In this document: positions 1 to 64,000 of the stretch, in pieces
Layout of the letters: each line of letters opens with the position of its first letter
Position numbering within the stretch: the stretch's first letter is position 1
Assembly (NCBI RefSeq): GCF_020382885.2
Contig: NC_058493.1
Coordinates: forward strand, 18,570,999 to 18,634,998
DNA from: Scatophagus argus
Lineage: Eukaryota > Chordata > Actinopteri > Scatophagidae
DNA length: 64,000 nt
Direction of reading: 5' to 3'
Notes under the pieces: generated by a model
The model's database searches: none
Seen by the model: the letters and a program-made list of their open reading frames with translations, nothing else
Told to the model about the DNA's origin: nothing
Made by a program: the position numbers and the translations under genes

Positions 1-2691
1 GCAGACTGGAGAAAAGCACGTTGCTACTCTGAGCCTGCTGTACTATAGGAAGCTAGAGAGTGCAGCAAGTGGAGACGTGTAGTTTGTGTCTTGCCAAGAA
101 CTGGTTCAAGAGTGCTGCACAGTCTGCAACTTTAAGGTTGCGGCACATAACGGTCAGTGTAGAATCAAATTAAAATTATTTGACATAAATGTTTCCAAGG
201 AAAATATTTTAGTTTTATTAGTTTGATTCCCCTGCCTTTAAGACTTCACCTTGGTCAAAAAATCGTTACAAAAATATCATGACTGCTTTTATTCAACATT
301 CTGTCTCTTTGATTGTGGTCAGAGTTATGCTGTAATGGTAATTCACTCGTAAGAGTGCACATTCATTTGTCTCCTCTTTATCACACAACACAACACATGT
401 TGATGTTTATTGTAAAGGGTTACTTTTCTTAAGCGGATTCAAGTTTCTGCAATTCAATTTTCCAAATGTAATGAAATAAATTCAAACCAATATCTGATCA
501 CAAAAATCATACTGTATAAATGGCATTATTCTTCTCCAGTATAAGATTATTCCCCTGATAGTTTTTGAGATGTCTTCCTATTACTAAACTACTAATTACC
601 GGTACTAAAAAACTAAAACTACTAATTCTCACAAAACCAGTCAAGTTATAATCTTATTTTACCAGTTCAGTTTAATGACTGGTTGTGATTTTCAATGTTT
701 AAAATGTCAGACAGATTGTGCCCCATCCACAAGTACTCCAGACTTTCCTCCTACACAAAACATGTTCCAAAACTATTAGCTTCCAAGGCAAACATACAAG
801 TATGAGTTGTATTTTGTAATTGGCACTGCACAACTTCAAACTACTTCAGTTCCAACTCATCTCTTCTTTAACTCCCAGCTCGCACAGACTTGATCTTTGG
901 CAGCTGGGTACTGGACATCAAACATGTTGGAAAAACAGCTGGCAACTCAGAGCGTCTCAGATGCCAACTTGATCCATTTTATATCATGAACTTCAAAAGG
1001 AATGAAAGTGTGTAATGGGATCTCGTAGGCAAAGATTTGCTGCTTGCCTAGCCCAAACCGCCCTTAAAATGTCAGCGAGTCTGACAACAAACCACCTCCT
1101 GGTAGATCTTAGAGAGGGAGACGCCTGTGCTCACTTCATAATATCAGCAGCCTAATACAAGTGGGGTTTTGTAATGTCACTGGTAATGTGCTTCCTGAAT
1201 ATGATGAATAATCTGTGTGAAAGGTTGGAAAACACTTTGTGTGGTAACTGAGGAGCTTCATTCACGAGTCTGAATCCATAAAATCAAAAAGCAGTGTTCA
1301 ATATCCTACTTATTCTTGTCTTTAAGCAATTATGTCATCATAGATATTTCGGCTCAGCGTATTTATCAGCCAGCATTGTGACTGCTGATATCGTTGTGTT
1401 TGTGTGCTCTTGTGTGCATGTGTACTCAGTTTGAGTTTCTAAGGTGTTTTGCTGCCTCTTGTTTTGAGATTTTTTTGATATTAAAAAAAAAAACAAAACA
1501 TCCAAAATCAAAGTCTCTGTTATATCTCATCTCTGTTTCTGCTTTCCCTCTTCCTCCTCCTCCTCCCTTTCATCTTTTGACAGTCTCACACTGTTTGAAT
1601 AAATAGTCCTGGTGACTGTATTATCATAGTGATTGTTTAAGTGGATTTATGGTGACAGATGAACTCTGCAAACTTCATAAAGAAAAAGAAAATGTTTTAT
1701 TATTATTTTAAAGGTCAGAGAGGGGCGCAGATCAACTAGTCCTATTTTATGCACTTATATCTAAATGATATTCAATTTTTCTCATTTTAAAGCAGCAATG
1801 CAAGCTGCTTTTGTCATCTCACCTCTCAACATGCTCTGTGTATTAGACACTTTCTATTTCTAGATCCAATTTCCAAGTGGGCTGGAAATTGGATCTGTTC
1901 CTATGTTCTTTGTCAGGAAATGAATTCATATTAAACAGTTAGTATAGGTTCATATGTCAAGACAAACAAAAGTTGGTATTCTTTATTTATTTGAATCCCT
2001 ATTAGCTAGTACTAAGGTGGCAGGTACTTCTCCCAGGGACGGCATAACAAATCATATGAAACAAGACACACAATGCATATGGGGTTTAAAAATGGAGTCA
2101 CTTTAAGGTGAGTTGACCTTTTCAGAAGAGCAGCACAAACAGCAGAATGATGGGACTGCAGTTATTAGTCTTTTTTCTAATTCAGGGTGCTGGGCTAGTA
2201 TTTCGCCAACATGCACATTTATTTTTGCTGACACATTCAATACTGGTTTGTCCCCTCGCTGTTCACTTTGAATGTGTCGGCCTATGCGCTTGTGCTTACC
2301 CTGGATGTTTATGATGTTGTTTGCAAAGCATTTAACCTTTTAAAACGTATTCCACATATGTTAACAATGCAGAGTCTTCTTGCATGCAGATATTTGTGGA
2401 AATGTTGTCTCACTGCAGAGCCGCCCTGCTGAGCTTCTCTAGACTTGATGGTGACATTAACACTTTATTGTGTTAGCTTCGTTCCTTTCTGTGTTTTCTC
2501 CTCTTGTTCTCAGTCTTCTTGTTTTCATATTAGTCATATTTATGTAATATTGACTGCCTTCTCTTTCTTTCTCCTCACCTTCTCTCCTACACCCTTGTCA
2601 TTTCTCTTATTTTCCCACCCTCTTCCTCCTCCTTCCTTCTTGTGCTCCCTGTTCCTCTAACAGTTTCCTCCTCTTCCCCCCTCTCCTTTAG
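1..2691 (+). other. Intron/5' flank of the ENTREP-family gene; no exon recognised
   Basis: This AT-rich stretch precedes the first recognisable exon at 2692. Since that exon begins in the middle of a membrane-spanning segment and is preceded by a pyrimidine-rich acceptor, at least the last part must be an intron. I found no segment with convincing coding content flanked by splice signals, although a short upstream exon could be missed by eye. A polypyrimidine tract fills about 2560-2690. Confidence 0.6.
1979..2062. repeat. Possible teleost interspersed-repeat fragment
   Basis: The stretch resembles a dispersed fish repeat whose end reads like 'gatccctattagct' followed by a 'cttctcccagggac'-type block. 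The identification is from memory of fish genomic sequence and is weak. It lies in the intron upstream of the first visible entrep2 exon. Confidence 0.3.
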
Positions 2692-10904
<8,213 letters not shown>

Positions 10905-11570
10905 CCACTCTCCCAACAAAGACTTGGATGAAAACTCTGAGGGCATTTCAGGCTGTTGGTGTTGCAGCCACGCTGTGCTGTGCAGTGCAGTGCAGCAGTT
11001 GTCTGTTGAGTCATTAATATCTCCTCCAGCATTGAAAGATGATTTATTTTCACAGTGTGACTGCAGCAGAGGCAAACTGAAATGGTCTGTATCTCCTAGT
11101 GCCCTGTGAGACCGTGCCAAGTCATCAGCAGAAATGGTAGCAAACTCAGACTGAGCCTGCCAGTGTCTGTAGTGGCTTCTTTCTCATCAGAAAAACAAAA
11201 GAATGTTCCTCCCTCAGGGGATCTTTTCTACAAAGTTTCATCGCTAAGAAAAAGAAAAAAGGAAGAAAGAAATACTCAGCTGGTAAGTTTGGATGTGACT
11301 GAAAGACAAAGGAGATTGTGTTATCGCTATTCCTCTTGCCCTCATAAGAAAACCAAGAAATATGTTTGTTTTAAACTGTGAAGTGAACTGAACTGACTGG
11401 GCATTACTAGCCATTGTTTGCAGACTTTGTGGAACTGTTACTGATAGGGTGGTGAATATTTTGTGGTACCGATGGTTCAAGAACATCACAGATGTGGATT
11501 ATTTAACTTACCTCATTGTGTTACGATTCTTATCAGTGTTAACAATAAAATATGACTTTGTATCTTGTGG
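10905..11570 (+). other. entrep2: entrep2 3' UTR with polyadenylation signal
   Basis: The sequence downstream of the TGA at 10902-10904 has a canonical AATAAA at 11544-11549, followed by a TG-rich stretch ('tttgtatcttgtggtatgtg') that fits a downstream element. The extent of the UTR is inferred from this signal only. Confidence 0.6.
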
Positions 11571-12879
11571 TATGTGCTCTTATTTCACTTAATGTTTCTG
11601 GATTGTTTATGTCAGCTTGCTGGCATTTTGAACATCTAGTCACCTGCGTGAGCAAAATAATAGGAACGCTGGATAATACAATAGTTTTGCCATAAATACC
11701 AATTTGGTATAGCTAATAATATTTGGTTGTTTTGTGTTATGTTTCTTTTAGTCAGTTGTTGTTAAGAGTCTACTTGTGACCACTGGTCCTCATACCCATA
11801 GAGCTTCCAGGTCATCATGATTTTTCAGACTTTTCCCTATGTGGAACTGCCTACATTTCACACTTGTGACTGTTGCTGGCAATTTTTCAGTCACTAGAAC
11901 AAATTTATGAAGGCAAAATAATAAGTCATGAGCCAATGAGTGAACTGAGTTATCTTCAAATGAATACAACTTATTTAAGGTGGAAAGAATCCAGCGAGTC
12001 CTTATCTGATTTACCTGGTGCATACATACCATCTCTAAATGACTAATTTTACAAATGACTACATTTTACAATTTATAGGTACAATGGTATTCAGCACGTT
12101 GGCTTTTCAGTTAGTCAGTGCGCAGAGTGCTACCACGATGCCAACAGTAATTTAGGAAGAAGTGTCATCAACAGTTTTAAAAGAAATGAGAGGTCAGACA
12201 GCTGTTTATATATGATTATGTGAAAAAGAAAAGCTTCATAATGTTGCTTAACCATTGAGAATGGCGGTCCTAATTTTTTCACAAAAAGAAAATACATTAT
12301 CTTCACTCGTTGTGTCTGGGTTTACACACTTGATTTTTATTTCTGCTGCTGATAAACTACTGACGAATATTCCCATTTTCATTCATTTGAATGGACTGAA
12401 TACACTTTGAAATAGTGTCGTTCCAATACATATGAAGGCTTATGTTCTCAACACTAACAAGCACGCTTGCTTAATTTCCAAACTAGGAATACATAATTAA
12501 ATCTTGCTCTTTTTTCATTATAACTATAAAGTGTTCTTCCATTCAGTCTTGTACTTCCGGTTTTCGGGCATAACTCGCGGAACCTGTGAGGAAAATACTT
12601 TGTTTTCTTCGTGCTGCTAAAATTCTGACTTTTATTTTGAAATGTATTTGCATTTAGGTAACAGGGGGCGGAAACCACGCAAACAGTTTACAGCTAGCTT
12701 CACACAACGCAGCTATCACGTTTGATAGACAGCGAGTCCTGGAGATTGAAAAACAAAGATTGTGTCGTGGTGTTTTGTTAGGGTTTAGTCAGCTAAATCA
12801 CCTGGGTTATATCCGTTCTCCGCAAGAATAGATACTTTTTTGTCTGGCAGTAGCTAATTGTGTTCACGCATCTACCATT

Positions 12880-12880
<1 letters not shown>
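11571..12880. other. Intergenic region between entrep2 and golm2
   Basis: AT-rich sequence without an open frame of recognisable product. The composition shifts towards more CG dinucleotides after about 12540, nearing the golm2 promoter. Confidence 0.6.
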
Positions 12881-24291
<11,411 letters not shown>

Positions 24292-25260
24292 ATGGGAACT
24301 CCAACTCCAACTCATTAAAAATATTCAGAACTTCCTCTACAACCAAGGTCTTTCTTGACAAAATAGTTTGAACATAAATATGTTGAAGAATTTATAGGGT
24401 GCATCCTCAATGTCATGGACTATTTTGAAGAACAGACATTGTAACTAATGAATTAATTCTGAATAACTTAATACAAAGAAAAAAAAATCATGGCATTGTC
24501 CTGAGTCACTGTTGATTTGCTAATGGTTCTAAGTTGTGACAGTAGAGATGATATCCTGCAGACTGACTGATTTGGTATTTGATAACTGCCTCAGTTTATG
24601 ATGGAGAGATCTAAAAGAGCACTGTTGACTCACACCTGAACTTCACGGTCAAACTGTTTTGTTTTTGCTATTTTCCTTTTCAGGTAGCTGTGGCTTGATT
24701 AAAAACTCCTCACCTGAGATGTTTATCAAAGACACTAATTCGGCATTATGCCTTTCTAACATAATTTTGGGACTTGTACATGGAAGACCTTTTTTTTTCC
24801 TCGTTTACAGGAGTGGGAATGCATTACAAATGCCAAGGACTTTGCTTATGGCCTATTAAATCAATTTGTTTTCTTCAAGACAGACACTCAAAGTGTTCCT
24901 CATTCTGATTTTTTCTAATAATGCCATTGCATGAATTTCAAACTTTTTCTTAATAATTAAACTGAGCAAAATACTGATGCTTAAGCAATATTTAGAGCAA
25001 TGTTAGTATCCTCCACAGTGTGCAAAGATTAACAACGCACATGTGGACATGACCTTCTGTACACATGCTTCCATTAATGTGGTCTTTTGTACATAATGTA
25101 GTTGAACTGTTGCCGTTTGTACTGAGGAAACCTTTAGGGAAATCCATGAACATGAACACAGTTCTGTTTGTTCAGCCAGGAAAATTGATTTCTCATGGAA
25201 AGGCACATTGAATGTAATTTAATTTTATTAAAGGTGATGCTTCATGTCATTTCTCAGTTG
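24292..25260 (+). other. golm2: golm2 3' UTR
   Basis: AT-rich non-coding sequence after the TGA at 24289-24291. A candidate polyadenylation signal ATTAAA lies at 25227-25232, followed by a TG/T-rich stretch. There is no AATAAA before the CpG-rich region of the next gene. Confidence 0.5.
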
Positions 25261-25379
25261 TGATTGTGCTTCAGAGTTGATGTAGGAGCAGAATTGTTTG
25301 CCTTCAGTTCATAAATGTAAAGTCTTGTGCTTTTCTTTTAATTTCAAAACATCTGCGTATATTGCAAGAAGAATCATGA

Positions 25380-25739
25380 TCGTCCTTCTGAGTATTCCGT
25401 GATGTGCTACTTTCACGTAAAAGGGGAGCCACAAAGACGTCCTGTACCTTTATCAAAGCTGGGAAGAAACTAGCGAGTGGTAGACTCCGCTGCAGACTGT
25501 GGCTGGTGTTTTTGAGAGGTAAGGGGGTGTGTCTGTGTCCCATACGGGTATCTGCCTTGAGACTGAGCAGAGGCGGGAAATGGCGCCTGGTAACACAACG
25601 ATGTGTCATTTCGGAGACGGCCCTTGAGTAGATGTATACAGAAAAAAGTCGGATCAGATCACGAAAACAACCATTGCCACCGTTGTGATGGTTAATCGGT
25701 CGTGAGTCACTATCTCCTTTTACTGCGGATCGCCGTAAA
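25380..25739 (+). promoter_or_regulatory. ctdspl2: Likely ctdspl2 promoter and non-coding exon 1
   Basis: The CG content rises from about 25420 to 25800. A strong splice donor (AAA|GTAAGT) at 25740 fits the end of a 5' non-coding exon, because the first coding exon at 30329 starts with an acceptor and has 23 untranslated bases before its ATG. The transcription start is not determinable by eye. Confidence 0.45.
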
Positions 25740-28700
25740 GTAAGTCGATAACGCTGACCGACCTTATTCGTGCATTTTGTTTAATTTGCCTTGCTGTTTA
25801 TGTAATGCTGGCTAACGACGGGATAAATATTTTCCTTCTCTGACCGTGCACATCTGTTAGCCCAAAGCAGATTTTCAAGAAGGCTAGGTAGGGTTAACGC
25901 TAAGCTTGGTATGCTAAGCTAAGTTACATAGCTAAGGACAGCTAAAACATGGCCTACCACGGACTTGGCTAATTCCTGGTTGATTCGACGTCTTGGCTTA
26001 TTATTATAATTGTGTCTTTCTACTCTCTGTAACTAAGCCATTGCAAGTAAATAACGGTACTCGCTAGAATATGAACTATTCAAAGCGAAACTGTTAACAT
26101 TTCGTTAAAACATTGAACAGCTACCTAACGTTAACTGAGGTCAGGCTAATACCTCTAGCTTGCACTGAGGCGAATGTCCAAACTGGCATTCCACAACATA
26201 ACTTTGCTAGGTTTACATTAGCTTGCTAACCCCGTCTTTTCCATTTAATGTTCTTCTAATAGGTGGCGAACTGAACGTGTTTGTATGCAACAGTTGATGA
26301 ATAAGATCCAATCAACGGCACTGGTAAAGATAACGTTGACTGGAACAACAGCTCATTTTGGATAAGGTTACTATGTTATCTATATTACCTCTGTTGTGAC
26401 TAACGATGTCTGGCGAGTTTCACTGTTTAATAACGCAAACATTAACAATGTAACATTACATAATTCGAGGAGACAGTCGAGTCAAGCTGTTCATCACACT
26501 TAATGGAAGTTAGCTAACTAATGTTTCTTACTTGCGTTTGCCATTTTAACGTTATTTCGCTTAACTTGAGATGCCGCACTGGCTTGCTAACGGTAAGTTA
26601 GCCGATTTGGTCTGTTAGTGTCGATTTGCCAACTGGAATTCCGATTTATATTAGCGTTATATGTTTGCACCACTGATACCTCTGACATTGCTTACACAAA
26701 ACAACATTGTAGACATTCATAACCCGAAATGCGTAATGTACGACCTCTTGTAGTTCGTTTCGGTAGCTAAATCGAGCTACCGTTAGCTGCTCGATTAGCA
26801 GCAAAGCTTGGTAGTCGTAAATCTGCTGTACAACTTTGCGAAACACTGATTTGGGGCATAATTTGGACAGTTGGATCAGCAGTGTCATCTGCCTTTTTTC
26901 CCAATTTTTAATTATGATAAATGCTTTAGCCACTTCTTGAGCCAATCAGTTAACTTTAGCCCAGGTAAATGAGTACATTTTGTGGAGCGGAGAGGCTGTC
27001 CGATGGGCCTCACTTGTTTCTTCGCTGTGATTCCTTGGCTAGCCCTTGCTAGCTGGCTCAAACCGTCTCAGTGGCATGCATGTTCTTATTTCCCGCTCGC
27101 TTGCTCGTACCTAGCTATGTGCAGGATCCTTGGCTGGTGGGCGATTGCCTAGAAAGGTGGATGTTGAGCAGCTTGCGGTGTTGTTGCCATGCAAGTCATG
27201 GCGAAGTTTAATCATACAGCAAATATAACAGGCATTTCAGTTTGATTTTTATTTAGCAGCAACTGGAAATACCTTTATTTTCTACGTACATACATACATT
27301 AGCAATGCCTAAAAGAGACAAAAAAAATAGCAGTACCAAGTACAAGTAATAGGCTTATTATAGTAATATCTCCTGGGACAGTGCCTCTGTGTAAATGTCC
27401 GTATATGAGAGATTTTAGTTAATCACATTACAGGGTCATTCTCGGTCTGTAGAGAGTCAAAAACAATGTCAGTTTGCATCATCTGTCAGTTTGTGTTTCA
27501 GGGAAATTTATTGCCTCAGCAGGTCAAACAGTAACAGCTTGGACTGTTGGTGCCTCAGTTACAAAAAGGGGAAAGTGTTAGAAATTATGAGGATCTACCA
27601 AATATGTATTTAACATTGCATTATCAAAGACAAGCAGTGGTCACCAGGAGACCATCAACAAAACTGATTTGGGGATTACTACAGGACGGAACTGCAAAAG
27701 TAATAACAGAACTACTTATTACTTCTTTTTTTTTTACTTTTTATGGTGTCAGTGCTGTAATGTTTATATCCAAATTGAAAAGTCTTTGGTTGCATATTAA
27801 GGAGTGGATTATTTCCACAATCACATAGGCATTAGGAGAGGTCCTCTCATACACTGCCTTAAGAGTATAAGTCTTAAAGTTCCCTGAGCCAGTTTTTGAC
27901 TATATTTTGCAAAACACAGTGTAAAAACGTTGCTTGTTTGGATGTTATGAAGATTTCTTTCAAAACAGCTTATAGATGGCTGAAAATAACAGGTAGATTA
28001 TTTGATAATTATTTGATTCTGTCTCCATTTACTGTCATTGCATGGCAAAAGAAATAAACAGTTTTACCTAGAAGAGGTTGTATGTAAAAGCAGCCTCTCT
28101 TTAGCTGTTTAATGCCTCCACAACTGAAGTTGTTGCTCTAGATGAAACATATGCCTTAATTAGGGCCCTCACCATCATGAAATTTTATTTGCAGATTGTC
28201 ATTCAAATAATTGTAACTTGATAATTTGACTTTTTCTGTTCATTTCATGCCACTGCTATAGTAATTCACACTCAGTATTATTGCTTGTTCTCATAAAGCT
28301 TAAATAGAATAGTAATAATAATAACATTTTTACTTACCATATCCAATATAGATTATTATTCATGTGTGGATTTGGTACCTGTGAATGTGGATTGTAATAA
28401 GAAGTCATTGTATGTCAACCCTTGACTATATTGTGTCACTATTGAACTTTATTTCCCTTTACTGGATTTTAAGATGTATGACATTTATTCTGCCAGGGCC
28501 AAATACCCTATTTCGCCATGTTCACGGAAGTGAAAAGTAATTTATGTCTCCGCCCATGTTTTGATTCAAGTTTCATGACAGGCAAACAGACGAGCAAACA
28601 TGTTAATAACTTAAATACACAAATTAAAAACCTGTTAACAAAATAAACTGTGTACTGTGGCCAAAACAGGCCATAACTGTCTTCCAAAAACACAGTCAAT

Positions 28701-29267
28701 CATGCTCCTCTCAGCACATTCCAGACAAGGACACTACCATGTTGAATTTACAGAAAGAAGAAAGAAAATGCAAAGTAATGTGTGTTTCCATACACCTCAC
28801 TTAAGTGACTATTAGAAGTGTTTAGAGATAAACCGTTGATGATACTAATTCACCCCTTAAGAGCCATTAAACCACAGCATTAGAAGAGGGTAATTCAGAT
28901 GCCATCATTTCAAGAGCATCAATCACACCTGAAGCAGATGAAAACGATATGGAAATATTGATGGAAATATGACATTTCTTTACATTCATCTAGCACATGA
29001 ATGGAATGAACTCTAACAGTTATGCAGAATGTAGTTGATGGTCAGCTCAGATAATCAAGGTTAGGGCATTCGGTAATAATTGTGACAATGTTAGTCTTAA
29101 CATGATGAAAATGAGCATTTGCTTTGCAAGAGGCAGTGATATGTTTTTAATTCTTTAAATTATAGATGCACTGTTTGTATTTTCAAAAATCATCTCAGAG
29201 AATCTAAAATGTTGACTCTGGAACACTGGATAATCATTTGCAACCTAAGTTGTATTGTGAGCTTTCC

Positions 29268-29333
<66 letters not shown>

Positions 29334-30328
29334 TCTAGTGTATCTTATGTTTTTCAGCAGCACACATTTAAACATTTTAAATAAAAACATTTTAGTGCTA
29401 TGTTGGACACTAAAATGAAGACAGATTGTATCCTTCTCAAACTTGTACATTGACATTCAATTATTAAATGTCTGCATCTGCAAATTTATTTGATTCTCCT
29501 CTGAGCAGTTACAACTTTGAGGCTTGTCCCACTTTTTCTTGCCTGCCTGTCACTTGCATGTACTTCTGTGCTATTTAAGTGTCTGGATGGTTTTTGTGTG
29601 CGCATGATTAAGCAACAGCACATATACCTCTAGTGTGTTCATGGATACGCCCCTAGGAAAATGTAAAGCTCATATAGTGAAGGGCAATTACAGTACATGA
29701 GATGTACAGTATGTATTTAGAGAGTGCTATTATGTGTTTAGCGTTCCTGACAGGTTGCGGATATGTCTAGACACATTTTCAGTCAGCTGTTCTTACATAA
29801 GCAGTTGTGTTGACTGTGAGCAATTTAAAAGTTTCACCCATGCATGCTCAAGGACAACGCTGACCAATTAAATGTTTCAGTGCTGGAAAATAAAGATTGT
29901 ATTTCCTTAAGATGTGTTTCAGTTCAAATTGAACACATTTAATAATCAGATAATCTAATGTCTGCAGTTTTCTTACACCTTTGTTATACTTAATTTAAAC
30001 ATTGATCTTGTACACAGGAAGTGCTTGCGAGCTTGTGTATAGCAGAATCCTTGTTTTTTGATTTTTTTTTTCCCCTACTGTATGACTCGAAGTAAAGCCA
30101 GCTGTGGCTGCTGTGATCCACTGTGATGTAAGTGAAATGGGATCTTGAATGCATCCAGATGTGGGCAGAAAATGCACCAGTGTTACCCCACTTCAGATAG
30201 ATACACCCTACAGACTGCCTGACAAACCTGTTTGTCCACCCTAACAGATGACTATTTGCTTTAATGTTTCCTTGACTGTACAGTCTTATTGATTACCACC
30301 CTCTCTCTGTCTGATTTTTCTGAAACAG
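25740..30328 (+). other. ctdspl2: Presumed ctdspl2 intron 1
   Basis: About 4.6 kb without coding exons. The first kilobase still has scattered CG and many 'gctagc/gctaac' words, common downstream of fish CpG promoters. A (TA)n-(TG)n microsatellite lies at 29272-29331. Open frames here are short and low in complexity. Confidence 0.5.
29272..29331. repeat. (TA)n-(TG)n microsatellite
   Basis: About 24 TA units are followed by a short TG run. It is simple-sequence DNA in presumed ctdspl2 intron 1 and is the source of the YIYIYI-type spurious peptides. Confidence 0.95.
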
Positions 30329-30334
30329 CCTTAC

Positions 30335-30340
30335 ATGTGA
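30335..30340 (+). promoter_or_regulatory. AUG-stop element before the ctdspl2 start
   Basis: ATGTGA, an initiator followed at once by a stop, lies 12 bases before the ctdspl2 ATG and inside the same exon (exon start 30329). Because it is downstream of the acceptor it must be in every transcript that uses this exon. Such minimal reading frames can stall initiating ribosomes or reduce initiation at the main AUG. Confidence 0.6.
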
Positions 30341-30351
30341 CTGCTAAAACA

Positions 30352-33300
30352 ATGAGGCTGAGAATGCGTAAGGCGTCTCAGCAGACGAACCCCAGTCTGG
30401 CAAGCCGCCCATCCCGTACCAAGCGGAGGCATTCAGAAGTAGAAGAGGACACTCCTACTAGTGGAGGAAGGAGCTTGTTCTCGACCATTAAGAAGTTCAT
30501 TAGAGGAAATGCTGTCAAGGTAACTACTTCTTATGGTCACACCAAGTGACCCTGCTTTTTCAGTGAGTTCAGTGGACATCTTGATGCAGTCCCTCTTCTG
30601 GGAGCACTGAAATATTGTATCTGAAGTTGTCCTCCTCCTCTCCGTGTGTTTGGTTAAACAGTGTTGCCTAAACTTTTCTTGGCACTTCTGTTTTAAAATC
30701 GTATTTAGCACTGTGCTCTCCAGGTTGCTGAGTTAAATACAATGTTTCTTGGTGCAGAGTGTCATGTTTCCTAAGAAATGTCTGGTGGAATGCAGGAGCT
30801 TGTCTGGGAACTCGGACTCGGCTCTAATTTTAGCTTCTGGCTCACAGAGTCGGTGTGCAGGGACAGAAGGTAGTAACAAGTGAAAAAGTCAACTCGGCTA
30901 AAAGAAGGTTTTCCTTTGGAAAGACATGGAGGTGGTTATATGTTTTTACATAAAGTTATCGTCATGATGCTCTTAACAAGCTGGTTAAAATAAAAAAAAA
31001 TACTAGATTTCTTCCTTTTTAGTTACTGATATTTTAGGCCCTCATACACTATATGATCAGTGAAAAATGATCTTCCAGGTTTCAAGATGGGTATAATAAA
31101 ATGTGGTTCCAATTGGCTTTTTACATGTTATTCAAAATGCTGCTGGAAATTTCCATCAGCTCGTGTATCTGTGTGTTCCAACTGTGAGTATTCAGTCCTG
31201 AATTTCTGTCTGTATCAGATTTTTGACAAGGCCTGTCTTTTGTCATGTAAGTTCTTAGTCAACCATAGAAGGATGTGTCTACTTTCATAGGAGACAGACA
31301 AAATCTATTTCACCTTTTTTTTGGTTTGTTTGTTTTTTCTTTAAGTCACAACTCTTTTACTGCATGTTCTCTTGTTACCCAAGGTGCAACAAGAGAGTCC
31401 AGCCAAGAAGACACGTCTCCACTGTGATGTGGACAACAATTTGATCACTTCCACCACCCCAAACTCCAATGCCCCTCGCAAGACTATCAGTAGGGTTGGC
31501 AGGAGAGGTGCCCTCAATGGACGTGAGTGGCACTGAATGGAAAAAGACTAATCGCAAATCTAAACTCGACTTGTCTCTGATAACTTTGTTAAACCTGCTA
31601 ATTCACCTCTGCAGAGGCAACCAATCATGACAGGAGTAAGGAGAAGCCCAACGGCAGTCTGGAAGAGTCAATGGCCGTTGAGGTGACCAACAGCCCTCCC
31701 AGAACCACCCTTCTTGGGACCATCTTCTCTCCTGTTTTCAACTTCTTCTCACCAGCTAAAAATGGTAAGCAGACTCTGAGGTAACCTATTCAACTGGTGG
31801 CTAGCATAATAAACAGAGACATGTCTCTCCTATAGTCTACCTTACTACTCAGATGTAGTAGGGTAGACTGAAGCCCCTCTTGTATGTTTTCTTTTCACCA
31901 GTTCTTACTAATGTGTTTGATGTTTTCCACAACTGTTTTACATCGTTTGCTCTCTCTCTTTTTTTTTTTAATGGGGTGTCAGTTATGCCAAGATGATACA
32001 CAAATCAAATGCCTCTTCTTTGTGTATGCTTTTCAGCCTCTTCTGGCTCAGACTCTCCAGACCAGGCATTAGAGGCTGAGGAAATAGTCAAACAGTTCGA
32101 CATGGAGCAGTCTGTGGAGACCCCCACCAGCACAGTCACATCCACACAGGAAGTGTGTGCCACCACTAACTTTTACTCTAGTGTACCACAGCTGCCACCT
32201 CTGCGGCCTCCGCACATCTCTGATGTATCTCCTACAGCAGGGGAGGGCGAGCTTGAAGCTGATTCTGACCTTCCACCCCTCACAGGTAGATACTGCTGAG
32301 ATCACACGGTTCTGAAACAATGAGTTTTACTTCATGTTGAGGTGATATTGATTCAAGTGACAGCTGCTGGCTTTGTTTATCTTGCTATGTTGAGTTCCTG
32401 ATTCTCATTTTGCACTTGATGTGGTCTTAGCTCCAGGCTCCAGTCCAGATATGGCATATGTGGACTCTCCTCCCACAACGGTACCACCAGAGGCATCCTA
32501 TGAGGAAGACTGGGAAGTCTTTGACCCGTAAGTAAGACACTACAGTCACAAAATTCTCAGTCATACAGACAGACCCCAATGAACCGAATGTATAACATGA
32601 CCAAATTGCCTGTATTGAGAAAGAAAGGAGTAGGTTTAACCAAAGGGTGGGGTGAAAGTAAAAATTTGGATTAGTTTATGTAAATGGAGACATCGTTTGT
32701 CACGTATTTGTCAAGGAATGGAAATGGCACCAGTGTAATAATTTGGAGTGAGTTAAAAAATTGATTGCAGTGACTATCACACATTGTTTTACGATTTATT
32801 GTTTTTTTTTAAATTATTATTATTGTTATTATTAATGAGTTATCTGTGGGCCAGTACCTTTGTTTTAGGGGGAGACAGGAACTCTGCCTCAATGTTCTGA
32901 GTAAAGAAAAACATCCAATAGATAAAATAGTCTGTTAAAATGGTTTTGAACAAGCCTACTTATGTGATAGCTGGCAAACTGTTCTCATCAATAGTGGTCT
33001 CTCTTGCACTTACTGCTGATGTATTCATTTTCCAACTGGGATGTCCTGATTGGTTAGTAATCGCACAGAATACAGAGTCAGTGCAAGCTGATCGGTATTT
33101 GACAGCAAGTTAACAATCAGATCCAGTTCTTCTATCTTCTTCTATCATGCTTTATATTTATATTTGTTTTAAAATATGTCTGATGTATTGATTTGTAGGT
33201 ATTTCTTCATCAAGCATGTCCCTCCGCTGACAGAAGAGCAGCTCACCCGTAAGCCAGCCTTGCCACTGAAGACACGCAGCACGCCTGAATTTTCTCTGGT

Positions 33301-35417
33301 CCTTGACCTGGTCAGTTGTAGTATGCAAGAGCTACAGTTGTTGATCTGTTTTTTTGATCATTGAAACTCTTGTATTGAAATTTTGAAAAATGTCAAAGTA
33401 TAATTTCTTTGTATTTTCTCTGTTGGGTTCATTAGGATGAAACATTGGTTCACTGCAGTTTAAATGAGTTGGAGGATGCGGCACTTACCTTCCCTGTCCT
33501 CTTTCAAGATGTCATTTACCAGGTAAGTGCTGTCTTGCAGCAAGGTTTCCCTCAGTTTATTTCACAATGGCCACTAGAGGGGGATAAAGCCCCATTTATG
33601 AAAAGCATTGTTTTGAGTTGTAATACACTTCCAGAACTGTCAGCAGACAAAATGAAAAGTATTTCATTAAGAAGTGCTGTATGTTACAGCAGTGAATTTC
33701 TGGGTGGGGTCTGTGGTCTAATTTGTGTCAGTTTAGGAGTCCTTCATATGAAAAAGTTTGGGAACCCCTGTGTTATTTATAGAGCTTGATTTACTTCTAG
33801 TCTCTCATGGCAGTGAACTGCAGTAAATATCGTCTGTTTGATCATAAATATTTGCTCACCACTGGTCTGTTGCCACATGCAGGTGTATGTACGCCTGAGG
33901 CCGTTCTTCAGAGAGTTTCTGGAGCGCATGTCTCAAATCTATGAGGTAAATATAACCTGGCTACACCTGTTAATTAATCATAATTGTGTCAAATTTGAAA
34001 ATTTACGTTTTTATTTTCTCGCTTTCCCAGATCATCCTTTTTACAGCTTCTAAAAAGGTGTATGCAGATAAACTGCTCAACATCTTGGATCCTAAAAAGC
34101 AGCTAGTGAGGTATGGTGTGTTTTGTGTTATACTTGCACAACAAGTTTGAAAAGATGCAGAGCACCGGTGTTGGCAGGCCATGTTGTTGAGGTGTCAGTG
34201 TTGTGGTTTTTCTGAATTATTGATTACTCTGACCTTGTCACTGATTACTTTTTTCTCCCTGTTTCTCTTCCTCTTTCCTTTCATTTCCAATGGTAACTGT
34301 AGACACAGGTTGTTTCGTGAGCACTGCGTCTGTGTCCAGGGAAACTACATCAAAGACCTCAACATCTTGGGCAGAGATCTGTCAAAGACCATCATCATTG
34401 ACAATTCACCGCAAGCCTTTGCATATCAGGTGATCGCCTAAACAAGATGTAACACTCGAGCTGTTGTATTACCTTATTGTCAACAAGTATCAACAACATT
34501 AGTAATTGTCATCCAAGTAAACCAAAGGAGAAAGAACAGCAACATTCCTTTCTCCATGATCAAAATGTAGATTTTGGCCTCAGAATGAGGTAGCAATCTT
34601 TTAAGATCTTTTTTTTTTTAATCACTTGACATCCCAACTTGATATGCCTGTTGAGGATCAAGTATTTGGTCATTTGTGTGTCTGTGCATATCCGTCCACA
34701 GCCAGTCTTGCATACTACTTTTTTGCACATTTATGGGCGTATGCTGAAGGACCTCTTGTGGTTGCAGTGATGGCTGGTTTTAGAAAAATCAGTTTTATCT
34801 ACACCTCTGTTTTCCTATGTCAGTCAACTTCTGCTTCAGTTTGGAAACTTGTTGTTGCCAGGTTAAACGTTGCTAAAGGCATTTCCAGACACCAGCTACA
34901 CTCAAAACCAGGCTCAACTAGTCTTGTGCAGGCCACATTGTTTGGGCTCATCTGCAGATTAATTCCTACCCAATCGCTTACAATCTACTAATGTTAGGCT
35001 CAATACAAGATCAATAAATCAATTTTATGGCTGGAGCAGCACATTTGAGTTTCTTTAAAAATACAAAGGAGTAATTGATTATCATTGACATGTTGTTTGG
35101 TCCCTGCAGTTGTCCAATGGGATTCCCATAGAGAGCTGGTTCATGGACAAGAATGACAATGAGCTGCTGAAGCTGGTGCCCTTCCTGGAGAAGTTGGTTG
35201 AGATGGTAAGATGTCCCTCTGTTTATTAGCAACTGTAGGACCTGTTACAACAGCTACATCCAAGTAATATTTGACCATTTCAGTAAGAGTAATCTAATTT
35301 CTTCTCATCTCCCCCTGTTGTGGTTTCTTCTTGTCCTGCTGAACTCATCAGAATGAGGATGTGCGGCCACACGTTCGGGACAGGTTTCGGCTTCATGACC
35401 TGTTGCCCCCTGATTGA
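30352..35417 (+). CDS. ctdspl2: CTD small phosphatase-like protein 2
   Basis: Nuclear protein serine phosphatase of the FCP/SCP (HAD) family, related to enzymes that act on the RNA polymerase II C-terminal domain; CTDSPL2 is also reported to act on SMADs. Twelve coding exons: 30352-30519, 31384-31522, 31615-31764, 32037-32285, 32431-32527, 33199-33310, 33436-33522, 33883-33945, 34031-34110, 34303-34429, 35110-35205, 35352-35417 (TGA 35415-35417). They total 1434 nt, 477 aa (human is about 466). The N-terminus [11 protein letters not shown] and SIKKFI-like [10 protein letters not shown] are family-specific and basic, fitting nuclear targeting. [17 protein letters not shown] is a conserved island in the variable half. 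The catalytic motif DLDETLV (residues 304-310; D304 nucleophile, D306 acid) is split by the intron 33311-33435. The second motif is DNSPQAF (415-421). The protein ends [10 protein letters not shown]. All motifs are intact. Confidence 0.97.
33540..33790. repeat. Possible hAT-type element end in a ctdspl2 intron
   Basis: The sequence 'aaaaagtttgggaacccctg' (about 33752-33771) is the complement of a hAT-type terminus (CAGGGGTTCCCAAACTTTTT). The corresponding left end is not clear, and the intron is only 360 bp long, so most of it may be a small degenerate element. Confidence 0.4.
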
Positions 35418-38355
35418 ACTTGACCAGTCTCTCAGATCGGGACAACATGAAAAGACTAAAAGCAACATGCGTGTAAAAAGCCCCTCTTTGGATTACAAAC
35501 TACAACATTGCCATTACTGTTAAAATTTTAGCCTTTTTTCTTCCTTTTTTTCGTTTTAATTTTTGTTTTTAAATCCACCCTTGCTTTTTAAAAAAAAAAA
35601 GAAAAAAAAAAACTTCAAAAGAAAAAACATTTTTAAAGATCTGGGTGAAATTTTCTAAGTATCTAAATGTATAGGTGAAATTACACACAGTATGAACAAG
35701 CCCAGGTAAACGCCTCTTTTTGACTGACTCTCATGCTGTGGAGCCGGATGATGTCTCCACACTAAATTCTGAAGTCTTGGTGCTGGTTTAGTAGGTATGA
35801 AAATGCCACCTGGAAAAGAGGAACTCCACCCCAGCTGAGTCCCTGAACCCAAACCAACCCCTGGTGCTCACGCTGTTGACACTGACAAATAACGACACTC
35901 TGAGGCTACAGACCATTTTCAGCAGGAATGACTGGCCTGTAAATCAATCTGTGCATGTGTGTACGTTTACTCCTAGCCACACACTCACGCCCACTGATTT
36001 GGTGTTCTGCAAACCTACAGTCTGTAGCCTTTAAAATCATATGCATTCCTCTGTAGCTGAGTCAAGTTTCTATTGTTGGTTGCAGATTTTTATTTTTTTT
36101 TTTCTGGTAAAACTGTTTCCTTTTTTTTTTTTTAAAAAAAAAAGAAAAAAGAACATAGCGTTTCAAAATGTTTTTCTTCTGTTTGTGAGATCTGATATTT
36201 TGAAAGGGGTCATGTAAGTTTTATTGTATGCCTTTTCCTTGTAGGAGAACTTGGGTGCATATTAAAGACGGTCCACTGCATAGTCGAATGAAATGGAATA
36301 AATCCAGAACTTTTAAGTATAGTTTGTTCTTGTTCTAACAACTAGAGGTTTAAATCAATGTTTTGGCTTCACTGTGGACGCAACGTGGCTCCTTAATTAA
36401 ATGTTAGGCAGTTAAGAGTCTTCTTACCTGAAAATCTGACATATTGTAAAGGTTTGAGGGCTTTCATTTTCAAAGTGATATGTGTCGATGTTAACCTTTC
36501 TTTATTGATATTATTTGATTTGTCTATAATCAGTATTGTCTTTTACGCCTAATCAAGTATTCTGGCTAAATCAGAGCTCTGTTTCTTTTAGTGGTAAAGT
36601 GTAATTTGATGGCTATGTCGGTAGCATTATGACTAATGTAGCACATCTCTACCAGTGTGTCATGAAGTCTACCCGTGGTAGAAATCTATGGCCAGACCTT
36701 GTACCAGCCATATCTGGCACCAGCAACATACTGTTTTAGCAGTTAGCTTCACTGACTGCTCCTCTACTTGTCGGTTTCATACTTTTTACTTTAATGCTTT
36801 TGTTTGTTTTCCTCGTTATGTTTAGCACAGTTTAAAACGTGTTTAAGAATGGTAACTATATGAATGTGTATTTGCCCAACTTCAGCCTGGACACTCAAGC
36901 CAAACTGACATTTAACTCTTCTGTGGTTTCAACTTGATTTATTTAACAGTGAGACAAACAGTAAAATGAAATGTAGATGTTGTGCTGGCATCTTTTACAA
37001 GCCTATACCTTGAGCAGAAAGCTCAAACAGTCATACAAGGCTGTCTTCTGCCATCGCCCAAACATTGAAGAGTTAACTTGAATCTGTGTGACAATTTGGC
37101 ATGCGTTGTTGAACTTTTTTCAGTTCACTTTTAAATCAAAGTGCATTTTTATGTTAAAGTAAATGTGAGTGTTAGGATTTGTCTGGGTTGCCTGTACAGT
37201 GCCATATGATTCCTCTGCTCACAAGTTCCCTCCTCCCCTTTAGCATTTCCTGTGCTCTGCCCCCAAAAATGCTTAGCTGGAAAGAGACAATCAGACCTCA
37301 AAGCTCTGCAGATAAATGAAACCTGGAGACACTCACCCTTCCTCTCTGTTTTTCATTGTGCCGTTTGTGTTGTGTACTGTGATTCCACTAAGTTGTACCC
37401 CTTCCCATGAGTAAATGTGCCCTGCCCAAACAATCCCTGCTGCTCATGCAATGCAGGTTCTGTAAAGAGATGGTTTCCATCTGTTCAGCGCCCGTCTGTC
37501 TTTGCCTTTATTCACCAGACGTTAGTAGTCAGAAATTAGAGTCAATTTGTATTCAAGGAAAATTGTAACAGGGCACAAACGGTGTTTACTCAGACGTAAT
37601 GTTGTGAGTACACATGTTCAGACTATGAATGTAAATTGTACATGGGGTGAAGTCTTACTTGTCTTTCCGAATTCCTTGTGTTCGCTCCTCGTCAACTCGA
37701 ACAAATGGAGTGGGGATGGCAGCTTATAATCTGTCATTCACATGTTGAAGAGGAGGAAAGATCAATGTGCATGGAAGAGGAAACATGTCTTGAGGTCCCA
37801 CCATGTTAGCCCAAGTTTCCCCCCCCCCCCCCCCCCCCCCCCCCATGACCTCTCACCATCCTGACTGCCAACTTTTAGTATGCAAGCCTCACTTTGATAG
37901 TGTGATGTAGCCCAGGTGTGCTCGTGTCCTCAGTGGGCTGTGTGATTATGTATAATTATCAGTCATGGCTTGCTTCTGAAGGATCGGTGGGAGGCATTTG
38001 ATACTTTTCATCCAGCTCATTTATATGTGCATTACCAGTTTATTGTACACTTGAGTGTTGTACAATACATGCAGCTTCATGTTTTAAAAAAAAATCCTTA
38101 AAGTAAGGAAAATCTTTTGTATTTTTGATTTCAAAAGGCATGTCATATCTACTTTTTAAATGTATTAATGAAGATTTAACTTTACTTCAGATGGAGTGTT
38201 TTTTTTTTCTTACAAATATCTGTATGTTTAGTTTAGCGCAATGTTACTGAACTGTTAAACTTAGCATGTAGAGAATACAGCTTGCTTTGTGGGAAAGTCC
38301 TGAATTAAATTTTAATCATGGCACTTTTTCTGCAGAAAAGAGCAATGGTGTTAAT

Positions 38356-38386
<31 letters not shown>

Positions 38387-38735
38387 TCCAATATCCGTTA
38401 AGCCATTTTACTTGCAAGAATTGCTATTTGTGCTGAAGATGTATTTAAAATGTTTTAAGACATCTTTGTTAGCCATCAGGCTATATACTATTGTAAAGTG
38501 TATATACAGTTACATTGAATTTCTGAAACAAAGTTTTAAAGTTAAAAACCTCTTGCATGCCCTTTGTTTTCATTTGTCTGGACTGTCTGAGATTGTGCTG
38601 GAAATGTGGGACAATTCATGGGTGTAAAGAGGACTAGTATTATGTAATGGTACGGTTAAATTGCACTTACGCTTTCCCCATTTTTGACTAACAGGGACAA
38701 ACTCACTTTGTGAATTGTTGTAAAATTAAAGTAGG
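35418..38735 (+). other. ctdspl2: ctdspl2 3' UTR and downstream flank
   Basis: Non-coding sequence with A- and T-runs. A canonical AATAAA at 36297-36302 could end a short UTR of about 0.9 kb. A second candidate, ATTAAA at 38725-38730, could end a long form. A run of 26 C lies at 37819-37844. I see no exon of another gene. Confidence 0.5.
37819..37844. repeat. Poly-C tract (C26)
   Basis: An uninterrupted run of 26 cytosines, with G on the other strand. It lies downstream of the proximal ctdspl2 polyadenylation signal. The length in a finished assembly is uncertain because homopolymers are poorly resolved. Confidence 0.95.
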
Positions 38736-39605
38736 TCCAACTGTGCCGTAGTCATTTCACCAGGGATTAATTAATTTGTAGTATTTTATCATTTGCCTGA
38801 TAACAGCCGCGGATATGTTAATGGCCATTTTAATTTTGAAATAGTCTTTTATGTTAACTCACAGCCTACCACTAATGTTTCCACTAATAGTAATATGTAT
38901 GACATCAAAGCCCTGAATCTGGAACATAGAAGAGCCTTCATGTTTCACCCGCATGTGTAAATGTTATTTGATAAAAGCTTGCGTTCAGCCACCTTAAACA
39001 ACGTAGGAAAAAAACAAACTAGAGTTGCTATTTGACCAACTAAATAAACCGCAACATCAGGCTGTATATATGGGAGTTACACACTAAGTTCTCTTTGCAG
39101 CACATGTAAATCCTCCAGCAGTCAGTCTGGTGTCTTCTGGCTTCTCTGACGGCACTCGGGTTTCAGACGCAGGACTTAATCAACACACTCCATTAATAAT
39201 TCAGCACCGACGGTCGGGCTTGTTGCTGGAATCCCTTCTGCGTTTCACAGCCCTCATTTCGCACCTACCTTTTCCCCTTTACTGGTGTCCTTAATTACGC
39301 TGCTTTCAGACCTGGTGTAGAGTTGCAGGCAGACAGGCTTGCAGTCTCTGTGAGCAAAGTGGCATGTAAGAGGGATCACCTCCTCGACCTGCTGCGCAGA
39401 GATGAAGTTTGAGCTATGAGCTTGTTGACTGCTTTTCCTTCAGCAAAGGCTGCCTCGGCACAGTTAACCAATATGAGGCCTGTTCTCAGCCTTGGCCTTC
39501 TCCCTCTGCTGAGTATCTCTTCCACATCAGCAGGATAAAACTAAGTGGATTTATTTATTTTTATATCTGGAGGTGACTGCTTGCATTTGATTGAGGACAG
39601 TTACG
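38736..39605. other. Intergenic region and probable strc 5' flank
   Basis: There is no open frame with a recognisable product and no marked CpG enrichment, which fits a tissue-restricted gene downstream. No clear TATA box is placed with confidence. Confidence 0.45.
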
Positions 39606-42600
39606 ATGTGGCCGACTCCAGCTGCTTGCATGGTGTGCATCCTATTTGGTAAGTAGACTGCAACATAACATTTCAGAAGCTTCTCTGAAAGCTTGTATTG
39701 TGCTCTTCCACTGAGGTGGCAATATCTAGTCATCAGTGTTTAACAAGCAGTCGGCAAGGAAAGTTTATTATCTTGATGAGATAAGCTTGTTGAAAGACTT
39801 GTAATCACTGTGTTGCTGTAGGCTATAAGTATTGCACACATAATACTGATGTATTTTTTGTCATATTAAAAATCCTGCTTGGAGAGGTAGAATTCCACAT
39901 GCCACATTCCTTTTTCCTAGTGTCACTGTGGACCAACAGAAACGAATATTTGCTGTTTTTTGTTTGCTTGTTTTCTTAATATCTACAGGGATCATATGTG
40001 ACGTCAAGCAAGTGTATCCACAACCCAATTTAATACAAAGAAAGACTGACCAGACTCGTGATCAGGACACCAAGTTAGAGGAAGACATCCAGAGAGTTAT
40101 TAATCAAATCCACTCTTTGTCTGGTGAAAATAAAAATACACGCAGCCTCAGTGACTCATCCACAGGAGAGGATTTTGACTTAAAAGCATATTATGGTGCT
40201 CTGAGTAACTTATACACTGTCTCTCAACCACTGCTGAGCGAAAGATTCATTAATGACCTTCCCAGAACTTTAGTTTGTATTCTGTCAGGGAGACAGGACT
40301 GCGGACTGGAGGCAGAACTAACGAAGACCGTGTCTCTGGAGTTAGTAAAACCACTGTTGACGTTTGTGTCGTCTCTGAGATCCCAGACGTGCGCTCCACT
40401 GAACGGAGATGGAGAGCCAGACGGCTTCCTGAGGGCCTACCTCAGGACGGGGGAATCGGCGACTGCAGCATTAAATGGTTTTCAGCTTCCATTTGTAAAC
40501 ATCCTGTCGAGTCTCCCTCTTTCTGGGAATTTGATGAGCGCTGTGAGCAACATTGTGGATGCAGCGGTCAAATATGTCTCAGAGTTTATGGCAACGTTAC
40601 TCCAAGTACCAATGGAATATGTCCAAATAGGTTTACAGTTTGGAATTAGAATACCATCTTTAGATGGAAAAGAGACCTGTGAACAAGGTAAAACATTTTT
40701 TTTTCGAGTATAAACTTAATTTTCTAATGCTGTGCTGTGTGATATTCAGTTTATTACAAATCAAATTCTTTATGCGTATTAAATTGTTTGCCCACTTGTT
40801 CTGCAGGAGATCTCAAGCAGCTCATTATGTGGTAAGTCATAAGTGAAATTCACTTTTTCGGTATTAAAGCAGCCCTGACCATTAGTACTGCTATGGAGCA
40901 ATGTTTGTAAGAGTGGGTTTCCACACTTTTGTGATTGTGGATGCTGCAACGCTCATTAATGCTGCAGGTTTCCATAGACAGTATGACATGACTCAGAACT
41001 GAGGTGCTTCTTCAGTTTGAATCTTCATTGCAAACAATTAACAATTATGTTAGAAAATATTTTTGTACACAACTCTGTATATAAAAACTTAAGGTAGAAG
41101 TCAACTATGACTTCCAAGGTGAGTTTTGTAAGAAACTTAACTTCATGGCAGAAACATACAAAGAAGCAGCAAAGAAGAAAAGTGCAGCCTAGCAAACGCA
41201 GATGTAAACAATGTGGGATCTAAAATAAAAAACTGCCTTTTCATAATGTTTTATGAGAGAGGAAATACATTCATCTCAAGCGCTCACATAATGTGTTTTA
41301 GTCAGAAATGCTGAATGTCAACAGAAGAAGAATCAGCTTTATTGACAGTATATATATTTTTACATACACACACTGAATTTGTCTTCTGCATTTAACCCAT
41401 CCTTAGTTGAACACACACATGCAACACCCAGCAAATTACATGCAGTGAAACACACACAGGAGCAGTGGGCAGCATCAAGTGCCCGAGGAGCATATTGGGG
41501 GGTTAAGTGCCTTGCTCAAGGGCACATCAGCCAGCTAATGGAGGGGGGAGCATTTTTTTCGCATTAATCACTCCACCACACCCAAATTTTTCCTGCCTGT
41601 CCGGTAGGGGAATCGAACCGGTGACCCTCCGATCACAAGCCGCTTCTCCAACCTCTAGGCCACAGCTTCCCCCACACAACTTGTTGTCATGTCTCTGTGA
41701 AGTAACATACATTTTTTTTATTGAAACAATCTGGAATAATGATCAAATACCTGTTTTGTTTAGGGGGATGAAGAACAATGTGAGCTGGTCCTTCAGTAGC
41801 TCCATTATTGACATCTTCCTGGACATCTTGCTGACTCCAGAACAGTCTCTGTGCACATATCCAGGGACAGAGTGCCAGAATCCTCCCAGTGTCCCCTTCC
41901 AACGAAGCACGTCAGAGGCCACTGATAACAACCCCGACATCCTGCTAAAGTGCGATCGTCACAATCTAGCCAGGCTCAATGACACACTTTGTGCTGACAT
42001 CCTCAAGGGCTCAAGAGTGGGATCCTCTACATCAGTGCCCACCTTTTGCCAGGCACTGAGCTCCCTCAGTCCCACCCAAATGGAGAAGGTGTGGAGCAAC
42101 ATGTGTTATGCTATTCAAGCACTGGTGTCCCCACTTCTCAGCCGGTCGTCTGACTGTGGTGTTGGGAACGCACAGCCTCCCCTGGCTGTCACTCCTGCAT
42201 TTGACACTCAACCCCTCCTTCGAGTAGCCAGAGAAGCCTCCAACCTCAAACAGCTCGCCTGTAACTACAACAGCTGGTTAGAAAACAATGCAGTGGACGC
42301 TGTCCTCGTGTCACTGTGCAGTGATAATGAACGTGAGGAGTTTGTGAGGCAGGTGTGTAGCAATGCTTTGTTGATGCAAAAGCTGCTCTCGGATAAGATG
42401 AACAGCTGGCTGTATGGATACTGTGGCAACTCCTCTGCAGACCCTGGATACATGGTGAGCCAGTTCTGCATCTATGAGCAGTGGATTGACCAGCCATCAG
42501 TCCCCGTGGACCCTGCCTTACTGGAGTTCTGCATGAGTCTGGACAGACCCAGACTGATCAAACTCATCTGTGAGCACACAGGTTTCTTCATGCTTTTATT

Positions 42601-45600
42601 CTCCAACCCTGAAAATGTGCGGCTTATGCCTAACTGTACAAACATGCCCCTACCACCACCACTCCCTGACATGAATTCATTTATGTTAGACTCTTGTCGT
42701 TACTCAGAGTGGCATGATGTGAAACAAATTACCATTGATGTTTTGTCCAAGTGCATCCGCCTTGATAACAGTGGTTTTACTCAAGCGGTTTGTTCCAACA
42801 AAACGTTTCTAAATATCCTGCTGCGCAACGCTGCAAATGCCTGGCTTGAAGATCACTGCAACACCTCTCTTAGCCTCATACCCTCTGAGCCGACCCAGCC
42901 CTTCGACGTTGCAGGCTGGTGCGACTACCACACGTGGGGAGAACGGCAAGTGGACGATTCAGTGGTTGGCCTCTGCTGGCAATATGATCAGCTGGCTTTT
43001 CAGAAGAATGTCTGCTGCAAATCATCTGTGTTTCAAAAGCTTTTACAAAACCCCCAGAACCAATGGTTAACATCGGTCTGCACCAACATAGATGAAATAG
43101 AGGAAACAGCAGTGTTACCACAGGTGGGTTTTTTCTTTGTTTTTTTTTTACCTGAACTGATCTGTATCCAAAGTCTTATCAAAAAAGGATCCTAATTTGA
43201 AGTCTCATTTAGACTAGACATAGACAAATGTAAGAGGATCTTCATCAGCACAAGTTACAGACCATATAATTCCAGACATGTGAAAAGGCTGTCAGACCCA
43301 TAGCAATGAGTAGTCAGGAGAACTGAAGTAAAAAGGTGAATGAATCCATTGGCTACTTGGGTGTAGTCTTTTGACTTAAAAGGAAACCAGAATGAATACA
43401 TGGACAATGAGTGTATTGTTTGAATCTGTGTACAACCACACTTCCCAATATATGAGTTTTGGACTCTTTATGCGCTCATGTTCATATGCACAACAAAAAA
43501 CTAAAGGCAGTAGTATTATTGACGTGACCGAGAACAGAAAACCATGACAGAAAACAAGCTAAAATATTATTTTACAGAATTTGTGTTCTGATGTTGAATT
43601 CATTATCTGTTCTTCAGGTATGCAAGTACTCTGAGTGGACACGTCCCATCATTGTGGACATGACTGAACTAGCTCTCTGCGCTGAGATCGACCGCCTTAA
43701 CTTCACCTCCAAAGTCTGCGCCAATGATACAGTCCTCCAGAACCTGTTGGCCAATCAGGACAACACCTGGTTAATACAGCACTGTGCTAACCATTCAAAT
43801 CCAGGGATAACTCCTGGAGGAAGTGGAGGACAAGATGGAGGCCTGACTGGATTCCACCCCGCAGAGCAGTGCCAGTACTCCAGCTGGATCTTGTCTCTTC
43901 CAGACGCAGCACTCCTGACTCTATGCTGGGAGCGTGACCAGGCCAATTTTGTCTCCTCTATCTGCCCTAATGCTGGTCTTCTCTTTTTGCTGTCCCATGA
44001 GCCGTCTAGTGCGTGGGTGGCCAGCATGTGTAACACCTACACCAACTACACCACTGTCACCTCCACCACCAACAACAGCACCAGTGCAGAGTCTAATTTT
44101 TGCCTGGCCAAAAGCCTGTTGAGGCAGTTCAACTGGACCTGCTCCGCTGACCTGACCTCAGCCTGCCAGCCTGGGGCCAGTCAGAATATGGCCCTGCAGA
44201 TGATGGTGCGCTGCTGGGTGGAGAGTATGGAGTCCAGGGTGAAGAATCTGCTGACTCCACCTGTGGCCACTGTGTTGGATCAAGCCGTCAGCACGACTGT
44301 GGTGATCCTGTTGGCCCTGGAGGAGGTCCAGAACACCTCGCTGCATGTCACTGAGAACATCAGAGGGCACGTGTTAGCGTCTATTGTTCGCTATCTCGAG
44401 AGGGAAAGCAACTTTGACAAAAAGAGGGTCTTGCTGCAGTGCTTTGGGGTTGGTAGTTTCAATGTACAGTATTTGCTTAAAAAGAAACATAACTTGCTAT
44501 TGGTGTTGGAAGTGGTATAAGTACAAAATAGCATGGAATGAAATATCTAAGTAAAGTACCTCAAATTTCTACTGGGGTACAGCAGTGAAGTAAATGTATG
44601 TGGATACATTCCACCACTGTTTCATATATTTGTCTTTGTATTTATTATTAATACTGTATGGATGAACTGGGATCCATTGGTCAGTGAGAATTAATCAATT
44701 AACATATTTTAGCACATTTTTCTGCAGGTTAATCATATTTTGAATCAAGATTCTCCCACATATTTTATTTATAGAGCTCAATCAGTTTCTCTGTACAACA
44801 ATTCATTGACTTTATAGCTTATCTAATTATTCATCCATATCAGTTACCATTAGTGTGGTTGTATAGCAGTTGACCTCCAGTGTACAGCCAGCCTACAGCT
44901 GGTGTACGGTTACACTCCTGTCATGGATATCGACATAATGAATGACTTCCTCTGGGTGTAATCTCTACTGCCTTACACTTGATTCGACAATTACAATAAT
45001 GTGTCAAAACAGACTCCCAGATTATATGGTACCACTAATCCCTTTGTTAACAATGTCACAACCCTGTGTTATGTGTGTGTGTGTTTCCCTTCTGTAGAGG
45101 GCCTTAACGAAATTGATGCAGACGGCCAGAGACCTGACCAGTGATGAATTCTTCGTCATTAAGGTGACTTTAAACCACAGCTTTAATGTTAACGTAAGGG
45201 AATCTGTTGGTTAGTACACTGCTTTGGTCCAGACTGAAATATCACAACAACTGTTGGATGAATTTCCATAAAAATTTGTACAACATTCACGATCCTTAGA
45301 AGATGAATCGTAACTGACTTTGCTGATCCTTTGACTAATCCTAGTGCCATAAGTAGGATAAACCTTTTACTTATACCATGATAATATGTCAACAGATGGT
45401 GCCAACATTCATGGTCCCAGGCAGTGTTACTTAACTTTGGGGATCCCCTGGCTGTACTTTCAGTTTAGTGCTATTATGTTCTAATACAGCAACCTAAAAT
45501 GGTGAACGCAGTAAATATTATATCTGCTTAGCACAAGTTAGCATGCAGACATCACCATTTAGACAGCAGTGCTTAACCACAATCTCACACAGCTGCTAGC

Positions 45601-46915
45601 ATGGCCCGCTATAGTCTTTTAGGCTTGTTTCTGTAGACATCCTTGCATCATTTGTGTCTTTACTGTCTGTGTTTTTCATATTCATTTCCTCATGATGGTT
45701 ATATGTCCAGGAATACTTTAGTATACCACTGAGCAGCCTGAGGTCGGTGCTCAGTGCAGCTCACGTCACCACAGTCAGACTGATTCTTCAGTACTACAGC
45801 AGAAACAAGGATACACTGCAGGTGAATAAGCACACCATTACACATCCATGTGAAACCTACTCTAATGACATTCAGAAGTCTCTTGCTGTTTCCTCCTGAA
45901 ATCTTTTGCTTCTCTGTTTCACTGCTACAGCGTTTGTATGCAGTACAGTCTCGCATTCTTGCCAACACAGAACTGCACTTTGCTTCTGTTTGCCAGTTGC
46001 CTGATAAGTACCTGTCCACCATGGTGTCAGTGCTGTTCCAGACCCACCTGGTAAAAGATGATAGTCTCTTCCCTGAGTTGGCTCCCCTGCTGGCTACAGC
46101 CTCCCCAGCTGACATCCAAGCTTTGCCCTCACTGCAGAACAACGGCAATGTGTAAGTGATGCTGTCAACCAGTCATTTCTGATAGCCCATATTTGTTAGT
46201 TTTCAGCCCAATAGTCATTGTTATAAGGCAAATTTATTAATGATTATTGAGTCACCTATTCTAACAGAAGTATTTGTTTGTTGCACTTGCGTGAGAATGA
46301 TGAGGACAGTTTCTCGCCCTTTTTGTGAAGTTCTTTAATATTCAGGAATATTTTGCGCAATGCTATTAGCAAAGGAACGTGCATATTGTTTTTTTTGTGT
46401 TCCTCTTTGTTTTCATCTTCAAAATTGCCTCCCTTCTTCATGCACATTGCCAGCAGATGTTTTGTCAAAAGCTCCAACTGAGTCAGCTGTTAGAGTACTT
46501 TGTGAAATTGTGTGTTTAAGAATACATGTTTAGAGGAGCTGTTGATCCCCATGCATGTCGGTTACAAAGGTAAAACTCCTGACTAACAGTGGCAAGATAA
46601 TTATGATGAGACCGAATGTACATGTTCACATCCTGAATATTCTGTCAGACACCTGCGATAGGTTTAGATTCACTTAGCAGCAAAAGAGATCCTACTTAGT
46701 GTTATTTATATCAGTCAAACAATGCGGTAACTGTGTTTTTCAGTTGTGCACAATCATGCAGTCTCACTTTGATACACACATTATGCCTCCACCTGGTGTC
46801 AGACCTCTGTGAGAAGTGATGTGTCATTGCACCCTGAAGTGCCAGGAACATCAACTATGCATAGAAAGTAAAGGAAACTAGTTCACTGACTAGATTTCAG
46901 TCTAGATGGGGTTTA

Positions 46916-46964
<49 letters not shown>

Positions 46965-49900
46965 ACTCATTTGATTAGAACAGAACATTTCAGAGTATTT
47001 TCAGCTTGACATGGGGATGTTTCTTACAACTAATTTCCCTAATGTTCAAATAAGTGAACACTCAAAAAGCAGTCAGAATTGAGCACAATTTAATTTATGA
47101 CTTTAGAGTGTATATTAAACAAAAGAGGTATAATGTAGTGTTACTTATGTGGTGGAAGGCTCCTTGATTCCAGTTGTGCTAAACTAACCTTATAGGTGCT
47201 TGCCTGTAGATTCATTTTTAACAGTGAGAGAGAAGAATGGTATTAATCTTTTCATCTAACTCACAACAAGAAAGTGAAGAGTAAGAACATTTCCCACAGT
47301 CCCGGCAAAATTATTTTTACCTGGTCCATCTTTCAAAGTAGGCCAAAAATATTTTGCACATATTTAATAGAAGTGGAGTGGAAAGCAGCAGTTGAAATAA
47401 ATCACACAAATTTAAACAAAACTGTTTGATTTTTTTTCCCAAAGGAGGGAGACCATTAACAGAAACTTGTGGCAAATGACTCCTGATCAGCGATGGGCAT
47501 TTGGCATGTGGTACAGCAAAGCTATGCCCCCCTCCAGCATCACAGGAGGTCATCAGTCGCTGATCAGGGACACTGGAAACCTGATCGCCTACCTGCCCTT
47601 CCACAACTTCCAACACCTCTCACCTGCTCAGGTAACAGCCCTCTGAGCTCTGACACCTGGCTGGGAAACCTGAGAAGTCAGAACTCTGTCAGTCCAATTA
47701 GCTTCAGGCTCACAGAGGAGCTACTTGTCACATACTGGTCAAAAGAAAGGCCAGACAGCCTTTTCTTTCTCTGTCACCACCAATGTGTGTCATGTGCTTG
47801 TAGCTAATGTTCAATAAGTAAAGATAGGAACACATTAATTAAGAATGACCTGAAGACAAAGGGGTTACTGACCTTTCAGCACTCAACTGTGAATTAAAAA
47901 GAAGGTCTTAAAGAACTGTACATAATTTTATGAGATATGTTGGTTTGCTTTCTACAGTTAGATTAGAAGAATTAATCAACTCTCATGTCTGTTTGGCTCC
48001 AACCACCAGCCAGTTAGTTTAAGTTTGTTCCAACCCACAATGAAACTATGAAATAGTTATATTCACACTTTGGTTTATAATAAAAAATGTGATATAAAGT
48101 GTTAATGAGTGAGCTTTAGAGTTGGTCATACATAACAACAGAGCCAAGCAAACTCTCTTTGCATAAGTTTATGATTCAGAATTATTTCATATTTTATGAT
48201 CACCATTTTAAGATCAGTGATCTTTGTCATTACCACATTCAAGTAGTAGACACACATTTAGTGTCACATATTCAGACAGAAATTCTACTATTGCTGTATT
48301 TCACAGATCTGAGTCCTTTTATAACAACCGACTTTGGGCTTTTTTTTTTTTTTTTTAAATCACTTGAAAATAAAATATGGATTCACAGGTTGAATTTTTT
48401 TGGGGGCTTGTTTAGAAAAACATGGTTGCTATTTAAGAAAATTGAAGTGACATTACTGTGTTCCTGTTATCATGTTTTTCCACAGCTATTGGACGGGCTG
48501 GAAGTGTTGCAGAGAAACACCCTCACGCCTCTGAAACAGGAATTCGTAGCTCACAGCATCATCAGCACCTACAGAAACCTGACAGCTCAGGATTTTACCA
48601 GGTTGGGAATGACTATATGGAGAAACCTCCAACTTTTCTGTCCATGTAGACTGTCTAATAGACCCCAGCTCAGTAGGTATAACCTCAGATATAATGTGTG
48701 AAAATACACTGACCTTTGGTTTAATTTAATTTTCATTTCAGGTACATGTTGAACCCTGTTAATATCATATAAACAGATTGCTTGTCTGTTGCTTCCATAA
48801 TTACATAGTTACATGAATATGAACACATATATATACAGTATAATAGATTTTCTGTAATTATGGTTATTTTCAAAAAGAACCGCACACAACCAACACCTTA
48901 AAAATGTGTTCTCTCATCTGCAGTTATGTTTTAAAGGGTTTTAATAACACACAGTCAATAATTTTTTTTGTTAAAGCAGTGTTATGTGTAATTTTAGGCT
49001 GCGTAATCTCTCATGCCTGGCAGACCCAGCGGATCTCCTTTTGTACAAAGACACTGAGATCTTCAGTGTCATCCGAGACATCGTTATGAACTGCACGCGT
49101 GAGCGACTCAGTCTGCCCAGCAATCTGGTAGGAACACAAAAGTTGCTGCTTTCGCTGAACAATTACCTCGCAGGAGCATCTGTAAGATATGCTGCTCTCT
49201 CTCTCTCTCTTCTGCACTTTATGTCCAGATCTCCAGTTTGCTACTGAACAGCACAGAGTTAAAGGTCCCCTCCTTGCTCAGTCCTGTTCGACTGGCAGAG
49301 CTCGCCCCCCTCCTGCCCGCTCTGGGTGCGCCTTTCCTGCAGGGTCTCACGCCGTCGCAGCTGCTCGCTGTCCTGCCCGCCATCAGCTCTGTTTCATTCA
49401 GCCCTGCACAGGTAGAGGAGCGCACTCCGTTTTTTTAACTTGTGAGGTGTCAGTGAGTGGGGGGTTTAGTCAGTCCCTTTCACTACACAAGCATCTATTT
49501 GTTGTACATGGTTGAGTTTCCTGGCAGCTGGTGGGGCTTGTACGACTGAGGAACAGCTGACAGGCAGTCTTCAGCACACAGGCCTCTGAAGTGAGATGGC
49601 TCATGAGGCAAAGACTTGGGCGTTACTTTACCCTCAGCAATCATCTGAACCGGAGCCTTTTACTTTTACCTCAGCCTCACAGCTGTTGTCTTGCTTTTAC
49701 ACTATGTTGCATGGACAGGTGTTCTTCAAGCCCAGAGAACTTTTATATTCCATCAAATAGTTAAGGTGAAGCCAGAATCTTGGGTTTGAATATTTCTTTC
49801 TTTCTATATGCATGCACCACTACACCACTGGAGCGAGTAGATACAGAATACATGACAGACCAGCAAATTTCCAGTTACCACTTGAATGGCAATTTATTTT

Positions 49901-52900
49901 TATTCATTTCCTGATGTTCTTTATGTTTTTCAGGCTTCCATAATTGTAGACAAGATGTCCTCATCAAGTAACACTGTAAGTTATTCTGTAAATTTATCAT
50001 AATGTAAACACGACACAGAGAGGTTCTCAGTTCCTTTACATCCTGACCTTCACATCTTCCTCCTTTCTGTCCAGCTGACTGCTCCAGGCCAGCTGCAGGA
50101 GCTTGGTTCCCTCATTATGGGAATGAAGACAGAAAACCTGTTGACTTTGACCTCTGACAGGCTGCTGTCATCCCTGCCTGCCATGGCTCAACACACACCT
50201 GGCCTCAGCCCACCACAAGCCAATGCTGTCTCCACCAAACTATGGGTACAACACACACACACTAGCAGCAGAGAAAAGACCAAAAAAAATGTTTCCCTAT
50301 TTTCACAGATGAAAAAAAAAAACCCTTAAAAAATGATCCAGGTGAAATTTTTTTTGATATACCAAAAAAACTTTCATTTACTTTTTGCCTCTCAGGGCTG
50401 CCAAAATATATGAAAATTGATTTCATATTTAATAACCAATCTTTCAGTGGAAAACCTTCAGTTCTATGATTCGTTTTCATCTGTTAGAGGATGGCTATTA
50501 TCTTATTGTTTTCTCACCAGGGCTTCCCAGAAGTGGTCAGTTGGTTGGATGATGTGGAGCCTCTGCTCTACTGCACGCCCCTGCTCAGCATCCTGCCCAG
50601 GACTCGTCTGCTCGTGAACAACATTTCCACTGCATCCACAAAACCCTGGAACACACAGCAGGTATCATACAGCCCATCTTACATCCTGGAGGCCATCATA
50701 ATCAGACTTTGCCAGATGCATATGTGTGGATGCTGTTTTGGTTGATCAAATACCAATGATAGTTCAAAACCAAAATAGTATTTAGTATTTAAGAAAGAAG
50801 AAAATAAACATTTTGAGAAAGTCTGAAAAACATACTTGATAAATTTAAAGTAGAAATATATTTTAAACTGTCCTGTTAAAAGCCCTTTGTGCCTTTTGAC
50901 CTCAAGATGCCCCTCTTTACAGCTTTGCTCGCAATTAAAGCAGTATTTGACAAATAAAAAACATCAAATCAGGCCATTTCTGTTGCGCTAATACCTCAAT
51001 TTTGAAATGTTATTCACATAAGCACAAAAAAACAGAAGTTTAGAGATGAACAGAGACAAAACAGAATTTATAGAAGTGTTTCACCCGTTGATGGAAAAGG
51101 CCATCAAGTCTTTAGTCAGTTGACAAACACTTGAAAGCAATGAACCCTGAGTCTCTGACTTTTACTTTGTGTTATGATCTCCCTGTGCTTCCTCTGATTA
51201 AATATGCTTCCCCTGTTTGTCACAAGAGGGTTTGTATGACAGCATCTTGATTAGCTGTTAAATTATTAAGAAGAAGAAGCAAAAGCTGAGACGTCATCCT
51301 GGCTGGCAGTCTGAATGGACAAAAGCTCTCTTCATATCAGATGGCCTTCGCATCTGATCATCAAAACTGGGAACGAACACAGCCCAGAGCCTGCATTAAG
51401 CAGCATGTTACAGCGCTTACTACCTAACACAACATTTTTTCCATTTTCTTCCCCAGGCAAAAGCAATTTTCAAAGTGGTACTTGATACTAAACCAAACTT
51501 AATCAACCTAGATTTCCTGTAAGTACAATTCATGTCTGTGATTAATGGGCATATTTTTTTTTTCTGCACTCATTCTTTGTCTCTATCCAAAATGTATGAA
51601 TGCTTCTGGCAGCAGATGCTCTAATTTTCTCAGTCTCTTTTTAACCTTGCAGCATTACAGCATATGTGTGCATATATTTGCATGTGCTGACGCTCACCTT
51701 TTTATGTAATCAGGAGTCTGGGAGCTGTGGGTCAGGGTGTGAGCTGCAAAGTCTTACAGGAACGTTTTCGGGTTGATTCCTCACCTTCTTCAGTGAGAAG
51801 GATCCTGACTTTCCTCAGGCGGCAGCCTGGTCCTCTTCACACCTCTCTGGTAAACTTGCTTAAATTAATGCCATTCTACTGTCTGTAATGAATGTGATAT
51901 ACAGTTTATCTGTATCTGCGTGTCCTTCGTCATATGTCTTTGTTTTCTGGACAGAAAACGTGTGTGATCGAGGAGCTGTATCAGTTTGAGTTCTTCTCTG
52001 AGCTGCTGAAAGACCTCGGAGCTGAGATCGCCCTGTCCATGCCGTAAGTCAGAAGTTGGAATTAGTCAACTGACCGTTAATGTGTTCGCATCATTTTTCA
52101 AAATGATTGCGAGGAATCTCATTTTGAGAAGAAGTATATGTCAAAAATCTTCAAGGGAATCACTACACATTTTTTTCTTGGCAGAAAAGATGTGGTAAAA
52201 CAGCAGTATATGAAAGTGATTTAAAGATTTATTGACTATACAATGAACAATTTTCTGTGTCCTTCTGCCCCTGTGTGTTCATGTGGTTGCTTGCAGGGTG
52301 AGCACCATTAAGAAGTTTCCTACAGATATGATGGACACCCTGAGGAGGTTGATTATTCAGGACCCTCATCACTTTCTCTTGCTGTCTAGAACAAAACAGG
52401 AGCTGCTGGTGGACAAAATGGTGCAGAGGATGGTCAGTAGATCTACACTATATGGCCATGCGGGTCCTTTTCCTGTTTCAAAAAGTTAAAAGGCGATTAA
52501 AAAAAAAGAGGAAGTTGGAAACATAAGATTTGCAGTTTGAATTCAGAAAGATTTATAAGTGTCCAACAGTGCAAAGTTTCAGATGTTTGTAGTTTTAGCT
52601 GGATGATCAGTGGTTTGTGGATTCTTTCTCTGTAGGGCATGTACACAGGGTTGTTCACAGAGGAGGAATTTCGTACTCTGGGCATTATGGCTCCATTTGT
52701 GGTGGATGAGGTTTTCATTCAGCTGGACCGCAACTTCTTTACGGAGAACGTGGATTTCCTCCAGGGGCTCTGCTACAGCAGCAGCAAGATGGACATCGTG
52801 GCTCGTATCCTGCAAGAACCTGCCGTCTTCGGGTAGTGTTATCACCTCAGGCTGACGGTGTTGAGAACAACAACAAGGCAGTATGACCATGCCATTACTG

Positions 52901-55900
52901 AAACTTGGCACGCGTCGGATTAATGAAAAGAAAACCCATCGGCATTTTATAATAAAAATACTAATAACAGGAATGTGAAAATTAAAATGTAATATAGAAA
53001 TAACAAACACACATAACTGAAATAATATAAAATGAGTAGAACTAGTAGTACTTTTGTTTAAATTCACAGGTAAATACAGGCAGGCTCTGTATGTTCTTAT
53101 ACATGTAGTCTCATGCAAGCATCTCAGCAGTTCTTTTGCAGTTGAAGGAGAATTTTCTATATAAAGTATTCAATGAATTTGATTTTATTTATATGATATT
53201 TTGCCATTGTTTGAGCTGAGTTAATCAGCAAACTTTCCAGTTTCTCGTGGGAGAAAATCCAACTAACGAGTGTTTTAAAAGTGTGTTTGTGGGATTTCCT
53301 CAACCTATACAGTGAGACATGTAAGCTAACACACTTTTCTTACCAGTTATTCACATGGAAACTGTGGAAAGATGATGAAGAGTTTTTATGTTTTCTCACA
53401 GCCCAGCTAAGAACTGGAACCAGACAACCCTCAGCCAGGTGGACCGATTTCTATTCTTCCTGCCTGACGACAAGCTGCAAGAGATTTCCCCTGTGAGTTT
53501 ACTGCTATATTTTCTTTTAACTGATCTTAAAGAATTCTCAGGTTAAAAGAGTCAATTTTACAACTCGTTCCTGTAACAGATTCCCGCAATGTCCAGTAAT
53601 TCCATAGTGATACGCTGGGATTGTTACTTGATCCCACGTCAGGTTAGGCCAACAAAGGTTGTAAATAAATCCCTCAGGTGTCACATCTCCAGAAGGTGTC
53701 AGAATGCAGCGGTGAAGTTCTTGTTTTCTGGTAGACTGTCATCGTGTGTTCGTGTTTCAACATGTGAATATGTGTGCTGCTGTTTGTATTTCCACAGGCC
53801 TTGATGACTGTTGGCCGTATAGAGAAGTTGTTCATGAGCCAGCGACAGTGGGAACGAGGGCATGTGGGAAAACTCTGCTTAGACAAGAATGAGAGGAAGA
53901 AGCTTTTTGAAAAGCAACAGCTTGTTCTTCAGTTTTTCCTGGGCTTCCTCAAAATAAATCTTGTGTCACGTGAGCATAATTTTGGTTCCTAAAATCTCTG
54001 AATTAACCCTGATGATTCTCCAACCAAGTCCAATTCAGTTATAGGAGAGCCTTTAACCAAAGAGACTGCCATCACATGAACACACTTATTTCTTTTTTGC
54101 TGGGGGGTTGAAAAAAGAAGATCGACATCAGTCTCATATCTGATCATTTAGTTCAAGTCTACAGCCAGCAGTTAGCTGCGGTTAGCTGAGTTTATAACAC
54201 AAACAATGGAACTAGCCTGACTCGGTCCAACAGGTAACAAAATCCAACTACGGCACCCATAAAGCTTACCAGCTAACATATTATAACTTGTTTGTATAAT
54301 CTGTACAAACACTGGAGTTTAAAAATAAACGGATGTGCTTTTACAGTTGGTTATGTGTGGAACTATTCCATGGTAAAGCACAATTACTTCCTGGAGTCTT
54401 GAGAGTCTTGTTGTCACAGCAACCAGCATATGCTCTATTGTCCAATGTCAAACTATGGAGTAGCACTTAGAGAAGCATTTGTTGATGTTTTTTGCTGTAT
54501 GTCAACAGCATCTCCTGATCAGATGTTTGCGTCTCTGTCCTTTGCCAGCGACTCCCATGGTTCCCACCTGTGAGATCCTGCGTACAACAGCTCCCTCTGC
54601 CTGGACCTCTAACAGCCTTGCGAGCATGTCTTCGTCCGCCTTCTCGAACTGTCTGGAGCTGATTGGTCGTGACCCATTCCTTGCATCCTACCAGCGCAGC
54701 CAGATGCTCAAGAAAGTCAAACAGGTGAGATTCATTTGTAGTCTACTTCAGTCCATTTAAAGGAGCAGTTCACCCTAAAATCAAATCTACTTACTTTGAG
54801 ATGTCTGCCTTCTCTCCAGTGTAATGGGACTAGAGGGTGCTTCATTTGTGGTGCTCGAAGTGCCAAAAAACATTTTTGAAAAATTCAACAACATCCCTCT
54901 CGACCCGTTTACTCAAAATAATCAGTAGTCCTTGTAATGAGTAGTTTCACAAGCATTAGTGTCTCATTCATGAGTAGATGCATGTTCCCTTCTGCTCTGT
55001 GTTAGGGCATGATTTAGAAGAAAGAAAATAGTTCCTACATGAAACTGTTCACAACAAGGTCTGTGGATGATCTTGAGTAACCAAGTCCTGGTTTCTGGAA
55101 GGAGTCATTAATTTTGAGTTTTTTGGTCAATAACTCCAAAACCTGGCAACTCATACAAAACTACAAGTAAGGGGAAACATATGTTTTTTTAACTTTGGGT
55201 TGAAGTATCTGTCAGCTGTCTCAGATGTATTTAATTCAAAGCTGTAGAGCAGTTCCCCTCCTCAGTCCAGGTCTTAATAAGATGTGTCTGCTCCATATTC
55301 ACCGGGCCCTTCTGGAATAATATGTGTGTATGAAGATATACGGCCCAGTCGCGTCCTTTTCCCAGTCTGTGATCTCTCAGCTGGGTGGAATAGCGGTAGA
55401 GCTGTCGCTAGAGGAGCTGAGCAGCCTCCAACTGACTGAGCGAAGGAGCATCGCCTCTATGGGTGCCATCAGTGCCTGGAGCAATCGACAGGTAGCTGCT
55501 TTGGCCGTACATTTAACATAGCTGTAGCTACAGTAATAAACTGGGCTGTATGTGTGGATCTTAACTCCTTTTCTCATCTCAGCTTGCTGCACTGTTCACC
55601 TCCGTGTTAAACTCCACCAAGCAGAGTCCAAGTCAACTTGACTCCAGCATACTCGTGGCAATGGGATACATTGTGTGTGGAGCTAAAACCACAGAGATGA
55701 ATTTGTTCAACGCCATTGAGTTCAGGTGAGCAGATAAAATGCACTTTCACAGGCCCTTTTGAATGTGTTCTTTTATAGTCTTGATGTTTGACTCCAACTC
55801 CAGCTCTGCTGCTGCCAATATTCAGTCCCGTAATTTCCCTCCCAACCCTACACTCCTTGTGCTGTGTCTCTCCCTGGTGGCTGCAGTAAGGCGGTGCTCT

Positions 55901-57342
55901 GGCTGGGTCAGCTGAGGCTGTCCTGCTCAGAGGAGCAGCTGCTGGCTCTTGTCGGACTGTTGGCCCACAGTCTTGCTTTTGGACCCATAAGTTCATGGGG
56001 AACTGATGTCTTCATTGAGATCGGAGTTCTGGCAGGTAGTGAGCATTCGCTTCACTCACCGGTTTTCAGTATTTTCACACCTATATTCACTAATACTGTA
56101 AGATTTTATTTATCAGTCAGTTGCTAATTGCATTTTAGACAGCTGTATTCAATTTCTCAATATTGACAAATGGATCTTCTTATAATCAGCTTATTTGTGT
56201 TGCTCAGTCAAATGTTATATGTACTCACAAGCTTAAGATAAAGTCGATTTTATTATTTGTCTTCTTGACACCCTCTAAATCCATGCAGTGACTCACCCGT
56301 TGGTGGATCCTTGCATCTGTGACTCATGCGATTATTTTGCACTTTTTTCAGCTGGTCTCCCAGATATTGCGATGTCAGCTTTGGTGAAAGAGCAGATTGA
56401 AGGAATCAAACCTCTGGCCATCTCAATGATACCACCTAATAAGTTTGCTGTAAGCAAAGTCACTACATTGAGACAATTTTCATTTCACATTTCACAGCTC
56501 ATATAAACTGAATTTTGGTGGTGAATTCACCTTGACAGCTCTGAGTCTTATCTCATCTGTTCCCATCTATCTGTCTGTCACTTCCTCAAGGTGGTGTTTA
56601 ACCAGAGGCAGATCGGTATGTTCTCCTACGAGCAGGCTGCAGCAGTAACTGAAGAGCAGCTCGCCGCTCTGTCTGATGTGCAGAGGACGGCTCTGGCTAT
56701 GGTGCTGACACCGTGGGAGGACAGGCCTGTAGACTTCAGAGGTGAATCACTGCATTTCTTGTTACTAATAACAGTAAAGAAGGGTCATTTCTGGAAGATT
56801 ACTTATTTTTTCTTATTAATGAAAGATGTTATTTATTTGATAAATATGAACTAACCTCTTTCAAAGCTTTAACGTTAAAGTTGTGTCCCAGTTCCATACT
56901 TGTTTGCTTGTTTTCTTGCCTGAGATCATCCAAGAGCTGTTTTATTTAAATTTTTCCCAGCTGTAAGTAGCTCCTCTAGTATGTGCTTTGTGCCTCTGCA
57001 GGATTCTTAAATCATCTCTGTAGCATTACAGGACTCATTGTGTTGTTTATATGTGCTTTAATAATTTCACAATTACATATATCAGTTTTTCTGATATGTT
57101 TGATGATGTGTTTTCCTGACTACATCACACAAAAACAAAGTGTAACGGTGTTTGTTGTTATGATATATAAAGACACAGGAATCATACTTTGCATGGCTCA
57201 ACATTTGAATAAGCTTCACTGTGTTCCTGTAGGGAAGTCACTGGGGTTGGCACTGAGCCACAGTCCTCTGTGTCTCATACTGGGACTGCTGACACTGCTG
57301 ATCGTCCTGCCCTGTCCCGCTCTGATCTGCCCTGGCACATGA
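39606..57342 (+). CDS. strc: Stereocilin
   Basis: Large extracellular protein of the stereocilin/otoancorin/mesothelin superfamily. In mammals it forms horizontal top connectors and tectorial attachment of hair-cell stereocilia. Model of 29 exons (6192 nt, 2063 aa): 39606-39648, 39989-40687, 40807-40831, 41764-43123, 43618-44448, 45098-45163, 45711-45821, 45931-46151, 47445-47631, 48486-48601, 48998-49127, 49229-49411, 49934-49975, 50075-50245, 50521-50661, 51457-51518, 51714-51849, 51955-52043, 52297-52432, 52636-52832, 53402-53492, 53798-53969, 54549-54724, 55336-55491, 55583-55725, 55887-56035, 56352-56449, 56591-56741, 57233-57342. Exon 1 encodes a signal peptide ([15 protein letters not shown]). 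W-G-x-x-x-N-x-S-W in exons 3-4 matches the human protein. A six-fold Cys module array fills residues 422-848. The armadillo-like C-terminal half ends with [23 protein letters not shown] and [16 protein letters not shown], close to human, then a hydrophobic tail fitting GPI anchoring. Longer than human (1775 aa). Least certain: the exon 5 donor (GTTGGT) and the exon 24 acceptor. Confidence 0.93.
41330..41672 (-). repeat. tRNA-derived SINE, antisense, in strc intron 3
   Basis: Read on the - strand, this has a tRNA-like head with box A 'tggcctagaggttgg' (complement of 41648-41662) and an exact box B GGTTCGATTCC (complement of 41609-41619), followed by a body that ends with a widespread fish tail ('aaagctgattcttctt' region at 41325-41343). 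It appears nearly full length, about 340 bp. Its head end lies about 90 bases before strc exon 4. Confidence 0.8.
42260..44031 (+). other. strc: Six tandem four-cysteine modules in stereocilin
   Basis: Modules start and end on cysteine codons: 42260-42424, 42467-42637, 42695-42859, 42920-43081 (exon 4), 43621-43785 and 43870-44031 (exon 5). They are 55, 57, 55, 54, 55 and 54 residues long. The shared pattern is C1-x-Y3-x-x-W6, C near 20 after an L-rich helix, [VI]C near 33, then LL and W-[LV] before the last C at 54-57. Modules one, three and five keep identical spacing (1, 20, 33, 55). The exon 4/5 intron falls between modules four and five. Confidence 0.85.
44519..44630. repeat. Teleost interspersed-repeat fragment in strc intron 5
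   Basis: The stretch 'aagtacctcaaatttctac...gtacagcagtgaagtaaatgtatgtggatacattccaccactg' closely resembles the end of an abundant fish DNA element that finishes 'ttacattccaccactg'. The 5' part of the element is not evident. Confidence 0.6.
45195..45630 (+). repeat. Abundant teleost interspersed repeat in strc intron 6
   Basis: Several blocks of a repeat I know from many perciform genomes occur in order: 'cagactgaaatatcacaaca', 'ttggatgaatttccat', 'gatgaatcgtaactgac', 'ggggatcccctggctgtac', 'gtttagtgctatta', and 'agcagtgcttaacca...cagctgctagcatggc'. It fills most of the 547-bp intron between 45164 and 45710. The element class is not certain. Confidence 0.65.
46152..47444 (+). other. strc: strc intron 8
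   Basis: A 1.3-kb intron with a (TG)n microsatellite at about 46918-46961 and otherwise AT-rich sequence. I see no additional exon; the flanking exons join in frame (phase 2). Confidence 0.7.
46918..46961. repeat. (TG)n microsatellite
   Basis: About 22 uninterrupted TG units in strc intron 8. Confidence 0.95.
47632..48485 (+). other. strc: strc intron 9
   Basis: An AT-rich intron with a T-run at about 48341-48357. It contains an open stretch leading into exon 10 (from 48159) that has no stop but also no coding character, so I treat it as chance. Confidence 0.65.
50662..51456 (+). other. strc: strc intron 15
   Basis: An AT-rich intron of 795 bp. I see no repeat or exon that I can name. Confidence 0.65.
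53970..54548 (+). other. strc: strc intron 22
   Basis: A 579-bp intron; no repeat family recognised with confidence. The acceptor at 54547-54548 gives the proline-rich [11 protein letters not shown] start of exon 23. Confidence 0.65.
54757..55190 (+). repeat. Teleost MITE-like repeat in strc intron 23
   Basis: It begins 'ttaaaggagcagttcaccctaaaatcaaa', the end of a common fish non-autonomous element, and goes on with its typical blocks 'gagatgtctgccttctctcc', 'aatgggactagagggtgc' and 'ggtgctcgaagtgccaaaaaa'. The other end ('ggagtgaactgctcctttaa' type) is not seen, so the copy seems truncated or decayed at 3'. Confidence 0.65.
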
Positions 57343-57700
57343 CCCTACTCACCCCCTGCTGGATCAGGAGACAACTCCTCACCCACCCGCATAACCAAGA
57401 TGGTCTAATTTATTTGTACAATACCATACCTCTTTAAAATAAGTAGCACTTCAGGATTTCTATAATACTATATTAGATGAGTTTGTAAATTCTTTCTTGC
57501 AACCATCACTGATATATCAACATTCAGCACTAAAAGAACCAAATAAATAGTATAATTCAGTGGAGAAGTAACAACAGAGCATTAACATGTATCAAGTCTA
57601 ACCAACACCCACAGAATTATTTTCATTGCACTCAGCTTATTTATTTTTTGATAAACCCGTATGAATCCTTATTGTCCCGATATACCCCTCTCAGGGATGT
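57343..57700 (+). other. strc: strc 3' UTR
   Basis: Non-coding sequence after the TGA at 57340-57342, with a canonical AATAAA at 57542-57547 about 200 bases downstream. The cleavage site is inferred. Confidence 0.6.
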
Positions 57701-58440
57701 GACGCCATACCCAGCGATTCAACCCAAACACTTAAATAATAAATTAAATATAGTTGTTATACAGTTGTTACAAGCACATTTAAAGTGTTGTAAACCTAAA
57801 AAGCTATATATTTATTTTTGTGAGTATTTTTGTCATTGTAAGACCTGTAATGTTTGCTAGATGTATATATATCTATTGTGAGTTATCTTGATCAGCTAAT
57901 ATATACATAATGTTCATGTAGGACCTGATTAGTTTTAGAATTGATTAATGTTGGTCAAATTCGGTCTATTTTTTGCTGTGAGTTTTGTATTGTTGTGCAC
58001 ACTTTCTGGTGTATAATCCTAAATTAGTAAACTGAACCAATCTGCCTGTAACTGACTCTGTTCATTTTTTATTTATTTAATACAGTGTATTTTTTTTTTT
58101 TTAAAGTGAACTTCACAGTTTTATTATCAGTTTTCATTAATATCTCACATGTCACTATGTGGGCATAAAGCTTCATACAAGAGGGAAAAAAATGATAGTG
58201 GACTACTTTGATCCAAGTTATTAACATGTGTATATATAGTTGTGTTGACTTTGACTTTTTAAAGTCAGCGTCATAAGATAGTAATGTTAAATATTACAAT
58301 AATGGATATCGCACCAAAATGAAGAGTTTGACATAAGACAAGTCAAAGCTTCAACTTTTTAACTAAAAATTATAAATCGAAATTTTCGAAATCTTTTATC
58401 TGTTATATAATTTTGACTTCAAATGTTTTTTAAAAAAGAG
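57700..58440. other. Intergenic region between strc and eif3j
   Basis: Very AT-rich sequence with T-runs. Nothing coding is recognisable. Confidence 0.6.
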
Positions 58441-58756
58441 ACCCTTGTGTGATCAATCTGTTGAAATATCATACAGTAGATGTGCGAGCTGCTCCAAACC
58501 CTGTCCTGTGTCACATTACCCAGCCCAGGCCATATCATCCTCCTTACGTTACCATCTATTCAATTAAATGAAAATAGCCTGGTTGCCACATCAGTGTCAC
58601 GTTGCTTGAAGTAGTCGATAGAAGTCATGGCAGATAAGCTGACCGAGTGACGTCCAGAAGGTGGGAGCTGCTTCTGAACGTGGCCAACGGGCTGCAGCAC
58701 TGACTTCACTGCGAGCCTGTCAAACACAACCAACACAGCCAACATGGCGGACTGGG
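58441..58756 (+). promoter_or_regulatory. eif3j: Likely eif3j promoter and 5' UTR
   Basis: The composition changes to less AT-rich near 58480. A TGACGTCC at about 58647-58654 is one base from the palindromic CRE (TGACGTCA). 'AACATGGCGGA' at 58741-58751 matches the YY1 core (AAnATGGCGGC) but for the last base and contains the start codon. A 7-codon upstream ORF (58627-58650) would be present only if transcription starts before it. Confidence 0.45.
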
Positions 58757-61700
58757 GTGAGGAAACTAAGTTGGGAAGGATAGCTATCTGTGCATCATTC
58801 GCTTGTCACAGCCTTTGTTTGGACGAGACAAACGCTCCGTTATTGTCAGACTCGCTTGTTAAATGTGGATTGGTTTAACGAAATTTATGTTGTCGTTTTT
58901 ACAGACGCTGACAACTTCGAGCCGGAGGAGCCGATTAAAAAGGCGGCAGCGATGGACAGATGGGAAGGTGAAGACGAAGATGAAGATGTCAAGGTAAAAT
59001 AACAGGACAAGCACACGTTTAGTGTGAGTTGGGATTTTGTATGGGTTCAAGGTAAACCGGCTTTTTGCTCGTCTGGTTTGTGTCAAGCTAACGTTGGGTC
59101 GAAGCGCTGTTGCCCCCGCTGTGTTGCCATGCTTCAACGCGGTTCCAGGCTGCCTGTCAATCCTAACAGCCGAGCCTGTGTTAGCTTTGTGCTAGCTGGC
59201 GGCTAACTCATGTGGCTCCATCAGACAGCCTGTAGTACCTCCAACTTGGCTAACGTTGTGCCACTACTCGGTTTTCTACTGTCGTAACATACCGTTGTGG
59301 AATAAACTTGATTTCTGTGCGCTGGTGTTGTTTGTTTTTATTTGGAGGCTGGTCGTTAAAGGTTTAGTTAATTATTCGAAAGCCGCACTAAATTTGGATA
59401 ACGTAGCTTGAAGCTAAGCTCCAACCGGGCCACTTAGCTAGCAAACTCGCTAACTTAGCTCCCATATCGGCTTGCCTCTGAAAATGGGCTTTAATGTTGG
59501 TCAGCTTCGACGTAGCGTCGCTTACTTAACTTGTTTGGAGTACTTGTCTAATATGTGGTTAATGTGGACGGTTATCCCGTCATTGCCCAAAGTTGGTTGC
59601 ATTAAACGATTATAGAAGATTAGCATTCGTGTCCCGTCCTGAATTCCCACAGCTTGGGTTACGTTCAGCATGAGGCAGCGTTAGCTTGCTAACCAACTTT
59701 AGCTGTAATCAGATGAAATCATCTGGGTTGATGACTCAACTCAGCCAAGAACTAGGCCTAGAACTTTCCGACTTTACAACAGGCCTGTAGTAGGAAACTG
59801 GTGCTCAGTTGATAACTGCTGTACAGGTGCTTATTGAGTGAATGTTGACATGGTTGTTGTCCAGAAACCTCTTATAATTGACCCAGGGAAAGTGCTGGTA
59901 GATGCCTTTTCCATTGTTCCGTTTTCTGTAACATATGGTGTCATAACTAAAGAAACCAATGGATTCATATGTACTGTAGTACAGACTATGGTCTTATTCA
60001 GCAAAGCAAGTAAAAAAGCAAAGTAATTTTTTTTGTGACAAAATAGGTGCTATCACCATTAAGTACGGCCCAAAATAGATACATTTGTAATTCCAAATGG
60101 ATAGATGAATAGGACAGCAAAGCCCACTGAATAAATAGAGTGTGTGTCTCTGTAAAGTTGAGGAGGTTATTCCATTTACAGTTTGTGAAGTGCTGAATTT
60201 TGCAGACAAGAGTTTGGCAAGGAACTTTATTGAATTTATGTAGAAAATAACATTTAAATGATTAACAATGCTAATGTGGATACTTTTGGAGTTTAGTGCA
60301 CCTCTGACTGTTCGACCCATCTTAAATTGCGTGTGTGAACTTGGTTTTTGGATTAGCCCCAGGCGCCAGCAGTTTTTTTAAGGCAGTGTCAAGTCAGGCT
60401 AGTATGCATGCAGTCAGTAGCCCAGTATTATCACACACCGTAAAAATCACACATAAAATGATCAGTCAGATTTTCAAAGCAATGAACCATGTATCCCCTC
60501 TTAAGTATTACATGAGACCAAATTCTTGAAGGTTTCAAACAAAAACTTAAATCACTAATTTTGTTTTGAGGATAATAATTTTTCCCCCATCACTACTGTC
60601 AAAGTCTTAGCAGTCTTGATGTACTTGGACTCACCCAGCACCGCTTATTTTTTTGTCATCGTTTGTGTGTTATATTTCTGTATGCATGTTTGTTATGTAA
60701 CATTAACTGACATTTATCTCAGGGTTTTCATACAGTTTGACTGTGTAGCCTGCATAATAAAACGGTACCTTTCCCATCGTTGTTTATTTTTAGGACAACT
60801 GGGATGATGACGATGAAGATGAGGAGAAAAAAGCTGAGATGACAAAAGCAGGTATGGCCCTGTGAAACATTACAATATGGACATGTCGTATATTGATCAG
60901 TGGCTAAGTTGCCTGCTTTTTCTACAAACTGATGTCTCGTTATTCTCATTACTATTGTTATTATTATTGTTTTTAGTTTCAGAGCCAAAGGTATCTGAAA
61001 AGAAAAAGTTAATTGAGAAGATCAAAGAGAAAGAAAATCGGCTAAAGAAAAAACAGCAGGAGCTGAAGCAGCAGTTGCAGGAAAAAGTGAGATTTTTTTT
61101 AATCACTTATGACTGCAATAATTCACTTCATAATTCACATCATGTCACCTTTACTAATATTCGAATGTTGTTTTTGTGACATCTGTTGTTTCAGGAAGAA
61201 CAGCTCACTCCTGAAGAACAACTTGCAGAGAAGTTAAGAGTGAAGAAATTACAGGAAGATTCAGACTTGGAGCTAGCAAAAGAAGCTTTTGGTAAGTCAG
61301 GATCACTTTTCATGTATTTCTTTTCATGTATATTTAATCTAGTGCTCTTAAAAATACACCCTTTTTGTAAACATGAAACCATACATGAAGTGGGTACCTT
61401 TTTTGAGAATTATTTAATTTATAATTCATATTTAATGTTAAATTTATCTTTTATGTATATATATAAATGTATGTATGTATGTATGTAGTAAAAGCTGAAG
61501 GTTTTATCATAATGACATGTTTCATTTCAGTCTGTCAATAAGTGACAATCTTTTTCTTTTTTTTTAAACATTTTAGATTTTAGTCTAGGCAGCACTAGAA
61601 ATCCCTAGTGCAAATTATTTGTCTATTTGTGCTTTTTTAATTGACTTATTCATGTTAGTACTTTTACTAAATCAAACCAAGGAACTCTTGACTGAATGAC

Positions 61701-62607
61701 CATGAAACTACTAAATTCAAGCGCTACCCTTCTTTGGCATTTCTGTACTGCAATTTCTTGTTATTGCTGTCATCCCAGCACCCTCAAAATCCAGCCCAAC
61801 TTTTCACCTTAGAGGCAGCTCATTGGTATAAACACAAGCAAAACATTGGAGGTCCAGTATAAAAGTAAGGCTTTGCATCTGTGACTCTTTATGTTCTTTG
61901 AAGAGACACCCAACTGCTTTTTTAAAATATTTTTTCCAGGTGTCAGCAGCACTGCAAACAGTGTCACTGGGATTGATGCCATGTGTCCATCTTCCAAAGA
62001 AGACTTCACAGAGTTTGAAAAATTGCTGAAAGAAAAGATATCCCAGTTTGAAAAGTCTGTGCATTATTCAAGTTTCTTGGATTCATTGTTTCGGGAACTC
62101 TGTATTTCATGTAAGACCAGCATCTTCTACAACCATTTTTAGTGAACAATATTGATTATTGTGCTTATTCACAAAATTAGCATTGTACATTTTAATCAAA
62201 GCAGGCTTGACTAATAACCTTTTTTCCCTCTCTTACAGTGGAAGTAGATGACCTGAAGAAAGTCAGTAATTCTCTGTCAGTCCTACTTAGTGAAAAACAG
62301 AAACAAGAAAAAGTGAGTTGACTCCATGCTTGTATTTTTTCACAGATAAATCCATTAATTTTCAGAAGAGGGTGCTGTTTACCTAGCCTGATCATTTGTG
62401 TGTGTGCTCTTAATAGAAATCAACCCATTTGTTCCCATTGATGTACATATGTAAACAGACTTTTATTTGCTTTTGTAGCAAAACAAGGGAAAGAAGAAGA
62501 AGAAAGGGGTCGTACCTGGAGGAGGTTTGAAAGCACAGATGAGAGATGACCTTGACTATGCAGAGTTTGATGGTGGCTACGCCCAAGACTATGAAGACTT
62601 CATGTGA
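58744..62607 (+). CDS. eif3j: Eukaryotic translation initiation factor 3 subunit J
   Basis: Loosely bound subunit of eIF3 that sits in the mRNA entry channel and decoding site of the 40S subunit and takes part in start-site selection and ribosome recycling. Eight coding exons: 58744-58756, 58905-58993, 60794-60851, 60977-61086, 61195-61291, 61940-62110, 62239-62312, 62479-62607 (TGA 62605-62607). They total 741 nt, 246 aa (human is about 258). The N-terminus MADWDADNFE corresponds to the human SWDAD region but is shorter. DRWEGEDEDEDVKDNWDDDD is the conserved acidic motif. A Lys/Glu-rich helix follows (KKKLIEKIKEKENRLKKK), then LTPEEQLAEKLR, GIDAMCPSSKEDFTEFEKLL and KQEKQNKGKKKKKGVVPGGG, ending in the conserved QDYEDFM. 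The first coding exon gives only 13 nt. No anomaly was found. Confidence 0.97.
58994..60793 (+). other. eif3j: eif3j intron 2
   Basis: A 1.8-kb intron. The first 700 bases contain scattered CG and many 'gctaac/gctagc' words, as in presumed ctdspl2 intron 1. I recognise no repeat family or exon. Confidence 0.7.
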
Positions 62608-63680
62608 CACTGGCTCCATCACAACTGCCCTTCTCCCCTCTCAACTCTCAGAAATGCAGCTGTACCTTCTCATGCTGTCCAGTGCCATCCTGGAAAATCT
62701 GAACTGTGTGTTGCCCCCATCATTTTGCTTCTGTGACCAGAGAGACTATACCAGGGAGCATCCAGTGTCACCAACTCTTTATGTTAATACATATGGAATT
62801 GCCTTTTCTCATTCAGCCTCAACTCACACACACTTAGAATCATGTATTTGTTGGGTGATCCAGCTTCAGTGGAGAATACATTGTAACTGCACTTGTCTGA
62901 GTTTTGTGGGGCTCATTTTTATTAAATGTTGCTCCTGTCAAAATGGTAGATACAGTATTGCAGTTATTAAGTGTAGTGACATAGAAACACAAGGTTCTAT
63001 GCAAATTCTTTAACCAGAATGTCATGTATATATTATAGGTCTCACTTACCTGTGGATGGTTCTCTTACATAAAAGTATATAGTTATCTATAACTTTGGTT
63101 GCCAAATTCAGAACAATTATTCAGTACATTATTCATCTTTATCTCTGGAAAGGTTCCATTGTGGATCATTTGAGACTGATGTAACATGTAAGTAGTAGTT
63201 ATAATTTTACAGGGAGAACATGACATTCACTGTAAGGTAAAAGGGATAGAGGAGTATAATAAATGTGACTTTGAAACCTCACAGCCATTCTCTTGACACA
63301 TCTCTGGAATATCCTTGAAAATATGGAGCAAAGAGTGCTTATAGGTATTTTTTGTGCATGACAAAAATGTAATTTGATTTCTACTAATGCAGAAAAAGTA
63401 TGGATCAGAGAAGTGGATTAACGTGCTACGACTGGTCTCCTAATCATTGCTTCTGCAAGCTTGTATCAAGTGTGATGAGGAGCGAGGGCTTATGGGCTTC
63501 ACCCCCACCATGTCTTCATATGGGCTACAGTTGAAAGGGGCGTATTCCTCCTTTTCTTTTCTAGCAATTGACCAGTTTCAATGTTACATAGAAAATTGGA
63601 TACATACGATATGGAAGATACAGCATCTGCAGTGTTTTATAAGCATCTAATTTAATAAATCACTGGTCAAAAATCTAAGT
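62608..63680 (+). other. eif3j: eif3j 3' UTR
   Basis: Non-coding sequence with two canonical AATAAA signals, at 63258-63263 and 63654-63659. The second is followed by a TG/T-rich stretch ('ttgtgtttctggtcttgc'). Either could be used, giving UTRs of about 0.7 or 1.1 kb. Confidence 0.6.
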
Positions 63681-64000
63681 TGTGTTTCTGGTCTTGCTTA
63701 CAATATCAATGAAAGAGACTTTAATGTGAATGGCACAGTACCCAGCTCACTGATAACTGATTTTAATGCATATGTAATAAATATTCTATTTACAGTTTCA
63801 AGTAAATATTTACCACAGTACTTTTGAAAATGTAAGACATAAAAACTGCAAATGTTCCTTGGGAAGAAACTGCAAGAAGTAGACCTAGCTTTGTTTAGTT
63901 ACATATTCAATTAGTTTGAAAAAAAGTGGACTTGAAAATGTATTTGAATCAAAACAAGGGTAATTCTCTCTACACTCATCCTTATTGCAGATGCTAAATT
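63681..64000. other. Downstream intergenic end of window
   Basis: AT-rich sequence; nothing recognisable. Confidence 0.5.

What the first reader, a model, noticed from the sequence alone, without database searches (positions are those of the whole stretch)
42260..44031. Six-fold tandem array of a ~55-residue four-cysteine module in fish stereocilin
Seen directly: six consecutive units of 54-57 residues share C-x-Y-x-x-W, then C near 20, [VI]C near 33, and W-[LV]-x3-C at the end; three have identical spacing. The matching part of human stereocilin, as I recall it, has only a few degenerate units (for example around ICQTAVWY...LQAC). The array may account for much of the ~290-residue excess over human. 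Inference: a disulfide-linked stack that sets the length or adhesion of the connector between stereocilia, reduced in mammals or expanded in fish.
Basis: partly seen in the sequence, partly recalled or inferred. Interest (0 to 1): 0.72.

Follow-up and report, generated by a model that had tools for sequence, protein, structure and literature searches.

The report
Six-bead cysteine array in fish stereocilin
A fish version of the hearing protein stereocilin carries six copies of a small cysteine-containing helical domain that no database searched here describes, where the human protein seems to keep only three worn copies.

Summary
Six units (window 42254-44046) lie in two open exons of one gene. 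Profiles built without the tested unit score 28.7-56.7 bits, against at most 6.2 in 200 shuffles. C2-C3 is 13 and C3-C4 is 22 residues in 6 of 6 units.

The gene is stereocilin: PF21058 starts right after the array and matches further exons.

AlphaFold2 models one unit as a compact five-helix domain (pLDDT 92.9); two neighbours are joined by a weak linker. This suggests beads on a string. No significant Pfam or PDB match was found.

Between anchors fish has 693 residues and human 367, and I read three degenerate human units. Fish units differ from one another about as much as fish from human (30% against 32%), which favours an old array reduced in mammals.

A spacer or zipper role in stereocilia links is inference. 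Disulfide pairing and other species were not tested.

The parts
41951..41992 (+). Possible degenerate half-unit before the array (C304 to C317 of the spliced protein, 13 apart)
   Evidence: Only the C-13-C step is present; the profile does not report it
42254..42454 (+). Unit 1
   Evidence: Alignment A1; leave-one-out 49.4 bits
42464..42652 (+). Unit 2, the most diverged; lacks the W before C4
   Evidence: leave-one-out 28.7 bits
42692..42874 (+). Unit 3
   Evidence: leave-one-out 43.5 bits
42917..43096 (+). Unit 4; has a fifth Cys next to C3
   Evidence: leave-one-out 50.4 bits
41764..43123 (+). Exon holding units 1-4, within an open frame of 562 aa; the first full codon starts at 41765
   Evidence: ORF, splice sites and continuous spliced frame
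43124..43617 (+). Phase-0 intron between units 4 and 5
   Evidence: GT...AG, frame kept
43618..43794 (+). Unit 5
   Evidence: leave-one-out 56.7 bits; modelled at pLDDT 92.9
43867..44046 (+). Unit 6
   Evidence: leave-one-out 43.0 bits
44101..44214 (+). Possible degenerate half-unit after the array (C856-C869-C893, steps 13 and 24)
   Evidence: Cysteine steps only; the profile does not report it
43618..44448 (+). Exon holding units 5-6 and the start of Pfam Stereocilin
   Evidence: PF21058 positions 1-36 match residues 242-277 of this exon, E 2.4e-10
39989..56749 (+). Stereocilin gene as far as traced. Seven exons between 39989 and 46152 give a continuous 1104-aa frame; exons downstream come from a rough spliced alignment to a recalled human sequence; the signal-peptide exon was not found

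Best explanation
This is the N-terminal part of a fish stereocilin (STRC). It carries a row of six copies of a compact five-helix module of about 55 residues with four cysteines, spaced by 14-28 residue linkers. The part known from the literature to be mesothelin-like follows. Shown: the array, the gene, the strict cysteine spacing, and a confident single-domain model. Shown with a recalled human sequence: a human segment shorter by 326 residues that I read as three worn copies. Inferred: the four cysteines pair within each unit, the array is ancestral and was reduced in mammals, and in the hair bundle it works as a glycosylated string of stable beads that sets the reach of the top connectors, and perhaps self-associates, while the mesothelin-type part does the anchoring and partner binding. 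Rough odds: gene identity 0.97, array real 0.99, mammalian reduction 0.7, spacer or zipper role 0.35.
For: Leave-one-out profile scores. Fixed 13 and 22 steps. PF21058 on the next exons. Spliced alignment to recalled human STRC with 107 of 250 residues identical at human 1500-1749. Unit model pLDDT 92.9, pTM 0.75; pair model 81.8 with a linker block at 59. Fish 693 against human 367 residues between anchors. Human cysteine steps 21-13-20, 17-13-20 and 11-20; the human segment scored 7.5 bits with the fish profile, 0 of 1000 shuffles as high. Glycosylation sequons lie next to C4 in 4 of 6 units, reached in 0 of 5000 shuffles. Mouse stereocilin is needed for top connectors, and these and the attachment links are absent without it (passages of PMC4281357, and PMC8491653); strc is expressed in zebrafish hair cells (passages of PMC11524865).
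Against: The human sequence is from memory. No published residue between 345 and 589, where the human units lie, was checked. The second anchor is weak (22.7% identity, E 0.003). The fish profile reports only two of the three human units, at 1.1 and 0.2 bits. The human count is a reading of cysteine steps without a chance control; one search lists four overlapping C-(11 to 13)-C-20-C triples (at 412, 472, 505, 527) and no C-13-C-22-C in human. PF06060 (Mesothelin) did not list the stereocilin locus in this genome at E up to 1, so the mesothelin-type reading of the C-terminal part rests on the literature and the human alignment. No other fish, bird, frog or shark was examined, so lineage-specific expansion is not excluded. 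The model rests on six sequences from one protein, and disulfide geometry could not be read. The sequon positions were chosen after looking at the sequence. Nothing here tests function.
Confidence: 0.5

Rival explanations
1. The units are one disulfide-stitched ARM/HEAT-like solenoid continuous with the mesothelin-type part, so they are structural repeats of one rod rather than separate beads.
Confidence: 0.25
2. Fish-lineage expansion: the common ancestor had about three units and fish doubled the array.
For: Odd and even units group best of 10 possible three-three splits (8.8 against 4.4 for the next), as doubling of a two-unit block might give. Only one genome was seen.
Against: Mean identity among units is 30%, about that of fish and recalled human stereocilin at human 1194-1666 (147 of 465, 31.6%), so the duplications look about as old as the split if rates are alike. 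Human unit 3 shares the stretch VCANDT with fish unit 5 only, which hints at separate identities before the split; but its best raw score is with unit 4, and the unit-to-unit scores do not sort the human units clearly.
Confidence: 0.25
3. The array is a binding surface for otolithic, cupular or kinociliary matrix in fish, not a spacer; copy number tunes avidity.
For: Strict core with variable remainder and linkers, and sequons by C4 in 4 of 6 units. Stereocilin is also associated with attachment links to the tectorial membrane in mammals (passages). Fish have no tectorial membrane (general knowledge).
Against: No ligand evidence. It does not by itself explain a reduction in mammals, which still attach to a matrix.
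Confidence: 0.2

Closest known systems
Human stereocilin (STRC), N-terminal segment about 391-558 (recalled sequence)
   Same: Same gene and same place in the protein; three units by cysteine steps (21-13-20, 17-13-20, 11-20); the C3-x-N-x-[ST] sequon stands in two of them and in fish units 3 and 5.
   Different: Three rather than six units; C-x-Y-x-x-W is lost; C3-C4 is 20, not 22; the segment between anchors is 326 residues shorter.
Mesothelin (MSLN), ARM/HEAT solenoid
   Same: Superfamily to which human stereocilin 1194-1666 is aligned in PMC2628672 (passages); all-helical, glycosylated, with disulfides (passages of PMC10035497).
   Different: The unit profile found no unit in 30 kb around each of two mesothelin-family loci of this genome; mesothelin repeats share little sequence and pack into one core.
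Otoancorin (OTOA)
   Same: Mesothelin superfamily protein of the inner ear (abstract of PMC2628672).
   Different: One of the two mesothelin-family loci here may be OTOA, which I did not establish; neither shows a unit in the stretch examined.

Membership tests
Stereocilin (STRC) | Pfam PF21058 Stereocilin over the curated cut-off | tested here: met
   Over cut-off at the end of exon 43618-44448 and in 5 of 12 stretches tested further downstream (45931-46152, 47455-47631, 48120-48698, 48975-49244, 49103-49435); below cut-off in one (50003-50326, 20 bits, reaching the last profile position); not listed in the other six, all beyond that point
Stereocilin (STRC) | Collinear likeness to human stereocilin over its length | tested here: met
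   487 of 1481 aligned residues identical, 107 of 250 at human 1500-1749. The human sequence is recalled, and the rough alignment skips parts of the array and reads a few stretches there in a wrong frame
Stereocilin (STRC) | Signal peptide and C-terminal GPI signal | tested here: inconclusive
   First exon not identified; the C-terminal end was traced only to 56749
Stereocilin (STRC) | Neighbouring genes as on human 15q15 | tested here: inconclusive
   eIF3 subunit J downstream by Pfam in two stretches. CTDSPL2 and GOLM2 upstream and the human gene order are recognised from memory; Pfam gave no match for the four upstream stretches tested
Mesothelin superfamily | Pfam PF06060 Mesothelin match in the gene | tested here: inconclusive
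   Not listed for any of the 15 window stretches given to Pfam, nor at this locus in the genome search at E up to 1; exons were searched one by one, the whole protein was not
ARM/HEAT repeat proteins | Repeats packed into one continuous hydrophobic core | tested here: inconclusive
Any Pfam domain family | Match to a curated model over its cut-off in the unit | tested here: not met
   No match on exon 41765-43123; none of 6 units has a match over cut-off, the best being E 0.075
Saposin-like and other small disulfide-rich helical domains | Their cysteine pattern and disulfide pairing | not tested
   Considered from memory only; the Pfam and PDB profile searches listed no such match

The most novel reading that the evidence does not exclude
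The unit is an undescribed vertebrate domain: a disulfide-locked, N-glycosylated five-helix bead confined to stereocilin. Its copy number differs between lineages and directly sets the rest length or stiffness of hair-bundle top connectors, and the loss of half the beads in mammals went with the move to outer hair cells attached to a tectorial membrane.
Probability: 0.2. Interest if true: 0.75.

Novelty: new variant of a known kind. Interest (0 to 1): 0.45.

Why it matters
Stereocilin variants are a major cause of mild to moderate recessive deafness (abstract of PMC8491653), yet the N-terminal exons tested here carry no Pfam domain over cut-off before PF21058 begins. A defined module gives boundaries for expression and structure work, and a rule for reading missense changes at cysteines. 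A likely pathogenic human change, p.(Cys590Arg) in exon 4 (PMC10668944, sections read), lies just after the human units in the recalled sequence. If unit number varies between vertebrates, it offers a natural series for testing what sets the length of hair-bundle links.

Full report
What was checked. The window lies in a 570.7-Mb genome of 48 contigs. The two long open frames are real: 562 aa ending at 43195 and 330 aa at 43528-44520. Seven exons from 39989 to 46152 join at GT/AG sites into one frame of 1104 residues without a stop. The first exon with the signal peptide was not found.

The array. Six units align with seven invariant positions, C-x-Y-x-x-W, C, C, L and C. A profile built from five units finds the sixth at 28.7 to 56.7 bits in all six cases; the best score in 200 shuffles of the protein was 6.2. 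The C2-C3 step is 13 and the C3-C4 step 22 in 6 of 6 units, and C1-C2 varies from 18 to 21 (positions). Six such triples were seen against a mean of 0.07 and a maximum of 2 in 20,000 random placements. Half-units showing only cysteine steps flank the array (C304-13-C317 and C856-13-C869-24-C893); I call them possible.

The gene. Pfam Stereocilin (PF21058) begins at residue 242 of the exon that ends the array. It is over cut-off in 5 of 12 stretches tested further downstream, reaches its last position, below cut-off, at 50003-50326, and is not listed in the six stretches beyond. eIF3 subunit J lies downstream (two stretches). The upstream CTDSPL2-like and GOLM2-like frames are recognised from memory only; Pfam gave no match for the four upstream stretches I gave it. 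A rough spliced alignment to recalled human STRC gives 487 of 1481 identical residues, 107 of 250 at human 1500-1749; it skips parts of the array and reads a few stretches there in a wrong frame. PF06060 (Mesothelin) did not list this locus; that the C-terminal part is mesothelin-like rests on PMC2628672 (passages), which aligns human stereocilin 1194-1666 with mesothelin.

The human comparison and its limits. Its length, 1775, equals the published length (PMC2628672, Results section read). Six of six residues named in PMC10668944 agree: R344, C590, E1275, G1366, F1495 and P1520. In one search I tried seven residue and position pairs of my own recall: three agreed (R1521, Q1343, L1640) and four did not (R1604, W376, R1588, C1484). 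None of these seven has a source here and I give them no weight either way. Two codons implied by DNA changes in passages of PMC5711943 also fit (T1709, Q1353); the amino-acid letters there are my inference. No published residue inside 345-589 was found, so the human units are bracketed, not confirmed.

With that caution: shared anchors are human 273-300 with fish 222-249 (42.9% identity, E 1.7e-5) and human 668-827 with fish 943-1104 (22.7%, E 0.003). The stretch between is 367 residues in human and 693 in fish. The human stretch has cysteine steps 21-13-20, 17-13-20 and 11-20, which I read as three degenerate units. This reading had no chance control; a mechanical count of C-(11 to 13)-C-20-C gives four overlapping triples (412, 472, 505, 527), and C-13-C-22-C does not occur in human. 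The fish profile reports two of the units, weakly (1.1 and 0.2 bits). The whole stretch scores 7.5 bits, against a maximum of 6.1 in 1000 shuffles, of which 519 gave a reportable score.

Age. Mean identity between fish units is 30% (25-39%); fish and recalled human stereocilin share 31.6% at human 1194-1666 (147 of 465). If rates are alike, the duplications are about as old as the fish-tetrapod split, which favours loss in mammals over recent gain in fish. Human unit 3 and fish unit 5 share VCANDT, which hints at separate unit identities before the split but could be chance: unit-to-unit scores do not sort the human units clearly. TRF finds no DNA-level repeat of the array's period in 39000-45000, in line with age.

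Reach of the module. In this genome the exon with units 1-4 matches only itself and the next exon. Two mesothelin-family loci were listed (C2 near 23.79 Mb, C15 near 16.64 Mb; 3 of 4 matches over cut-off). In 30 kb around each, the unit profile gives nothing above 7.4 bits. Those stretches may not hold the whole genes.

How it may work. Mouse stereocilin is needed for top connectors, and both these and the links to the tectorial membrane are missing without it (passages). strc is expressed in zebrafish hair cells (passages). I infer a string of rigid, probably disulfide-locked and glycosylated beads on flexible linkers ahead of a mesothelin-type solenoid. Such a string would set reach and could self-associate like a zipper. 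Mammals would have shortened it. This step is inference with odds near one in three; the solenoid, matrix-binding and fish-expansion rivals remain open.

Verdict. The array is real and, as far as the searches here show, undescribed; the gene is known. I rate it a new variant of a known kind with moderate interest. Surveying unit counts across vertebrates is simple and would decide the evolutionary half of the claim.

Noticed in passing
window 42254-44046: N-glycosylation sequons cluster beside the fourth cysteine (4 of 6 units) and two positions after the third (2 of 6); the latter is also seen in two recalled human units.
   Followed up: partly
window 43124-43617: A phase-0 intron falls between units 4 and 5; PMC10668944 places human Cys590, which lies beyond the human units, in exon 4, so intron positions may differ between fish and human.
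   Followed up: no
window 42254-44046: Odd units resemble odd and even resemble even slightly more than other groupings, as if a two-unit block had been duplicated; best of 10 splits only.
   Followed up: partly
window 61180-61485 and 61885-62139: eIF3 subunit J gene downstream of stereocilin (Pfam PF08597).
   Followed up: partly
window 41320-41680: The intron before the array holds a stretch that looks like a common fish interspersed repeat (impression from memory); no tRNA gene found there.
   Followed up: partly
L010 and L011 (G000 C2 near 23.79 Mb, C15 near 16.64 Mb): Two further mesothelin-family loci, without the four-cysteine unit in the 30 kb read around each.
   Followed up: partly
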